Part shown: positions 1-64,000 of the stretch, piece by piece
How positions within the stretch are numbered: position 1 is the stretch's first letter
Layout: the number at the start of each line of letters is the position of its first letter
DNA from: Saccharothrix sp.
GTDB lineage: Bacteria > Actinomycetota > Actinomycetes > Mycobacteriales > Pseudonocardiaceae
Direction of reading: 5' to 3'
NCBI RefSeq assembly: GCF_031180885.1
Contig: NZ_JAPSLK010000038.1
Coordinates: 1 to 64,000, forward strand
Length of the DNA stretch: 64,000 nucleotides
The notes under the pieces: model-generated
The model's input: the letters and a program-made list of their open reading frames with translations, nothing else
What the model was told of the DNA's origin: nothing
Databases searched by the model: none
Made by a program: the position numbers and the translations under genes

Positions 1-110
1 TTTGATCTTGAGAGCGCGTCAGCGCGTTTTCTTGAGAGCGCTACGCGCGTTTTTCAAAGCTCTTAAACCGCTTTCACAAGCGAACGCGCTGACGCGCTCT
101 CAAGATGAAA
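1..110. repeat. Inverted repeat built from CTTGAGAGCGCGTCAGCGCG
   Basis: A 20-base unit CTTGAGAGCGCGTCAGCGCG lies at 7-26 and its exact reverse complement at 85-104. The outer flanks (1-6 and 105-110) also pair with one mismatch. A degenerate unit (CTTGAGAGCGCTACGCGCG) sits between the arms at about 31-49. The identical 20-mer recurs at 13004-13023. There is no credible gene here; short reading frames across it are artefacts of the repeat. Confidence 0.85.
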
Positions 111-152
111 AGCGGGCTTGGGAGGCCGCCGGGGGAGGAAAAGCAAAAGCGG

Positions 153-308
153 GGCTTTCCGCCCTCCCCGTACGGCCTGGCGGAGCCCACCACAGATTTC
201 CCGGGTGCCGCTAAAATTTTTTGCTCGTTCCTCACAAAAAATTTCGGCGGCACCCGGGAAATCTGTGGTAGCCCTTCGGGCAGGCCATACGGGGAGGGCG
301 GAAAAGCC
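153..308. repeat. Large cruciform-forming palindrome (copy 1)
   Basis: Three nested pairs of arms are visible: 153-179 with 281-308 (near-perfect), 189-211 with 247-269 (perfect 23 bp), and 214-223 with 235-244 (perfect 10 bp, AT-rich). Together they would fold into one long interrupted hairpin. The outer arm contains CCCCGTACGGCCTG, which is shared with a second palindrome at 12827-12968. No gene is supported here. The rest of this gene-free stretch, about 309-430, holds short GC-rich repeats of the type GCGACCGCGCTGCGCGGGCG. Confidence 0.85.
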
Positions 309-430
309 AAAAGCGACCGCGCTGCGCGCGCCTAAAAGCAGCCCGCTGCGCGGGCGAAAGCGACCGCGCTGCGCGGGCGAAAGCGGCCCGGTGGGTAGGG
401 AGGTGGCTGCGTGCGGTCGACCGCCGGTGG

Positions 431-2449
431 CTACTGGAAGCCTCGGCCGGTGGTCGGGACGAGGGCCAGTGGCTGGACGTCCGGAGCGAACGTGGTCGCG
501 GTTGTGGTGGGTGCGGGGCCCGGGATGTTGTGGGTCGGGAAGGCGTTCTCGGCGAAGAGGTCTTCCATGAACTGGTCGATCTTCTCCTCGGTCAAGTGCG
601 GCATCGCGAAGACGTGGGCGTATTGGCGCAGTTCGCCCGCATTGGTGTGCATGGGCTGGCAGGACAGCGACCACTTGGCGATGATTTCATCGTTCGGACG
701 TCGGAAGCGGACGGTCAGGGCCATTGGGCTGCGGTCCACGTAGAGGCCGCCCTCCGGTAGGCGGTCCTCGCGGTCCAGGCGGTCTTCCAGTTCGCGCAGG
801 GCGCTTTCGAGGTAACGGGTTCGGCGCAGGGCGGCCACGGCGGCGGTGGCGTGGCCGCGCACGGACTTGGCCGCCAAGTGGTTCCACAGCACCAGAGGGG
901 ACAGGCCGTTGCGGGAACCGGCGAAAGTGGTGTCCGGTGAACCGGTGTAGGCGGGGGTCGCGGCGGGCTCGACGCGGAACTTGTTCTTCGTCATGAAGAC
1001 ACCGCACGGGAACGGCGCTCCCGCCCACTTGTGGCCGCTCATCACCAGCGAGCCGACGACGTCCACGCCCTCCACCCGCAGGCCGAAGTCGAACTCGGGG
1101 ACCTTGCCCTTCAGCTCCCGCCGCAACGCCATGGCCAGCTCGCTGTGCGGGCCCTCCTCGGCCGCGCACCGCAGGAACGGCATGATCCCCGCGCCCAACG
1201 CCCCGTCGACGTGCACCCAAAAACCACGCCGGCGGTCGGTGCGGCCGGGCTCGAACTCGATGTCGCGCTCCAGCAGGCCGTGCCGGCGGAAGATCGGGAC
1301 CAGGCGGGCCGCCACCTTCTCGACGTTGTCGTACGCGCCCTTGAACGTGGTGCCGAAGTTGAGCAGCAGCAGGATCGGGTGGCCGCGCTCGGCGAAGAAC
1401 CGGACCAACTGCTCCAGCTTGTCCACGTCGATCTCGCCACTGCCGTCCGGGCCGCCCTTCGACGGCACCTCCAGCGGCCACCGGTCGGCGATCGGGCACT
1501 GGTTCGGGTACTCGGCCGTGCCGATCGCGCCGAACGTGTCGATCGCCAGCGTCCGCACGGCCTTGATCACCGAGTAGTGCGTGTCCTCGGAGTAGAACGC
1601 CACCGGGCGGTAGGCGTTGCGCGGGTCGGCGGTGGGTGCAGCGCCGTCACGGGCCGTGGGGACGGCCGAGGCCGGGGTCGCTGCCTGCACGTAGACCATC
1701 TGCGGGTTGACGCCGCCCGGGTCGCCGATCAGCTTGCGGCCCGACAGGTAGTCGCGGGCGGTGGCCAGGGCGTAGAGGTTGCCCTCGGTGGAGCCCATGG
1801 TGAGCACGTAACCCCAGTAGCTGTCGGGGTTCTTGGCGTCGTAGGGCCACTCGGCGCGCCACAGCTCGGCGTAGCGGTCCAGCACGGCGCGTTCCACGAC
1901 CTTGGTGTTGGGCATGTAGTTGCCCTGCTGGAACGGGTCGCCGACGTTGTTGAGGTGGAAGTCGAGGAACCGGGCCAGGTCCTGCTGGGCGTGGCCCATG
2001 TCCTGGTTGCCCTGGAAGCCGACCATGTGCTCGTGCTTGCCGACCAGGTAGGTCTCCAGCTTGGTCAGCGCGTGTTTGCGCTGCTGGGCGGTCAAGCCGT
2101 CGGCGGGGATGACGAAGTCGCGGTCGGTTGGTTCGTCCCAAGTGGACGGTTCCGGTGGGGTGGGGGCGACGCGCTCGGGGGTGGTGTGCTGGGGGGAGGG
2201 GCGCTCCGAGCGGCGGGGTGTGGGTGGCGGGGTGGGTGTGGTCGTGGGGCTCGGGGTGGTTGTGGTGCTGTGGGTGGGTGTCGTGGTGGCGGTGGTGAAA
2301 GCGGGTGGGGTTTGGTTGGCCTCGGGTGGGGTGTGGTCGAACTCCGGGGGTGTGGGTGGGGTTCGGCGTTCGGCCGGGGTGGGGGCTGGTGCGGGGCTCG
2401 TGCCCGCCCACAGGTCCGTGTGTCGTTCCTCGCCGATGTGTCGGCTCAT
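431..2449 (-). CDS. PLP-dependent group II decarboxylase (histidine decarboxylase-like)
   Basis: This 672-residue protein belongs to the group II amino-acid decarboxylases, fold-type I PLP enzymes that convert an amino acid to its amine. The PLP lysine lies in SGHKW (Lys474), the PLP-ring aspartate in HVDGA (Asp415), and a phosphate-contacting GSTEG at about 219. The HYSVIKA segment resembles bacterial histidine decarboxylases, but the substrate cannot be read from sequence. Residues about 15-105 are an unusual Pro/Thr-rich low-complexity extension ahead of a normal catalytic domain. The ATG at 2449 has a good GGGAGAG ribosome site on the minus strand. The gene is divergent from the FG-GAP gene and has no operon partner. 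Confidence 0.88.
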   Translation of the reverse strand: MSRHIGEERHTDLWAGTSPAPAPTPAERRTPPTPPEFDHTPPEANQTPPAFTTATTTPTHSTTTTPSPTTTPTPPPTPRRSERPSPQHTTPERVAPTPPEPSTWDEPTDRDFVIPADGLTAQQRKHALTKLETYLVGKHEHMVGFQGNQDMGHAQQDLARFLDFHLNNVGDPFQQGNYMPNTKVVERAVLDRYAELWRAEWPYDAKNPDSYWGYVLTMGSTEGNLYALATARDYLSGRKLIGDPGGVNPQMVYVQAATPASAVPTARDGAAPTADPRNAYRPVAFYSEDTHYSVIKAVRTLAIDTFGAIGTAEYPNQCPIADRWPLEVPSKGGPDGSGEIDVDKLEQLVRFFAERGHPILLLLNFGTTFKGAYDNVEKVAARLVPIFRRHGLLERDIEFEPGRTDRRRGFWVHVDGALGAGIMPFLRCAAEEGPHSELAMALRRELKGKVPEFDFGLRVEGVDVVGSLVMSGHKWAGAPFPCGVFMTKNKFRVEPAATPAYTGSPDTTFAGSRNGLSPLVLWNHLAAKSVRGHATAAVAALRRTRYLESALRELEDRLDREDRLPEGGLYVDRSPMALTVRFRRPNDEIIAKWSLSCQPMHTNAGELRQYAHVFAMPHLTEEKIDQFMEDLFAENAFPTHNIPGPAPTTTATTFAPDVQPLALVPTTGRGFQ

Positions 2450-2685
2450 CGCACTCTCCCGACCTCAGGTCCGTCCGCCGGTCGACACTGCCACGGGCTG
2501 TGCGGCCCCACCGCGCCGTGCCCGGCGGATTCGCTGGACCGTGTCCCGGCGTCACCCGGCCGCTGGAGCCCGTCCGTCGCGCGGCGTGAAATTCGGGCTG
2601 GTGTGGGTCGTTCGGACGTCATCGGGTGATGGGGTGGCCTGGTACGAAGGTGTTGGGGAGGAACGTTCGAGCCGGGGAGGGTCTC

Positions 2686-4077
2686 GTGCGGGGTGCGGTT
2701 GTGGTGGCGGTGGTCGGGGTGCTGGCGGTGGTGCCTGGTGTGGCGGAGGCGGATGAGGGGGAGGTTGCGTTCGCGCCGCCGGTGGTGTTCCCGGCGGGGC
2801 ACCGGCCGCACGGGATCACCGCCGGCGACGTCAACGGTGACGGGCGGGTCGACCTCGTTGTGGCGAACCAAGGCGAGGCGGTGCTGTCGGTGTTCCTCGG
2901 CGACGGCGCGGGCGGGTTCACCGTGCGCAAGGACCCTGTGCGGGTGCCTACGCGGGTGCCGGCGGCGGCTGACTTCGACCGGGACGGCAAGGCCGACCTC
3001 GCGGTCGCCGACGACTACTACGGCGAGCTGCTCGTGCTGTCCGGTCAGGGTGACGGCACGTTCGTGGAGCGCGCCAGGCACGGGCTGGGCGGTGGCTACG
3101 GGCAGGCGGTCGTGGTTGGCGACCTCGACGGGGACACCGATCCGGACCTCGCGGTCGGACGCTCGTCCGGTGGCGCGACGCCCGGGGTGACGGTGCTGAT
3201 CAACGACGGTGCCGGCGGGTTCGCCCCGCGGCCCGCCGCCGCGTTCGGCACGGTGAGCGACCGCGTGGTGGGGCTGGGGCTGGACGACCTCGACGGGGAC
3301 GGCAGGCCCGACCTGGTGGCGACCACGTCGACCGAGGTGTGGGTGCTGACCGGTCGGGGTGACGGCACGTTCGGCGCGGCCGGCACGCGGCTCGGCAGGG
3401 AGGCGATGGGGGCGGCGTTGGGTGATGTCGACGGTGATGGTCGGGCGGACCTGGTCGTGGCGAACCTCGACGCGCCGGGGGAGGTGCGCGCGGGAGGCGG
3501 TGCCGGGACGCTCGGCGCGCCGCGGGCGGTCGTGCTCAGCCCCGACCCGACTGCGGCGGATCCGGTGCTCGCGGATGTCGACGTGGACGGGCGGCCTGAT
3601 GTGCTCGCGCGCAGCCTCAACGGGTTGTCCGTGGTGCGCAACCTTGGCGGGGGCGCGTTCGCGGCGCCCGTGCTGTTCGGGCCGGACCTGCCGAACCTGT
3701 TCGTGGCCGCCGACCTCGACGCCGACGGGCGGCCCGACCTGGCCACCAGCAGCGTGGTCGTGCGGCTCAACACGACCCCGGTGAACCGCCCGCCGGCGGC
3801 CGTCGACGACACCTTCACGCGGCCGGTGTGGTCGTCGGTGTTGCGGGTGCCCGCGCCGGGCGTGCTGGGCAACGACACCGACCCGGACGGCGGTCCGCTC
3901 ACCGCACGGCTGGTCAGCGGCCCCCGGCACGGCACGCTCACCCTGGCCGCCGACGGTTCGTTCCACTACCAGGCCCGGTCGGTGTCGGCCGGGGCCGATT
4001 CGTTCACCTACCAGGTGGTCGACGCGGCCGGCGCGGTCTCACCGCCGGCCACGGTCACCATCCGCGTCGCGTTCTGA
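2686..4077 (+). CDS. Secreted FG-GAP/VCBS-repeat protein with C-terminal Ig-like domain
   Basis: The protein is predicted to be exported. A hydrophobic N-terminal stretch ends in a VAEA cleavage-like site. The middle holds repeated FG-GAP/VCBS units with calcium-binding DVNGDGRVDL-type loops (about six), expected to form a beta-propeller. The last ~100 residues contain VLGNDTDPDGG, typical of cadherin-like VCBS/Ig tandem domains. I chose the GTG at 2686 because GGGGAGGG sits five bases upstream; an in-frame GTG at 2626 has no ribosome site. The role is probably extracellular binding or adhesion; no catalytic motif is visible. A strong hairpin lies just downstream. Confidence 0.85.
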   Translation: MRGAVVVAVVGVLAVVPGVAEADEGEVAFAPPVVFPAGHRPHGITAGDVNGDGRVDLVVANQGEAVLSVFLGDGAGGFTVRKDPVRVPTRVPAAADFDRDGKADLAVADDYYGELLVLSGQGDGTFVERARHGLGGGYGQAVVVGDLDGDTDPDLAVGRSSGGATPGVTVLINDGAGGFAPRPAAAFGTVSDRVVGLGLDDLDGDGRPDLVATTSTEVWVLTGRGDGTFGAAGTRLGREAMGAALGDVDGDGRADLVVANLDAPGEVRAGGGAGTLGAPRAVVLSPDPTAADPVLADVDVDGRPDVLARSLNGLSVVRNLGGGAFAAPVLFGPDLPNLFVAADLDADGRPDLATSSVVVRLNTTPVNRPPAAVDDTFTRPVWSSVLRVPAPGVLGNDTDPDGGPLTARLVSGPRHGTLTLAADGSFHYQARSVSAGADSFTYQVVDAAGAVSPPATVTIRVAF

Positions 4078-4109
4078 CACGCGGAAGAAGCCGCGCGCCG
4101 GCTGAGTGG

Positions 4110-4148
4110 GGTGGCGGAGCCGGCCCCGGGTGTCCCGGCTCCGCCACC
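4110..4148. terminator. Convergent transcription terminator hairpin
   Basis: A perfect 14-bp stem is formed by GGTGGCGGAGCCGG (4110-4123) and CCGGCTCCGCCACC (4135-4148) with an 11-base loop. It lies between the convergent FG-GAP and AhpD-like genes and could end both transcripts. No U-tract follows, as is common in high-GC actinomycetes. Confidence 0.75.
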
Positions 4149-4155
4149 GCGCCGG

Positions 4156-4707
4156 TCAGTCGCGGGACCAGGCCTGGTCGGCCCACGCCGGGTCGAGCGG
4201 GGTGTGCGCGATGTGGTTGGTGTAGTTGGACAGCGTCTTGACGCCCACGCCCAGGACCACGTCGAGCAGGTTCCGCTTGGTGTAGCCCGCCGCCAGGAAC
4301 CGCTCGACCCGCTCGTCGGACACCCAGCCCCGGTCGGTGACCATGGACTCGGTCAGCGCCCGGACCTCCTCCAACTCCTCGTCGGCCAGCCCCTTCCCAG
4401 CCCGCAGCGCCTCGACGACCGCCTGGTCGACGCCGGCCTTCAACGCGACCGTGGTGTGCGCGGCCACGCAGTACTCGCAGCCGTTGAGCACGCTCGTCGT
4501 GATCAGCACGACGTGCTTGGCCGGCTCCGGCAGCGACGACTTGCCGAACTGCTCGGCCAGCGCGTTGTACCCGGCGAGCAGTTCCGGCGACTCCGCCATC
4601 ACCGCGTTCAGGCTCGTCACGAAACCCATGCGGCGCTTGGCGGCGGCCAGCGCGGGCCGGGCGCCCTCGGGGGCGGTGGTCTCGTCGTGCAGGGTGAACT
4701 CCGCCAT
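4156..4707 (-). CDS. AhpD-like / carboxymuconolactone decarboxylase family protein
   Basis: This 183-residue cytoplasmic protein has the AhpD-type redox signature CxxCxxxH: Cys77, Cys80 and His84 in NGCEYCVAAHT. Family members are peroxidases or antioxidant partners, or gamma-carboxymuconolactone decarboxylases; the cysteine pair argues for the peroxidase-like branch. The ATG at 4707 is preceded by GGAGG at good spacing. A palindromic operator overlaps the upstream region (4723-4754), so the gene is probably induced by a specific regulator not encoded next to it. The neighbouring SnoaL-like gene lies upstream on the same strand. Confidence 0.85.
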   Translation of the reverse strand: MAEFTLHDETTAPEGARPALAAAKRRMGFVTSLNAVMAESPELLAGYNALAEQFGKSSLPEPAKHVVLITTSVLNGCEYCVAAHTTVALKAGVDQAVVEALRAGKGLADEELEEVRALTESMVTDRGWVSDERVERFLAAGYTKRNLLDVVLGVGVKTLSNYTNHIAHTPLDPAWADQAWSRD

Positions 4708-4722
4708 GTCAGGCGACCTCCT

Positions 4723-4754
4723 GGCTATCTTGGAACGACCGGTTCAAGATAGCC
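4723..4754. promoter_or_regulatory. Palindromic operator upstream of the AhpD-like gene
   Basis: GGCTATCTTGGAAC (4723-4736) faces GGTTCAAGATAGCC (4741-4754), an almost perfect inverted repeat. It lies 16-47 bases upstream of the AhpD-like start codon. The size and position fit a dimeric repressor or redox-sensor site. No regulator gene is adjacent, so the binding protein is unknown. Confidence 0.7.
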
Positions 4755-4780
4755 GGCACCCGATCATCCGCGCAACGCCC

Positions 4781-5137
4781 TCAGCCGTTCCGCCGCGCCA
4801 CCTCGAACGGCAGGCGGTCGAAGATGATCCGCATGTGCGTGATCCGGCCGTTGTGGACGGTCACGTGCTCGGCCCCCGGCGCGCTGGGGACCTGGGCGGT
4901 CCGCGTGTCGTAGACCAGCACTGCGGTGTCCTCGTCGCCGAAGGCGGCGAGCAGCGCCGAGTCCTGGACGGTCTGGGCGAACGGCCCCATGAACCCGCGG
5001 AACGCCTCCGCGCCCTCGATGCGGCCGGGCGGCGCGTCGACCACCACGTCGTCGGCGATGTAGGTCATGGCGAGGTCGAAGTCCTGGCCGGTCCAGGCCT
5101 TGAAGTAGGCCAGTGCGGTGTCCTGTGCGTTCTTCAT
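4781..5137 (-). CDS. SnoaL-like / NTF2-fold protein
   Basis: A 118-residue single-domain protein of the SnoaL/NTF2 fold. It begins MKNAQDTALAYFKAWTGQDF and contains AMTYIADDVVVDAP, typical of this superfamily, whose members bind or isomerise small molecules. I start at the ATG at 5137; a longer frame reaches 5176 but runs into the divergent sigma-factor promoter. The gene is divergent from a sigma factor that itself carries a SnoaL-like C-terminal domain, separated by 73 bases. The substrate is unknown. Confidence 0.78.
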   Translation of the reverse strand: MKNAQDTALAYFKAWTGQDFDLAMTYIADDVVVDAPPGRIEGAEAFRGFMGPFAQTVQDSALLAAFGDEDTAVLVYDTRTAQVPSAPGAEHVTVHNGRITHMRIIFDRLPFEVARRNG

Positions 5138-5210
5138 GCTCGTACCGACACCACCCACGACTCGAACGGAACGCACTCGGCCGGGAAATCTTCGGTGGCA
5201 GGATGTCCGG

Positions 5211-6254
5211 GTGGGTCAGACCGTGCTCGACCGCGCGCAGGCGGGGGACGCCGACGCCTTCCGGGAACTCGTCGCACCGCACCGCGAGGAGTTGCGGCTG
5301 CACTGCTACCGGCTGCTGGGTTCGGTGGCCGACGCCGAGGACGCGGTGCAGGAGGTGCTGCTGGCCGCGTGGCGCGGGGTGGGCGGCTTCGAGGGGCGGG
5401 CGTCGGTGCGGACGTGGCTGTACCGCATCGCCACCAACCGCTGCCTCAACGTCCTGCGCGACCACGGCCGCCGCCGACCGCCCGAGCCGGTGCCGCCGTT
5501 CGTGCCGCCCGAGCCGACTCGGCGCGGGGACGTGACGTGGTTGCAGCCCTACCCCGAGACCGTGGTGGACCCGGCGCCCGGTCCGGAGGCCCGCTACGCC
5601 GGTCGGGAGGCGGTGGAACTGGCGTTCATCACCGGTTTGCAGCTGCTCCCGCCGAGGCAGGCGGCCACCCTCGTGCTGCGCGACGTGCTGGGCTACCCGG
5701 CGGCCGAGGTCGCGTCCCTGCTCGGCACCACCGAGACCGCGGTCAAGGGCGCTCTGCAACGCGCCCGCGCCACCCTCGACCGGCACCGCGGCGTCGGGCC
5801 GCCGTCCCCGGGTTCGCCGGAGGAACAGGCCTTGACCCGCCGGTTCGCCGACGCGTTCACCGCGGGGGACGTCGACGCCGTCGTGGCCCTGCTCAGCGAC
5901 GAGGCCTGGCTGAGCATGCCGCCCGCGCCGCACGAGTACCAAGGCCCGGGGATCGCGGAGTTCCTGCGCGTCAGCACGGCGTGGCGGGGAGCGCGCGCCG
6001 TCCACCTGCTGCCCGTCCGCGCCAACACCCAACCGGCTTTCGGTTGCTACCACGCGGAACCCGGCGCGGACACGGCCCACCGCGCGGGCATGATCGTGCT
6101 GACGTTGTCCGGCGACCGGATCAGCCGGGTCACGCGGTTCCACGACAACACCGTCTTCGACCACTTCGGCCTGCCGGAAACCGTTGACGCACGCCGAAAG
6201 GGCCGGTCACCGGGACCGGCCCCGTCCGAGGGCGATCAGCTGAGCTTCGCGTAG
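5211..6254 (+). CDS. ECF-type sigma factor with SnoaL-like C-terminal domain (SigG/SigX5-like)
   Basis: This 347-residue protein has sigma region 2 (LHCYRLLGSVADAEDAVQE, about residues 35-55), region 4 (LPPRQAATLVLRDVLGYPAAEV, about 145-185) and a C-terminal SnoaL-like domain (about 205-335). The length and architecture match the ECF subfamily often annotated SigG or SigX5, where the extra domain replaces a separate anti-sigma factor. The GTG at 5211 has GGCAGGA upstream. A longer ATG start (5118) would overlap the divergent SnoaL-like gene. The 3' end overlaps the convergent epoxide hydrolase by 19 bases. Confidence 0.82.
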   Translation: MGQTVLDRAQAGDADAFRELVAPHREELRLHCYRLLGSVADAEDAVQEVLLAAWRGVGGFEGRASVRTWLYRIATNRCLNVLRDHGRRRPPEPVPPFVPPEPTRRGDVTWLQPYPETVVDPAPGPEARYAGREAVELAFITGLQLLPPRQAATLVLRDVLGYPAAEVASLLGTTETAVKGALQRARATLDRHRGVGPPSPGSPEEQALTRRFADAFTAGDVDAVVALLSDEAWLSMPPAPHEYQGPGIAEFLRVSTAWRGARAVHLLPVRANTQPAFGCYHAEPGADTAHRAGMIVLTLSGDRISRVTRFHDNTVFDHFGLPETVDARRKGRSPGPAPSEGDQLSFA

Positions 6255-7348
6255 AACTGGCGGATGTCGGCGACCAGGACGTCGGTCGCCTCGTGCGCCG
6301 CGTAGTGGCCGCCGGGGCCGGTGTAGGAGTTCCAGCTGACGATGTTCTTGTGGTCGCGCTCGGCGAAGGCGCGGATGGACTGGAAGTCGCCGGCGAACAT
6401 GGACAGCCCGATCGGGGTGGTGGTCGGTCCGGTCGGCTGCTCGGCGGTGTGGGCGTCCTCGTAGTAGAAGCGGATCGCCGACCCGGCGGTGCCGGTCAGC
6501 CAGTGCACCGCCACGTTCGCCACGACGAACTCGGGGTCCAGGTTCTCGTCGAACAGCTGCGCGTTCCAGCCCAGCAGGCCGACGGGGGAGTCGGACAGGG
6601 CGTAGGCCAGGGTGGTCGGCTGCTGGCTGTGCACCTGGTTGAAGGAGAACTTGTTCTCGTAGAACCACTGGAGGTGCTGCACGGCGGCCATGTCGGCCTC
6701 GCTCAGCCCGGCGAACTCGGCCGGGTCGCCGGAGGGGAACGAGAAGATCTGGGTGACGTGCACGCCGATCACGCCCTCGGGGTCGAGGCGGCCCATCTCG
6801 GGGGAGACCATCGAGCCGCCGTCGTTGCCGACCGCGCCGTAGCGCTCGTAGCCGAGGCGGTGCATCAGCTCGACCCAGGCCGCCGCGGTGCGGTGGCGGT
6901 TCCACCCGGTGCTGCGGGTCGGGCCGGAGAACCCGAAGCCGGGCAGGGACGGGATCACCACGTGGAAGGCGGGCCGGTCGGCGGCGGGCTCGGTCAGCGG
7001 GGCGATGACGTCCAGGTACTCGACGATCGAGCCGGGCCAGCCGTGGGTCAGGACCAGCGGGGTGGCGTCCGGGCGGGACGAGCGGACGTGCAGGAAGTGG
7101 ATGTCCTCGCCGTCGATCTCGGTGACGAACTGCGGGTGGGCGTTGAGCCGCGCCTCGAAGGCCCGCCAGTCGAACTCCTCCGCCCAGTACCGCGCGAGGC
7201 CCCGGACCCGGTCGCCGGGCACGCCGTACGCGTCGCCGACACCGGGCAACTCCGCCGGCCACAGCGCGCGGCGCAGGCGGTCGGCCAGGTCGTCGAGCTG
7301 AGCCTGCGGGACCTCGACGCGGAAGGGGCGGATCTCGGTGTTCGTCAT
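6236..7348 (-). CDS. Epoxide hydrolase (alpha/beta-hydrolase, EHN domain)
   Basis: This 370-residue enzyme has the N-terminal EHN region (PFRVEVPQAQLDDLADRLRR) followed by an alpha/beta-hydrolase core. HGWPGS is the oxyanion motif. The nucleophile is Asp176 in GNDGG and the catalytic histidine is His348 in GGHYAA. Epoxide hydrolases open epoxides to diols through an aspartyl-ester intermediate. Two palindromes separate it from the divergent TetR gene, so it is very probably the target of that repressor, which would sense an epoxide-like or other lipophilic compound. Confidence 0.9.
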   Translation of the reverse strand: MTNTEIRPFRVEVPQAQLDDLADRLRRALWPAELPGVGDAYGVPGDRVRGLARYWAEEFDWRAFEARLNAHPQFVTEIDGEDIHFLHVRSSRPDATPLVLTHGWPGSIVEYLDVIAPLTEPAADRPAFHVVIPSLPGFGFSGPTRSTGWNRHRTAAAWVELMHRLGYERYGAVGNDGGSMVSPEMGRLDPEGVIGVHVTQIFSFPSGDPAEFAGLSEADMAAVQHLQWFYENKFSFNQVHSQQPTTLAYALSDSPVGLLGWNAQLFDENLDPEFVVANVAVHWLTGTAGSAIRFYYEDAHTAEQPTGPTTTPIGLSMFAGDFQSIRAFAERDHKNIVSWNSYTGPGGHYAAHEATDVLVADIRQFYAKLS

Positions 7349-7363
7349 GGCTCTCTCCTTCGG

Positions 7364-7384
7364 AACGGAACGCTTTGTTCCGTT
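7364..7384. promoter_or_regulatory. TetR-type operator 1
   Basis: AACGGAAC (7364-7371) and GTTCCGTT (7377-7384) form a perfect palindrome around GCTTT. It lies 16-36 bases upstream of the epoxide hydrolase start and shares the GGAAC/GTTCC core with operator 2, which points to one regulator, probably the adjacent TetR protein. Confidence 0.75.
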
Positions 7385-7399
7385 TCACTGTAGCAGAGC

Positions 7400-7414
7400 G
7401 GAACGATCCGTTCC
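7400..7414. promoter_or_regulatory. TetR-type operator 2
   Basis: GGAACG-ATC-CGTTCC is a perfect palindrome 20 bases before the TetR start codon. Paired with operator 1 it suggests simultaneous control of the epoxide hydrolase and autoregulation of the repressor. Confidence 0.72.
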
Positions 7415-7433
7415 AAGTGTTAGTCTGGTGACC

Positions 7434-8087
7434 ATGTCGTCACCCCCCGAGACCGGCCTGCCCGGTCGCCGCCGTCAGGCGGCCCAGAACGACCAGGTGA
7501 TCCTCGACGCGGCGCGCGAGGTGTTCATGGCCGACCCGAAGGCGCCGATCGCGGCCGTGGCCAAGCGCGCGGGCGTGGGGATCAGCGCCCTCTACCGCCG
7601 CTACCCCGGCAAGGAGGACATGCTGCGCAAGCTGTGCCACGACGGGCTGCGCCGCTACATCGCCGAGGCGGAGGCCGCGCTGGAGGAGCCGGACGCGTGG
7701 GCCGCGTTCGCCGGGTTCCTGGACCGGGTGGTGGACGCGGACGTGCACTCGCTGACCGTGCACCTGGCCGGCACGTTCACCCCGACCCCGGAGATGTTCG
7801 AGGACTCCCGGCGGGCCGCCCGGCTGGCCGCCGCCCTGGTCGACCGCGCCCGGTCGTCGGGCCGGCTGCGCCCGGACGCCGTCGTCGAGGACCTGGGTCT
7901 GGTGCTGGAGAGCTGTGCCGCGATCCGCCTCCCCGACGCCGAGCGGACCCGCGAGCTGCGCCGGCGCGTGCTGACGATGATGGTGGAGAGCCTGGGGCGC
8001 ACCGGCGAGCCCGACCTGCCCGGCCCGCCGCCGCACGCCGGCGACTTCGCCTGGCGCTGGCAGCCCCGGGAGTCCTCTGTGGACTGA
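7434..8087 (+). CDS. TetR-family transcriptional repressor
   Basis: This 217-residue protein has an N-terminal TetR helix-turn-helix: ILDAAREVF, AAVAKRAGVGISALYRRYPGKEDML, about residues 22-65. A helical ligand-binding domain follows. The ATG at 7434 follows a TAGTCT box by only seven bases, so the message may be leaderless; an upstream ATG at 7338 would overlap the epoxide hydrolase gene and both operators. It most likely represses the divergent epoxide hydrolase through the two palindromes at 7364-7414. The ligand is unknown. Confidence 0.9.
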   Translation: MSSPPETGLPGRRRQAAQNDQVILDAAREVFMADPKAPIAAVAKRAGVGISALYRRYPGKEDMLRKLCHDGLRRYIAEAEAALEEPDAWAAFAGFLDRVVDADVHSLTVHLAGTFTPTPEMFEDSRRAARLAAALVDRARSSGRLRPDAVVEDLGLVLESCAAIRLPDAERTRELRRRVLTMMVESLGRTGEPDLPGPPPHAGDFAWRWQPRESSVD

Positions 8088-8189
8088 ATGTCACCCGACC
8101 GTGTTGACCTTGGCGGTTCGGATCGCGCGCGCGGCGGGTCTGGGCCAGCATCCTCGGTTGTTCGTCCAACGCAACCGTTCGGAGTCCCC

Positions 8190-8357
8190 ATGCGCACTCT
8201 TGGCAAGCTCGTCCTCGCGACGGCCGCCGCCCTCGTCCTCGCCGCGCCGGTCGCCAACGCCGCGCCGCCCACCGGTATCGCCGCCGGCGGCCCGACCGCG
8301 CTGGTGCAGCCGTTGATGGGCTTCCTCGGCCCGCTGCTCGGCGGCCTCGGCGGCTGA
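8190..8357 (+). CDS. Tiny secreted peptide
   Basis: A 55-residue reading frame starts at ATG 8190 with GGAG five bases upstream. It encodes a classic signal peptide (MRTLGKLVLATAAALVLAAP..ANA). The mature part of about 31 residues is rich in Gly, Leu and Pro and ends FLGPLLGGLGG. A strong terminator directly follows, so it is probably a monocistronic gene. Hydrophobic Gly/Leu-rich secreted peptides can be surface-active or membrane-active, but I do not recognise this family. Confidence 0.7.
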   Translation: MRTLGKLVLATAAALVLAAPVANAAPPTGIAAGGPTALVQPLMGFLGPLLGGLGG

Positions 8358-8363
8358 CCCGCG

Positions 8364-8399
8364 GCCAGGCCCCTGGCTCATCCGCGCCAGGGGCCTGGC
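8364..8399. terminator. Bidirectional terminator hairpin
   Basis: GCCAGGCCCCTGGC (8364-8377) and GCCAGGGGCCTGGC (8386-8399) form a perfect 14-bp stem with an 8-base loop. It lies between the secreted-peptide gene and the convergent membrane-protein gene and can serve both. Confidence 0.82.
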
Positions 8400-8402
8400 G
8401 CC

Positions 8403-8792
8403 TCAGTGCCAGTAGTCCGCGCGCCGCCACAGCATCGCGGCGAGCATCAGCGGGAACATGATCACGTGCGCGGCGACCATCAGCGCGTCGCCGGACAGCA
8501 CCCCCAGCCAGTACGGCACGAACAGCGCCACGAACGGCAAGTACATCGCGGCGGACATCTCCAAGATGCGCGGCCACGAGTGCTTCCGGATCCGCATCCA
8601 CAGCGCCATCGCGACCGTCATGTCGGTGGCCATCAGCAACGCCCCGACCTCGACCTTCGCGGTCCACGAGGCCGGCCACAGCATCCCCAGCACCATCATG
8701 CCGACGAGCATGGCGACGACCATCTCCAGGTAGTGCCCGACGAACCTGGCCAACTTGCGGCCGGTGCTCCGGGTGGCGGGGGTGGTCGTCAT
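8403..8792 (-). CDS. Methionine-rich four-helix membrane protein
   Basis: This 129-residue protein has about four predicted transmembrane helices (VVAMLVGMMVLGMLWP; VGALLMATDMTVAMALWM; MYLPFVALFVPYWLGVL; LMVAAHVIMFPLMLAAML). Methionine and histidine are unusually common in and around the helices. Related small actinobacterial proteins have been loosely labelled FliP-like, which I would not adopt. Start choice is uncertain: the ATG at 8792 has GGAAGG upstream, while the ATG at 8834 would add 14 residues. A metal-related or heat-related role is only a guess from composition. Confidence 0.72.
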   Translation of the reverse strand: MTTTPATRSTGRKLARFVGHYLEMVVAMLVGMMVLGMLWPASWTAKVEVGALLMATDMTVAMALWMRIRKHSWPRILEMSAAMYLPFVALFVPYWLGVLSGDALMVAAHVIMFPLMLAAMLWRRADYWH

Positions 8793-8928
8793 GGTGGCGG
8801 CCTTCCACTCGTCCGATGTCGCAGGGATCATCATGGTGGCAACCGGGTCTCCAGTGGTGCGGAACTGGTTGGTAATCGCCGTGGAGCCGCTTCTACGATC
8901 CCGTCTCGTCGTCGGAGGGATCGGGATC

Positions 8929-9834
8929 ATGAGGGTGCGGTATCCACGCACTTCGCACCTGCCGTGGTCGCCGGGTGCGACGGCGGACGACGTGCGGTTG
9001 GCCGACCTCGGCGGGTTCGTGGGGCGCGAGGTCGTGGTGACCGAGAAGCGCGACGGCGAGAACACCACGCTGTACCGGGACCGGCTGCACGCCCGGTCGC
9101 TCGACTCGGCGCACCACCCGTCGCGGGCGTGGGTCAAGGCGTTGCACGGCGCGGTGTCGGGTTCGATCCCGGTCGGGTGGCGGGTGTGCGGCGAGAACAT
9201 GCACGCGCGGCACTCCCTGGGCTACGACGACCTGGCGAGCTGGTTCTACGCGTTTTCGGTGTGGGACGGGGACCGTTGCCCGGGCTGGGACGAGACGGTC
9301 CGGTTCACCCGGCGGCTCGGGATCCCGGTGCCCCCGGTGCTGTGGCGCGGGGTGTTCGACGAGCGCGCGCTGCGGGCGCTGCGGCTGGACCCGTCCCGGC
9401 AGGAGGGGTACGTGGTGCGCACGGTCGACGGGTTCCACCGGGCCGAGTTCCCCGCCCGTGTGGCGAAGTGGGTGCGCCCGAACCACGTTCAGACCGACCG
9501 GCACTGGATGTCCGGACCGGTGGCGCCCAACGGTCGTGGTGCTGCTGGTCCGCTGTGGGACGTGCGCGCGGGCCTGCCGATCGACGTGCCCGCGCTTCTC
9601 GCCGCGGTGGGCCTGGCGGACGGCGCGGAGGACGCGTTGGCGCGGCTGGACCTGCCGGACCGGGGACGCCCGACTGGCCGGGGTGCTGGCGACCTTGTCG
9701 CACCGGGTGCCGCTCGCGATGCTGCTCGCCGCGCCCTGGGTGCGGGAGCGCTACTCGGTCGACGTGGTGGACCGATCGGTGAACGACACCGGCCTTGTCC
9801 TGCTCAGCCGGGTGCCCGTGGCGGAGGCCGGTAG
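8929..9834 (+). CDS. RNA ligase family protein, C-terminus frameshifted
   Basis: The first ~200 residues are an RNA-ligase/nucleotidyltransferase domain. Motif I is EKRDG with the nucleotidyl lysine, then CGENMHARHSL, QEGYVVRT and the motif V-like RVAKWVRPNH. Such enzymes seal RNA nicks through enzyme- and RNA-adenylylate intermediates. The ATG at 8929 has GGAGGGA upstream. From about 9655 this frame turns into low-quality sequence and stops at 9834. The logical continuation (GDARLAGVLATL) is in the +1 frame, which then leads into an EEP-nuclease-like domain. I read this as a 1-base indel in a longer RNA-repair protein. Confidence 0.78.
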   Translation: MRVRYPRTSHLPWSPGATADDVRLADLGGFVGREVVVTEKRDGENTTLYRDRLHARSLDSAHHPSRAWVKALHGAVSGSIPVGWRVCGENMHARHSLGYDDLASWFYAFSVWDGDRCPGWDETVRFTRRLGIPVPPVLWRGVFDERALRALRLDPSRQEGYVVRTVDGFHRAEFPARVAKWVRPNHVQTDRHWMSGPVAPNGRGAAGPLWDVRAGLPIDVPALLAAVGLADGAEDALARLDLPDRGRPTGRGAGDLVAPGAARDAARRALGAGALLGRRGGPIGERHRPCPAQPGARGGGR

Positions 9835-10279
9835 GCACTCCCTGGGTCCGCACAAGGCGTTGGCGGCCATGGTCGTCGAGACGGCCACCGGGCCGGTCGT
9901 GGTCGCGACGACCCACCTGACCAGCGACCACACCGGGCAGGGTGTGCGGCGGGCGGAGGAGTTGGCGGACGTCGCCGAGTGTCTGTCCGATGTGGACTGT
10001 CCGGTGGTCGTGCTGGGCGACTTCAACGACGGAACCGACCTGCCCGGCCGGGTGCTGGGCTTGCAGGACGCGTGGACGGCGGTGCGCGGCGACGACACGC
10101 CGACGTTCGACCCGGTGGCGAACCCGCTGGCGGCGGTGTCGTCGCTGACCGGCCAGGCGGACCGGCGCGACCGGGTCTTCGTGCGCGGGCTGCGGGCGTT
10201 GCGGGCGGAGTTGCGGGGCACGTCGGAGCCGGTGTCCGACCACTACGGCGTGGAGGTCGAGGTCAAACCTCTGCACTGA
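9665..10279 (+). pseudogene. EEP (endonuclease/exonuclease/phosphatase) domain fragment
   Basis: In frame 2, downstream of the RNA ligase, the sequence carries the second half of an EEP-superfamily phosphodiesterase: LLSRVPV, GPHKALAAMVVET, TTHLTSDH, VVVLGDFND and SDHYGV. The N-terminal strands with the metal-binding Asn and Glu are absent, so a deletion as well as a frameshift seems to have joined it to the ligase. The first ATG in frame is at 9719, without a ribosome site. RNA ligase and EEP domains do occur together in actinobacterial RNA-repair proteins, which supports one original gene. It is probably non-functional as sequenced. Confidence 0.65.
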
Positions 10280-10326
10280 GGCGCGCGGCGGCGCGCATGC
10301 TCGCGGGCCCACTCACTGGGGGAGCC

Positions 10327-10641
10327 ATGTACTTGGTCACCGGAGCCACCGGCAACGTCGGGTCCGCCGTGGTCGACGCGCTGGCGGGTGCGCCGGTCCG
10401 GGCGTTGGTGCGCAAATCGGACGCGGTGCTGCCGGACGGGGTCGAGGCCGTCGTGGGCGACTTGAACGACCCGGACAGCATCGCGCTGGACGGCGTGGGA
10501 ACCCTGTTCCCGATGCCCGGGTACGCCGGCGCGGACCGGTTGCCGGCTCGGGCGCGGGACGCCGGCGTGCGGCGGGTGGTGCTGCTGTCGGGTGGTTCGG
10601 CGACGCTGGAGGACATGGACAACGCCGTGTCGCGCACATGA
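10327..10641 (+). pseudogene. NmrA-like NAD(P)-binding reductase, N-terminal half
   Basis: It starts at ATG 10327 with GGGGGAG just upstream. The first residues form the dinucleotide-binding motif TGATGNVG, followed by the Rossmann fold typical of NmrA/short-chain atypical reductases. The frame stops at TGA 10639-10641 after VSRT, exactly where the conserved fold continues in another frame. The second half begins at ATG 10638, so the stop and start overlap as ATGA. This is a frameshifted single gene, though coupled translation of two halves is conceivable. Confidence 0.7.
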
Positions 10642-11147
10642 CCCTGGCCGAGCGCGGGGTGCGGGAGTCCGGCCTGGCCTGGACGTTCTTGTGCCCGCGG
10701 GCCTTCATGTCGAACGCCCTGCGGTGGTTGCCCCAATTGGCCGAAGGAAACACCGTCCGCGTGCAGTTCCCCGACGTCGTGGCCGCGTGCGTGGACCCGG
10801 CCGACATCGGTGCCGTGGCCGCTCGCGCGTTGACCGACGACACCCACGGAGGCCGGATCTACAACCTGACCGGCCACGAACCGATGAAGCCCGCCGACCA
10901 GCTGGCCGTACTGGCCGAGGTGCTCAACCGAAACCTGACCGCCGTCCCACTCTCCGACGCCGAAACCCGAGCCGAACTCGAAGCGGCCATGCCCGCGCAG
11001 TACGTCGAGGCGTTCTTCAGCTTCTACGTCGAGGGCAAGCTGGACGAGTCGGAGGTGCGCTCCGACGTCGTGGACGTGACAGGCCGTCCGGCCCGCACCT
11101 TCGAGCAGTGGGCACAAGCGCACGCCGCCGAGTTCACGCGTCCATAA
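10638..11147 (+). pseudogene. NmrA-like reductase, C-terminal half
   Basis: This 169-residue frame begins MTLAERGVRESGLAWTFLCP and continues with FMSNALRWLPQL, VDPADIGAVAARAL and the substrate-side helices of NmrA/SDRa5-type NAD(P)H-binding proteins. It lacks the nucleotide-binding part, which is encoded just upstream in a different frame. Together the two halves make a protein of normal length (about 270 residues). It could be translated through the ATGA overlap, but a sequencing or real 1-base indel is the simpler reading. Confidence 0.7.
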
Positions 11148-11257
11148 AGGACAGTGCAGGGTTCCCTGGCATCTGTCAACGGTCGGAAGAGGGTGTCGCG
11201 GGCGGCGGAAGCGGGGTTCAATCGCGCTCTCACGCCGCACGCAGCAAGGGAGTGCCC

Positions 11258-12109
11258 ATGCGCACAGCCACCGTGGCCGCAGCCGTGGTCGCGTTCGCCG
11301 CAGCGACCGCGACACCCGCGTCCGCGATCAACACGTACAACGCGACTCCGGCGCCGGAGCGCACCGAGGTCGGCGCACTGGTCGCCACCTGGGACAACGA
11401 CAACAACCCCGCCACCCCGGACCGGGTCGACTGGGTGTGCAGCGGGACGATGATCGACCGCGACACGTTCCTGACGGCCGCCCACTGCACCACCGACTGG
11501 CCGGCCAACGTGAAGTTCTACGTCTCCCTCCTCCAGGACGTCCAGTCGGCGCTGGACGCCGCTCCCGGCACGCCGGCCCAAAAGGCGGCGGCCGTCGGCG
11601 TCCAGGGCGTGGCCCACAACGACCCGTCCTACCCCGGCAACTCGGCGGATTCGCACGACATCGCCGTGGTAGAGGTCCCCGCCAAGCAAATGGCCGCCCG
11701 CTGGTCCTTCACCCCCGCCACGCTCCCCACCGCCGGCAAACTCGACGCCTTGGGTCCGCAGGCCTTGGACGACATCGAGTACTCGGTGGTCGGCTACGGC
11801 ACCGAGGAAGCCCTGAACGCGCCCGGCGGCCACACCCACCCGGGCGGCGGCACGAGGATGAAGGCCCCGCTGGGCTTCAACGCGCTCAACAACACGTGGC
11901 TGCGCCTGTCGATGATCGAGTCCCAGGGCTACGGCGGTGCGTGCTACGGCGACTCGGGCGGCCCGAACTTCGCCACCATCGACGGCACCCGAACGCTGGT
12001 CGCCACCACCATCACCGGCGACGCCCCGTGCTACGCCACCAACGTCGTCTACCGCCTGGACACCCCCTCAGCCCGCACCTTCCTAACCCCCTACGTCCGC
12101 CTGCCCTGA
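11258..12109 (+). CDS. Secreted trypsin-like serine protease
   Basis: This 283-residue protein has a signal peptide (to about residue 24, ending PASA) and a chymotrypsin-fold S1 domain. The triad is His76 in TAAHC, Asp134 in HDIAV and Ser233 in GDSGGP. The paired cysteines typical of the family are present. The start at ATG 11258 follows AAGGGAG with five-base spacing. It is likely an extracellular endopeptidase. It stands alone, next to the split reductase, with low-complexity DNA downstream. Confidence 0.9.
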   Translation: MRTATVAAAVVAFAAATATPASAINTYNATPAPERTEVGALVATWDNDNNPATPDRVDWVCSGTMIDRDTFLTAAHCTTDWPANVKFYVSLLQDVQSALDAAPGTPAQKAAAVGVQGVAHNDPSYPGNSADSHDIAVVEVPAKQMAARWSFTPATLPTAGKLDALGPQALDDIEYSVVGYGTEEALNAPGGHTHPGGGTRMKAPLGFNALNNTWLRLSMIESQGYGGACYGDSGGPNFATIDGTRTLVATTITGDAPCYATNVVYRLDTPSARTFLTPYVRLP

Positions 12110-12289
12110 CCACTCGCTTCGCGGCCCGGTCCACAAAGGGCTGAGCCGCCCTCGTTTCCCGTTTCCTGTTTCCCGTCTCTCGTGGCCGGGCGGCCGGGTT
12201 TCGCCGCCCGGCCACGACTGACGGTGTCTCGTGGGAGAATGAGCCCCAGGGGGCGCTCAGCCGGGATTGTCGGTCCCTCGTGGGACAAT

Positions 12290-12790
12290 GGAGACGGGGC
12301 CCGAGGCCACAGCCCGGCGCGCCGCGAACCACGGAAACGCCCCATTCCGCACCCGCCCACCCACCGCACCATCCACCCGGGCAGGCGCCACCCAGCCGTC
12401 CGTCCACGGCACCACCCAGCCGCCGCACCACCGGGCCGCCGAGCTGGCCTACTGCCGAGCCGGCCTACTGCGGGGCTGGCCCTACTGTGGGCCGCCGAGC
12501 CGGCGCACTGCCGGGCCGCCGCACTGCCGGGCCGCCGTATCGCCGGGCCGCCGTATCGCCGGGCTGGCGCACCACCCAGCCGCCGCACCGCCGTAATGCC
12601 GAGCCACCGCAACGCCCACCTGCGTTCCGTCGAGCCCGCCGCACCGTCGAGCCCGCCGCACCGTCGAGCCCGCCGCACCGTCGAGCCCGCCGCACCGCCC
12701 ACCCGGCGCAGGGTCCAGTCGGCGCAGGGTCCAGTCGGCGCAGGGTCCAGCCGCCCGCCCACCGCACCACCCACCTGCCGGGGCGCTTTT
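12290..12790. repeat. Low-complexity GC-rich tandem-repeat patchwork, no gene
   Basis: This stretch is made of short imperfect tandem units. Examples are CCGGGCCGCCGTATCG (about 12530-12565), CGTCGAGCCCGCCGCAC four times (about 12628-12697) and CGGCGCAGGGTCCAGT about three times (12716-12760). Long reading frames exist in several frames on both strands but encode only Arg/Pro/Ala repeats, as expected from high GC. I see no ribosome site or conserved protein. With 12110-12289 it makes about 700 bases without a supported gene. Confidence 0.75.
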
Positions 12791-12826
12791 GCGCCGAAGG
12801 CGCGCACCGGGCTGCCAAGCCACAGG

Positions 12827-12968
12827 AAGGGCCTCGGTCTGCCCCCGTACGGCCTGGGCGCAGCCCAACCTCGCTTTGGTCTTCTCCGCAACCACGCTTT
12901 ACCGGTTGCGGAGAAGGCCAAAGCGTGGTTGCCTCCGGCAGGCCGTGCGGGGGCAGACCGACGCCCTT
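12827..12968. repeat. Large cruciform-forming palindrome (copy 2, mirrored)
   Basis: The outer arms 12827-12856 and 12939-12968 pair almost perfectly through CGGTCTGCCCCCGTACGGCC. An inner perfect 13-bp stem is formed by CTTCTCCGCAACC (12881-12893) and GGTTGCGGAGAAG (12904-12916). The CCCCGTACGGCCTG core is shared with the palindrome at 153-308. It is followed by GGGGGCCTCCAGGCCCGCTT and the CTTGAGAGC repeat, which is the reverse order of copy 1. The two blocks are therefore mirror images. Confidence 0.82.
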
Positions 12969-13003
12969 CCCCCCCCCCGGGGGCCTCCAGGCCCGCTTTT
13001 GAT

Positions 13004-13095
13004 CTTGAGAGCGCGTCAGCGCGTCACATCTTGAGAGCGCGAAGCGCGTCCAAAGTCTCTTGAAGCGCTTGAAACGCTTGAAGCGCTTGAATCAG
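13004..13095. repeat. CTTGAGAGCGCG repeat copies overlapping a gene 3' end
   Basis: The 20-mer CTTGAGAGCGCGTCAGCGCG at 13004-13023 is identical to the unit at 7-26. A second unit (CTTGAGAGCGCGAAGCGCG, 13029-13047) and degenerate CTTGAAGCGCTTGAAACG units follow to about 13095. The leftward cyclase gene reads through them, so they encode its last ~23 residues. Confidence 0.8.
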
Positions 13096-14031
13096 AAAAG
13101 TAGCGATCGGGTTGACGGGACTGCCGGAAGTGCCGGCGAACCGGACCGGAGCGACCGCGAGCTGGAACTCCCACTGACCAAGTTCCTCAGCCACCGCCGC
13201 GCACGCCTCCAAATCACAGTTGTCGAGCAACCACAGCCCCATCGCAACCAGGCCCACAGCGTGCACCGGCATCAACACGTCCGCATACCCCGACGGCTGA
13301 ACGTCCTGCGGAGTGTCCGCACCGATCAACGCGACCTCCCGCTCATGCAGCCACGGCAAGCAAGACGCATGCCACCCAGCCTGCTCAAAACCGCCGACCC
13401 CACCCACGTCACCCCGGACCCGCCCATACCCGGTCCGCAAGAGCACCGCATCCCCAGACCGCACCCTCACCCCCTGCCGACGCTCAGCCTCCTCAAGATC
13501 CTCGGGAAACACACCCTCCCCGGGCTCCAACCACGGCACACCACGCACCTTCGCAACGTCCAGCAGCACACCCCGCGTGACGATCCCGTTCGCCGCCGCC
13601 GTCACAGCCGCCCACCCCGACCCGGTCGCAGCATCCACCTCCCCGTGCGACCGCCCGTTGTACATCTTGCCGTCCCAGAAGATGTGGCACGGCGAGTCGA
13701 CATGGGTAACGGAATTACCGTGGAACGTGATGCCCAGCCGCTCCATCGAAAAGCCCCAGCGCCGGTCGTTCCGGAACCCGGGCGCCGGCATGTTCTCCGC
13801 ACCCGGCATGTCGGCGGCGCACGGGCAGGACGTCGTCGACCGCTCCATGTCCCCGGGCACGGCGACCTCCCACGCGCACGACACGCTCCGACCGTGGCGC
13901 ACGGTCCGCGCCGCCGCGAGCCGGACGTCGTCGGTGATGTGGTTCAGGGTGCCGAGTTGATCGTCGTCGCCCCACCGGCCCCAGTTGGACAGCGTGGTGA
14001 AGTACCCGAGCACGTCGTCCTGCGTGGGCAT
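13024..14031 (-). CDS. Cyclase family protein (kynurenine formamidase-like)
   Basis: This 335-residue protein of the cyclase/KynB-like metal-dependent hydrolase family carries the metal-binding signature HGNSVTHVDSPCHIFWDG near residue 105. Members open or form amide or ester rings using Mn or Zn; the substrate is unknown. I start at ATG 14031 (a GTG lies directly before it). The normal domain ends near NPIATF; the final ~23 residues (QALQAFQALQETLDALRAL) are encoded by the interspersed CTTGAGAGC repeat and look like a repeat-derived helical tail. It is divergent from the vWA operon. Confidence 0.83.
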   Translation of the reverse strand: MPTQDDVLGYFTTLSNWGRWGDDDQLGTLNHITDDVRLAAARTVRHGRSVSCAWEVAVPGDMERSTTSCPCAADMPGAENMPAPGFRNDRRWGFSMERLGITFHGNSVTHVDSPCHIFWDGKMYNGRSHGEVDAATGSGWAAVTAAANGIVTRGVLLDVAKVRGVPWLEPGEGVFPEDLEEAERRQGVRVRSGDAVLLRTGYGRVRGDVGGVGGFEQAGWHASCLPWLHEREVALIGADTPQDVQPSGYADVLMPVHAVGLVAMGLWLLDNCDLEACAAVAEELGQWEFQLAVAPVRFAGTSGSPVNPIATFLIQALQAFQALQETLDALRALKM

Positions 14032-14191
14032 CACCCGGACGACACTAGCGGCTCATCCGCAGGCCGCTGTTTTGGCCGTACGGGACCGGCCGAACGTCGT
14101 AGCGCCCGCTAGCCCGTCTCCAGTGCCGCCCGTCCGATGCCCGGGGGTTGGCATGATGTTGTGGCGGCGTGACGTCCATAGGGGGAGCTTC

Positions 14192-15025
14192 GTGACCTAC
14201 TCGGCCGAGATCAGTCGGGCCAACCCGTCCTGCTTCGTGTTCCTCGTCGACCAGTCGGCGTCGATGAACGACCCGATCGGCGGGGGTGGGCAGCGGAAGG
14301 CCGAGGTGGTGGCGGACGCGATCAACCGGTTGCTGGCCGAGTTGAGCGTGAAGTGCGCGAAGGAGGAAGGGGTCCGGGACTACTTCCACGTCGCCGTCCT
14401 CGGGTACGGGCACACCGTGGGCTCGGCCTTCACCGGGCCGCTCGCCGGGCGGGACCTGGTGCCGCTCAGCCAGGTCGCCGACCAGCCGGCGCGGGTGGAG
14501 AAGCGGGTCAAGAAGGTGCCGGACGGGGCCGGCGGGCTGGTGGAGACGACCACCAGTTTCCCGGTGTGGGTCGACCCGGTGGCGAACGGGGCCACGCCGA
14601 TGTGCCACGCCCTCGCCCGCGCGGACGCGTTGGTGGGGGACTGGGTGGCCCGGCACCCGGACTGCTTCCCGCCGATCGTGCTCAACCTGACCGACGGCGA
14701 GTCCACCGACGGCGACCCGGCGACCGCGGCCTGGGCGGTGCAGACGCACGTGACCGCGGACGGCGCCGCCCTGCTGTTCAACCTGCACGTGTCGGCCGCG
14801 AACGCGGTCCCGGTGACCTTCCCCGACACCGACGTGGCCCTGCCCGACCCCTACGCGCGCACGCTCTTCGGGATGTCGAGCCTGCTGCCGCAGCACATGC
14901 GCTTCTACGCGCTCCAGCAAGGCGTGCCGGCCGGTGACATGGCCCGCGGGTTCGTCTACAACGCGGACATCACGTCGGTGGTCCAGTTCCTCGACATCGG
15001 CACGCGGGCCACGGAACTGCGCTGA
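14192..15025 (+). CDS. vWA domain protein (YegL/TerY-like), first gene of kinase triad
   Basis: This 277-residue cytoplasmic von Willebrand A domain protein has an intact MIDAS start, DQSASM, near residue 21, and the downstream Thr and Asp positions (NGATPMCHAL; LTDGESTDGD). Metal-dependent ligand binding is therefore plausible. The GTG at 14192 has GGGGGAG four bases upstream; longer in-frame starts overlap the divergent promoter. The PP2C gene starts one base after its stop and the kinase gene overlaps that, so the three are one translationally coupled operon. The set matches the E. coli YegL/PphC/YegI group and Ter-linked TerY-P triads. Confidence 0.85.
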   Translation: MTYSAEISRANPSCFVFLVDQSASMNDPIGGGGQRKAEVVADAINRLLAELSVKCAKEEGVRDYFHVAVLGYGHTVGSAFTGPLAGRDLVPLSQVADQPARVEKRVKKVPDGAGGLVETTTSFPVWVDPVANGATPMCHALARADALVGDWVARHPDCFPPIVLNLTDGESTDGDPATAAWAVQTHVTADGAALLFNLHVSAANAVPVTFPDTDVALPDPYARTLFGMSSLLPQHMRFYALQQGVPAGDMARGFVYNADITSVVQFLDIGTRATELR

Positions 15026-15026
15026 C

Positions 15027-15779
15027 GTGTTCACCGCGACCCTCCGCGTGCCCAAGCGGGGCAACACCGAACGGGAGTGCGAGGACGCGGGCCGGGTCCG
15101 GTCCGCGGACGGGACGGTGCTCGCGGCGGTGGCCGACGGGGCGTCGGAGAGCCTGCTCGCGGGTGAGTGGGCCACCCTGCTCACCGACTCGTTGCTGGAC
15201 AGCGCGTCGGACGTGCTCCGGGACGCCGAGAGCTTCGCCGCCGGGTTGGCGGTGGCGGGACTGGCCTGGCAGGCGTGGCTCGACGACTACGTGGTGGGGC
15301 GGGAGGCGGCTGGACGGCCGATTGCGTGGTACGAGCAGCCGAAGTTGGATCGGGGACCGCACGCGACGGTGCTCGCGGCCCGGTTCGGCGCGGGGAGGTG
15401 GGAGGCGGCGGCGTTGGGGGACAGTTGTCTGTTCCAGGTGCGGGACGGGCGGCTGGTGTGCGCTTTCCCGCTGGATCAGGCGAACGCCTTCGACAACGCG
15501 CCGCCGCTGTTCAACGCGTTCAACCGGGACACCGTCCTGCTCGCCCGGCACGTGCGCATCGCCGCCGGCACGACCGAGCCGGGTGACGGGTTCTTCCTGT
15601 GCACGGACGCGGTCGCCGAGTGGTTCCTGCGGGAGAACGCGCGGGGTGGGCGGCCGTGGCGGGTGCTGCGGGGGTTCGCGGGTGACCTCGAGGGGTTCGC
15701 CGGGTGGCTGGACGCGGTGCGGGAGGAGGGGTTGATGCGCAATGACGACGTCACCGTCGTTCACGTGGACCTCGGATGA
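15027..15779 (+). CDS. PP2C-like protein phosphatase (PphC/YegK-like)
   Basis: This 250-residue protein has PP2C-type metal-binding and core motifs: ECEDAG, VADGASES, HATVLAARF, LGDSCLF, CTDAVAEWFL and RNDDVTVVHV. These point to an Mn/Mg-dependent Ser/Thr phosphatase. It starts at GTG 15027, directly after the vWA stop, and overlaps the following kinase gene by 38 bases. By analogy with E. coli PphC it probably dephosphorylates the partner kinase or its target. No membrane segment or signal peptide is visible. Confidence 0.85.
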   Translation: MFTATLRVPKRGNTERECEDAGRVRSADGTVLAAVADGASESLLAGEWATLLTDSLLDSASDVLRDAESFAAGLAVAGLAWQAWLDDYVVGREAAGRPIAWYEQPKLDRGPHATVLAARFGAGRWEAAALGDSCLFQVRDGRLVCAFPLDQANAFDNAPPLFNAFNRDTVLLARHVRIAAGTTEPGDGFFLCTDAVAEWFLRENARGGRPWRVLRGFAGDLEGFAGWLDAVREEGLMRNDDVTVVHVDLG

Positions 15780-17835
15780 CGAGCCCGGTCGCGCGTTCCC
15801 GTCCGGCGCCACCTACGTCGACGCGCTCCAGGACACCGCGCTGTGCTTCCGCGGCACCGACCTCGCCGGCGCCGACGTGCAACTGGACGCGCTGGGCCGC
15901 CCCCGCGTCATCTCCGGCAACTTCGCGGGCGTCTTCTCGCTGACCGTCGCCGACGGCACCCGGTACGCGGTCAAGTGCTTCACCCGCGAGGTGCGGGAGC
16001 AGGCGGCGCGGTACCGGGCGATCGGCGAGCACCTGGCGACCCTGGACGACGACTGGATCGTCGGCTTCGACTACGTCGACCAGGGGGTGCTCGTCGAGGG
16101 CGCCTGGTACCCGGTGCTGCGGATGGAGTGGGTCGAGGGGATCGGGCTCATCCGGTGGATCGAGCGGAACCTGGACGACCCGGCGGCCCTCGCGCGCGTC
16201 GCCGAGCGGTTCGCCGACCTGATGGGCCGGTTGGCGGCGGCGGGTGTGGGGCACGGCGACCTCCAGCACGGCAACATCCTGGTCACCGACGACGGCGTGG
16301 TGAAGCTGGTCGACTACGACGGCATGTACGTGCCGGCGCTGGCCGGGATGGCCGCGACCGAGACCGGGCACCGCAACTACCAGTCGCCCGACCGGACCGC
16401 CGCCGACTTCGGGCCGGAGGTCGACCGGTTCTCGGCGTGGGTGGTCTACCTGTCGTTGGTGGCCTTGGCGGTCGATCCGGCGTTGTGGAAGCAATTGCGT
16501 GACGAGGACGCGGAACACCTCCTGCTCGCCGAGCCGGACTTCACCGACCCGGCGGGGTCGTTCCCGCTGGCCACGCTGACCAGCCACCCGGACCCGGGGC
16601 TGCGCGCGCTGGCCCGGCGCTTCGAGGACGTCCTGCTGACCGAGCGCGCCCAACCGCCGCCGCTGCGCCCGCTGGACACCGTGTCTCCCGGGGCACCGGC
16701 GGGCACCGTCCTGCCGTCGTGGCTGGCGGACCGGCTCGAACCGCACATGCCCGCGCCGCCGCCGCTGGTGCGGTTCGCCGAACGGCCCGCGACCCGGACG
16801 CTGGCCTCGTGGTCGCTGATGGCGTTGGTGCCGTTGGGGGTTCCCCTCGGGCTGGTGGGCGAGGTCGTCGCGGCCGTGGACGCGGCTGTGGTCGTGGCGT
16901 GGACGACGGCGGCCTACGAGGTGAGCGCGGAACGGCGCGGGGCACGGGCCGCGCGTGCGGAGGGCCGGCGGCTGCGGGCCGCCCGGGACGCGGCCGCCGC
17001 CCGGGTCGCGTTGCTGGAGGAGGAAGGCCGGCGGCTCGCCGAGATGGCCGAGGCGCTCAAGGAGGAGCAGGACGACAAGCGCCGGAACCTCCAGCACTGG
17101 CACAACACCCGCCTGGCCGCGCACCGGCAGTCGGTGAAGGAGCGGCTGGACCGGATCGAGCGGGACCGGCGGGCGGCGCTGGCGCGGGCGCACGCGGAGG
17201 AGCAGCGGCTGCTCGCGTTGCGGCAGAAGCAGTACGTGCGGGCCGAGTTGGCGAAGTCGTCCGTGGCCGAGGTCGAAGGGCTGGAGCCGGCGCAGGTCGC
17301 CAACCTGGCCGCGGTCGGCATCCGGACCGCCGCGGACTTCGTCGGCCTGCGCCACGAGCCGGACCGGCGGGCCATGTTCGTCCTCACCAACGGCAGCCAG
17401 ATGCGCGTCCGCGGGGTCTTCACGGCGGAGGCGGTCCGGATCGACCAGTGGCGCGAACGGGCGACGGTGGCAGCCAACCGCGCCCGTCCCACCTACCTGA
17501 CCGCCGCCGACCGCAGACCGTTCCGCGAGCGCTTCGAGGCCGAGAGCGCGGCGCTGGACGTCCAGCGCGAGCAGGTCATGGAGGACGCCAAGAAGGGCGA
17601 CCGCGACCTGCTGGAAACCCTGCGCGTCGAACAGTCCCTGTTAGCCGACGAACGCAAGGCCGGCAACACCTCCCTCACCCGCGCCCGCGCCACCCACGAC
17701 CGCGAGGCCGCCGCAGCCGCCCGAGCCCTGGCGGACGCCCACCGCGCCGCGTCCGACGCCACGGCGCGGGCCGACTCGTTCCACCTGGTGAACTACTTGC
17801 GGTACTTGCGTTTCACCATCACCGGCAAGGGTTGA
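15742..17835 (+). CDS. YegI-like protein kinase with TM, coiled coil and helix-hairpin-helix
   Basis: A 697-residue protein. Residues about 50-290 are a kinase-like domain: AVKCF supplies the ATP lysine, HGDLQHGNIL (about 172-181) the catalytic loop, and VDYDG replaces DFG. A hydrophobic hairpin follows at about 355-395, then a long charged coiled coil (400-505), a helix-hairpin-helix (VEGLEPAQVANLAAVGI, about 512-530) and a second coiled region to the end. E. coli YegI has a similar kinase-plus-HhH plan. GGAGGAGGGG precedes the ATG at 15742 inside the phosphatase gene. The HhH hints at DNA binding near the membrane, which is inference. Confidence 0.85.
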   Translation: MTTSPSFTWTSDDEPGRAFPSGATYVDALQDTALCFRGTDLAGADVQLDALGRPRVISGNFAGVFSLTVADGTRYAVKCFTREVREQAARYRAIGEHLATLDDDWIVGFDYVDQGVLVEGAWYPVLRMEWVEGIGLIRWIERNLDDPAALARVAERFADLMGRLAAAGVGHGDLQHGNILVTDDGVVKLVDYDGMYVPALAGMAATETGHRNYQSPDRTAADFGPEVDRFSAWVVYLSLVALAVDPALWKQLRDEDAEHLLLAEPDFTDPAGSFPLATLTSHPDPGLRALARRFEDVLLTERAQPPPLRPLDTVSPGAPAGTVLPSWLADRLEPHMPAPPPLVRFAERPATRTLASWSLMALVPLGVPLGLVGEVVAAVDAAVVVAWTTAAYEVSAERRGARAARAEGRRLRAARDAAAARVALLEEEGRRLAEMAEALKEEQDDKRRNLQHWHNTRLAAHRQSVKERLDRIERDRRAALARAHAEEQRLLALRQKQYVRAELAKSSVAEVEGLEPAQVANLAAVGIRTAADFVGLRHEPDRRAMFVLTNGSQMRVRGVFTAEAVRIDQWRERATVAANRARPTYLTAADRRPFRERFEAESAALDVQREQVMEDAKKGDRDLLETLRVEQSLLADERKAGNTSLTRARATHDREAAAAARALADAHRAASDATARADSFHLVNYLRYLRFTITGKG

Positions 17836-17854
17836 GCGGCGCGCGATCGCGCGG

Positions 17855-18549
17855 TCATGAGGTGACGGGGATGAACGCGTCGTTCGGCATGGTGGTGAAG
17901 CCGTCGATCCGGCTGTCCCGGTGGTGCTGTCCAACCAGAGGATCGCCAGGTCGCCGGACCGGAAGGTGTCCGGGTCGTAGCTCACTACGCGCGAGTCCAG
18001 GACGACCCGGAACTTCTGGCCGGCCGGGACGGAGTCGGTGCTCGGGTCGATCTCGCTGGTGTTCCGGTCGAACAGCATGACCCGGGTGGACTGGTAGATC
18101 CCCTCGCCCGGCGGGGACGAGCCACCGAGGCTGATGCCGTAGGCGGCCCCGCCCCCGACGCAGTAGTTCTCGTGGCCCTGCACCGGCATCGTGCAGTCGG
18201 AGGCGGGCGCGCGGACCCGGCCGGCGCTCACCGCGTCCTTGCGGTAGGCCACGAACCAGCCCTGGTCGAGGCCGCCGGTGTGCTTGCGGTTGCCCCAGTC
18301 CGACTCGGTCCGCCCGGTCACGATGACGGCCCCGCCGAGCAGGGAGGTCTCCAGGATGCTGTTCTCGACCTTGAGCGGGTGCGTGCGGTACCACCCGGCT
18401 TCGCTGAACCGCGGTGGCCGCGAGCTGGGGTTGGTGGGTGTGGTGGTCGTGGGTTCGGAGGAGGGGCCGCTTGGCGCGGCGGGTGGTTCCGAGCCGCAGG
18501 CGGTCAGGGCCAGGGCGACGCAGAGGACCGGGAGGACGAGACGGAGCAT
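17855..18549 (-). pseudogene. Lipoprotein, frameshifted near the C-terminus
   Basis: It starts at ATG 18549 with a lipoprotein signal peptide and lipobox (LALTACGS), then a Pro/Thr linker and a beta-rich domain (SILETSLLGGAVIVTG, GWFVAYRKD, STRVMLFDRN). The frame is coherent to LAILWLD near 17925. After that the natural ending (SRIDGFTTMPNDAFIPVTS, stop at 17855) lies in another frame, while the original frame would run another ~90 residues antisense to the kinase gene. A 1-base indel around 17915-17935 is likely. The function is unrecognised; it would be an extracytoplasmic membrane-anchored protein. Confidence 0.65.
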
Positions 18550-18659
18550 CGGAGCCAACCTTCGAGTGAAACGATCACGCCACCCGCCACGCCAGGCACT
18601 CCGCGTGTCCGCTCTGAGGGTCGTTCGACCCGCAAACCGGCGTCCGGGGACCACGCGGC

Positions 18660-19685
18660 TCAGCGGGTGTGGAAGTCGGTGGTGATCAGGTCGGCCAGGT
18701 GGTCGGGGTCGTGGTGGTCGGTGTCGATGCGGTGGCCGAGGGCGAGGCGGTCCAGCAGGTCGGCTTCGGCGGCTGCGCGTTCGGTGAGGTGGTGCAGGGT
18801 GGTGGTTGGCTGGTCGCGGATGGGGTCGCCCGGCTGGTTCCAGCCTTCGCCTCGCGCGCGGGACCTGATCCGGTCGGCCAGGCGGTCGCGGGTCGCGTGC
18901 AGGCGGTAGAGGGTGATCTGCGGGAGGACCGCGGTGTAGGGGGTGAGGTCGGGCTCGACGGGGCCGGTGAGGACCAGCGTCCGGGCGCCGGTCGCGCGGT
19001 AGTTGCGCCACATCGCGGCCAGGATCGCGGCCCGCAGGCGGTGGTCGACCTCGCCGTGCAGGCCGATCTGGTCCAGGTCGACGTACGCGGTGGTCCGGCC
19101 GGTGCGCAGGAGTCGTTGGTAGACCGCGAAACCGACGGTCGACTTGCCCACGGCGGTCGCGCCGCACAGCCACAGCACCCGCTCCGGCGCTAACCAGCCT
19201 TCGGCGCGCCGCAGCACCCGGTCCACGACGTCGGACACCGCCCCGCCGGCGTCCACGGTGAACCCGATGCCCGGTTCCAGCACGGCCGCTTCGACGAGTG
19301 CCCGGTCGACCATGTCCGCCGGGGCCTGCCTGGCCACCAGGCGGCGGCGGTGCTCCTCGGGATCGACCTGCAAGCGGCACAGCGTGAGCGCCGCGTGCGG
19401 GATCAGGTCGACGGGCACGCCGCGTTCTACGTCCACGACCCCGGAGACCACGACGCACTGACGGCCGGAGTTGGCGACCACCGCGTCCAGGTTGCGCGCC
19501 TGCACGAGGTGACGACCCGGGTCGGACGGCGGTTCGGGGTAGCAGATGCCGAGCTGGTCCACGTCCACATAGCCCGCGTCGACACCGGACTCCAGCAGTA
19601 GCTGGTAGACCGCCCACCCGACGGTGGTCTTGCCGACCCCGGGCGGGCCGCACAGCCACAGCACCGGGACGATGGGCTCGGTCAC
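18660..19685 (-). CDS. Tandem P-loop NTPase / small-molecule kinase-like protein
   Basis: This 341-residue protein is built of two homologous P-loop halves. Each has a Walker A (GPPGVGKTT near residue 15 and GATAVGKST near 168) preceded by LWLCG and followed by a YVDxDQ(L/I)G motif about 25 residues later. The layout resembles AAA_33/Zeta-like or adenylylsulfate-kinase-like folds fused in tandem. The substrate is unknown. I chose GTG 19685; the frame stays open upstream to 19910 but would overlap the divergent molybdate regulator. Confidence 0.72.
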   Translation of the reverse strand: MTEPIVPVLWLCGPPGVGKTTVGWAVYQLLLESGVDAGYVDVDQLGICYPEPPSDPGRHLVQARNLDAVVANSGRQCVVVSGVVDVERGVPVDLIPHAALTLCRLQVDPEEHRRRLVARQAPADMVDRALVEAAVLEPGIGFTVDAGGAVSDVVDRVLRRAEGWLAPERVLWLCGATAVGKSTVGFAVYQRLLRTGRTTAYVDLDQIGLHGEVDHRLRAAILAAMWRNYRATGARTLVLTGPVEPDLTPYTAVLPQITLYRLHATRDRLADRIRSRARGEGWNQPGDPIRDQPTTTLHHLTERAAAEADLLDRLALGHRIDTDHHDPDHLADLITTDFHTR

Positions 19686-19822
19686 GGCGACCGATTGTGG
19701 TCGGGCGGTCGCCTCGGTGTCACCCGAATTGCGTGTGCCGACGGACGGGACCGCCTCCGGGGTGCGCGCGACGACGGTCGCGGTCGGCGGTACGCCGCGA
19801 TCGCGGTGATATCGGCGGTGGA

Positions 19823-19842
19823 AGTTCCGTGTCTTCGGAACT
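19823..19842. promoter_or_regulatory. Palindrome upstream of molybdate operon
   Basis: AGTTCCG (19823-19829) and CGGAACT (19836-19842) flank TGTCTT, ending 12 bases before the ATG of the Mop-domain regulator. It could be an operator for that protein or cover the promoter of a nearly leaderless message. This is inference from position only. Confidence 0.5.
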
Positions 19843-19854
19843 AAGCTCCCGCCC

Positions 19855-20253
19855 ATGCCGAATCTGCGGATCAGTGAGGCGGCCGCCCTGCTGGGGGTCA
19901 GCGATGACACGGTGCGTCGCTGGATCGATCAAGGGCGCCTGCGCGCGACCATGCTCGACAACGGGCGCAAGGCGATCGACGGCGCCGAGCTGGCGGTGTT
20001 CGCCCAGCAGTTGTCCGAGACGGCCGAGCCCGGCGTCACGGTGGCCGCGTCCGCGCGCAACCGGATGCGCGGCATCGTCACGCGGGTGGTGAAGGACGGG
20101 GTCATGGCGCAGATCGACATGCAGGCCGGGCCGTTCCGGATCGTGTCGCTGATGAGCCGGGAGTCCGCGGACGAACTCGGCCTGGAGGTGGGCAGCGTCG
20201 CGGTCGCGTCGATCAAGTCCACCCACGTCGTCGTCGAGATCCCGGAGGCCTGA
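19855..20253 (+). CDS. Molybdate-responsive regulator: MerR/excisionase-type HTH plus Mop (TOBE) domain
   Basis: This 132-residue protein combines an N-terminal helix-turn-helix (LRISEAAALLGVSDDTVRRWIDQGRL) with a C-terminal Mop/TOBE domain (about residues 65-130, SARNRMRGIVTRVV.. to STHVVVEIPEA) that binds molybdate or tungstate. It is the first gene of a modABC operon, with a one-base TGATG overlap into modA. It probably senses oxyanion and controls the operon. The ATG at 19855 lacks a clear ribosome site. Confidence 0.9.
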   Translation: MPNLRISEAAALLGVSDDTVRRWIDQGRLRATMLDNGRKAIDGAELAVFAQQLSETAEPGVTVAASARNRMRGIVTRVVKDGVMAQIDMQAGPFRIVSLMSRESADELGLEVGSVAVASIKSTHVVVEIPEA

Positions 20254-20999
20254 TGCGGAGGCTGGTCGCGGTGGTCGCGGCGCTGGTCGTCGCGGGGTGC
20301 GGGACGTCGGACGAAGGCAGTGCTCCCGGCGAGGTCACGGTGTTCGCCGCGGCCTCGCTCACCGAGTCGTTCACCTCGCTGGGCAAGGACTTCGAGGCGG
20401 CCAACCCCGGGATCAAGGTCAAGTTCAACTTCGGCGGCAGTTCGGCGCTGGCCCAGCAGCTCAACCAGGGCGCGCCGGCGGACGTGTTCGCTTCGGCCGC
20501 GCCGGCCAACATGGAGCAGGTCGCCGACACCGGGACCATCACCGCCACGCCGACGACGTTCGCGCGCAACACGCTCCAGATCGCGGTGCCGAAGGGCAAC
20601 CCGGGCGGGGTCGGCGGGCTGGCGGACTTCGGCAAGGCGGAGTTGAAGATCGCGCTGTGCGCGGAGCAGGTGCCGTGCGGTGCGGCGGCGCGGAAGGTGT
20701 TGGCGGCGGCCGGGGTCACCGCCGTGCCCGACACGCTGGAGCAGGACGTCAAGGCGGCGCTGACCAAGGTGTCGCTGGGCGAGGTGGACGCGGCGCTGGT
20801 CTACCGGACGGACGTGAAGGCGGCGGGGGGCAAGGTCGAGGGCAAGGACTTCCCGGAAGCCGGGCAGGCGGTCAACGACTACCCGATCGCACCGGTGGCC
20901 AAGGCGCGCAACGCGGCCGGGGCGCAGGCGTTCATCGACTTCGTCCGGTCCGAGAAGGGTCGGGCGGTGCTGACGGAGGCGGGGTTCGTCCTACCGTGA
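20253..20999 (+). CDS. modA: Molybdate ABC transporter substrate-binding lipoprotein ModA
   Basis: This 248-residue exported lipoprotein has a signal peptide ending in the lipobox VVAGCGT. The ModA family pattern is clear: VTVFAAASLTESF, FNFGGSSALAQQLNQGAPADVFASA, then ALVYRTDVKAA and the C-terminal FIDFVRSEKGRAVL. It captures molybdate or tungstate outside the membrane and delivers it to ModB. The ATG at 20253 overlaps the regulator stop codon, with GGAGG upstream. The gene overlaps modB by GTGA. Confidence 0.95.
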   Translation: MRRLVAVVAALVVAGCGTSDEGSAPGEVTVFAAASLTESFTSLGKDFEAANPGIKVKFNFGGSSALAQQLNQGAPADVFASAAPANMEQVADTGTITATPTTFARNTLQIAVPKGNPGGVGGLADFGKAELKIALCAEQVPCGAAARKVLAAAGVTAVPDTLEQDVKAALTKVSLGEVDAALVYRTDVKAAGGKVEGKDFPEAGQAVNDYPIAPVAKARNAAGAQAFIDFVRSEKGRAVLTEAGFVLP

Positions 21000-21799
21000 C
21001 CACCGAACGCGCGACCCGGGGCCGGCTGCCGGTCGTCCTCGTGCTGCCCGCCTTGCTGGGCCTGGCTTTCCTGCTGCTGCCGATGGTGGGACTGCTGGTC
21101 CGCGCGCCGTGGCGGACGTTGCCGGCGCGGCTGGTCGGTGCCGAGGTGGGGGAGGCGCTGCGGCTGTCGCTGGTGTGCGCGAGCCTGGCCACGGTGGTGT
21201 GCCTGGTGCTGGGCGTGCCGCTGGCGTGGCTGCTGGCGCGCGGCGACCTGCCGGGGCGCGGGGTGCTGCGGGCGCTGGTGACCGTGCCGCTGGTGTTGCC
21301 GCCGGTCGTGGGCGGTGTGGCGTTGCTGCTGGTGCTGGGGCGGCGCGGGTTGGTCGGGCAGCACCTGGACGCGTGGTTCGGGGTGTCGTTGCCGTTCACC
21401 ACCGCCGGGGTGGTCGTGGCGGAGGCGTTCGTCGCGATGCCGTTCCTGGTCATCTCGGTGGAGGGCGCGTTGCGGGCGGCCGATCCCCGGTTCGAGGAGG
21501 CGGCGGCGACACTGGGCGCGTCGCGGTGGCTGACGTTCCGGCGGGTGACCCTGCCGTCGGTGCTGCCCGGACTGGTCGCGGGCACGGTGCTGTGCTGGGC
21601 TCGTGCGTTGGGCGAATTCGGCGCCACCATCACCTTCGCGGGCAACTTCCCGGGCGAGACCACGACCATGCCGCTCGCGGTGTACCTGGCGCTGGAGACC
21701 GATCCCGACGCGGCGATCGTGCTGAGCATCGTGCTGCTGGTGGTGTCGGTGGGCGTGCTGGCCGGGCTGCGTGACCGGTGGATCAGGGGTGCGACATGA
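20996..21799 (+). CDS. modB: Molybdate ABC transporter permease ModB
   Basis: This 267-residue integral membrane protein with about six helices carries the permease EAA loop (EEAAATLGASRWLTFRRVTLP), the site that docks with the ATPase, and the conserved RALGEFGATITFAGN of ModB/CysT-type permeases. The GTG at 20996 overlaps the modA stop as GTGA, and the gene overlaps modC by ATGA, so the subunits are translationally coupled. A longer frame upstream is antisense-quality sequence inside modA. Confidence 0.95.
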   Translation: MTTERATRGRLPVVLVLPALLGLAFLLLPMVGLLVRAPWRTLPARLVGAEVGEALRLSLVCASLATVVCLVLGVPLAWLLARGDLPGRGVLRALVTVPLVLPPVVGGVALLLVLGRRGLVGQHLDAWFGVSLPFTTAGVVVAEAFVAMPFLVISVEGALRAADPRFEEAAATLGASRWLTFRRVTLPSVLPGLVAGTVLCWARALGEFGATITFAGNFPGETTTMPLAVYLALETDPDAAIVLSIVLLVVSVGVLAGLRDRWIRGAT

Positions 21800-22824
21800 C
21801 CCTCGACGCGTCGATCCGGGTGAGCCGCGCGAACTTCAGCCTCGACGTCGACCTGACCATCGCGCCCGGCGAGGTCGTCGCGCTGCTCGGCCCCAACGGC
21901 GCGGGCAAGACCACGGCGCTGCGCGCGCTGGCCGGGCTGGTGCCCGGTGCCCGCGTCCGGGTCGGTGAGTCCACTTGGGACGGTCTGCCGGTCGAACGGC
22001 GGCCGATCGGCGTGGTGTTCCAGGACTACCTGCTGTTCGCGCACATGACCGCGTTGGACAACGTGGCGTTCGGCCTGCGCGCCCGCGGCACCGCCAAGGC
22101 GGCGGCCAACGCGACCGCCGCGACGTGGCTGGACCGGGTCGGCCTGGCGGGGTTCGAACGCGCCAAGCCGCGCACCCTGTCCGGCGGACAGGCGCAACGG
22201 GTCGCCCTCGCCCGCGCCCTGGCGACCGCGCCCCAGTTGCTGCTGCTGGACGAACCGCTGGCCGCCCTGGACGCGAGCACCCGCCTGAAGGTCCGCGCCG
22301 ACCTCGGCCGGCACCTGCGCGACTACCCCGGTCACACCCTGTTGGTCACCCACGACCCGCTGGACGCGATGGTGCTGGCCGACCGGATCGTCATCCTGGA
22401 GGACGGCCGGGTGGTCCAGCAGGGCACACCGGCGGAGGTGGTCCGCCGGCCGCGCACCGACTACGTGGCCCACCTGGTCGGCCTGAACCTGTACCGGGGC
22501 ACCGCGCACGGCACTGAAGTGTCCATTGTGGATGGTGGGTCGCTGACCGTGGCCGAGCCGGCGACGGGGTCGGTGCACGTGGTGTTCCCGCCCACCGCGG
22601 TCGGCCTGTACCCGGAGAAACCGGCGGGCAGCCCGCGCAACACCTGGCCGGTCACCGTGTCCGGCATCGAACGCCACGCCCACACGACCCGCGTCCACCT
22701 CGACGGCACCCCACCGGTGTTCGCCGACGTCACCACCGCGACCATGGCCGACCTGCGACTGGAACCGGGCGACCGGCTGTGGGCGGTGCTGAAGGCGACC
22801 GAGGTCCACACCTACCCGAGTTGA
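21796..22824 (+). CDS. modC: Molybdate ABC transporter ATP-binding protein ModC
   Basis: This 342-residue ABC ATPase has Walker A GPNGAGKTT, signature LSGGQ, Walker B LLLLDEPL and the switch histidine in LLVTHDPLDA. A C-terminal TOBE-like regulatory domain (from about residue 240) completes the ModC layout. It energises uptake through ModB. I start at ATG 21796 in the ATGA overlap, preceded by AGGGG; GTG 21778 is an alternative giving six more residues. It ends the operon; the next gene is convergent after six bases. Confidence 0.95.
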   Translation: MTLDASIRVSRANFSLDVDLTIAPGEVVALLGPNGAGKTTALRALAGLVPGARVRVGESTWDGLPVERRPIGVVFQDYLLFAHMTALDNVAFGLRARGTAKAAANATAATWLDRVGLAGFERAKPRTLSGGQAQRVALARALATAPQLLLLDEPLAALDASTRLKVRADLGRHLRDYPGHTLLVTHDPLDAMVLADRIVILEDGRVVQQGTPAEVVRRPRTDYVAHLVGLNLYRGTAHGTEVSIVDGGSLTVAEPATGSVHVVFPPTAVGLYPEKPAGSPRNTWPVTVSGIERHAHTTRVHLDGTPPVFADVTTATMADLRLEPGDRLWAVLKATEVHTYPS

Positions 22825-22830
22825 AGCGGA

Positions 22831-23577
22831 TCAGGGCGTCCACACGTCGACCGGGTGGTTGAGGGCCATCTGGTCGACCAGGTTGGGCACCCACGTGTTC
22901 AGCTTGCCGTCCTGGTCCTTGGCGCCGTCCTGGCGGGTGGTCTCGTAGGAGCAGGTCAGGCCGGTCGGCACGTGGGCGTCCTCGAACTCCCACAGGTCCG
23001 CCACGTGGGCCACGCGCGTTTCCATGGTGTCCAGGGTCATGAACTCCATTATGTTCTGCAGCGCCGCGGTCACCTGGCCCAGCAACTGCCAGTCGGCGGC
23101 GTCGATCAGTCTCGCGTAGGCCGGGGCGCGGCCCTGGACGACGTCGAGGGCGAAGTCGTCCCACTTGGTCGTCGCCGGGTCGTACGCCGGCGGCGCCGCA
23201 CTGCGCACGGCGGCCAGGATTGTCGCCAGGTCCGCCTTCGCCTTCAGCCACAGGGTGGTGTTGGGGCGTCGGGTCACCGGCCAGGTCGGGACGACCTTGT
23301 AGCTGATGGAGGCGATCGGGTTGGCGACGGTGCGCCCGGCGGCGATGTGCTGCTGCTCGACGCGCATCGCGAGGAACTTCTGCTTGACGAAGTGCTCCAC
23401 GGTGGACTCGTGGACCTCGTTGGCCTGGCTGGTCAGCGGCACCAGGTTGTACTCCAGGCCCGGCCCGCCGAGGTGGTCGTTGAGCAGGTGCCCCTGCACG
23501 TAGTGGGTCTTGGACCAGTCGGGGCTCTTGCGGCGGTGCAGGGTGTTGCGCGAGTGATCTGGCTCACGGGCTGTCAC
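22831..23577 (-). CDS. Endonuclease_NS_2-like nuclease-domain protein, possibly 5'-truncated
   Basis: The N-terminal part has VQGHLLNDHLGGPG, then YNLVPLTSQAN and H, a pattern like the DNA/RNA non-specific endonuclease (His-Me finger) toxins found at the C-termini of actinobacterial eCIS or polymorphic proteins. The remaining ~150 residues are helical and unrecognised. The first plausible start is GTG 23577, only 57 bases from a divergent gene and with no ribosome site. There is no export signal or leader domain. It may be the surviving tip of a larger effector. No immunity gene is evident beside it. Confidence 0.65.
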   Translation of the reverse strand: MTAREPDHSRNTLHRRKSPDWSKTHYVQGHLLNDHLGGPGLEYNLVPLTSQANEVHESTVEHFVKQKFLAMRVEQQHIAAGRTVANPIASISYKVVPTWPVTRRPNTTLWLKAKADLATILAAVRSAAPPAYDPATTKWDDFALDVVQGRAPAYARLIDAADWQLLGQVTAALQNIMEFMTLDTMETRVAHVADLWEFEDAHVPTGLTCSYETTRQDGAKDQDGKLNTWVPNLVDQMALNHPVDVWTP

Positions 23578-23634
23578 GTTCGGCGGTCCCGCGGTGTCCT
23601 CATGCCGAACGCCTGGGAAGTCGAGGAGGCACCG

Positions 23635-24807
23635 ATGGGCATCGATGTGGTCGTGGTCGGCGGCGGGTACGCGGGGGTCATGGCGGCCAACCGCCTGACG
23701 CGGCGCGAGGACGTGGCGGTGACGTTGATCAACCCCCGGTCGACCTTCGTCGAGCGGATCCGGCTGCACCAGCTGGTGGGCGGGTCGCACCCGGCGGTGG
23801 TCGACTACCGGGAGGTGCTGGCGCCGCGGGTCCGGCTCGTCGTGGACAGCGCCACGCGGATCGACGCGGCCGGCCGCGCGGTCGAACTGGCGAGCGGGGA
23901 GTCGGTGCGCTACGACTACCTGGTCTACGCGGTGGGCAGCGCCTCCGCCGCCCCGCGCGTGCCCGGCGCGGCCGAGTACGCCTTCCCGATCGGCAGCCTG
24001 GAGGAGGCGCAGCGGCTGCGGCCGGTGCTCGACGCCGCGCCCGCCGACGCCGCGGTGACCGTGGTCGGGGCCGGTTCGTCCGGGATCGAGGTGGCCGCCG
24101 AACTCGCCGAGCAGGGCCGTCGGGTCACCCTGGTCTGCGGCGGGACTCTGGGGTCGTACCTGCACCCGAAGGGGCGGCGGACCGTGGCCCGGCGGATGGC
24201 CGCGCTCGGCGTCACCGTGGTCGAGGACCAGATGGTGACCGAGGTGCTGCCCAACGCCGTCCGGCTCGACGGCCGCGAGGTCGCCAGTGACGTCACCATC
24301 TGGACCGCGGGCTTCGGCGTGCCGGACCTGGCCGCGCGCAGCGGGCTGCGGGTGGACGTCCAGGGCCGGCTGCTCACCGACGAGACCCTGACCAGCGTGG
24401 ACGACGTGCGGATCGTCGCGGCCGGCGACTCGGCGGCGCCCTCGGACCTGCCGTTCCGGATGAGCTGCCAGGCCGCGGTCCAACTCGGCCCGCAGGCCGC
24501 GGAGACGGTGCTCAGCCGGATCGCCGGGACGGAACCGGCGGCGGTCGACGTCGGTTTCGTCGGGCTCTGCGTCAGCCTGGGCCGGGCGCGCGGCATTTTC
24601 CAGGTCGCCGCCAGGGACGACAACGCGACCAAGCACCACATCGCCGGACGCCTGGGCGCGCTGCTCAAGGAGTTCGTGTGCAAGGGCACGGTCAAGCAGT
24701 TGGCCGCCGAGGCGCGCAAGCCCGGCGCGCGCAACGCGTGGATGAAGGACGCCAAGCGCCGCGAGCGGGTCGCCGCCGTGAGCGCCGAGCCGGTGGGTGC
24801 GCGCTGA
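23635..24807 (+). CDS. FAD-dependent NDH-2-like oxidoreductase
   Basis: This 390-residue pyridine-nucleotide disulfide-type flavoprotein has two Rossmann motifs: VVVVGGGYAGVMAANRL for FAD at the N-terminus and VTVVGAGSSGIEVAAEL for NAD(P)H near residue 140. RIVAAGDSAA near residue 260 is the second FAD contact. The pattern fits type II NADH dehydrogenase-like enzymes without a redox-active cysteine pair. ATG 23635 has GAGGAGG five bases upstream. The ECF41 sigma gene starts 43 bases downstream; oxidoreductases are typical targets of that sigma group. Confidence 0.88.
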   Translation: MGIDVVVVGGGYAGVMAANRLTRREDVAVTLINPRSTFVERIRLHQLVGGSHPAVVDYREVLAPRVRLVVDSATRIDAAGRAVELASGESVRYDYLVYAVGSASAAPRVPGAAEYAFPIGSLEEAQRLRPVLDAAPADAAVTVVGAGSSGIEVAAELAEQGRRVTLVCGGTLGSYLHPKGRRTVARRMAALGVTVVEDQMVTEVLPNAVRLDGREVASDVTIWTAGFGVPDLAARSGLRVDVQGRLLTDETLTSVDDVRIVAAGDSAAPSDLPFRMSCQAAVQLGPQAAETVLSRIAGTEPAAVDVGFVGLCVSLGRARGIFQVAARDDNATKHHIAGRLGALLKEFVCKGTVKQLAAEARKPGARNAWMKDAKRRERVAAVSAEPVGAR

Positions 24808-24850
24808 CGGTCATGAGGATGATCATGTTCACGAGCGGGAGGGCGGGGGC

Positions 24851-25735
24851 ATGAGCGATTCGGCGACCGAGGTTTTCGTCACCTACCGCAACCTGCTCTT
24901 CACCGTGGCCTACGAGATGCTCGGGTCGGCGGCCGACGCCGAGGACGTGTTGCAGGAGACGTGGCTGCGGTGGGTCGAGGTGGACCTGGACCAGGTGCGC
25001 GACCAGCGCGCCTACCTGGTCCGCACCACGACCCGCCAGGCGCTCAACCGGCTGCGCACCATGCAGCGCCGCAAGGAGTCCTACGTCGGCCCGTGGCTGC
25101 CCGAGCCGTTGCTGACCACGCCGGACGTGGCGGAGAACGTGGCGTTGGCGGAAAGCGTTTCCATGGCGATGATGCTGGTCCTGGAAACGCTTTCGCCGAC
25201 CGAGCGCGCGGTGTTCGTGCTGCACGAGGTGTTCGGGCTGGGCTACGCCGAGATCGCCGAGGCGGTCGGCAAGACCCGCGACACGGTACGCCAGATCGCC
25301 CACCGGGCCCGCAAGCACGTCGAGGCCCGCCGGCCGCGCAAGGCCGTCGCGCCCAGCGAGGTGCGGGCGGTGCTGGACTCGTTCCGAAAGGCGCTGGAGA
25401 CGCGTGACCTCCAAGGACTGATGGACGTGCTCGCGCCGGACGTGGTGCTGGTCAGCGACGGCGGCGGGGTCAAGCAGGCGGCGCTGCGCCCGATCGTCGG
25501 CGCGGACAAGTTCGCCCGGTACGCCGTCGGCGGCCTCGGGAGGTTCACGGTGGACCTGGTCACCGAGCCGACCACGGTCAACGGCAGCCCGGCGCTGGTG
25601 ACGCGGGTGAACGGCGAGCTGGACGGCGTCCTCGCCTGCCACGTCTCGGACGGCCGCATCACGGGCCTGTACTTCGTCCGCAACCCGGAGAAGCTGACCC
25701 GGGTCGGCGCGCAGACGGCGCTGACCCTGGGCTGA
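24851..25735 (+). CDS. sigJ: ECF41-type sigma factor (SigJ-like)
   Basis: This 294-residue protein has sigma region 2 (AYEMLGSAADAEDVLQETWLRW), region 4 (LSPTERAVFVLHEVFGLGYAEIAEAVGK) and the SnoaL-like C-terminal extension that defines ECF41. The extension carries the DGGG signature (VSDGGGVKQAALRPIVG) and the terminal NPEKL motif. In ECF41 this domain tunes sigma activity in place of an anti-sigma factor. The ATG at 24851 has a G-rich ribosome site. The upstream oxidoreductase is the likely regulatory target, matching known ECF41 neighbourhoods. Confidence 0.9.
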   Translation: MSDSATEVFVTYRNLLFTVAYEMLGSAADAEDVLQETWLRWVEVDLDQVRDQRAYLVRTTTRQALNRLRTMQRRKESYVGPWLPEPLLTTPDVAENVALAESVSMAMMLVLETLSPTERAVFVLHEVFGLGYAEIAEAVGKTRDTVRQIAHRARKHVEARRPRKAVAPSEVRAVLDSFRKALETRDLQGLMDVLAPDVVLVSDGGGVKQAALRPIVGADKFARYAVGGLGRFTVDLVTEPTTVNGSPALVTRVNGELDGVLACHVSDGRITGLYFVRNPEKLTRVGAQTALTLG

Positions 25736-25813
25736 TCAGGTTTGGAGAAGCGGGGGAACGGGCCGCGCGCCTAGCGTCGAGATCGTGAGTCCCCATGAGA
25801 CCGGAGGTGGCTG

Positions 25814-25957
25814 ATGTGCCTCTACCGCGTGCCCGGCGCAGCTGTCGCGATGGCCCTGCAAGGGAGTTCGGACACCCCGCCGCCGCCCGAACCGACCGTG
25901 CTCGACCTCCCGGACCGGACCGCCGAGACACCACCGGCGCGCGAGGCGGCGGCGTGA
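25814..25957 (+). CDS. Small ORF of unknown function
   Basis: A 47-residue frame begins MCLYRVPGAAVAMALQG and continues with Pro/Glu-rich sequence to a TGA at 25955-25957. GGAGG lies seven bases upstream of the ATG at 25814. It has no signal peptide and I recognise no family. It sits between the ECF41 gene and decayed DNA, so it could be a real small gene or chance. Confidence 0.4.
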   Translation: MCLYRVPGAAVAMALQGSSDTPPPPEPTVLDLPDRTAETPPAREAAA

Positions 25958-25964
25958 GCTTGCC

Positions 25965-26537
25965 TTGACGGCGGACGAGGCCATCGACGTGCTGCGGCTG
26001 CTGTGGGCGGGCGGCGAGGAGGGCACCGGGTCTTCGGAGTAGCCCTCCTCGTTGCGGCCCCAGCGCGGGTCGCGCAGCGGGTTCACCACGGGCGCCCGCA
26101 CGTTGAGGGCGTGAGCCACGCGGGGGAGTTCTTCGCGTTCGAGGCCCTGTGCAGCTTCCCCAAGCCCCACAACGCCGATCGCGTCCCGGTCCACGTGGGA
26201 GGGTCCAGCCGCGCGGCGGCGCGCCGGGCCGGGGCGCGGTGACGGGTACTTCCCCGGTGGCGCGCTGGTGCCGGACGAGCGCGCGGCCCGGTGGGCGCTG
26301 GTCCGGGTCACGGCGGAGGCCGCGGGGCGTGACCCGGGGGTGTTGGAGTACACGCGGTGGGGGTCGATCGAGATGTCCGTCGAGCAGGTCGAACGGTACG
26401 CGGCCGAGGGCGTGACGCGGGTCGTGGTGAGCGCGACGAGCGCGGACCCGGCGGAGCAGCGGGACCAGCTGTCGGCTTTCGCGGAGCGGTTCGCCCCGGG
26501 CGGCCGGGCGAGCGGTCCTCGTGTTAGCTCTGCGTGA
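25965..26537 (+). pseudogene. LLM-class F420-dependent oxidoreductase relic
   Basis: Pieces of one luciferase-like (LLM) F420-dependent oxidoreductase can be read in order: TADEAIDVLRLLWAGGEEG (25968-26024), then FFAFEALCSFPKP..VPVHVGGSSRAAARRAG (about 26128-26236, another frame), then GDGYFPGGALVPDERAARW to the natural C-terminus at 26537 (third piece, first frame). The N-terminal half is missing, frames change, and a ~90-base foreign piece with a GH3 motif separates the first two parts. It is clearly non-functional. Confidence 0.7.
26028..26118 (-). pseudogene. GH3 glycosidase splinter inside the LLM relic
   Basis: On the minus strand this ~90-base piece encodes NVRAPVVNPLRDPRWGRNEE followed by GYSEDP, a hallmark of family 3 beta-glucosidases/xylosidases. 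The flanks on this strand are antisense to the LLM relic, so only the splinter is foreign. It is too short to function and indicates patchwork recombination. Confidence 0.6.
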
Positions 26538-26645
26538 TTGGGCTGATCGGGCTAGTGCTTTACGACCTCGCACCAGGCAGTGTTCTCCGCTGATCGAGTT
26601 GGCGTGGCGGCGGACCGCCGCCTGTGTACGGGGGGCTTCATCCAA

Positions 26646-29600
26646 GTGGTGCCGGTATTTGGCGTGCGCGGAATCAGACGGGTGGCCGCGTTGGCGGCTC
26701 TCGTCGTGGGGTTCGGGGTGGTGCAGCCGGCGTGGGCCGTGGCGGCTCCCGAGCCGGTGGCGGTGGTGGACGAGGCGCCTGACGAGGCTCGGGCGCAGGC
26801 GCTGGCCAAGCAGCTCGGGCGGTCGGTGCGGATCACCGGCAAGACCACCGAGACCGACGAGTTCTGGGCCACGCCGGACGGCGGGTTCACCTGGCGGCAG
26901 CACCAGCGGCCGGTCCGGGTCAAGCGCGACGGGCAGTGGACCGCGGTCGACACCACGCTGGTCAAGCGCGCGGACGGCACCATCGCGCCCAAGACCACCG
27001 TGGTCGACCTCGCCTTCTCCGGCGGCGGAAAGGGCACGCCCCTGGCCAAGATGGCGCACGGCGGCGCGGAGATCGGCCTGACCTGGGCCTCCGACCTGCC
27101 CGAACCGGTCCTGGACGGGCCGAGCGCGACCTATCCCGAGGTGTTCCCGGGCGTAGACCTGAAGGTCACCGCGGACGTCATCGGGTTCTCCGAGGTCCTG
27201 GTGGTCAAGACCCCGGAAGCGGCGCGGAACCCCCAACTGCGCAAGGTGACCTTCGGGTCCCACACCAAGAACACCAAGGTCCGCACCGCCGCCAAGAAAA
27301 CCGCCGCGGACCCCGGCCTTGAGGTCGTGGACGCCGACGGCGCGGTCCGGTTCACCGGCGACGCCACCCGGATGTGGGACTCCAGCGGTGACGGCGAGGT
27401 CGGCCGGCGCACCGCGGTGATGGTCGCCGAGGTGACCCCGGAGAGCGTCACCATCATCCCGGACCAGGAGTTCCTGCGGCACAAGGACACCAAGTTCCCG
27501 GTGTACCTGGACCCGGACTACTCCTGCGGCTCCTGCGGCAAGGCCCACCACGTGGTGGTGCAGTCCGGCTACCCGACCGCGCGGAACTTCGACGCCTGGC
27601 AGGGCGACCTCGCCGACCTCAAGGCCGGCTACCAGAACTCCGACTCCTCCGGCGTCTCCCGCTCCTACGTGCAGATGAACACCGGCGCCGTGAAGTGGAA
27701 GAACATCCACTGGGCGACCCTGAACACCACGCTCAACTACTCCTGGTGGGGAGCGGGCAGCGCCAAGCCGACCGAGGTCTACCTCTCCGGCTGGATCGAC
27801 GGCAACACCACCTGGAACAACCAGCCCGGCGCGGGCACCTTCCAGTCCTCCAGCAACGTGACCAACCAGTCCAAGGCCCCGAACGTCTCCATGCAGTTCG
27901 ACGTGACCGGCGCCGTGCGCTCCGCGTCGGCGGGCGGCTGGGACCTCACCACGTTCCTGCTCAAGGGCGAGCAGGAGGGCAACACGTACTCGTGGCGGCG
28001 CTTCGGGCTCAACCCGTACCTGGAGACCCACTACAACTCCACGCCGAACAACCCGTGGAGCCACTCGATGCAGAACGGCACCCTGCCGTGCGTCAAGGGT
28101 GAGAACCGGCCGTGGGTGGCGACCCGCACGCCGCAGCTGCAAGCCTGGGTGTCCGACCCGGACGGTGGCGGCCTGGAGGTCATGATCGCCACCAGCGGCG
28201 GGCCGTACGGCGCGGACGTGCCCGGCACGTACTTCGACAACGCCAACTCCCGGCCGTACATCGGCACACCGGGCGCCAACCAGGGCGCGCTCGCCCAGGT
28301 CGCCGTCCCCAGCGGGTGGATCAACTCCGACGGCATCTACAAGTGGGCCATGAAGGTCTACGACGGCGAGGCATGGTCACCGCGCTGGGACTGGGACTGC
28401 GAGTTCTTCGTGGACGCCACCCCGCCGCTCGCGCCGGTCACCAGGCCGACGAACACCCCGGCCAACCAGGGTGACATCGCCACCTTCGACATCAGCGTCG
28501 ACATGGCCACGGCGAACCTGTACGACATCGACCGGTTCGTCTACACCCTCGACGGCAGCGAACCGTCCACCCAGGGCTCGCCGTCCGTGCAGGCCGGCCG
28601 CAAGGACGAGAACGGCAAGATCACCGCGACCGCCCAGCTGTCCACCACGGCCCGCAACGCCAACCAGAACCTGCTCAAGGTCCGCGCGGTCAACAAGGCC
28701 GGCACGCCCGGCCCCAGCGGCTCGTGCGTCGCGCCGCTGACCACCGTCGGCACCGCGCCCAACACCGCGTGCGCCTACGTCGTCCAGCCGTTGACCTCGG
28801 CGAAGTACCTCAAGGGTGCCTGGGCGCTGGACGACCAGTTCGGCACCACCGCGGCCGACAACGTCGCCACCCTCAACCCCGGCCAGACCGCGCACCCGGC
28901 CACGCTCGGCGGCAGCGCCGGGTGGAACGTCGGCCACAACCGCGGCAGCTCGTGGACCCAGGCCGACGCGTTCGGCGCCAAGGACGGCGTGAAGGGCGGC
29001 CTCCAGTTGGCCGACAACGGCTACGCGGCCACCGCGCAGCCGGTCGTGGACACCACGCAGTCGTTCAGCGTCTCCGCGTGGGCCATGCTGAACCGGACCG
29101 ACAGCTACTACACCGTCGCCTCGCAGGACGCGGGCACGGTCAGCGGCTTCTACCTCCAGTTCTCCCACGACGTCGGCAAGTGGTCGTTCTCGACCACCAA
29201 CAGCGACGCGGTCAGCGACACCGCCAACCGCGCCACCTCCGCGGACGGCTCGGCCGCGCCCGCGCTCGGCGTGTGGACCCACCTCGTGGGCACCTACGAC
29301 GCACCGGCCAAGCAGCTCTCCCTCTACGTCGACGGCAAGCTCGCCGGCACGAAGGTCATGGCGAACCCGCTGTTCCCGGCGACCGGTCCGTTCGTGATCG
29401 GCGGCGCGAAGTGGTCGGGCAACCGGGCCGACTTCTTCCCGGGCAAGATCGACGACGTCCAGGCGTGGCAGCGGGTGCTGTCCGCGCAGGACGTGCGCGA
29501 CCTGGCGGGCGTGTCGACCTCGCGGGTCACCCTCGGCCTCGCCGAGGGCGCGGCGGAGAAGCTGGCCACCGGGGCGACCGGTGACGAGTTCTCCGGCAAC

Positions 29601-30914
29601 TACGTGCCCGCGCCGGTGAAGTCGTTGCAGGGCTTCTGGAAGTTCGACGAGGGCACCGGCACCACGGCCGCCGACTCCAGCAACAACGGCGCCGGCTACG
29701 ACAACAACCTGATCACCACCGGCGCGACGTGGGTGCCCGGCAAGTCCGGCTCCGCCCTGCGCTACGCCGGCACGTCGGACAGCTCCAGCCGCTCCGCCGG
29801 ACCCGCCGTGAACACCGCGCAGTCCTTCACGGTGTCCGCGTGGGTGAAGCCGGACGACCTGAACGGCTACTACGGCGTGGTCGGCCAGTCCGGCACCAAC
29901 GTGCCCGGCTTCGCGATCCGGTACTCGCCGGACGTCAAGGCGTGGATCTTCGGCCTGAACACCGAGGACCGCGCGGGTGCCGAGACCCAGTGGGCGTGGG
30001 GGCCAGGTCCCGCGAAGACCGACTGGACGTTGGTCACCGGTGTCTACAACAACGACACCAAGCGCATCCAGCTCTACCTCGACGGCCGGCTGGTCGCCTC
30101 GCGCCCGTTCACCGGCACCCCGTGGAACGCGGCTGGCAAGGTCACCGTGGGCACGTACGACTTCGGCTCGCCGACCCACTTCTTCAAGGGCAGCATCGAC
30201 TCGGTCCAGCTGTGGCAGCAGGCGCTGACCGCGAGCCAGGTCGCCGCGCTGGCCGGTCTGTCCTATGTAGACTCTGCCTGGCACGTCGACGGCCACTGGT
30301 CGGCGACCGCGACCGGTGACGTGTCCCTGGTGACCGACTCCGACGCGGCCTACGCCCGGTTCCAGCCCACGGCGGGCACCGCGCTGACCGTGCCCCGTGC
30401 GCAGGACTTCCGCACCGACCGGTCCTACACGGTGGAGGCATGGGTCAAGCACGACGCGACCAACACCATGACCAAGTCGGCGGTGAGCGTCGACGACACC
30501 ACCAACGGCCCGTTCTCGCTGGGCTACCGCAAGGACGACCAGACCGAGGGCAAGTGGTCGCTGGTCGTGCCGTGCACCCGGGACCAGGCGAACTGCCTGA
30601 AGTACGCGTGGAGCGACGCCGCGGCCGAGAACGGCAAGTGGACGCACCTGGCCATGACCTACGACCGGGCCACCGGCACGGCGTGCCTGTACGTCAACGG
30701 CCAGAAGCAGTCCGGGTGCATCACCGACGTCCCCGCCTACGACGGCAACGGGACGTTGACCCTGGGCAACTTCAAGTGGGGCGGCAACGCGGTGGACCAG
30801 TGGCACGGCGGCATCGCCGGCGTGCGCGTGCACAGCGGTGTGCGGACGGTCTCCCAGATCCAGGACGACCGCACCGCCGACGACCCGGGCGCCCTGTTCG
30901 GCGCCGTCCACTGA
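26646..30914 (+). CDS. Giant secreted LamG/DNRLRE-domain protein preceding RHS
   Basis: This ~1422-residue protein begins with a signal peptide (VAALAALVVGFGVVQPAWAVA). After an N-terminal beta region, a DNRLRE-type domain at about 285-470 carries SWWGAGSAKPTEVYLSGWI and WNNQPG. Ig-like regions follow, then three laminin-G/concanavalin-like domains at about 720-960, 995-1205 and 1215-1415, each with the (A/V)W(A/V) jelly-roll and VDGK/LYVNG strand patterns. Such proteins regularly precede RHS genes in actinomycetes and probably help display or deliver them. The start is uncertain (tandem GTGs at 26646 and 26649); a G-rich site lies about ten bases upstream. Confidence 0.85.
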   Translation: MVPVFGVRGIRRVAALAALVVGFGVVQPAWAVAAPEPVAVVDEAPDEARAQALAKQLGRSVRITGKTTETDEFWATPDGGFTWRQHQRPVRVKRDGQWTAVDTTLVKRADGTIAPKTTVVDLAFSGGGKGTPLAKMAHGGAEIGLTWASDLPEPVLDGPSATYPEVFPGVDLKVTADVIGFSEVLVVKTPEAARNPQLRKVTFGSHTKNTKVRTAAKKTAADPGLEVVDADGAVRFTGDATRMWDSSGDGEVGRRTAVMVAEVTPESVTIIPDQEFLRHKDTKFPVYLDPDYSCGSCGKAHHVVVQSGYPTARNFDAWQGDLADLKAGYQNSDSSGVSRSYVQMNTGAVKWKNIHWATLNTTLNYSWWGAGSAKPTEVYLSGWIDGNTTWNNQPGAGTFQSSSNVTNQSKAPNVSMQFDVTGAVRSASAGGWDLTTFLLKGEQEGNTYSWRRFGLNPYLETHYNSTPNNPWSHSMQNGTLPCVKGENRPWVATRTPQLQAWVSDPDGGGLEVMIATSGGPYGADVPGTYFDNANSRPYIGTPGANQGALAQVAVPSGWINSDGIYKWAMKVYDGEAWSPRWDWDCEFFVDATPPLAPVTRPTNTPANQGDIATFDISVDMATANLYDIDRFVYTLDGSEPSTQGSPSVQAGRKDENGKITATAQLSTTARNANQNLLKVRAVNKAGTPGPSGSCVAPLTTVGTAPNTACAYVVQPLTSAKYLKGAWALDDQFGTTAADNVATLNPGQTAHPATLGGSAGWNVGHNRGSSWTQADAFGAKDGVKGGLQLADNGYAATAQPVVDTTQSFSVSAWAMLNRTDSYYTVASQDAGTVSGFYLQFSHDVGKWSFSTTNSDAVSDTANRATSADGSAAPALGVWTHLVGTYDAPAKQLSLYVDGKLAGTKVMANPLFPATGPFVIGGAKWSGNRADFFPGKIDDVQAWQRVLSAQDVRDLAGVSTSRVTLGLAEGAAEKLATGATGDEFSGNYVPAPVKSLQGFWKFDEGTGTTAADSSNNGAGYDNNLITTGATWVPGKSGSALRYAGTSDSSSRSAGPAVNTAQSFTVSAWVKPDDLNGYYGVVGQSGTNVPGFAIRYSPDVKAWIFGLNTEDRAGAETQWAWGPGPAKTDWTLVTGVYNNDTKRIQLYLDGRLVASRPFTGTPWNAAGKVTVGTYDFGSPTHFFKGSIDSVQLWQQALTASQVAALAGLSYVDSAWHVDGHWSATATGDVSLVTDSDAAYARFQPTAGTALTVPRAQDFRTDRSYTVEAWVKHDATNTMTKSAVSVDDTTNGPFSLGYRKDDQTEGKWSLVVPCTRDQANCLKYAWSDAAAENGKWTHLAMTYDRATGTACLYVNGQKQSGCITDVPAYDGNGTLTLGNFKWGGNAVDQWHGGIAGVRVHSGVRTVSQIQDDRTADDPGALFGAVH

Positions 30915-30946
30915 CCCCCGCCGCGACCACACCACAGGTGAAGCAC

Positions 30947-33900
30947 ATGAGACGCAGCACCCTTGCGACCTCCGTCGTGACGGCGGCCTTGATGCTGGTG
31001 GGCACCGTCACCGCGAGCGCCGCGCCGGCCAAGAAGGGCTGGCACGGCCTGGGCTGGGACCTCCCGGCCCTCCAGCAGACCGAATCCGTGCCCGGGACGG
31101 CCGACCAGCCGCGCCCGGCGCCCGAGAGCGAGACCCGCTCGCTCGCCACGCCGCCGGAGGTGCGGCTGCCCGAGACCGGCAAGGTCGAGGTCGACCTGGC
31201 GCCGGTCGGCGCGGGCACCCGCACCGCCGCCGTCGCCGCCGGGAAGTCCGGGCTGGCGCTGGGCCGCGGTCAGGGCAAGGCGGGTCGCGCGCCGGACGGC
31301 CGGGGCTCGGCGAGCCGGGCCGCGGGCAAGGTCGAGGTGGAGTCCCTCGGCCTGCGCGACGGCCGGGCGCTCTACCGGGTCAGCCCGAAGTCCGGTGACA
31401 CGTCCGGCCCGATCACGGTCCGGCTGGACTACTCCGGGTTCGCCGAGGCGTTCGGCGGCGACTACGGCCGCCGGTTGCGCCTCGTGTCCTACCCGGACTG
31501 CCTGCTGTCCACACCGGACAAGCCGGAGTGCAACGTCGCCACGCCGGTCGAGCACACCAACAAGGACAAGGCGCTGGTCGGTGAGACCACGCTGACCTCC
31601 GCGACCGTGCTGGCGGCGTCCGCCGAGGGCGACAGCGGCTCCGGCGACTACACCGCCACCCCGCTCTCCCCATCCGGCACTTGGACCGCCGGCGGCGCGT
31701 CGGGTTCGTTCACGTACGACTACCCGATCAAGCTGCCCGCCGCGCTGGGCGGCACGACCCCGGCGCTGTCGCTGTCGTACTCGTCGGCCACCGTGGACGG
31801 CGCGACCTCGGCCACCAACAACCAGCCCTCGTGGATCGGCGACGGCTGGACGCTGGCCGCGGGCGGGTTCGTCGAGCGCTCCTACAAGCCGTGCGCACTG
31901 GACCTGGGCGGCAACAACGGCCAGACCAAGACCGGCGACCTGTGCTGGGCGTCCGACAACGCCACCATCTCCTACGCCGGCCGCAGCACCGTCCTGGTCA
32001 AGGACACCGCGACCGGGAACTGGCGGCCCCGCAACGAGGACGGCTCGCGCGTGGAGCGGCTGACCGGCGCGGCCAACGGCGCCCGGGACGGCGAGCACTG
32101 GAAGGTGACCACGCCCGACGGCACGCAGTACTTCTTCGGCCTCAACCGCGTCCCGGGCTGGGCGGCGGGCAAGCCGGAGACCCAGTCGACGTTCACCGCG
32201 CCGGTCTACGGCAACCACGGCGGCGAGCCGTGCAACCAGGCCACGTTCGCCGCGTCGGCGTGCACCCAGGGTTGGCGCTGGAACCTCGACCACGTCGTGG
32301 ACACCCACGGCAACGCGGTCGTCTACTACTACCAGCCGGAGATCAACGCCTACGGCCAGAACATGAACGTCACCACCGCGGGCACCTCCTACGTGCGCGG
32401 CGGCCACCTGCTGCGCATGGAGTACGGGCTGAACGCGGCGGCCGGCGGCAACTTCGCCCAGGCGCCCGCCCGCGTCCTGTTCGACACCGCCGAGCGCTGC
32501 GTGCCCGGCGGCGCGGTGACGTGCGACCCGGGCCAGCTGAACACCTCGACGGCGAGTTCGTGGCCGGACGTCCCCGCCGACCGCCTGTGCGCGCCCGGCG
32601 CGGTGTGCAAGAACGTCGCGCCGTCGTTCTTCACCCGCCGCAAGCTGACCACCATCACCACCCAGGTGGCCAACGGGTCCGGCGGCTGGCTGGACGCCGA
32701 CCGGTGGGCGCTGGCCCACTCGTTCCCGGCCACCGGCAGCGGCGACAGCCCGTCGCTGTGGCTGGACAGCGTCACCCGGACCGGTCTCGCCGGCGGCAGC
32801 GCCTCGCTCCCGCCGACCACGTTCGGCGGCACCGCCAAGAGCAACCGGACGCTGGCCTCGCAGAACTACACCAGCCTGTCCCGCTACCGGATCACCGCGA
32901 TCACCGGCGAACTCGGCGGCACCACCACGGTCACCTACTCCGAGCCGGACTGCCAGTCGGGCACCCCGGATCCGGCGACCAACACCACCCGGTGCTACCC
33001 GGTGCACTGGACACCCGCCGGCGCGACCGACCCGGTCCTCGACTGGTTCAACAAGTACGTCGTCACGGACGTGCACACGGACGGCCGCACGACCCTGGGC
33101 CAGCAGACCCGCACGCACTACGACTACCTCGACGGCGGCGCCTGGCACTTCGACGAGAACTTCTTCCAGGAGGCCAAGTACCGGACGTGGTCGCAGTGGC
33201 GCGGCTACGGCGTGGTCAAGACGACCCTGGGCAACCCGGGCGATGCGGCCGGGCCGCGCACGGTGACCCAGACCCGGTACCTGCGCGGCATGGACGGCGA
33301 CAAGGCGGCCTCCGGCACCAGGTCCGTCACGGTCGCCAACTCGCTCGGCGAGAACACGACCGACGGCGACCAGTACTCGGGTTTCGCCCTGGAAACGCTG
33401 TCCTACTTGGACGGCAACGTCATCACGGCCACGCTCAACGACCCGTGGTCCTCCGGCGCGACCGCCACCGACGCCAACGGCGTCAAGGCCCACCACGTCG
33501 GCACGGGCGTGACCCGCAGCCGGGTGTGGCTGGCGGCGTCGAACAAGTGGCGCACGTCCCGCACGACCACCACCTTCGGTGACCACGGCCTGCCCACGCA
33601 GGTGCAGACCGAGGGCGACGTCGACGACGCGGCCCAGACCTCGTGCACCCGCACGGAGTACGCGGCCAACACGAGCACGTGGCTGCTCACCCTGCCCAAG
33701 ACGGTGCAGAAGGTGTCCGGCCCGTGCACCCAGGCCAACGCCGCGAGCAGCGCGAACATCATCTCCGAGGTCCGCACGCTCTACGACGGCCAGGCCCACG
33801 GCGTCGCGCCGACCCGGGGCGACGCGACCGAGGTGCACATGCTGTCCGACTGGCCCGCCGGCGGGTCGGCGGTGTTCCAGACGCCGAGCGTCAAGACCGG

Positions 33901-36900
33901 CTACGACACCGTCTACGGCCGGGTCGTGTCGGTGTCCGACGCGCTCAACCGCACCACGACGACCACGTACACGCCGGAGACCGGCAGCCCGGTCACCAAG
34001 ATCGTGACCAACGCCCCGCCGGTCACCATCGCGGGCGTGGCGACCTCGCTGACGACCGTGGACGAGATCGACCCGGCCAGCGGCGTGGTCACCGGCAAGG
34101 TCGACCGGTCGGGCCTGCGCACGGACCTGGCCCACGACCCGCTGGGCCGGCTCACCGCGGTCTGGAAGCCCGGCCACACCAAGGGTTCCTCGCCCGCCGA
34201 CGCCACCTTCGCCTACACGGTCAACACGGCCTCGCCGAGCGTCGTGACGTCCAACCGGCTGCTCGCCTCCGGCCAGTACGCCACCAGCTACGCGCTGGTC
34301 GACGGCCTCGGCCGGACCGTGCAGACCCAGTCGCCGACCCCGTACGCGCAGGGCGGCCGGGTGGTCACCGACACCCTGCACGACTCGCAGGGCCGGGCGT
34401 GGAAGTCCCACCAGCAGTACTGGAACAGCGCCGCCCCGGAGCCGTCGCTGCTGGTCGTGCAGGACAACGCGGTGCCCGTCACCACGGTGACCGAGCACGA
34501 CTCGGCGGGCCGGCCCACCGCGGTGATCACCCTGCACGACGGGGTGGAGCTGAAGCGGACCACGACCGCCTACGACGGCGACCGGGTCACCACGGTCCCG
34601 CCGCCCGGCGGCACCGCCTCGGCGGTCGTCACCAACGGCCTGGGCCAGAAGGTGAAGACCCTCCAGTTCAAGGACCGGGCGCGCACCGGCCCCGCGGACC
34701 CCGCCGACACCACCACCTACACGTACCTGCCGTCCGGTCTCCAGCACACGGTCACCGACAGCACGGGCGCCAACAAGTGGACGTTCGGCTACGACCTGCT
34801 GGGCCGCAAGACCACCCAGACCGACCCGGACGCGGGCACCACCACCACGACCTACGACGCCGCCGGCCAGGTCGTCAAGACCACCGAAGGCCGCGGCAAG
34901 GCGCTCGCGTACACCTACGACGCGCTGGGCCGCAAGACGGCGATGTTCGACACGTCGACCGCCGGCCTCAAGCTCGCGAGCTGGACGTACGACACCAAGC
35001 TCAAGGGCAAGGAGACCAACGCGGTCCGCTTCGACGGCGGCAAGGCCTACGTGCGCGCGGTGTCCGGGTACGACGAGGCCGGTCGGCCCACCGGCACCAC
35101 CGTGGTCATCCCGACCAGCGAGGCCGGGATCGGCGGCACGCACTCCTTCCCCGTCACCTACAACCCGAACACCGGGGCCGTCGCCACGGTCAGCTCGCCC
35201 GGCGTGGGCGGCCTGCCCGCCGAGACGATCTACCGCGGCTACGACGCCCTGGGCTACCCCACGGAGTCGTTCGCGGCCAACGGCAACGGCGGCACGAAAC
35301 TGGTGTCGCTGACCCAGTACAACCCGTTCGGGCAGGTGCTGCGGCTGAACCTGGCCGACGCGAACAACCCCAAGCAGGTGTCCGCGACCCACACCTACGA
35401 GGGCGCCACGAACGAGTTGGCGTCGGCGATGGTCGTGCGGTCCACGGCCACCGACCAGGTCGTCGCCAACCGGGCGTACACGTACAACCCGGCCGGTGAC
35501 ATCACCCGGATCGGGGACGTCGACGACACCCAGTGCTTCGGCTACGACTACCTGCGCCGGCTGACGTCGGCGTGGACGCCGGGTTCGGGCGACTGCTCGG
35601 CGGCGGCCTCGGTGGCCGGGCTCGGCGGCGTGGCGCCGTACTGGACGGACTGGTCCTACGACGTCACCGGCAACCGGGTGGAGCAGGTCAAGCACACCGC
35701 GGCCGGCGACACCAAGACCAAGATCGACTACCCGGCACCGGGCTCGCCCCGGCCGCACGGGGCGACGACGGTCACCACCACCGGCCCCGGCGGCACCACC
35801 TCGGCGACCTACGGCTACGACGCGGCGGGCAACACCAACGCGCGCCCGGGCCACTCCCTCGACTACAACGCCGAGGGCCACGTGGCCGTCGACACCGACA
35901 CCGCCACCGGCAAGCCGACCCGCTACCTGTACGACGCGGACGGCAACCGCCTCATCGCGCGGGAACCGTCCGGCACCACCCTGTACGCGGGCGACGTCGA
36001 ACTGTTCGTCCCGGCCGGCTCCACCACGGCCACCGGCACCCGGTTCTACACCCACGGCGGCAAGAACGTCGCCCGGCGGACGTCGGCCGGTCTGGTGTGG
36101 ACGGTCGAGGACCACCAGGGCACCGGCACCGCGTCGGTCGACGCGGGCACCCTCGCCGTCACCCGCCGCCACCACGACCCGTTCGGCGTCGGCCGCGGCA
36201 CCCCGCCGTCGTCGTGGCCGGACCGGCACGGCTTCATCGGCGGCGTGCAGGACGCGTCGGGCACGGTCCACCTCGGGGCGCGGGAGTACGACCCGACCCT
36301 GGGCCGGTTCACCGCGGTCGACCCGCTGCTGAAGCAGGACAACCCGCAGCAGTGGAACGGGTACTCCTACGCCAACAACAACCCGGTCAACCTGACCGAC
36401 CCGGACGGCACCGAACCCCGCGGCGGCCCCTGCTACAACGTGCCCGGCCACGGCTGGATGCGCAGCGACGGCTACCCGTGCGCGGGCGCGGGCGACGACA
36501 AGCCGTGGATGAGCTGCAGCGCCTGCGGCAACGCGCCGCACACGGTGAAGCACCCGCAAGGCAAGCCGGAGTACGGCTCCGACCAGGCCAAGCACAAGCC
36601 GTACCGGAAGCTGTCGGTGCTGGAGGCCGGGCTGGCGGCGCACGACATCAACGCCCGTCTGGAGCACATGGGGCTGGTCGGGACCGCGGTGTGCGTCCGC
36701 TACGAGCTGACCTGCGAGTTGTTCGGGCACTGGGCGGGCAGGTCGGGTAGTGACTACATCCTGCGGCCCGACCAGATGGACCAGCTGATGGTGGACGACA
36801 ACTGGAAGGGCACCCGGGAGGAGCCGATCAACACGTTGAGCGCCATGGCGGCGGAGAAGTGCGCCGGGTCGGCGAACTGCACGGTCAACCTCGACAGCGG

Positions 36901-37186
36901 TTGGCTGAAGGCGGTCGTGGACTCCACCACGGACAACAAGCTCGCCTTGCAGAGCATCGAGTACCGCATCTCCGGCCAGGTGACCGTCACCCAGGAGAAC
37001 GGCGGCGGCACCCGGGTGCGCGGCGCGGTCACCGTGGACCTGATCAAGGACTACAACTTCGACGAGGGCAAGACCGTCGCCGGGGTCTACGATCTGACCT
37101 ACCTGTCCCAAATGCCGGCCGCCGGTCTGGCCCAGGACTTCGTGGTCCGGGGCAGTCAGACCTTGACCATCGACCGGAGTCGTTAG
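30947..37186 (+). CDS. RHS/YD-repeat polymorphic toxin-like protein
   Basis: A 2079-residue exported protein. Its signal peptide ends TVTASA, and an N-terminal secretion/SpvB-like segment follows. RHS/YD repeats (YDALGRKTAM, YDLLGRKTTQ types) form the cage from about residue 980 to 1750. The RHS core ends with the conserved junction GAREYDPTLGRFTAVDP and YSYANNNPVNLTDPDG (about 1775-1820). Beyond it is a unique ~260-residue tip rich in Cys early on (CYNVPGHGW, CSACGN) with FGHWAGRSGSDY and a beta-rich end. By analogy with RHS toxins this tip is the candidate effector. A TAGTG overlap couples it to the next gene. Confidence 0.9.
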   Translation: MRRSTLATSVVTAALMLVGTVTASAAPAKKGWHGLGWDLPALQQTESVPGTADQPRPAPESETRSLATPPEVRLPETGKVEVDLAPVGAGTRTAAVAAGKSGLALGRGQGKAGRAPDGRGSASRAAGKVEVESLGLRDGRALYRVSPKSGDTSGPITVRLDYSGFAEAFGGDYGRRLRLVSYPDCLLSTPDKPECNVATPVEHTNKDKALVGETTLTSATVLAASAEGDSGSGDYTATPLSPSGTWTAGGASGSFTYDYPIKLPAALGGTTPALSLSYSSATVDGATSATNNQPSWIGDGWTLAAGGFVERSYKPCALDLGGNNGQTKTGDLCWASDNATISYAGRSTVLVKDTATGNWRPRNEDGSRVERLTGAANGARDGEHWKVTTPDGTQYFFGLNRVPGWAAGKPETQSTFTAPVYGNHGGEPCNQATFAASACTQGWRWNLDHVVDTHGNAVVYYYQPEINAYGQNMNVTTAGTSYVRGGHLLRMEYGLNAAAGGNFAQAPARVLFDTAERCVPGGAVTCDPGQLNTSTASSWPDVPADRLCAPGAVCKNVAPSFFTRRKLTTITTQVANGSGGWLDADRWALAHSFPATGSGDSPSLWLDSVTRTGLAGGSASLPPTTFGGTAKSNRTLASQNYTSLSRYRITAITGELGGTTTVTYSEPDCQSGTPDPATNTTRCYPVHWTPAGATDPVLDWFNKYVVTDVHTDGRTTLGQQTRTHYDYLDGGAWHFDENFFQEAKYRTWSQWRGYGVVKTTLGNPGDAAGPRTVTQTRYLRGMDGDKAASGTRSVTVANSLGENTTDGDQYSGFALETLSYLDGNVITATLNDPWSSGATATDANGVKAHHVGTGVTRSRVWLAASNKWRTSRTTTTFGDHGLPTQVQTEGDVDDAAQTSCTRTEYAANTSTWLLTLPKTVQKVSGPCTQANAASSANIISEVRTLYDGQAHGVAPTRGDATEVHMLSDWPAGGSAVFQTPSVKTGYDTVYGRVVSVSDALNRTTTTTYTPETGSPVTKIVTNAPPVTIAGVATSLTTVDEIDPASGVVTGKVDRSGLRTDLAHDPLGRLTAVWKPGHTKGSSPADATFAYTVNTASPSVVTSNRLLASGQYATSYALVDGLGRTVQTQSPTPYAQGGRVVTDTLHDSQGRAWKSHQQYWNSAAPEPSLLVVQDNAVPVTTVTEHDSAGRPTAVITLHDGVELKRTTTAYDGDRVTTVPPPGGTASAVVTNGLGQKVKTLQFKDRARTGPADPADTTTYTYLPSGLQHTVTDSTGANKWTFGYDLLGRKTTQTDPDAGTTTTTYDAAGQVVKTTEGRGKALAYTYDALGRKTAMFDTSTAGLKLASWTYDTKLKGKETNAVRFDGGKAYVRAVSGYDEAGRPTGTTVVIPTSEAGIGGTHSFPVTYNPNTGAVATVSSPGVGGLPAETIYRGYDALGYPTESFAANGNGGTKLVSLTQYNPFGQVLRLNLADANNPKQVSATHTYEGATNELASAMVVRSTATDQVVANRAYTYNPAGDITRIGDVDDTQCFGYDYLRRLTSAWTPGSGDCSAAASVAGLGGVAPYWTDWSYDVTGNRVEQVKHTAAGDTKTKIDYPAPGSPRPHGATTVTTTGPGGTTSATYGYDAAGNTNARPGHSLDYNAEGHVAVDTDTATGKPTRYLYDADGNRLIAREPSGTTLYAGDVELFVPAGSTTATGTRFYTHGGKNVARRTSAGLVWTVEDHQGTGTASVDAGTLAVTRRHHDPFGVGRGTPPSSWPDRHGFIGGVQDASGTVHLGAREYDPTLGRFTAVDPLLKQDNPQQWNGYSYANNNPVNLTDPDGTEPRGGPCYNVPGHGWMRSDGYPCAGAGDDKPWMSCSACGNAPHTVKHPQGKPEYGSDQAKHKPYRKLSVLEAGLAAHDINARLEHMGLVGTAVCVRYELTCELFGHWAGRSGSDYILRPDQMDQLMVDDNWKGTREEPINTLSAMAAEKCAGSANCTVNLDSGWLKAVVDSTTDNKLALQSIEYRISGQVTVTQENGGGTRVRGAVTVDLIKDYNFDEGKTVAGVYDLTYLSQMPAAGLAQDFVVRGSQTLTIDRSR

Positions 37187-37698
37187 TGCCCTCGAAGGCC
37201 CGTTGGATCACCGCCGCCGCGCTCACGGGTGCGGCGGCGGTGATCGCCACCGTCGTGCTGTACCCGAGCCACGACCCGAAGGCGTACCCGGGCAGCCGGT
37301 CGGGGTTCTCCTTCGAAGAGGCGCAGCAGCAGGCGTCGGTGCCCCTGCCGGGGTGCGCGCAGGAGACCGCCCGGTTCTACCTGGGGCCCGGGTTCGCCGA
37401 CAGCACGATCGTCATGGACTTCACCGCCGGCGACGAGTGCGTGGAGAGCTTCCTGGCCGGCGTCGGGATCGACGGGTCGACGCCGGTCGTGCAGTGGAAA
37501 CCGGTGTTCCAGGAGAGCGGACCGCCGGTCGAGCCGCCTACCGGGTCGGGCATCACCTGGGAGTTCCCGCGCACGGACCGGGTGGAGTACTGGACCGTCG
37601 AGCGGACCGACGGGGTGAACGACCAGTCGGTGCTGGTCGTGGTGAACCGATCCGCCCGGCCGCAGCACGTCTACATCCGGGCGTTCCCGGCGGATTAG
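37186..37698 (+). CDS. Membrane-anchored small protein, candidate immunity protein to the RHS tip
   Basis: This 170-residue protein starts at GTG 37186, which shares one base with the RHS stop codon (TAGTG), so the two are co-translated. Residues 5-25 (WITAAALTGAAAVIATVVLYP) form one N-terminal membrane segment or uncleaved signal. The rest is an extracytoplasmic domain with two cysteines and beta-strand patterns. No family is recognised. Coupling to the end of an RHS gene, small size and a unique sequence are what immunity proteins show, but no experiment supports it. Confidence 0.7.
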   Translation: MPSKARWITAAALTGAAAVIATVVLYPSHDPKAYPGSRSGFSFEEAQQQASVPLPGCAQETARFYLGPGFADSTIVMDFTAGDECVESFLAGVGIDGSTPVVQWKPVFQESGPPVEPPTGSGITWEFPRTDRVEYWTVERTDGVNDQSVLVVVNRSARPQHVYIRAFPAD

Positions 37699-37748
37699 CC
37701 CTTGTCGCTGCCCGGACGGACGTTGTGCCCGGTCGGTGCGGAGCGACA

Positions 37749-38312
37749 GTGGAGTGGTGGTGGAGCGGGGTCGGCGGAGCGGAGCGTGCCGGAGCGGCGT
37801 CGTCCGCCGGGCCTCGGGGTGTCGAGCATCCCGTCGAGGCGCTCCACCGGCTGGCCGGGAACAAGGTGGCGGCGGCGTTGCTGTCCGTGCAGCGGGACAA
37901 GCCCCGCGTGGCCGCCGACCCGCGGACGTCCGTGGAAGAACTGGTGCGGTTCTTCACCGCGGCGGCCGACGTCCACAACTCGCGGGCGGACGCGGAGGTC
38001 GCCGCCGCCCGGCTCGACGTGCGGCCGGTCCCGCCGGTGGCCACGTTCGACGAGGTCGCACGGGTGCAGGACGTGATCACCAACCACCTCACGCACGGCC
38101 GCGATGGCCTGCACCGCCAACGCGGTCGCGGCACCCGGCGCCAACCCGGCAACGTGCCGCAACAACTCCCCAGACGCCTTGAACCCAACCTGCACCAACA
38201 CCGCATCAAACCGCCACGCCACCGCCCACCCGTCCCCGGCCGGACCCGGCGACCTGGGCACTCGCAGCGTCTTTCGCGCCAGCGCTCTGTCGTCGATCAT
38301 CGGCGCAATTAG
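37749..38312 (+). pseudogene. Relic with AGN-VQR leader motif (eCIS/polymorphic effector-like)
   Basis: From GTG 37749 the frame carries ALHRLAGNKVAAALLSVQRD, a version of the LQR-AGN-VQR leader common at the start of actinobacterial eCIS-linked or DUF4157-type proteins. A plausible helical segment (SVEELVRFFTAAADVHNSRADAE) follows. Coding quality is lost after about 38100, where a leftward fragment takes over. It is therefore a truncated remnant. Confidence 0.5.
38075..38300 (-). pseudogene. Leftward gene fragment of unknown family
   Basis: From ATG 38300 the minus strand reads a protein-like segment with WRFDAVLVQVGFKASGELLR and AVQAIAAVREVVGDHV. Its quality drops near 38070, where the rightward relic's own coding segment begins on the other strand. 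The two meet tail to tail, as if a deletion joined them. I do not recognise the family. Confidence 0.4.
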
Positions 38313-38434
38313 AACAGGCGGTATCTCAGAGCTTCCGACGGGCGTGAACGACACCAGGGTGGTACCGCGGTATGACGTTCGAGACGGCACCGGGGTACGA
38401 CGCCACGGACCGCGTGCACGCCTAGCTTTCAGGC

Positions 38435-38748
38435 ATGAGCACGATCCTCGTCCGAATCGGTGTCCAGCCGCGACCGGGTTTCGGTCGCGCGGTCCTCGCC
38501 GCGCCGCTGGTGGTGCTGGCGTTGTACCTGGTGGCTGGGGGGTGGTTCTACCCGTTGTGGCCGGACAACGTGGTGCGCTCGCGCTCCCGTTCACGGCTGA
38601 TCCGGCGTTGGGCGGGGCGTGGGGCGGGCCGACGTTGGTGGGGGCGTGGGCGGTGCACGCCGGGCTGGAGATGGTCATGCGGGCGGTGTGCGTGCTGGGG
38701 TTGCGCCTGATCTACCCGAGGGCTACCGGGACAGCACGGCGGCGGTAG
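38435..38748 (+). pseudogene. Small two-helix membrane protein, frameshifted
   Basis: ATG 38435 opens MSTILVRIGVQPRPGFGRAV and a hydrophobic helix (APLVVLALYLVAGGWFYPLWP). Near 38580, at GCGCTCGCGCTC, the sensible continuation (ALALPFTADPALGG, then a second helix HAGLEMVMRAVCVLGLRLIYP, stop at 38748) is in another frame. The reconstructed protein would be about 104 residues. Slippage in the GCGCTC repeat is the likely cause. Function is unknown. Confidence 0.55.
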
Positions 38749-38989
38749 CCAACGCCAGGACGGAGAGCGTGGCGATCAGGGGGACGTGGTGCGGGACCGG
38801 GCGGGTCGTGGTGCGCGACCGGGTGTAGGCGATGGTGCAGAACAGGAGCCACGTCGCGGCGACCAGGGCCAGGGCCGCCGGGTGGTGGGCGGTGTGGCGG
38901 GCGGCGAGGATGGTCACCACGGTGAAGGTCAGGATCGTGCGCCGCCACGCCAGGTGGGTGCGTTCGGGCTGCAAACCCGGGTCGGTCAC
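38723..38989 (-). CDS. DUF202 family membrane protein (second of pair)
   Basis: This 88-residue protein has the DUF202 start ERTHLAWRRT and three predicted helices. It starts at GTG 38989, overlapping the stop of the upstream DUF202 gene by GTGA, so the two are co-translated. Paired DUF202 (YidG/YidH-like) proteins are widespread inner-membrane proteins of unknown function. The 3' end overlaps a convergent frameshifted gene by 26 bases. Confidence 0.83.
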   Translation of the reverse strand: MTDPGLQPERTHLAWRRTILTFTVVTILAARHTAHHPAALALVAATWLLFCTIAYTRSRTTTRPVPHHVPLIATLSVLALATAAVLSR

Positions 38990-39363
38990 GGGTTGCTCAC
39001 CACGACCGTGACCACGACCGCGCACGAGAGGGCGAACAGCAGGACCGCCAGCAGCGCGGGGAAGCGGGTCACCGGCAGCGGCTCACCCCGGCGCATGGCG
39101 CGTTCGCAGCGGACCCAGTGGTGGACCGCGCGCAACGCGCACACCGTGCCCAGGCCGATGGCGGTCAGGGCGACGGCGGTGCGCAGGCCCGGGTGCAGGC
39201 CGGACAGGAACTGGTCGACCGCCAAGCCCGCGCCGACCAGGGCCAGCGCGGTGCGCAGCCAGGCCAGGAACGTGCGTTCGTTGGCCAGGGAGAAGCGGTA
39301 GTCCGGGTTCTCCCCCTCGGCCAGCAGCCGCGCGGGGGAGAACCACAGCCGCAGGTCGCGCAT
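38986..39363 (-). CDS. DUF202 family membrane protein (YidH-like)
   Basis: This 125-residue protein starts MRDLRLWFSPARL and carries the family signature FSLANERTFLAWLRTALAL followed by three transmembrane segments. ATG 39363 has CGGAG upstream and matches the usual family start; ATG 39423 would add 20 residues without a ribosome site. It forms a coupled pair with the shorter DUF202 protein downstream. The cellular role is unknown; they may form a complex. Confidence 0.83.
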   Translation of the reverse strand: MRDLRLWFSPARLLAEGENPDYRFSLANERTFLAWLRTALALVGAGLAVDQFLSGLHPGLRTAVALTAIGLGTVCALRAVHHWVRCERAMRRGEPLPVTRFPALLAVLLFALSCAVVVTVVVSNP

Positions 39364-39433
39364 CAACCGGCTGCTCCGGCGGGCGGTGTCATCGCGGGTC
39401 TCCACTCGGTCGGGTCCGTCCATTGTGGCAGCT

Positions 39434-39925
39434 TCACGTGTCCCGGTCGGACTGCCAGTGCCGCAGCTTCTCCGGGTTGCGGACGGCCCAGATGCGGGTG
39501 ATCCGGTCGCCGTCGAAGTCGAACGCCGCGACCGTGACGGTGACGCGGTCGTACCGGGCCACCAGGCTGGGGCGGCCGTTGACGGTGCGTTCGAGGAGGG
39601 TCAGGCGGGGTGCCGCCGCGGCCATGATGTAGCGGGCGATGTCGTGGCCGCCGCGGATCGGGCGGCGCGCCGCGTTGACGATGCCGCCGCCGTCGGCGGT
39701 CATCGTGGCGTTCGGGTCGAGCAGGCCGACGAGGGCGGTGATGTCCTGCGCTTCCCACGCCTGCTTGAAGTTGCGGACGAGCACGGCCTGCTCGGGGTTC
39801 GGACCGGGGATATGTGCGGCGCGCAGCCGGCGGCGCGCGGAGGCGGCCAGCTGGCGGCAGGCGGCGGGGGTGCGGCCGACGATGCCGGCGATCTCGGGGA
39901 ACGGGTGGCAGAAGACGTCGTGCAT
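39434..39925 (-). pseudogene. ECF41 sigma factor, C-terminal relic
   Basis: The fragment keeps the end of sigma region 4 (FPEIAGIVGRTPAACRQLAASARRRL) and the complete SnoaL-like extension, including the ECF41 signatures DGGG (MTADGGGIVNAARRPIRGG) and NPEKL. Region 2 and the start of region 4 are missing, and upstream sequence in all minus frames contains no sigma motif. Without core-binding region 2 it cannot act as a sigma factor, although the free SnoaL domain could still fold. Confidence 0.72.
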
Positions 39926-40269
39926 GCTGGTGGTCGCCGCGGAGTTCGTCTTCGCGGCCGTCGAGGCGTGGTCGGTGAAGGTGCGGCGGGCCGGGGTCGA
40001 AGCCAGCCATGCTTGCGATCGCCGAGATGATCACGGTCGACGGCTGCTCGGTCAGAAGCGCGTCCAAGGTGGCCGACTCGGCTTGGCGGCCGGGCGAAGT
40101 GGGAGACGGTTCGGGGGAAGTTGTCTGGGCACGGTCGGACCGGCACGGTCGTGCTGGACGTGGCGGTGCCGTGGAGGTGTGTGTCGCCGGTGATGTGACC
40201 GGCCTGTACTTCCTGGTCGGCACCGCCTGCCCGGGTGGTGGTCACCGCTGAAATGACGGGTCGCCAGGG
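39926..40269. other. Gene-free stretch upstream of the ECF41 relic
   Basis: No supported gene. The minus strand contains a short protein-like run (ALLTEQPSTVIISAIASMAGF, about 40005-40068) of unknown family, probably more relic DNA. No ribosome site, terminator or repeat stands out. Confidence 0.4.
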
Positions 40270-41694
40270 TTAGCGGAGGCGTTTGATTTCGCCGCGGGTG
40301 CGGTAGAAGGAGCCGCTGGCGGATGTCAGGACTTCGGACACCAGGTAGCGCGCGCCGGGGACGCGGATGTTCTTCGGGAATTGGACGCCCCAACTCCGGT
40401 CGTAGCCCTCTGAGATCACGTGGACCCTCAGGCGGCCGCCCTCCTGGACGCACTCGACGATGACGCCCTCGCCGGGTGTCGCGTCGGAGATGACCTCCAC
40501 CTCGGCGGTCGCTTCCACCCGGGCGATGGCGCCGGCCTTGATGTCCTGGCGGGGTGGGAGGTGGCCCTGTTCGGCGGCGTGGACGGCTTCGGGGCTGGCG
40601 TCCAGGCAGGCCAGGGAACCGTCGGTGGTCACCAGGTAGAGGCGTTCATCCCGGTACTGCATGGAGAACGCCGAACCGCAGCCCGTGGCGAGCTTCCACA
40701 GCCTTGTGCCGTCGGCGGCGAAGCAGTACACCGAGGACTGGTTGTCGCCGGCGAACACGAACTCCCCGTCCGGCGATGTCGCGCACGAGAACACCGGTGC
40801 GTCGCAACGGTAGTCACCTGTCTTGCGCCCGTCGGACTTGGCGAACCGGTGCACCCACCCCCTACTGGTCCCCGCGAACACCTCGGTGCGCTCCTGCCAG
40901 CCGAACAGCACCTGGCCCACGGTGTCGGCGTGCCACGCCCGGTGCCCGCGCCCGCTGTAGTGGGTGACGCCCCGCGAGTGCCCGTGGAAGACGCCCTCGT
41001 CCGAGCACCGCACCATCCACGCGTTGTCCCCGCTCGCCGGCATCGACCACTGGAACTCGTCCTCGTGGTCCACCACCGTCACCCGGCCCTGCCGGTCGGA
41101 CACGCCCAGCACGCCGTCGTGGATGTCGAGCCAGTAGATGTCGACGTCGTCCGCGATCTCGTACGCCACCCGGGGCACCTTGGCGCCCAGGTCGTACACC
41201 TGACCGTCGTCGCACCCCGCGTAGATCCAGAAGTCGTCGGCCACGATGCACTTCACCGCGTCGGGCAGGCCGAACCGCCCGGTGACCCGGCCGTCGTGGG
41301 TGAGGGTGAAGACGTCGCCGTTCTCGTTGCCGACCCACGCGTGGTCCTCGCCGACGAAGATCCCGAACGCGGGCGCGCCGGACGCGAACCGCCACAGCAC
41401 CGGAGCCTGGTGCGCTGTGGACCGCGTGCTGACGATCTGCCGCCGGCTCACCGGTCGCCGTTGGCGCATCCCCTTGACCGCCGGGGCGTAGCCCTTGCGG
41501 ACCTTCTCGCCGATCTTCTTCTCGGCCGCCTTGAGCGCCTTGGCGTGGTCGGCGAAGGTCGCGGTGCGGACCTGACCCTGCTCGCCGATGCGCCCGTACG
41601 TGATGGTGACCTCGGTGTCCTCGACCCGCACCTCGTAGAACTTGTGCGCGCCGCCGCCCGCCTCGGACAGCTCCAGGTACGTCGTGCCGGACAT
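40270..41694 (-). CDS. WGR-domain protein with C-terminal beta-propeller
   Basis: This 474-residue protein has an N-terminal WGR domain (residues 1-75: YLELSEAGGGAHKFYEVRV, ITYGRIGEQGQ), the nucleic-acid-binding module known from PARPs and bacterial DNA-repair-linked proteins. From about residue 95 it has WD40/PQQ-like blades (HDGRVTGRFG, DGEFVFAGDNQSSVYCF, DGTRLWKL) and ends with an unrecognised ~70-residue domain. A PafBC-type promoter motif lies upstream (41725-41749), suggesting induction by DNA damage. ATG 41694 is preceded by GGGGGAGGG. It may sense damaged DNA; this is inference. Confidence 0.8.
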   Translation of the reverse strand: MSGTTYLELSEAGGGAHKFYEVRVEDTEVTITYGRIGEQGQVRTATFADHAKALKAAEKKIGEKVRKGYAPAVKGMRQRRPVSRRQIVSTRSTAHQAPVLWRFASGAPAFGIFVGEDHAWVGNENGDVFTLTHDGRVTGRFGLPDAVKCIVADDFWIYAGCDDGQVYDLGAKVPRVAYEIADDVDIYWLDIHDGVLGVSDRQGRVTVVDHEDEFQWSMPASGDNAWMVRCSDEGVFHGHSRGVTHYSGRGHRAWHADTVGQVLFGWQERTEVFAGTSRGWVHRFAKSDGRKTGDYRCDAPVFSCATSPDGEFVFAGDNQSSVYCFAADGTRLWKLATGCGSAFSMQYRDERLYLVTTDGSLACLDASPEAVHAAEQGHLPPRQDIKAGAIARVEATAEVEVISDATPGEGVIVECVQEGGRLRVHVISEGYDRSWGVQFPKNIRVPGARYLVSEVLTSASGSFYRTRGEIKRLR

Positions 41695-41724
41695 GACCCT
41701 CCCCCTTCTCGATCAGCTGTGATC

Positions 41725-41749
41725 AAGGTAGCGAGGGGGTACGACAATT
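41725..41749 (-). promoter_or_regulatory. Putative PafBC/RecA-NDp-type damage promoter
   Basis: On the minus strand the sequence is AATTGTCGTAC, eight bases, then TACCTT. This matches the layout TTGTC-(R)GT-N8-TAnnnT described for mycobacterial PafBC-dependent promoters. The same AATTGTCGTACCCC occurs at 51620-51633 before another gene. Assignment rests on motif resemblance only. Confidence 0.55.
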
Positions 41750-41754
41750 CCGGA

Positions 41755-43245
41755 TCACCAGCCGGTGAGCAACAACTGGACCGCCACCACGGCGACCCCC
41801 GACAGGAACACGCCGACGCCCAGCGCGATGGCGAGACCGAGCCACGAGAAGCCGGAGAGCAGCAAGGACGCGCCGAACCCGACCGCGAACGCGGACCCGC
41901 CCCCGATCAGCGCCAGCCGCCGGGCCCGCGCCACCACCTCCTGCCACTGCTCGGCGGTGGGCGGCAAGGGTGGCTCGGGCAGCGAACCGAGGTCGTGCTC
42001 GTCGACCGCCCACAGCCACACCACGCCGTTGCGCGCGACACCGGCCATCAGCCGCAGGTCCGGGCTGAACACCACGTCCCGCACGTACGTCTCCACGGTC
42101 TGCCGCAGCCGCCCCGCCGGCACGCTCCACAGGTGGAGGCCGTCGTCGCTGCTGGTCGCCAGGAGCCGGCCGTCGGGGCTGAACGCCAACCCGGTGGGTG
42201 ACGACGTCCCGCGCGGCAGGGTGGCGACGACGCCGTGGTCCGCCGTGCGCCGCAGCGAGGTGCGGTCCTCCTCGGCCACGGCGAGCAGCCTGCCGTCCGG
42301 GCTGAGGGCCACCGCCCGGGCGGAGGTCTCCGGGACCAAGGGGGCGCCGACCGGTCGCCGGGTCTCCGTGTCCCACACCTGGATTTCGTTGTGCACGCTC
42401 AGCGTGGCCATCTTCGGCGCGGCGGCGGCGACGTGGAGGCAGACGAGCTTGGCCATGCGCAGCGGTCGGTGTTGCCACTGGTCCTCGACCGCCACCCACA
42501 GGGCCGGTGGCTGCTCGGGCACCCACAGCACCAGGGTGCGCCCGTCGTGGCTGAAGCTCGGTCGTCCTATTTGGACCGGTTGGCGCAGGCGCGGCGCGAC
42601 GGTCTTGGTGACCACCGTCCAGGATGCGGTCGAGTAGAGCGATGCGCCGGTCGGCGTGCTCACCGCCAGCAGCCGCCCGTCCGGGCTGAACGCGTACGCG
42701 GTCCGGTCCAGTTGCGTCGGTCCCACGCCTAGCCAACTGCTGGTGTCCAACACCCGTCCCCCGGCCGCCATCAGCGACGAATCCGGGGTGAACGCCACCG
42801 CCGTGGTGCGCGCGCCGAGCTTCGCGTGGTGCGGCAGGACCGCCGCGCCCGGCGTGTGCACGGGTTGCTCGACCGGCAGGCCCAGCGCCGCGCTCGCCGC
42901 CGCCGACAGCTCCTGGTCCTGGCTCGCCGCGAGGAGGCGAAGTGCCTGCGCGGACACGGTGTCGCCGGCCTCGGCACGAGTGCGCAGCACCCGGACGCCC
43001 TCCGCCCGCAGCGACGGGTCGGCACTGCGGACCAGGTCGTCCACGCCCGCCGCGGCGAACACCTCGTTCACCCGTTGCCTGACCTCCTGCGCGGACCGGT
43101 TGAGCAGCACCTCGGTGCGGAACTCGCCGACCGCCGGGTCCGCGAGCACGCCGTCCAGCTCGACGGCGTCCAGCGCGGGCGCGCGCAGCGCCCGGAAGGT
43201 CGGGTCGGCGTAGGTGTCGGTGGCGATCAAGAGCGCCGTGCGCAT
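41755..43245 (-). CDS. Caspase-fold remnant plus WD40-like propeller and C-terminal TM hairpin
   Basis: A 496-residue protein. Residues 1-75 match the first half of a caspase/peptidase C14 domain (RTALLIATDTYADPTFRALRA, then ELDGVLADPAVGEF and a helix). The part expected to hold the SGHG histidine and the catalytic cysteine is absent: after VDDLV the sequence jumps to helical repeats (80-125). A WD40-like region follows (FSPDGRLLA occurs repeatedly), then two C-terminal hydrophobic helices (LALIGGGSAFAVGFGASLLL; LGLAIALGVGVFLSGVAVVAV). It is therefore probably a non-proteolytic membrane-tethered propeller. ATG 43245 is preferred to 43323. Confidence 0.75.
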   Translation of the reverse strand: MRTALLIATDTYADPTFRALRAPALDAVELDGVLADPAVGEFRTEVLLNRSAQEVRQRVNEVFAAAGVDDLVRSADPSLRAEGVRVLRTRAEAGDTVSAQALRLLAASQDQELSAAASAALGLPVEQPVHTPGAAVLPHHAKLGARTTAVAFTPDSSLMAAGGRVLDTSSWLGVGPTQLDRTAYAFSPDGRLLAVSTPTGASLYSTASWTVVTKTVAPRLRQPVQIGRPSFSHDGRTLVLWVPEQPPALWVAVEDQWQHRPLRMAKLVCLHVAAAAPKMATLSVHNEIQVWDTETRRPVGAPLVPETSARAVALSPDGRLLAVAEEDRTSLRRTADHGVVATLPRGTSSPTGLAFSPDGRLLATSSDDGLHLWSVPAGRLRQTVETYVRDVVFSPDLRLMAGVARNGVVWLWAVDEHDLGSLPEPPLPPTAEQWQEVVARARRLALIGGGSAFAVGFGASLLLSGFSWLGLAIALGVGVFLSGVAVVAVQLLLTGW

Positions 43246-43557
43246 AACCCGGGCATTCTGCCGGCGACCGGCGCCGCGCGACCCGCACTCCGGCGGAAAT
43301 CCGTGAACCTGGTTATTCGTCAACCACCGGTGGGCGGCCCGCCCAGGCGGACCGGGTCCGTCGGGCAGCGGGGAAGTGGTGCGGTTGGCGGATCAACTCC
43401 GTCCCACCACGGCGATCCCGCGCCCGGCGGAAATGGTAAGAATCGCTTTTGTCATTTCTTGAAATGCGCGATCAAGCGCTACTAGCGTCGTTTCCCGGAG
43501 CGCGTCGCCGCCGCACAGCGGTGGCCGCGTCGAATGTTCCAATTCGAGGAGGAAATG
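43246..43557. other. Divergent intergenic region
   Basis: These 312 bases separate two divergent genes and hold no credible coding frame. The segment 43430-43500 is relatively AT-rich (GGTAAGAATCGCTTTTGTCA) and contains TTGAAA (43459) with TACTAG (43480), a possible though short-spaced promoter for the secreted protein. Nothing else stands out. Confidence 0.4.
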
Positions 43558-43980
43558 ATGAGGGCAATTCCCGTCCTCGCCCTGACCGCCGCCGCCCTGG
43601 TCGCCTCGGCGCTGCCCGCCACCGCGGACACCCTGCCGCTGGACGGCGCGGTCGCCGCCCTGTCGGTCGAGTCGCCGGCGCGCCTGGAGGCCCACGGCGC
43701 GGCGGTGACCGTGCCGACCACCGTCGTGTGCGCACCCGGCGCGCAGGGGTCGCTGTTCGTGCAGGTCACCCAGAACGTGCGCGGCGACATCGCCACGGGC
43801 GACCGGTACGTCCCGATCACCACGTGCACCGGGACGTTCCAGAAGGTCGACGTCACGGTGGTCTCGCGGACCAAGGCGTTCCGCCCGGGTTCGGCGTACG
43901 CCACCGCGCAGCTGAGCGTCTGGACGCAGAACGATTGGGGCTCCGCCGAGCAGGAACGGGACATCACGATCGCCCGGTGA
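43558..43980 (+). CDS. Small secreted beta-sandwich-like protein (DUF6299-like)
   Basis: This 140-residue protein has a clear signal peptide (AIPVLALTAAALVASALPATA). The mature part is beta-rich with a Cys pair (VVCAPG and TTCTG), resembling small exported actinobacterial DUF6299-type proteins. I start at ATG 43558 because GAGGAGG lies five bases upstream; ATG 43555 directly precedes it. It lies just upstream of the secreted transglutaminase gene on the same strand and could be an extracellular partner or substrate; that is inference. Confidence 0.75.
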   Translation: MRAIPVLALTAAALVASALPATADTLPLDGAVAALSVESPARLEAHGAAVTVPTTVVCAPGAQGSLFVQVTQNVRGDIATGDRYVPITTCTGTFQKVDVTVVSRTKAFRPGSAYATAQLSVWTQNDWGSAEQERDITIAR

Positions 43981-44067
43981 CGTCCACCCGGTCCGGGTCG
44001 GTGTCCGCGGTCGCGCCGCGGCCCGGCCCGTTTCTCCTTCGCCCATCTGATGATTCGAGGTTCGCAA

Positions 44068-44859
44068 GTGCCCATGTGGTTGGTGCGCGTACTGGTCGCG
44101 GTCGTTCTGGGCCTGGGCGTTTCGATGGCGCCGATCGCCCACGCGATCGCGGCGCCGCCCGGTGACACGACCGTCGTCCGACCGCCCATCGCGCCGGCGT
44201 TGCCGCCCGGCGTCTCCCACCGCGAGTGGTCCGTGCCCGACTACATCGCGGCCTGGGAGGAGCAGCACGGCCGCGCGATGACCGACGACGAGCGCGCTAC
44301 GCTCGCGCGGGGGTGCATCGGCGTGACGGTGGTGAACCTGGAGCGGGACGACGTGGCCAACCCGCCGCTGGGGCTGTCGTTCGACACGTTCGAGCGGGCG
44401 CGGGCGGTGCAGGCCGCGTTGAACGAGGTCCTGGCGTCGCGGCCGTCTCCACGCGAGTACGCGGCGCTGGTGCGCAAACACCCGTTGCTGAGCGGTCTGA
44501 AGAACGTGGTGTCCGCGTACCCGTCGTGGATCGACCCGAAAGAGTTGACGGCGTCGTTGTTCTCCAAGCGGTTCTGGATGAAGCAGGACCCGTCGTGGAC
44601 CGACGAGGAGGCCGCCGCGGTGTTCCGGCCGAACGCCACCACCGGCCAGGTCGACATGAGCCGCTACCGGTACGTCGCCCGGCCGGGGTACGTCAACTTC
44701 GACTACGGCTGGTACGACGAGCAGAACCGGAACTGGTGGCACGCCAACCACGCCGAACCCGGGATGGTCGTCTACCAGAGCACGAGCCGGTTCTACTCCC
44801 GACCGCTGCTCGACTTCGACGCGCAGGTGTACACGGTCGCGTTCGCGAGGGTGCCGTGA
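44068..44859 (+). CDS. Secreted microbial transglutaminase (Streptomyces type)
   Basis: This 263-residue exported protein matches Streptomyces mobaraensis-type protein-glutamine gamma-glutamyltransferase. Catalytic Cys83 lies in GCIGVTVVN, Asp212 in VNFDYGW and His225 in NWWHANH. Other matches are FDTFERARAVQAALN, SKRFWMKQD, FRPNATTGQVDMSRYR and the ending MVVYQSTSRFYSR. It would cross-link glutamine and lysine side chains outside the cell. A pro-like segment (about 30-75) precedes the core. It is shorter than the classic enzyme. GTG 44068 has GAGG upstream; ATG 44074 is an alternative. It is coupled to the next gene. Confidence 0.82.
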   Translation: MPMWLVRVLVAVVLGLGVSMAPIAHAIAAPPGDTTVVRPPIAPALPPGVSHREWSVPDYIAAWEEQHGRAMTDDERATLARGCIGVTVVNLERDDVANPPLGLSFDTFERARAVQAALNEVLASRPSPREYAALVRKHPLLSGLKNVVSAYPSWIDPKELTASLFSKRFWMKQDPSWTDEEAAAVFRPNATTGQVDMSRYRYVARPGYVNFDYGWYDEQNRNWWHANHAEPGMVVYQSTSRFYSRPLLDFDAQVYTVAFARVP

Positions 44860-45131
44860 TGGACCTGAACGTCCACTTGGGACAGCGGATCACCTTGCAC
44901 GGCACCGCCCACAACGCGCACGCCGGGGCGGTGGTCGTGCCTGCGGGCGGCGACCTGCCGGTCTACGTCGAGCACCTGCCCGCGTGGGGCGAGGAAGTCG
45001 GCCGGGACGTGCGCGTGACGGGCGTCCTGCGCCTAGTCCCCCCGACGGCGCGTAAGGACGGACCGGTGTCGCACGGCATCACCAGCTCGGTCTACGTGCT
45101 CACCGACGTGACGGCCGTGTCGCAACCGTGA
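44859..45131 (+). CDS. Small OB-like protein coupled to the transglutaminase
   Basis: This 90-residue protein starts at ATG 44859, overlapping the transglutaminase stop (TGATG), with GAGGG upstream. It has no signal peptide. The beta-rich pattern (VHLGQRITLHGTAHNAHAGA, PVYVEHL, DVRVTGVLRLV, SVYVLTDVTAV) suggests a small barrel, OB-fold-like. No family is recognised. Co-translation with a transglutaminase suggests an inhibitor, immunity or targeting partner that stays in the cytoplasm, but this is inference. Confidence 0.68.
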   Translation: MDLNVHLGQRITLHGTAHNAHAGAVVVPAGGDLPVYVEHLPAWGEEVGRDVRVTGVLRLVPPTARKDGPVSHGITSSVYVLTDVTAVSQP

Positions 45132-45147
45132 ACCGGCCGAGCCGGTC

Positions 45148-45672
45148 CTACGAGCCGGATTGAGCTGCCGGGCGCACCGGCTGGCGCAGCAGGGTCCGCG
45201 GGGACGGGTCGTCCAGCGGGGTCAGGTAGATCTCGTGGTGCAGGCCGTTGTACGCGAGGTCGTGCTCGGCGATGAACTCCTCCATCACCTTCAGCGACAG
45301 GTGTTCCTCGCTGAACGGCCCGTCGTGCAGCAGTTCCACGCACTGGCCCTCCGCGACCGTGGCGAGCCGGACCCGGTCCACCGCCGGACAGGTGGCGCGG
45401 GTCTGTTCCCTGGCCCGTTCCACCTGGCCGTCCTGCGGGGCGGGCAGGGGGAGCAGGAGGTGCCAGCGCCACTGGTCGCGGGGCACCTCCAGCGCGGGGC
45501 GCTCGTCCTCCGCCCACCACTGGCCCTCCAAGGGACCCGGACGGGTGCCCATGGCGGCGGCCACGGTGTAGAGGGCCTGCATGGCGGTCACGTGTTCGGT
45601 GCCGCCAGGTTCACCCTGTCCGGTGACGCTCAGGTAGGTGGTGGGGCCGTGGGTGGTCAGCGTCGGGGTCAT
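45148..45672 (-). CDS. GyrI-like effector-binding domain protein
   Basis: This 174-residue protein has the GyrI/AraC-effector-binding (SOUL-like) fold, with segments such as GTEHVTAMQALYTVAAAMGT, WRWHLLLPLP and HDLAYNGLHHEIYLT. It overlaps the MerR gene by ATGA and is translated with it. Proteins of this group bind small hydrophobic molecules and often assist a regulator. No DNA-binding domain is present. ATG 45672 is supported by the overlap. Confidence 0.83.
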   Translation of the reverse strand: MTPTLTTHGPTTYLSVTGQGEPGGTEHVTAMQALYTVAAAMGTRPGPLEGQWWAEDERPALEVPRDQWRWHLLLPLPAPQDGQVERAREQTRATCPAVDRVRLATVAEGQCVELLHDGPFSEEHLSLKVMEEFIAEHDLAYNGLHHEIYLTPLDDPSPRTLLRQPVRPAAQSGS

Positions 45673-46436
45673 GTCCAGTCCTCCAAGGGGATCATCAGGT
45701 GGGTGACCAGGTGGTCGGGTTCGGTGGTCGCGGGGTTGGAGACGTAGACCTCGCGGATCGGGCCGCGCAGCGGGTGGCCGTGCTCGACGCACCAGGCCAG
45801 CAGGGCGTGTGCGGTGAGCGGGACCTGGTCGTAGGGGCCGACGTGGGTGGCACGGGCGAACGTCCCGCCCGGCAGCACCTCGGTGCCGTCCTCGGCCACC
45901 AGGGCCACGCGGACCTCGAAGGCGTCGGCCAGCTCGACCGGGAACAGCCCGACGAGTTCCGGGATCCGGGCGCGGGGGAGGAGCCGGGCCACCGCGGCCG
46001 AGGTCGCCCGGGCCACGTCGGTCGGACCGGCCGCCGTCTCGGACTCCATGACGACCCGCCGCGCGGGCTCGGTGACCACCTGGACGGGCGCGGCCGGCAG
46101 CCCCTCGTCCAGCACCCGCCGCAACGCCGCCACCGTGCGCCGCCGCCGCGCCAACTCCTCCTCCTGCGCCCGCCGCACGCCCTCCAGCGCCTCCGCCGAC
46201 CCCGCCAGCACCGCGGCGACGACCGGCAGCGGCACGTCCAGCGACCGCAGCAACGCGATCGACAGCGCCTGCCGCGCCTGGTCCCGCCGGTAGTACCGGT
46301 AGCCGGAGTCGACGTCCACGTGCGCCGGCTCCAGCAGGCCCAACTCGGCGTAGTGCCGCAACTGCTTGACACTCAACCGGCTCAACCTGGCGAACTGCCC
46401 GATCGGCAGCAACTCCGCGTCCACGGGCACCAGCAT
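45669..46436 (-). CDS. MerR-family regulator with GyrI-like ligand domain (BmrR/TipA-like)
   Basis: This 255-residue protein has an N-terminal MerR HTH (LLPIGQFARLSRLSVKQLRHYAELGLL, about residues 9-36), the coiled dimer helix (ALEGVRRAQEEELARRRR), and a C-terminal GyrI-like domain (from about 115) for a multidrug-type ligand. ATG 46436 directly abuts a 25-bp palindrome (46437-46461) typical of a MerR operator, so it is probably autoregulated from a leaderless message. It is co-translated with a stand-alone GyrI-like protein and lies divergent from a PPOX enzyme. Confidence 0.85.
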   Translation of the reverse strand: MLVPVDAELLPIGQFARLSRLSVKQLRHYAELGLLEPAHVDVDSGYRYYRRDQARQALSIALLRSLDVPLPVVAAVLAGSAEALEGVRRAQEEELARRRRTVAALRRVLDEGLPAAPVQVVTEPARRVVMESETAAGPTDVARATSAAVARLLPRARIPELVGLFPVELADAFEVRVALVAEDGTEVLPGGTFARATHVGPYDQVPLTAHALLAWCVEHGHPLRGPIREVYVSNPATTEPDHLVTHLMIPLEDWT

Positions 46437-46461
46437 GGACTCTCCGACAGTGGGAGAGTCC
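46437..46461. promoter_or_regulatory. MerR-type operator
   Basis: GGACTCTCC (46437-46445) and GGAGAGTCC (46453-46461) form a perfect 9-bp inverted repeat with a 7-base spacer. It starts at the base next to the MerR start codon. Autoregulation by the MerR protein is likely; the divergent PPOX gene could also be influenced. Confidence 0.72.
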
Positions 46462-46552
46462 AGTCCACTGTGGCGCGGAATGCCGCCGTCCGGGGAATGG
46501 GCTCGTCGGGGCGCTCGCGGGACAATGCCAACCGACCACACGGGGAGGCGCG

Positions 46553-46996
46553 GTGTTGGACGAGCGGGTTCGGGCACGGGTCGCGGCGGCCCACTTCTGG
46601 CACCTCGCCACGGTGAACCCGGACGGGTCGCCGCACGTGTCGCCGATGTGGGTGGACGTCGAGGGCGACCACATCGTGTTCAACACGGCCGTGGGGCGGG
46701 TGAAGGAGGAGAACCTGCGGCGCGACCCGAGGGTGTCGCTGTCGTGCGTGGACCCGGCCGACCCCTACGACCGGGTGGTGATCCGCGGCCGGGTGGTGGA
46801 CTTCATCCTGGGCGCCGAGGCGGACCGGTCCATCGACGCGTTGGCGCACAAGTACCTGGGCGTGCCGCGCTTCGAGTGGCGGGTGCCCGGCGAGCAGCGG
46901 GTCAAGGTCGTGGTGGAGCCGACGCACGCCCGGCACGTGGTGGGCGTCGAGCCCTACCGGCCCGGCTCCGGGCCGTTGCGCCGACCGGACCAGTGA
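46553..46996 (+). CDS. PPOX-class F420-dependent enzyme
   Basis: This 147-residue split-barrel flavin/F420-binding protein opens with HFWHLATVNPDGSPHVSPMWVDV, a typical pyridoxamine-phosphate-oxidase-like F420 family start. VFNTAVGRVKEENLRRDPRVSLS and VVIRGRVVDF follow. It probably reduces or oxidises a small substrate with coenzyme F420. GTG 46553 has a GGGGAGG site. It is divergent from the MerR operator and followed by the kinase gene after 49 bases. Confidence 0.88.
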   Translation: MLDERVRARVAAAHFWHLATVNPDGSPHVSPMWVDVEGDHIVFNTAVGRVKEENLRRDPRVSLSCVDPADPYDRVVIRGRVVDFILGAEADRSIDALAHKYLGVPRFEWRVPGEQRVKVVVEPTHARHVVGVEPYRPGSGPLRRPDQ

Positions 46997-47045
46997 CCTG
47001 GCCGCCTCGCCGCGCGGGCGTGCGGGACTGCCAGACTCCCCGACC

Positions 47046-48563
47046 ATGCGTGAGGTGGGCAACGGGCGCTACCGGCTGGTCCGCGAGCTGGGCCGGGGTG
47101 GCATGGGGGCCGTGTGGCTCGGGCGGGACACCGTGCTGGACCGGGACGTCGCGGTCAAGGAGCTGATGATCCCCGGCGGCGTGCCGGTCGCGGAACGGGC
47201 GGTGTACCGGGAGCGGGTGCTGCGGGAGGCGCGGATCGCCGGTCGCCTGGCCGACCCCTCCGTGGTCACGGTGTACGACCTGATCAAGGAGGACGACCAG
47301 ACCTACATCGTGATGGAGCTGATCAAGGCCCCCACGCTGGACGAGCTGGTCGACCTGGACGGGCCGCTGGACGCGCGCGCGGCGGCGACCCTGGCGGGTC
47401 AGCTGCTGTCCGCGCTGGAGGCGGCGCACGAGTCCGGTGTGGTGCACCGGGACGTCAAGCCCGGCAACGTGATGGTGCCGGGCCGGGGTCCGGTGAAGCT
47501 GACCGACTTCGGCATCGCGCAGGCCCTCGACGACCCCAAGCTGACCGCGACCGGCACGCTCATCGGCTCACCCGCGTACATGTCACCCGAACGGCTGTCG
47601 GGCGCGCCGGCGTCACCGGCATGGGACCTGTGGGCGTTGGGCGCGACCCTGTTCTACGCCACCGAGGGCCGCAACCCGTTCGAGCGGGACACCACGTCGG
47701 CGACCCTGCTCGCGGTGATGACCGAACGCCCCCAGCCGAACCTGACCCCCGGACCGCTGTTCGACCTGATCGTGGGCCTGCTCGAACCGGACCCGGAACG
47801 CCGACTGCGCGCGCCCGAGGCCAGACGCCTGATCGAACGGGCGCTGCACGACGACTCCACCACCCGGGTCGACCCGCCGACCGTCCGCACCCCGGCCGTC
47901 CCACCTGTCCCTGCTGCCGTGGTCGCACCGCGCCGCCGCACCGGGCTCATCCTCTCCGCAACCCTGACGCCGCTTTTCGTGATCGGCGCGGTGGTCCTGT
48001 TGTACTTCACGGTCTTCAAGCCGTACTTCACCCTGGGCCTGCCGGGCGGGACGACCACGCCACCGGGCACCCGGACCTCCCCGTCCTCGGCGGCCCCCAC
48101 GTCCTCGCCCGCGATGCAACCCGTGCTGACCGTCGGTCCGGACGGCGACATCGCGGTCTACACCCTCCTCGTGTTCCAGAACGACTGCCTGAACTGGGTG
48201 CCCGCCAAGGGCGGCGGCGGGCTGGGGATCAACGCCCGGATCGGCTGCTACGCCCCGCACGACGTGGAAGTCCTGCACACCATCAACTCCGGCACCGACC
48301 ACAAGAAGGAGGCGCCCTACCCGTCCGTGGAGGAGTTGACGCGCAAGGCCACCGCCGAGTGCACGCGGGTCTTCCTGTCGGACAAGGTGACCGGCCAGGA
48401 CAAGGAGACCACCTTGCGGTTCTGGGTCGTCGTCCCGACCGCGGAGGCGTGGAAGCTGCGCACCACGTCCAGCGGCGACCGCACGTCCGACCGGACCTCC
48501 TCCTGCTTCGTCGGCCGGGCCGACGGCGCGAAGCTCACCGAGCCGATCATGACCGAGGACTGA
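47046..48563 (+). CDS. Ser/Thr protein kinase (PknB-like) with extracellular domain
   Basis: A 505-residue Hanks-type kinase. GRGGMGAVWLG is the glycine loop, Lys38 lies in VAVKEL, HRDVKPGN (about 136) is the catalytic loop, DFGIAQ the metal site and SPAYMSPERLSG the activation segment. A Pro/Thr linker leads to one TM helix (LILSATLTPLFVIGAVVLLYFTVF, about 301-324). A ~160-residue extracellular domain with four cysteines follows and may be a sensor. ATG 47046 has no strong ribosome site, so the message may be leaderless. The end overlaps the convergent MFS gene by 17 bases. Confidence 0.9.
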   Translation: MREVGNGRYRLVRELGRGGMGAVWLGRDTVLDRDVAVKELMIPGGVPVAERAVYRERVLREARIAGRLADPSVVTVYDLIKEDDQTYIVMELIKAPTLDELVDLDGPLDARAAATLAGQLLSALEAAHESGVVHRDVKPGNVMVPGRGPVKLTDFGIAQALDDPKLTATGTLIGSPAYMSPERLSGAPASPAWDLWALGATLFYATEGRNPFERDTTSATLLAVMTERPQPNLTPGPLFDLIVGLLEPDPERRLRAPEARRLIERALHDDSTTRVDPPTVRTPAVPPVPAAVVAPRRRTGLILSATLTPLFVIGAVVLLYFTVFKPYFTLGLPGGTTTPPGTRTSPSSAAPTSSPAMQPVLTVGPDGDIAVYTLLVFQNDCLNWVPAKGGGGLGINARIGCYAPHDVEVLHTINSGTDHKKEAPYPSVEELTRKATAECTRVFLSDKVTGQDKETTLRFWVVVPTAEAWKLRTTSSGDRTSDRTSSCFVGRADGAKLTEPIMTED

Positions 48564-49740
48564 CGGCGTCCACCAGCGGCCGGGCCGGGGCGGCTTGGGC
48601 GCGCCGGTTTAGTCCGGCGGCGACGAACGACAGCACCAGCGCGGTGCCGGTCAGCAGGGCGCCGACCCAGTTGGGCGCGGTGTAGCCGAGGCCGGCGGTG
48701 ATCACCAGGCCGCCCAGCCACGCGGCCAGGGCGTTGCCCAGGTTGAACGCCCCGATGTTCGCCGCCGACGCCAGGGTGGGCGCGGCGGACGCCTGGTCGA
48801 GCACCCACTTCTGCAGCGGCGGCACGGTCGCGAAGCCCAGCGCGCCCACGAGGGTCAGGGTGATCGCCGCCAGGACCCGGTCGTGCGCGGTGAAGGTGAA
48901 CAGGAGCAGGGTCAGGGCGAGAGCGCCCAAAGAGGTGAACAGCATGGGCATCAGGGCGCGGTCGGCGAACCGGCCGCCCACAAGGTTGCCCGCGAACATG
49001 CCGATCCCGAACAGCACCAGCAGCCAGGTGACCGCGCCGGCGGAGTACCCGGCGACCTCGGTCATCATCGGCGCGACGTAGGTGATGGCGGCGAACACCC
49101 CGCCGTAGCCCAGGACGGTCATCGCCATCGCCAGCCACACCTGGACGTTGCGGAACGCCGCGAACTCCGTCCGCACGGTCACGCCCTCGGGCCGGCCGGT
49201 CTCGGGCACCAGCTTCGCCACGCCGAGCAGGCCCACCACGCCGAGCACGGTGACGAGCGCGAAGGTGACCCGCCAGCCCGCGGACTGGCCGATCACGGTG
49301 CCGCCGGGCACGCCGACGACGGTGGCCAGGGTCAATCCCATGAACATCAGGGAGATGGCCGACGCCTTCTTCTCCGGCGCGACCAGGCCCGCGGCGACCA
49401 CGGAGCCGACGCCGAAGAACGCCCCGTGCGCCAGTGAAGCCACCACCCGGCCGACGAGCATGACGGCGAACACCGGGGCCAGGGCGGACAGCGCGTTGCC
49501 GACGATGAACAGGCCCATGAGGAACATGAGCATCTTCTTGCGCGAGACCCGGGTGCCCAGGACGGTCAGCAGCGGGGCGCCGAGCACGACGCCGAGCGCG
49601 TAGCCGGTGACCAGCCAGCCCGCGGTGGGGATGGTGACGCCGAAGTCGGCGGCGACCTCGGGCAGCACGCCCATGATCACGAACTCGGTGGTGCCGATCC
49701 CGAATGCACCGATGGCGAGGGCCACGAGCGCGAGAGGCAT
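48547..49740 (-). CDS. MFS transporter (DHA1 drug-efflux type)
   Basis: This 397-residue membrane protein has 12 predicted helices. It starts ALVALAIGAFGIGTTEFVIM and has the motif GTRVSRKKML between helices 2 and 3 and LVGRVVASLAHGAFFGVG in helix 4, as in DHA1/AraJ-like proton-driven exporters. A MarR-type regulator is divergently encoded with a palindrome between them, so it is probably a MarR-repressed efflux pump. The substrate is unknown. Confidence 0.88.
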   Translation of the reverse strand: MPLALVALAIGAFGIGTTEFVIMGVLPEVAADFGVTIPTAGWLVTGYALGVVLGAPLLTVLGTRVSRKKMLMFLMGLFIVGNALSALAPVFAVMLVGRVVASLAHGAFFGVGSVVAAGLVAPEKKASAISLMFMGLTLATVVGVPGGTVIGQSAGWRVTFALVTVLGVVGLLGVAKLVPETGRPEGVTVRTEFAAFRNVQVWLAMAMTVLGYGGVFAAITYVAPMMTEVAGYSAGAVTWLLVLFGIGMFAGNLVGGRFADRALMPMLFTSLGALALTLLLFTFTAHDRVLAAITLTLVGALGFATVPPLQKWVLDQASAAPTLASAANIGAFNLGNALAAWLGGLVITAGLGYTAPNWVGALLTGTALVLSFVAAGLNRRAQAAPARPLVDAVSPRS

Positions 49741-49761
49741 GAGAGGACCTTCCAGAAGACT

Positions 49762-49778
49762 TGCAAACGATGTTTACA
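49762..49778. promoter_or_regulatory. Candidate MarR operator
   Basis: TGCAAAC-GAT-GTTTACA is an imperfect palindrome (6 of 7 pairs) 22 bases upstream of the MFS start. Related half-sites TAGTTGCAGACGCGGG and TAGTTGCAAGCGCGGG follow as direct repeats to about 49824. They lie between the MFS and MarR genes and probably bind that MarR protein. Confidence 0.6.
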
Positions 49779-49871
49779 GGCGTCCGACGGTAGTTGCAGA
49801 CGCGGGATAGTTGCAAGCGCGGGCTATGCTAACGTGACGGATGTCCCCCTCCGAGTGAAAGGCCGCTGTCG

Positions 49872-50339
49872 ATGACCGCCACCGCCCCCTCCATGACGGC
49901 GCTCGCTGCCGGTTGGTGCGCGCTGTCGGTCCTGCACGACCGCATCGAGGGCCGCGTGGAGCGGGCCTTGCAGGCCGGGCACGACCTGAGCGTGCGCGAG
50001 TTCTCCCTGCTGGAGGTGCTCAGCCGGCAGCACAACGGCGAGGGCGGCCACCTCCAGATGCACCAGGTGGCCAACGCCGTCGTGCTCAGCCAGAGCGCCA
50101 CCACGCGCCTGGTCAGCCGCTTGGAGGAACGCGGCCTGCTGTCGCGCTACCTGTGCCCGACCGACCGGCGCGGCATCTACACCGACGTGACCGAGGCCGG
50201 TCTGGCGCTGCTGGAGCAGGCCCGCCCCACCCACGGAACGGCGCTGCGGGAGGCGTTGGACCAAGCCCGTCAGGACGCCGCTCTGCGCCCGCTGGTCGAA
50301 GCCGTCGAGGCGTTGGGGACGGAGATTCAGCCCTCGTAG
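49872..50339 (+). CDS. MarR-family transcriptional regulator
   Basis: This 155-residue winged-helix protein has the LSVREFSLLEVLSRQ recognition-side helix, LQMHQVANAVVLSQSATTRLVSRLEERGLL as HTH and CPTDRRGIYTDVTEAG as the wing. It most likely represses the divergent MFS exporter and itself. ATG 49872 has AAAGG nine bases upstream. Its 3' end overlaps a leftward broken gene by 13 bases. Confidence 0.88.
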   Translation: MTATAPSMTALAAGWCALSVLHDRIEGRVERALQAGHDLSVREFSLLEVLSRQHNGEGGHLQMHQVANAVVLSQSATTRLVSRLEERGLLSRYLCPTDRRGIYTDVTEAGLALLEQARPTHGTALREALDQARQDAALRPLVEAVEALGTEIQPS

Positions 50340-50873
50340 ACGACGTTGCCGCGCGCGTCCAGCGCGCGGACGAAGGGCACGTAGGGCGACTTGTCCTCGC
50401 GGACACCCGTGAGGTCCGCCAGGTAGGAGCCTTGCTCACCTGAGCCGGGACCTCGTGCCCGGACCGCGTCCGGATGATCACCGTGGCGACGTCGGCCGCC
50501 ACCGCCCCGAACGTGTACCACTTACCTTCCGTCGGGTAGCCCGCGAAGCCCATCGAAGTCACCGCGCGGTCCTGGTCGATGTCGTGTTCCGAGTTCGTGG
50601 CGCCGGTTCTGTGGACGGCGCACCGCACGGCTTTCGTGGCCGAGCGCGCGACAACGGTGACCGCCCCGTCACGCACCATGCTCGGGCCGGCGGTGAACGA
50701 CTCGGTGACGGGCCTCCCGGTGGAGCGCATCAGGTCGAGGCAGCGTTCGAGGGCGGCCTCCGGGCCGGGCGGCGCCTGGCCGGGCACGGCGCGCCCACCA
50801 CCACCGGGACCTGCGCCGCCACCCACACGCCGACGAGCAGCAACGCGGTCAGCGCCACACCGGTCCGCTTCAT
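50327..50873 (-). pseudogene. Secreted protein of unknown family, two frameshifts
   Basis: ATG 50873 opens a signal peptide (KRTGVALTALLLVGVWVAAQVPVVV). Near 50790 the natural continuation (AVPGQAPPGPEAALERCLDL, then VTESFTAGPSMVRDGAVTV and WYTFGAVAADVATVIIRT) shifts frame. Near 50440 it shifts again to GSYLADLTGVREDKSPYVPF and the stop at 50327. The first shift lies in a GGTGGTGGTGGG run. Each frame is coherent protein, so this was one gene of about 180 residues. Function is unknown. Confidence 0.6.
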
Positions 50874-50933
50874 CCCCACCCCCGTGCGCATTGTGCATGG
50901 TCCGGCCGGCGGGAACGGGGTCCGGGTGCGACA

Positions 50934-51620
50934 GTGCCGGGCGTGGTGGATCGGTCGGTCGTCGCCTGGATGCTCGGGGCCTTCGTGGTCGCCTTCCTCG
51001 TCACGCGGCTGGTGACGCGGCTCATCCGGGCTGGGCGCGGGCCGTTCCGGGACGTCTCGGTGGGCGGCGTCCACGTGCACCACCAGGTGTTCGGCATCTT
51101 CCTGCTGTTGTTCACGGGCGCGACCGCGCTGGTGTTCCAGCCCGCTGCGGGGTGGGCCGACGTGACGGCGGTCGGGTTCGGGATCGGGGCGGCGCTGACG
51201 CTGGACGAGTTCGCGCTGTGGTTGCGGCTCGACGACGTCTACTGGGGACCGGAGGGGCGGCGGTCGGTGGACGCGGTGCTGGTCGCGGTCGTGGTGGGAC
51301 TGCTGTTGCTGGCGGGGTTCTCGCCGTTCGACGACGACCCGGACGACGGCGGCCTGGCGGCGGTGCTGGTGGTGGCGGTGAACCTGGTGTTCGCCGTGGT
51401 GGCGATCCTCAAAGGACGGACGCTGCTGGGCATCTGCGGGCTTTTCGTGCCGCTGCTGGCGTTGTACGCCACGTGCCGGGTCGCGCGGCCGGGGTCGCCG
51501 TGGGCGCGCCGGTTCTACCGGCCGGGGTCGCGGCGGATGGCCAAGTCGCTGCGGCGGTTCCCGCCGGACCGGCGCAACCGGTGGGACCCGGTGGTGGACC
51601 TCTTCGCCGGACCGCGCTGA
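50934..51620 (+). CDS. Conserved integral membrane protein
   Basis: This 228-residue protein has about six hydrophobic segments, a His-rich loop (VGGVHVHHQVFGIFLLL) and an Asp/Glu-rich helix (ALTLDEFALWLRLDDVYW). The last ~50 residues are basic and cytoplasmic (RRMAKSLRRFPPDRRNRW). The HVHHQVFG and LDEFALWL motifs recur in an actinobacterial membrane family of unknown function. GTG 50934 is assumed; GTG 50943 is possible. The stop overlaps the damage-type promoter motif of the next gene. Confidence 0.78.
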   Translation: MPGVVDRSVVAWMLGAFVVAFLVTRLVTRLIRAGRGPFRDVSVGGVHVHHQVFGIFLLLFTGATALVFQPAAGWADVTAVGFGIGAALTLDEFALWLRLDDVYWGPEGRRSVDAVLVAVVVGLLLLAGFSPFDDDPDDGGLAAVLVVAVNLVFAVVAILKGRTLLGICGLFVPLLALYATCRVARPGSPWARRFYRPGSRRMAKSLRRFPPDRRNRWDPVVDLFAGPR

Positions 51621-51644
51621 ATTGTCGTACCCCGGTGCGACACT
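51620..51644 (+). promoter_or_regulatory. Second copy of the AATTGTCGTACCCC promoter motif
   Basis: AATTGTCGTAC is followed by eight bases and GACACT, ending six bases before the ATG at 51651. Apart from GACACT replacing TACCTT it repeats the arrangement found upstream of the WGR gene. It overlaps the stop codon of the preceding membrane-protein gene. Confidence 0.5.
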
Positions 51645-51650
51645 CCCCCC

Positions 51651-53195
51651 ATGACTCAAGATCGCGAAGTTCTGGTGGCGGAGGTGACCCGGATCGCCGA
51701 GCGGGAGGTGGCGCCGGGGCGGGCCGGCGTGTGGCAGGTCGTGATGACCGGCGGGTCGTGGTCGTTCAAGGTGTTCCCGGACCGGGGGCCGATGACCGGG
51801 GACGCCTCGTTCGAGCGGTTCGACCTGTTCCGGAAGCTGGAGGCGGAGCTGCGGCCGTCCGGCGACGACCGGCTGCTGGTGGTCGAGGTGGCGCTGGACG
51901 GCCGGGGCGGGTCGGAGTTCACGCACGCCTTCGCGCCGCCCGGGAGTTCGGCGGACACCGTGGTGCTCGACCCGGAGTACCGCCACCCCCGGCACCCGCT
52001 GCCCGGGATGCCGCGCCCGGCCCGTGTGGAGCCGACGGGGGCGCCGACCGACCCGGAGGTGCTGCGGCAGGTCGGGGAATTGCTGGCGGAGTTCGTCGGG
52101 CACCACCGAAGACTGACCGGTCGGGACCCGGAGTTCGGCGAGGTGTGCACCGAGGAGGACCTGGCCGCCGCCGAGCGGGAGATGGGTTTACGGCTGCCCG
52201 AGGACGTGCGGGCGCTGTACCTGCTGATCGGTGACGACATGCGGGAGAGCGGTGTCCTGGGGCGGTACAAGCTCATGCCGCTGGGCGAGGTGGTGTCGGA
52301 GTACCTGGACGGCGATCCGGGGGCGTGGGGGTGGAACGAGGACCTGTTCGCTTTGGACCGGGTGGTGCTGGAGGCGGAGCCGCCGGGTGCGGTGCGGCGG
52401 GTGTCGCGCAGCGACTGGTGGGTCGTCGCCTTCACCGACCTGGCCGGCAACTACGCCGCGCTCGACCTCGACCCCGGCCGCGCGGGCCGGTCCGGGCAGC
52501 TGATCGCCTACGGTCGGGACTTCTACGGCCCGGTCGGGTACGTCGCGGAGTCGGTCACCGCGCGGATGACGGCCGTGGTGGAAAAATTGCGGAAGGACGA
52601 GATCGAGTCGCTGGAGGACTACGGCCGGCTCGTCGTGCCGCTGCGGGACGAGGACCAGGACTACGACGCTTCGGAGTCGGTGGAGTCCCGCGACCTGGCG
52701 GAGGTGCTGGCCGAGATCCCGAACCGTGAGCGGGTCCAGCAGCTCTACCTCAACGACGCCGAGACACTGGACCTGCGCGCACTGACCGCCACACCGGGAC
52801 TGCGCGACCTGAGCATCAACCGCGCGGGCCGGGTGGAGTTGCACCTGCCGCACACCGTGGAGGGCCTGACACTCGAGGCCCGCGAGGCCGACCTGTCCCT
52901 CCTGGCGGGCCACCCGACCCTGTGGGACCTGACCGTGACGGGCCTGCCGGTCCGCGTGGCGGATCTGGCGGCGCTACCGGCTTTGTCCTTTGTGGACTTG
53001 TCGGAGGCGGACGTGGACGACGTGGCGGCGCTGGCGGACTTGGACGTGCGGGTGCTGACACTGTCGGGCGACCAGTGGGCTGTGCTGCGCGCAGCCGGCC
53101 GCCTGCCCGCCCGCCTCGCGGGTGCGCGGCGGGCGGGCAACTCCCGGGTGATGGAGGTGGTCGCCTGGTCGGACTGGCTCCTGTCAACCCGCTGA
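51651..53195 (+). CDS. SUKH (SMI1/KNR4) domain protein with C-terminal leucine-rich region
   Basis: A 514-residue cytoplasmic protein. Residues 1-120 are an unrecognised alpha/beta region (DUF600-like GSWSFKVFPDRG). About 160-310 is a SUKH fold: EEDLAAAEREMGLRLPEDVR, YLLIGDD, WVVAFTDLAGNYAALDLDP. From about 345 there are leucine-rich units (LAEVLAEIPNRERVQQLYLN, LDLRALTATPGLRDLSI and others). SUKH proteins are common immunity proteins against nuclease toxins; the LRR could provide binding specificity. A PafBC-like motif sits immediately upstream. No toxin gene is adjacent. Confidence 0.8.
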   Translation: MTQDREVLVAEVTRIAEREVAPGRAGVWQVVMTGGSWSFKVFPDRGPMTGDASFERFDLFRKLEAELRPSGDDRLLVVEVALDGRGGSEFTHAFAPPGSSADTVVLDPEYRHPRHPLPGMPRPARVEPTGAPTDPEVLRQVGELLAEFVGHHRRLTGRDPEFGEVCTEEDLAAAEREMGLRLPEDVRALYLLIGDDMRESGVLGRYKLMPLGEVVSEYLDGDPGAWGWNEDLFALDRVVLEAEPPGAVRRVSRSDWWVVAFTDLAGNYAALDLDPGRAGRSGQLIAYGRDFYGPVGYVAESVTARMTAVVEKLRKDEIESLEDYGRLVVPLRDEDQDYDASESVESRDLAEVLAEIPNRERVQQLYLNDAETLDLRALTATPGLRDLSINRAGRVELHLPHTVEGLTLEAREADLSLLAGHPTLWDLTVTGLPVRVADLAALPALSFVDLSEADVDDVAALADLDVRVLTLSGDQWAVLRAAGRLPARLAGARRAGNSRVMEVVAWSDWLLSTR

Positions 53196-53223
53196 CCACT
53201 GGCGGGATCGCGCGGTGGTCCGG

Positions 53224-55752
<2,529 letters not shown>

Positions 55753-55770
55753 CGTGCCAGGATCTCCGCC

Positions 55771-56205
55771 ATGACCGACCAGCCCCCAGCCGACCAGCCC
55801 ACGCTCGAAGAGCGGCGGGCGCAGGACCAACGGGTGATCGAGGACTTCCGGGCCAACGGTGGCGTGACCGAGGGGCGCACCCTGCTCCTGCTGCAGCACG
55901 TTGGAGCGAAATCCGGAATTGAACGGGTGACCCCGCTGCGCTACCTGTCCGCCGGCGACCGCTGGGTCGTCGCGGCCGGCAACGGCGGACTGCCGCACAA
56001 CCCGGGCTGGTACTACAACGTGCTCGCCCGGCCGTCGGTCGTGGTGGAGATCGGCACCGACACCCTCAAGGCCACCGCGCGCATCGCCCGTGGTGCCGAG
56101 CGGGAGGAGTTGGCGGACCTGTTCCGCAACGCCAAGTCCCGGTTCGCGGCGTTCGAACGGGCGCTGGCGCGGGAGATCCCGATCGCGGTCTTCGAACGGG
56201 CCTAG
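55771..56205 (+). CDS. Deazaflavin (F420)-dependent nitroreductase family protein
   Basis: This 144-residue split-barrel protein of the Ddn-like family has RTLLLLQHVGAKSGIERVTPLRY, WVVAAGNGGLPHNPGWYYNV and VVVEIGTDTLKATARIA. These bind coenzyme F420 and reduce a quinone or other substrate. ATG 55771 follows AGGATCTCCGCC. The gene ends just before a strong terminator and is transcribed alone. Confidence 0.88.
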   Translation: MTDQPPADQPTLEERRAQDQRVIEDFRANGGVTEGRTLLLLQHVGAKSGIERVTPLRYLSAGDRWVVAAGNGGLPHNPGWYYNVLARPSVVVEIGTDTLKATARIARGAEREELADLFRNAKSRFAAFERALAREIPIAVFERA

Positions 56206-56212
56206 CCGCGAC

Positions 56213-56242
56213 GCCGCCCCCTTCACACGCGAAGGGGGCGGC
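56213..56242. terminator. Convergent terminator hairpin
   Basis: GCCGCCCCCTTC (56213-56224) and GAAGGGGGCGGC (56231-56242) form a perfect 12-bp stem with a 6-base loop between two convergent genes. Confidence 0.8.
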
Positions 56243-56253
56243 GCGAGGGCGTT

Positions 56254-56673
56254 TCAGAGCCGGTAGAAGTCAGCGTAGTGGTTGGGCGAGAAGTAGACCG
56301 CGCCGGTCGTCCGGTCGACCACGATCCGGTAGGCGTCCCGCGCCGCGCCGCACGCCCGCGGGTAGACGTCGAACTCCAGGTAGGACCGGCCGCTGGGCAG
56401 CTGGCCCTCGCGGTTGTAGAACGTGCCGCCGGCGAAGTTGCACTGCCCGTTGGGCCAGCTGTACCAGCCGCGCGTGCTCGGGTAGCCCTTGGCGGCCCAC
56501 GTCGAGTTGGCCGACCGGGCGGCGGTGCAGCGGGTCATGGTGCAGGAGCTGTAGACGGCCGCGTCGGCGGTCGGGGTGACGGCCGTCGTGACGCCGAGCA
56601 CGGACACCAGCGCGCTCAGGGCGACGAGCACCCGCTTGGTCCAGGAGAGCCGGGTGCGGTCCAAGGTCTGCAT
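56254..56673 (-). CDS. Secreted barnase/RNase N1-like ribonuclease
   Basis: This 139-residue protein has a signal peptide (VLVALSALVSVLGVTTAVTPTADA) and a compact microbial ribonuclease domain. GTFYNREGQLP, SYLEFDVYPR (catalytic Glu), DAYRIVVDRTTG (Arg) and SPNHYADFYRL (His) give the expected Glu-Arg-His set. It should cleave extracellular RNA. ATG 56673 has AGGAGG five bases upstream. No barstar-like inhibitor gene is seen beside it. Confidence 0.85.
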   Translation of the reverse strand: MQTLDRTRLSWTKRVLVALSALVSVLGVTTAVTPTADAAVYSSCTMTRCTAARSANSTWAAKGYPSTRGWYSWPNGQCNFAGGTFYNREGQLPSGRSYLEFDVYPRACGAARDAYRIVVDRTTGAVYFSPNHYADFYRL

Positions 56674-56747
56674 GGAACCTCCTTGGCAGGGTTGCGGAGA
56701 GACCAACGGTCACGATCGTGGCGGTTATCGCCGGCTCGGGCCACGAA

Positions 56748-57218
56748 ATGGGTCACCAAGAGTCGGTGAACGGCGTGTTCGGCGCGGCCGACGACATCCG
56801 CCGCACCGCCGCCGCCTACTACCCGGGGCCTGGGCCGGCTGTGTGCGAACCGGTGCCGGGTCACCGGCCTCGACGCCGCCGCCACGCCCCGGTCGGAGAG
56901 CCTGCGCCGGGGCGCGCTGGACGCCCGCTGCGCGCCTTCCTGGCCGGCGACGAGGACGCGGGCCGCCGGGTCGTGGACGAATACCTCGACCTGCCGACCA
57001 CCCACCTCGACACCGGCATCCGGTCCGACGGCCTGCCGCACGCCCTGCGGGGGTGGCACGGCGACCCGGTCGGCGCGGAGATCGTGGCCCGCTTCAACGC
57101 TGGTGCCGCGGCGGTGATCAGGCCGGTGGCGCCCACCACAGCGCACGACCGGGCGCTGGATCGCACACGGTCCACACTGGACAAAGCACTTCCGTTGCTG
57201 GGCCTTGGCGAGGGGTGA
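56748..57218 (+). pseudogene. Unknown gene with apparent frameshifts
   Basis: From ATG 56748 the frame gives VNGVFGAADDIRRTAAAYYP. The next protein-like piece (LGRLCANRCRVTGLDAAATP.. RRGALDARCA) lies in another frame at about 56830-56935. Reading then returns to FLAGDEDAGRRVVDEYLDLP and LPHALRGWHGDPVGAEIVAR down to the stop at 57218. At least two indels are implied. I do not recognise the family. The next gene starts one base after its stop. Confidence 0.45.
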
Positions 57219-57219
57219 C

Positions 57220-57569
57220 GTGCTGGTGGTGGAGGTCCGGTCGGGGCTCAAGCTGGACCAGCAACTGGCAGAAGACGCGCACGGGCTGGTGCCGGCGGCG
57301 CTCCGGCGGGTGGCGGCGCTCCGGCGGGAAGCGGCGCGGCGGCGGATCCGGTTCACGCGCGGGTCGAGCTTCGGGTTCCGGGGCACCGGTTCGAGACCAT
57401 CGTGCCGCGGGTGGCGGACGGGCGCGGGTTGGTCAAGGTGGCGGCGGGGTCACGGGAGGGGCCGTTCCTGGACGCGTTGATCGAGGTCCTCCGCGAGGTC
57501 GGCAGCCTCCCCGACCTCGCGGCCCCGCACGCGAAACACCCCGACCTGCAACCGGTGCCGCTGACCTGA
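57220..57569 (+). pseudogene. Second unknown frameshifted gene, coupled to the previous one
   Basis: GTG 57220 with GAGGGG upstream opens LVVEVRSGLKLDQQLAEDAH and LVPAALRRVAALRREAARRR. Near 57385 the natural continuation (RFETIVPRVADGRGLVKVAA, then FLDALIEVLREVGSLPDLAA, stop 57569) is in another frame. The rebuilt protein would have about 115 residues. No family is recognised. Confidence 0.45.
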
Positions 57570-57574
57570 CGACC

Positions 57575-58120
57575 TCACACCAGGCTCGACCAGTAGTCCC
57601 AGAACGCGAACAGCACCAGCACCACGATCACCGCGTACCACAACGCCGGCACCGCGCTGTGCACCCGGCGCAACGGCGCGAGCGCCGGCCACGTGTCCAG
57701 CGTCGTGTACCAGAAGATCGGCAGCATCACGACCCACACGACCATGCAGTACGGGCACAGCGCCCGGATGTCGTACAGGCTCGCGAAGATCAGCCAGTGC
57801 ACGAACACGACCCCGAACGCGGTACCGACGTTCATCGCCACCCGGAACCACCGGGGCGGCTCGAACCCCGCCAGCACCGCCACCCCCGTGGTGACCACGA
57901 CCGCGAACGCCGCGATGCCCAGCAACGGGTTCGGGAAGCCGAACGCCTCCGCCTGCGGGCTGTCCATCACCGACCCGCACGACACCACGGGGTTGAGTGA
58001 GCACGTCGGCACGTACGCGGGGTCGCGCAGCTTGGCGATCTTCTCCAGCGCCAGCGCGGCCGCGGCACCCAGGCCGAGACCGCCGCCGACGACGTAAAGC
58101 CAGGCCAGCCGGGGGTTCAT
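57575..58120 (-). CDS. Vitamin K epoxide reductase (VKOR) family protein
   Basis: This 181-residue membrane protein has about five helices. The active-site pair is Cys122-Pro-Tyr-Cys125 and the loop cysteines are Cys40 and Cys48 (PTCSLNPVVSCGSV). Bacterial VKOR oxidises DsbA-like proteins and passes electrons to menaquinone, replacing DsbB. It overlaps the DsbA-like gene by ATGA and is translated with it, which supports that partnership. ATG 58120 is fixed by the overlap. Confidence 0.92.
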   Translation of the reverse strand: MNPRLAWLYVVGGGLGLGAAAALALEKIAKLRDPAYVPTCSLNPVVSCGSVMDSPQAEAFGFPNPLLGIAAFAVVVTTGVAVLAGFEPPRWFRVAMNVGTAFGVVFVHWLIFASLYDIRALCPYCMVVWVVMLPIFWYTTLDTWPALAPLRRVHSAVPALWYAVIVVLVLFAFWDYWSSLV

Positions 58121-58836
58121 CCGCCCAGGGCCTGGTCGATCTTCGCGCGCAGCTCGCGGTCCACGTCCGCGTAGGTGTCGCCGGAGGGGGTGAACTTCTC
58201 GCCGTTGAGGAAGAACGTCGGCGTGCTGGACACGCCCAGCGCCTGCCCGTCGGCCAGGTCGCGGTCGATCACCGCCTGGACGTCCGGCGAGGCGGAGTCC
58301 GCGCGGAACTTCTCCACGTCCAACCCGATGTCCTTGGCGTACTCCTCGAACTTCGCGGTCGCGGCGGCGGCGTCGGTGCTGGTGCTCCGGCCGTTCACCG
58401 CCCACGTCTGGAAGCCGTCGTAGAGGGCGTGGTACATCTCCCGGTACTTGCCCTGCTTCGCGGCGGCCTCGGCGGCCTTCGCGGCGGGCAGCGCCAACGG
58501 GTGCATCTGGAGCGGGAAGTTGCGGGTCACGATGGTGATGCGGCCCTGGTAGTCCTGCTCCAGCTTCTTGGTCACGTTGGCGTAGTAGGCGGCGCACGCC
58601 GGGCACTGGTAGTCCAGGAACTCGACCAGGGTGACCTTGCCACCCTCCACACGGGACAGCGTGTGCGCGTTGGCCGGCACGAGCCGCTCGTCCGGGGCGC
58701 CGTTCGCCCCCGACGACCGGTTGACCAGGAGGATGCCGCCGATCACGGCCGCGGCGACCACGACCACGACGGCGGTGAGGATGAGGTTGAGCGACGGGCC
58801 GCGGCGCGCGGTCACCGGGTTCTTCGTGCCTGACAT
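58117..58836 (-). CDS. DsbA-like thiol-disulfide oxidoreductase
   Basis: This 239-residue protein has one N-terminal membrane anchor (LILTAVVVVVAAAVIGGILLV) and an extracytoplasmic thioredoxin fold with an inserted helical domain. The active site is Cys78-Pro-Ala-Cys81 in DYQCPACAAYY and the cis-Pro lies in SSTPTFFLNG. It introduces disulfides into exported proteins and should be recycled by the coupled VKOR. Several secreted proteins in this window carry cysteine pairs and could be clients. Confidence 0.92.
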   Translation of the reverse strand: MSGTKNPVTARRGPSLNLILTAVVVVVAAAVIGGILLVNRSSGANGAPDERLVPANAHTLSRVEGGKVTLVEFLDYQCPACAAYYANVTKKLEQDYQGRITIVTRNFPLQMHPLALPAAKAAEAAAKQGKYREMYHALYDGFQTWAVNGRSTSTDAAAATAKFEEYAKDIGLDVEKFRADSASPDVQAVIDRDLADGQALGVSSTPTFFLNGEKFTPSGDTYADVDRELRAKIDQALGG

Positions 58837-58934
58837 CGAGGTGTTCGCCCCTAGTTCGAGAGTGCCTGTGGCCTGGTGGTCGGACGTGCGACCCCGGAAG
58901 TTCCCGGTATCACCCGACCGTGGGGTGTCGGCTG

Positions 58935-60371
58935 CTACCTCTGCGTGCCTACCAGGACCGGTGTGAGGTCGGGGTGGGGCATGTCGGCATCGAGCGGGTG
59001 AATCGGGCGGTTCAGGCGGTCGTAGCGCAGGCTCGCCAGGTCCTGGCTCACGCCGCCGGCGGTGAGGGCGAGGACGGAGCCGGCGGCGGCGCGGTGGAGG
59101 TCCGGTTCGAGGTAGCCGATCTTGACCGCGGTGAGGTCGTGGGCGGCCGGGTCGAGGTCGAGGGCGGTGAGGTCCGCGACGAAGTGGTAGGGCTTGCGGC
59201 GGGTGGTCAGCACGGCGTGCACGCCGCCGGACCGGACCACGGCGAGGTCGCCGCCCACCGGGTCGTCCTCGACCACCCTGTGCACCACACCGGTCAGTCG
59301 GGTCGGTTCGTCCCCGGAGAAACAGCCGCCAACGGCGAGGTCCACCGACCCGCCCTCGCCCGCCTCGACGCACGCCCGCACGGCGGCGGGGTCGACGCAG
59401 GAAGCCCAGATCGCGGTCCGGGCGCCCGAGGCGAGGTCCGGGGTGTCGAGCAGGGTGGCCAGGAACCAGGTCGCGTCACCGGAGCCGCCCGCGGTGGGGT
59501 TGTCGCCCGAGTCGCTGACGAAGAACGGGCGGCGGTCGGAGTCCAGGGCGGTGCGGACGGCGTCGGTCGGGGACAGGGCGGTGACGCAGAACGCGAAGTC
59601 GTCCCGGGCTTTCCACAGGTCTTCGGCGAGTTCGCGGGCGGCTTCCCGCACGGCGTCCGGCGAGGTCCCGGAGACCAGGACGTTGACGCTGCTGCGCGGG
59701 GCGTCGGCCCAGGCGTAGCCGATCCAGATCGACGCGTCGAGCACGCCCGGCCGGGCGGACACCTCCGGCAGTCGGGCGTAGATCTCGCGGGCCGGGTCGA
59801 GCCGGGTGCTGGTGCGTTCGCCGGGCAGCAGCAGCGGCACCCGCACCCACGCGCGGACCGGCCGTTCACCCGTGCGCAGGTGGTCGACCAGGAGGCGGCA
59901 GGCGCGTTCGCGGGTCCCCTCGACGTCCACGTGCGGCGCGGTCCGGTAGGCGGTGGGCAGGTCCACCAGGTCGGCGAACTCGCGGGTGACCTGGCCGTGC
60001 AGGTCCATCGACGCCGACATCGGCACGTCACCGACCACCTCCCGGACCCGCCGCACCAGGTGGGTCTCGGCGTCGTCCAGCCCTTCGACGTGCATGGCCC
60101 CGTGCAGGTCGAGGTACACGCCGTCGAACGGGCCGTGCTCGGCCAGCCCGGCGGTGATCCCGTCCAGCAGTTCGCCGAAGGCGTCGGCGACGACGGGTCC
60201 GCCGGGCAGCGCACGGGCGACCAGGACCGGCACGAACTCGACGTCCCGCCACGTGTCGAGGAACGGGTAGCGGCTCAGGTCGTGCCACACGGTGAAGTCG
60301 GCCCGGGTCGTGCGGTGCGCACTGAAAGTGCTCGACTCGGTCCCGATGCCGCAGATCGCCACGCGCTTCAC
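58935..60371 (-). CDS. M81 family metallopeptidase (MlrC-like)
   Basis: This 478-residue protein has the M81/MlrC N-terminal domain (RVAICGIGTESSTFS, DGVYLDLHGAM, SASMDLHGQVT with likely metal ligands) and the MlrC C-terminal domain (DSGDNPTAGGSGDAT, AIWASCVDPAAV, GVHAVLTTRRKPYH). MlrC was described in microcystin breakdown; most homologues have unknown substrates. The ATG at 60371 overlaps the stop of the upstream secreted-protein gene by ATGA, so the two form an operon. Confidence 0.88.
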   Translation of the reverse strand: MKRVAICGIGTESSTFSAHRTTRADFTVWHDLSRYPFLDTWRDVEFVPVLVARALPGGPVVADAFGELLDGITAGLAEHGPFDGVYLDLHGAMHVEGLDDAETHLVRRVREVVGDVPMSASMDLHGQVTREFADLVDLPTAYRTAPHVDVEGTRERACRLLVDHLRTGERPVRAWVRVPLLLPGERTSTRLDPAREIYARLPEVSARPGVLDASIWIGYAWADAPRSSVNVLVSGTSPDAVREAARELAEDLWKARDDFAFCVTALSPTDAVRTALDSDRRPFFVSDSGDNPTAGGSGDATWFLATLLDTPDLASGARTAIWASCVDPAAVRACVEAGEGGSVDLAVGGCFSGDEPTRLTGVVHRVVEDDPVGGDLAVVRSGGVHAVLTTRRKPYHFVADLTALDLDPAAHDLTAVKIGYLEPDLHRAAAGSVLALTAGGVSQDLASLRYDRLNRPIHPLDADMPHPDLTPVLVGTQR

Positions 60372-61234
60372 GAGGTCACCGCCACGGTGATGGCAGCGGT
60401 GTGCAGCTTGCCGCCGTGCGAGAACTCCAGGAACAGGCGGTACTCGCCCCTGTCCGCGAACACCGCTTTGAAGGTCAGTTCACCGTTGATCAAGGGTGCT
60501 CCGGGTGGTTCTACGGGGTGGAGGTGGGTTGCCGACAAGAGCATGGTGTGGAAACCGGTCATGTGGCCGTTCGCGCCCAGGTGGGGGTCCAATGCTTTCA
60601 CAGGGGTGCCGTCCGGGGCGCGGATGGCGAACCTCAGGGACTGCGGGCGCATCGCGCTCGGATGTTCGGGTTCGTCTATCCGGGTCACGGTGAAGCCGTC
60701 CGCCGTCACGGTCGAAACAGCCGGCGCGGGTACCGGGACGAGGGACGTGTCGCCGGGAACGGTGAAGGGCACGCCCAGCACCACCGGGTGGCGCGGGTCC
60801 TTGGTGTCCGTCGGCACGAACTCGGCGAACATGCGGTAGGCGCCGCCGTCCGGCAGGGACAGGGTGGTGTGCCACGTATCGCCTACCAACGTCGGGTGCA
60901 CGTGCTGGAAGACGTGCATGTCGTCGCGGATGGCGAAAAAGTGCATCTGCTTGGTCTGGTTGTCCAGGAACGTCGTCACGGGCGCACCGTCCCGCAGGAT
61001 GCGGAACGCCACCGGGACGGCCGGTCCCCGCTCGGCGGGCATGGTGACCCGGTCGAAGCGGTAGCCGCCCTCGGCCTCGGACAGGCCGTCGCTGTGGGCC
61101 GCCGGGACCAGGTCGGGCTGGTGCGTCGAGTGGGCCGGGGCCGGGGTGGGGCGGGTCAGGGTGATCGTCGCCGCGGCCACCACCGCCGCGGCGGCGGCCA
61201 GGAACGCCCAGTCGGTGAAACGCAGGCTGCGCAT
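60368..61234 (-). CDS. Secreted His/Met-rich protein, possible metal handling
   Basis: This 288-residue protein has an N-terminal signal or anchor (FTDWAFLAAAAAVVAAATITL) and two beta-sandwich-like halves. It carries FRILRDGAPVTTF, HFFAIRDDMHVFQHVHP, GGAYRMFAEFVPT and then MTGFHTMLLSATHLHPVEP and GEYRLFLEFSHGGKLH. The paired His clusters resemble exported proteins linked to copper or other metals, but I cannot prove metal binding. ATG 61234 has GAGGAG eight bases upstream. It is co-translated with the M81 peptidase gene. Confidence 0.78.
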   Translation of the reverse strand: MRSLRFTDWAFLAAAAAVVAAATITLTRPTPAPAHSTHQPDLVPAAHSDGLSEAEGGYRFDRVTMPAERGPAVPVAFRILRDGAPVTTFLDNQTKQMHFFAIRDDMHVFQHVHPTLVGDTWHTTLSLPDGGAYRMFAEFVPTDTKDPRHPVVLGVPFTVPGDTSLVPVPAPAVSTVTADGFTVTRIDEPEHPSAMRPQSLRFAIRAPDGTPVKALDPHLGANGHMTGFHTMLLSATHLHPVEPPGAPLINGELTFKAVFADRGEYRLFLEFSHGGKLHTAAITVAVTS

Positions 61235-61254
61235 GGGGGTGCTCCTCGCACGCG

Positions 61255-61282
61255 GGCGGGTGGCGGTGGGCCGCCACCCGCC
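61255..61282. terminator. Hairpin between LVIVD gene and secreted-protein gene
   Basis: GGCGGGTGGCGG (61255-61266) and CCGCCACCCGCC (61271-61282) form a perfect 12-bp stem with a 4-base loop, just after the stop codon of the leftward P-domain gene. It probably terminates that transcript. Confidence 0.7.
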
Positions 61283-61292
61283 TCGAAAAACG

Positions 61293-62939
61293 TCAGAACT
61301 GGAGGCTCCAGGCGTCGATGTAGCCGGTGTCGGCCTGGTAGACGTCCTGTGCGCGCAGCTGCCACGTGCCGTTGGCCGTCTCCGTCGAGGCGTTGACGGT
61401 GTAGGTGGTGAGCACGTTGTCACCGCTGTCGTTGTTCGACGACTTCAGCCGGTACGTCGAGCCGTCCGGGGCCACCAGGTCGATGACCAGGTCGCCGCGG
61501 TAGGTGTGCTTGATGTCGACGTTGACCTTCAGCGTGGCGGGGGCGTTGCCGGCCACCCCGGACACGGTGACCGACGACGTCACGGCCGCGCCGGCGTCGG
61601 GGATCTGGACGTCGGTGGTGTTCTCGAACCGGGCGGGCGGGGGTTCGGTGCCGCCGAGGTTGGGCTTGACCACCACCAGGCCCTGTTCGATGCCGTTGAC
61701 CAGGACGATGCCGCTGGCGAAGTACGGGTAGTTGCTCCACGCGCCGTTGAACTTGGCTTCGTCGCCCGCCGGGTAGATGTCGAAGTACCCGACCTCGGTC
61801 AACCGCGCCGAGGCGACCCCGCTGACGTCGAGGATCCGCAGACCGGCCTGGTAGTTGGCCTGGAAGCTGTGCTGCCCCTTGACGTACTGGTTGTGGTCGA
61901 TCGCGGTGGCGGGGGAGTGGTAGGTGCCGGTGTGCACCGGGTTGGTCAGGTCGGCCAGGTCCCAGATGTAGGTCTTGGTGCGCTTGTCCGTGCCCGAGGA
62001 CTCGTCCAGTTCGTCGTCGAGCAGGAAGTACCGCTGGCCCTCGGTCAGCCAGCCCTGGTGGGAGTACTGGGAACCGGAGTAGCCCTTGCGGGACAACTGG
62101 ACCGGGCGCGCCTTGTCGGTCACGTCGACAATGGTCAGCGTGTCCTCGTTGGCGTTGAAGCAGATCTCCCGGCCCTGGTACTGCACGTGCGGACCGCGGT
62201 AGATGACGCACTGGGTGTCGTGGGTGTAGCCGTCCTGGGAGACACATCCGGCGTTCTTGGGCGCCTTCGGCGTGCGGATGTCCACCATGTGCGGTCCGCC
62301 GCTGCACGTGTTGGAGCCGATCGCGTACGCGTAGCCGGTTTCCTCGTTGATGGCGATGTTGTGCGCCGGCCCGAACTCCTTGTACAGCACGTCCGCGGTG
62401 AACGTCTGCGGCGTGGTGATGGTGCGCAACCGGGTCAGGTCGAACACCTGCATCCCGTGGCCGGAGATGAAGTCGGCGACGATGAACGCGTGGTCCTTGT
62501 AGACCTTCATGTCCCGCCACGTGCTGCTGCCGCCGTTGGACGGCAGGTTGCCCAGGTACTTCGGCGCGGTCGGGGTGCTGACGTCGACGAACGCGGTGCC
62601 GTTGGTGCGGCCGACGATCGCGTACTCCTTGCCGGAGGACGGGTCGGTCCACCCCCAGATGTCGTTGCCGTTGCCGCCGCCCATGCTCGACAGCGGCAGG
62701 ACGCTGAGCAGGTCGACGTTCTTGCAGGGGTAGATGTCGGCCTTGCCGTTCACGCACGGCACGCCGGCCGCGGTGCCCAGGACGGCGTGCCGGTCGGCGG
62801 GTTGGTGGTCGGCCAGGAAGGCACGGGCCGCGGCCTGGCCTTCGGGGGTGTCGGGGTCGTGCGCGGACGCCGCCGTCATCGACAGCGCGACCGCGGCGGC
62901 CGTGAGCACGGCCAGACCCGCCCATCGCAGGGATTTCAT
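61293..62939 (-). CDS. Secreted LVIVD-propeller (choice-of-anchor B) protein with P domain
   Basis: This 548-residue exported protein has a signal peptide (AGLAVLTAAAVALSMTAASA). A large beta-propeller of LVIVD/choice-of-anchor-B type follows (EYAIVGRTNGTAFVDVSTPT, MVDIRTPKAPKNAG, AIDHNQYVKGQHSFQANYQA, LRILDVSG), with Cys pairs. The last ~110 residues form a proprotein-convertase P domain (VDIKHTYRGDLVIDLVAPDG, NGTWQLRAQDVYQADTGYID). It is probably extracellular binding or scaffold; no catalytic residues are evident. The ATG at 62939 is supported by GAGGAG upstream. Confidence 0.85.
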   Translation of the reverse strand: MKSLRWAGLAVLTAAAVALSMTAASAHDPDTPEGQAAARAFLADHQPADRHAVLGTAAGVPCVNGKADIYPCKNVDLLSVLPLSSMGGGNGNDIWGWTDPSSGKEYAIVGRTNGTAFVDVSTPTAPKYLGNLPSNGGSSTWRDMKVYKDHAFIVADFISGHGMQVFDLTRLRTITTPQTFTADVLYKEFGPAHNIAINEETGYAYAIGSNTCSGGPHMVDIRTPKAPKNAGCVSQDGYTHDTQCVIYRGPHVQYQGREICFNANEDTLTIVDVTDKARPVQLSRKGYSGSQYSHQGWLTEGQRYFLLDDELDESSGTDKRTKTYIWDLADLTNPVHTGTYHSPATAIDHNQYVKGQHSFQANYQAGLRILDVSGVASARLTEVGYFDIYPAGDEAKFNGAWSNYPYFASGIVLVNGIEQGLVVVKPNLGGTEPPPARFENTTDVQIPDAGAAVTSSVTVSGVAGNAPATLKVNVDIKHTYRGDLVIDLVAPDGSTYRLKSSNNDSGDNVLTTYTVNASTETANGTWQLRAQDVYQADTGYIDAWSLQF

Positions 62940-62961
62940 CGGGCGCTCCTCACCGGAAATT

Positions 62962-62987
62962 CCCGGACCGCGTGATCGCGGTCCGGG
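62962..62987. terminator. Hairpin downstream of the xylanase gene
   Basis: CCCGGACCGC (62962-62971) and GCGGTCCGGG (62978-62987) form a 10-bp stem with a 6-base loop, between the end of the leftward xylanase gene and the start of the P-domain gene. It is likely the xylanase terminator. Confidence 0.6.
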
Positions 62988-63078
62988 AGCAGGGTTTTCC
63001 GATCAGGTCCCGACGATAGGACCGTTGCGGCCGGGGTTTAACCTCCGATCGTCGGTTGGGAGCGGTCCCTTGGGAGGG

Positions 63079-64000
63079 TCAGCGCCGACCGGCCTTGGCC
63101 AGGGTCTCCTTCAGCACGTGGTACGCGGGCTTCTTGCCGAAGTCGTCCCACATCACCGTCGCCGCGCCTTCGCCCTCGAAGAACACCGGCACCCACGAGT
63201 ACTTGTCGGTGAATCCCCAGATCGTGAAGGAATCGCAGCCCTCCACGTTCAGGCACGCCACCAGGGTGCGGTTGTAGTAGTCCGCCTGCTGGGCGAGCTG
63301 GGCCGGGGTCGGCACGCCGTCCGCGGGCAGGTCCATGCGGACGTCCAGTTCGGTGATGGCGGTCTCCAGACCCAGGTCGGCGAACCGCTGCAGGTTGGCC
63401 CGCAGGTCGCCCGGGAACCCGTAGCGGGTGCTCAGGTGGGCCTGGGCGGAGAAGCCGTCCACCGGGACGCCCTGCGCCTGGAACTGCTTGACGAGCGCGT
63501 AGTAGGCGTTGCTCTTGGCGTTGACGCCCTCCACGTTGTAGTCGTTGAAGAACAGCTTCGCCTTCGGGTCGGCTTCGCGGGCCCAGCGGAAGGCGTCGGC
63601 GACGATGCCGGGGCCGAGTTCGCGGATCCAGATGTTCTCCGTGGTGCGGAGTTCACCCGAGTCGTTGAAGATCTCGTTCGCCACGTCCCACTGCTGGATC
63701 TTGCCCTTGTACCGGCCGACCACGGTCTTGATGTGGTCGCGCAGGATGGACCGGAGTTCGTCCTTGGTGAAGGAGCCCTCCGACAGCCAGGCCGGGTTCT
63801 GGTTGTGCCACAGCAGCGTGTGCCCGCGCACGACCTGCCGGTTGCGCTGCGCGAACTTCACGATGGCGTCGGCCATGCCGAAGTTGTACTTGTCGCGCTC
63901 GGGGTGGATGTACTCCCACTTCATCTGGTTCTCGGCGGACACCGAGTTGAACTCCGCCGCGAGCACGGCGCGGTAGGGCTGGTCGGAGGTGAACGGGTCG
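63079..64000 (-). CDS. GH10 endo-1,4-beta-xylanase, 5' end beyond the window
   Basis: The reading frame is open to the window edge, so the N-terminus is missing. The visible ~306 residues are a GH10 barrel: EFNSVSAENQMKWE, VRGHTLLWHNQNPAWL, then DVANEIF with the acid/base Glu, FFNDYNVEG, QAHLSTRYG and ETAITELDVRMD with the nucleophile Glu, and TIWGFTDKYSWVPVFF. It cleaves xylan outside the cell. No carbohydrate-binding module follows; the protein ends soon after the barrel. Confidence 0.92.
   Translation of the reverse strand, partial: DPFTSDQPYRAVLAAEFNSVSAENQMKWEYIHPERDKYNFGMADAIVKFAQRNRQVVRGHTLLWHNQNPAWLSEGSFTKDELRSILRDHIKTVVGRYKGKIQQWDVANEIFNDSGELRTTENIWIRELGPGIVADAFRWAREADPKAKLFFNDYNVEGVNAKSNAYYALVKQFQAQGVPVDGFSAQAHLSTRYGFPGDLRANLQRFADLGLETAITELDVRMDLPADGVPTPAQLAQQADYYNRTLVACLNVEGCDSFTIWGFTDKYSWVPVFFEGEGAATVMWDDFGKKPAYHVLKETLAKAGRR

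What the first reader, a model, noticed from the sequence alone, without database searches (positions are those of the whole stretch)
36410..37698. Unrecognised RHS C-terminal tip with a TAGTG-coupled membrane-anchored partner: candidate new toxin-immunity pair
After the canonical RHS junction the last ~260 residues match no toxin fold I know; Cys-rich and FGHWAGRSGSDY segments precede a beta-rich end. The next gene starts inside the RHS stop codon and encodes a 170-residue protein anchored by one N-terminal helix. That is the position and size of an immunity protein, and the anchor implies neutralisation on the outer face of the membrane.
Basis: partly seen in the sequence, partly recalled or inferred. 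Interest (0 to 1): 0.74.

Follow-up and report, generated by a model that had tools for sequence, protein, structure and literature searches.

The report
RHS toxin tip with membrane-anchored immunity
The end of a large secreted bacterial surface protein is a swappable, probably toxic module whose predicted shape resembles the cell-wall-attacking bacteriocin colicin M, and the small membrane-anchored protein encoded right behind it is very probably its antidote; relatives of this pair occur in several bacterial phyla but carry no name in the family libraries searched.

Summary
A 2079-residue RHS protein with a signal peptide (30947-37186) ends in a 260-residue tip; a 170-residue, one-helix protein (37186-37698) starts on the last base of its stop codon. 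The tip is polymorphic: three related LamG+RHS cassettes (76-78% DNA identity) stop matching at 36402, 36403 and 36409 and have unrelated tips. Tip and partner travel together: both recur, adjacent, on a different RHS protein (G014) and on a non-RHS secreted protein (G486). G016 keeps only the partner at the same locus. The tip belongs to a domain family that no searched library names; one scan gave 50 loci from several phyla. In 35 of 50 a gene of one lipoprotein-type family follows directly; the window partner is a distant member by profile comparison. The AlphaFold2 model points to the colicin M (lipid II hydrolase) fold: the first 14 Foldseek and first 11 VIA rows are all of it, but TM-scores are low (at most 0.37) and Z stays below 8. 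Best reading: a colicin-M-like toxin acting outside the cytoplasm, probably on lipid II, with an outer-face immunity protein. In the window's tip Lys replaces the family's Asp at the presumed catalytic position, so its chemistry is open. Nothing was tested at the bench.

The parts
26580..30914 (+). Upstream LamG (Laminin_G_3, three stretches) / DNRLRE protein; inherited together with the RHS gene in three related cassettes
   Evidence: Pfam PF13385 E 1.6e-74, NCBIfam NF033679 E 1.6e-11; cassette DNA homology begins at window 26666 in G002 and G001 and at 27156 in G017, where the fetched stretch starts. Start codon not verified.
30947..37186 (+). RHS protein, 2079 aa, signal-peptide-like N-terminus, SpvB region, YD repeats, RHS core, variable tip
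36380..36409 (+). RHS core / tip junction (NPVNLTDPDG), the recombination boundary
   Evidence: DNA homology of the cassettes in G001, G017 and G002 ends at 36402, 36403 and 36409
36410..36559 (+). Variable, Cys-rich linker of the tip (tip residues 3-52), low model confidence in part
   Evidence: residues 29-48 have pLDDT under 50
36560..37183 (+). Toxin domain with predicted colicin-M-like fold (tip residues 53-260); K215-D216-Y217-N218-F219-D220 lies where most relatives have D-R-Y-N-W-D
   Evidence: Family searches, AF2 model, Foldseek and VIA, column counts
37186..37698 (+). Partner, 170 aa, proposed immunity protein; GTG start on the last base of the RHS stop; Cys57/Cys85 pair shared with the G014, G016 and G486 homologues, both absent in G009
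37204..37260 (+). N-terminal hydrophobic anchor helix of the partner (residues 7-25)
   Evidence: Hydropathy; helix 3-23 in the model, which was numbered from residue 2

Best explanation
The RHS protein is exported through its signal peptide and carries a swappable C-terminal toxin domain with a distant colicin-M-like fold. The toxin reaches the envelope of neighbouring cells and acts on the outer face of the cytoplasmic membrane, most likely on lipid II or another undecaprenyl-linked precursor. The 170-residue partner, translationally coupled to it and anchored in the membrane with its domain outside, binds the tip and protects the producer. Shown here: gene anatomy, tip swapping at the junction, recurrence of tip and partner side by side on unrelated carriers, and membership of both in families that sit next to each other in many genomes. 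Predicted: the colicin-M-like fold. Inferred: delivery, toxicity, target, binding.
Confidence: 0.62

Rival explanations
1. Same toxin-immunity pair, but the tip does not hydrolyse lipid II. It acts on the envelope without the colicin M aspartate: by binding and sequestering lipid II, by cleaving another bond, or by perturbing the membrane.
For: Lys at the Asp position in the window, G014, G486 and two further members (5 of 71 rows), and Pro for His238 in the window, G014 and G486, while gene, domain and adjacent partner stay intact in those three. PMC5821083 (passages read) reports degenerate motifs in other ColM domains and possible lysis by a pectocin M1 mutant that no longer degrades lipid II.
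Against: Tyr217, Asn218, His109, Gly115 and the AGLAQ segment are retained in the window, so an altered but catalytic site is possible.
Confidence: 0.35
2. The resemblance to colicin M is only a common alpha/beta arrangement, and the tip is an envelope toxin of unrelated fold and chemistry.
Against: The 14 top Foldseek rows and 11 top VIA rows are one family; in VIA they stand clear of row 13; the conserved DxYN falls at the expected place counted from the aligned end.
Confidence: 0.22
3. The tip is a degenerate, inactive passenger and the partner a leftover immunity gene.
For: Residues kept by most of the family (Asp215, His238, Trp178, Gly183) are replaced in the window's tip.
Against: Open frame with GC3 0.954 (partner 0.953, RHS core 0.982); G014 and G486 share the changes at 215 and 238 and have an adjacent intact partner.
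Confidence: 0.08
4. The partner is a chaperone, export or anchoring helper for the RHS tip, not an immunity protein.
For: Coupled start codon; membrane anchor.
Against: Partner kept without toxin at the syntenic G016 locus; extra copies in L057, L060 and L075; it goes with the tip, not with the carrier.
Confidence: 0.07

Closest known systems
Colicin M family (ColM, PF14859): colicin M, PaeM, syringacin M, pectocins M
   Same: Predicted fold (low-scoring); Tyr of the DxYD motif and its approximate distance to the C-terminus; a membrane-anchored periplasmic immunity protein (Cmi) as a precedent
   Different: No sequence-level match; DXYDX5HR not met in any of 71 rows; carrier is a secreted RHS protein of an actinomycete; Cmi was not compared with the partner
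DUF3289/DUF943 type VI effector pair (PMC11148199, passages read, part of the abstract included)
   Same: Earlier case of an unnamed domain recognised as colicin-M-like by Foldseek, toxic in the periplasm and neutralised by the next gene
   Different: No DUF3289 hit in the Pfam scans; DUF3289 sequences were not fetched or compared
Colicin-M-fold toxin with BamE-like membrane-anchored immunity (PMC12419801, passages read)
   Same: Polymorphic toxin with colicin M fold and membrane-anchored immunity
   Different: The immunity fold described there is a helix hairpin followed by three strands; the partner model here is helix-strand-strand-helix-strand-strand after the anchor. Sequences not compared, so overlap is not excluded
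TelC/TipC, lipid II phosphatase of a type VII secretion system (PMC5555719, passages read)
   Same: Toxic when exported, not in the cytoplasm of E. coli; cleaves lipid II; TipC inhibits it
   Different: Carrier is LXG; no sequence or fold comparison made here
RHS polymorphic toxins (survey PMC3482391, passages read)
   Same: RHS core, junction, swapped tip, immunity gene next
   Different: Scaffold is ordinary; the survey names Imm65 as the only lipoprotein immunity protein in its 2012 collection, with a different toxin

Membership tests
RHS polymorphic toxin system | RHS/YD repeats and RHS-associated core ending at a DPxG junction | tested here: met
RHS polymorphic toxin system | C-terminal tip varies while the core is conserved | tested here: met
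RHS polymorphic toxin system | Immunity gene directly downstream that protects | tested here: inconclusive
   Position and recurrence with the tip met; protection needs experiment
Colicin M family (PF14859) | Sequence match to the family model | tested here: not met
   No PF14859 hit in Pfam scans of the window tip and relatives. One search found none in 60 genomes, but its 14 control genomes were silent too, so it adds nothing
Colicin M family (PF14859) | Colicin M catalytic-domain fold | tested here: inconclusive
Colicin M family (PF14859) | DXYDX5HR motif | tested here: not met
   0 of 71 rows have it; window K-D-Y-N-F; position 215 Asp in 66 of 71, 217 Tyr in 69, 218 Asn in 64
Colicin M family (PF14859) | Hydrolysis of lipid II | not testable with these tools
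   Needs biochemistry
Lipoprotein-type immunity family defined here | Directly downstream of the toxin domain on the same strand | tested here: met
Lipoprotein-type immunity family defined here | Profile similarity over the mature domain | tested here: met
   hhalign 91-96%; 74.7%, score 34.9, without the anchor; shuffle maximum 19.6 of 200. Direct hmmsearch missed the window partner
Lipoprotein-type immunity family defined here | Cysteine after the signal stretch (lipobox position) | tested here: not met
   28 of 31 aligned rows have it; the window, L049 and L060 do not. The alignment left out 3 of the 33 canonical genes (L047, L055, L073)
DUF3289 | Match to the Pfam model | tested here: not met
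   Not among the hits

The most novel reading that the evidence does not exclude
The window's subclade (window, G014, G486) is a colicin-M-fold toxin that works without the colicin M catalytic aspartate, replaced by lysine. It attacks lipid II or another envelope target by a mechanism not known for this fold, within a cross-phylum toxin and lipoprotein-immunity family that the searched libraries do not name and that is shared by RHS, WXG100, peptidoglycan-binding and LysM carriers.
Probability: 0.33. Interest if true: 0.75.

Novelty: new variant of a known kind. Interest (0 to 1): 0.56.

Why it matters
It joins unnamed C-terminal domains of RHS, WXG100, peptidoglycan-binding and LysM proteins into one toxin family with one lipoprotein-type antidote family. 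It gives a testable target (lipid II at the outer membrane face) for bacterial antagonism in actinomycetes and other phyla, and it poses a clear question: how a colicin-M-like fold works, or whether it works, when the aspartate at the presumed catalytic place is a lysine. It would let annotators name a toxin domain and its immunity gene where no library searched here has a name.

Full report
What is there. The window comes from an actinomycete, probably of the family Pseudonocardiaceae: same-family genomes hold sequences that also come from named Actinokineospora and Streptoalloteichus records (L021 with L046, L025 with L048; lineages). A LamG/DNRLRE protein (26580-30914) is followed by a 2079-residue RHS protein with a signal-peptide-like start (30947-37186) and, overlapping its stop by one base, a 170-residue protein with a single N-terminal helix (37186-37698). 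Neither the last 260 residues of the RHS protein nor the small protein has a significant match in Pfam, NCBIfam, PHROGs or PADLOC.

The tip is swapped. Matches to the window's RHS core occur in 22 of 25 genomes of the genus, 53 matches in all. The three nearest (G017, G001, G002; core 70-73% by blastp) share the LamG+RHS cassette with the window at 76-78% DNA identity, and the homology ends at window positions 36403, 36402 and 36409. Their tails have no blastp match to the window tip at E 10. Tails were read for 30 of the 53 matches, the window's own and one short stub included; the best other match to the window tip is L116 at E 0.018.

The pair moves as a unit. The tip's nearest relatives are in G014, at the end of a 2729-codon frame that is RHS-like by eye and whose core the window's core did not match, and in G486, at the end of an 1185-codon coiled-coil protein with a signal-like N-terminus, not RHS by eye (Pfam was not run on these two carriers). 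In both the next gene on the same strand is a homologue of the window partner: a lipoprotein-like one about 100 nt on in G014, and a single-helix one overlapping by 4 bp in G486. Partner homologues also occur alone. In G016 (57.5-59% identity) the gene sits at the same locus between the same neighbours, while window 26502-37211, which holds the LamG and RHS genes, has no counterpart there, and no such RHS core was found in that genome. In G009 a 41-43% homologue stands alone, and G009 and G019 hold frame-broken pieces. Two cysteines (57 and 85) are shared by the window, G014, G016 and G486 partners and both are missing in G009, which fits a disulfide in an exported domain.

The family is wide. 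A 3-row profile of the tip matched 32 of 297 genomes of the taxonomic family (three of them are the profile's own rows), but only 1 of 396 in a phylum-wide sample, and the single sequence matched 3 of 60 relatives. A pattern-based scan of genome contigs gave 50 loci from Actinomycetota, Pseudomonadota (for example Luteimonas, Sphingomonas, Aquabacterium, Undibacterium), Herpetosiphon and other Chloroflexi, and MAGs labelled cyanobacteria, Acidobacteria, Planctomycetota and Lentisphaerae; MAG labels can be wrong. In 48 of the 49 loci examined at most 57 residues follow the match (L095 was not given, and in L076 the match runs past its frame). The exceptions are the giant frames noted below. Ten carriers were scanned against Pfam: WXG100 in two (one under the curated cut-off), PG_binding_1 in two, subtilase with LysM plus CHAP or GH19 in two cyanobacterial MAG proteins (one LysM under its cut-off), and nothing convincing in four. 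L084 and L092 have RHS-type cores by pattern and eye, as do G523 and G615. Signature segments are DxGxGxHGS, HYLxNSG, DWFYAxGG, FDRYNWDxGK and LHxAGLAxEY.

The antidote family. Of the 50 loci, 35 have a directly downstream frame that matches one profile at E 0.01 or better. Thirty-three of these built the profile; with sequences of 40% identity or more to the test case left out, 32 of 33 were still found, and the one miss (L049) appears to come from my position filter. Among 4752 frames, five hits at E 0.05 were not adjacent to a toxin domain: further copies in L057, L060 and L075, one weak piece in L071, and the G009 orphan (L011, E 0.0049). By the first start codon in frame, 32 of 33 lie within 50 nt of the toxin gene and 13 overlap by 4 bp; 28 of 31 aligned rows have a cysteine right after the hydrophobic stretch, the window not among them (three of the 33 were left out of that alignment). 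The other 15 loci lack a profile match: some end at contig edges and several have other small secreted proteins next. In three further loci (L030, L033, L036) the next gene is a 112-residue ESX-like protein. The profile does not hit the window partner directly at E 10, though it hits the G014 (E 0.0012) and G009 homologues. The partner's 4- to 5-member family aligns to it along the whole length: hhalign 91-96%, 74.7% without the anchor, scores 44 and 34.9 against a maximum of 19.6 in 200 column shuffles.

The main problem. In 71 aligned rows (distinct sequences, some from the same protein reached by two searches) position 215 is Asp in 66 and Lys in 5: the window, G014, G486, L041 and L042. 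Position 238 is His in 65 of 71 and Pro in the window, G014 and G486. The colicin M motif occurs in none of the 71. So the window's subclade has lost residues that its own family keeps, while the gene, the domain and the adjacent partner are retained. Either its chemistry differs, or it acts without catalysis, or it is weak; sequence alone cannot decide.

Literature. Colicin-M-like precedents: DUF3289/DUF943 (PMC11148199, passages), a colicin-M-fold toxin with BamE-like immunity (PMC12419801, passages), and TelC/TipC (PMC5555719, passages). PMC3482391 (passages) has no mention of colicin M or lipid II in the held text and names one lipoprotein immunity protein, Imm65. I could not tie any of them to this family; supplements were not searched.

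Verdict. The fold is probably a known kind, seen here in an unnamed, cross-phylum family with its own lipoprotein-type antidote family. No experiment has been done.

Noticed in passing
L133, L134 (G691, G565); also L028, L029, L031, L034, L035: One genus (g281) has open frames of 5,752 to 29,663 codons with one or two copies of this toxin domain in mid-protein instead of at the end; the two stretches read look like ordinary multidomain protein.
   Followed up: partly
L057 7313-7822, L060 5306-5752, L075 7875-8444: Further copies of the immunity-type gene near the first, as seen at other polymorphic toxin loci.
   Followed up: no
L030, L033, L036 just after the toxin frame: A conserved 112-residue ESX-like protein overlaps the toxin gene by 4 bp where the immunity gene would be expected; the immunity gene was not located.
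   Followed up: no
window 26580-30914: The LamG/DNRLRE protein gene goes with the RHS gene as one cassette in three relatives, and both are missing together at the G016 locus, so it may be a surface or delivery partner.
   Followed up: partly
L065 3457-6624, L080 3880-6609: MAG proteins labelled cyanobacterial combine subtilase, LysM, and CHAP or GH19 domains with this toxin domain at the end.
   Followed up: no
L041, L042: Two further, divergent family members also have Lys at the colicin M aspartate position, so the change may have arisen more than once.
   Followed up: no
window 30737-37111, minus strand: A 2124-codon open frame antisense to the RHS gene; taken, without a test, as a by-product of very high GC at third positions.
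   Followed up: no
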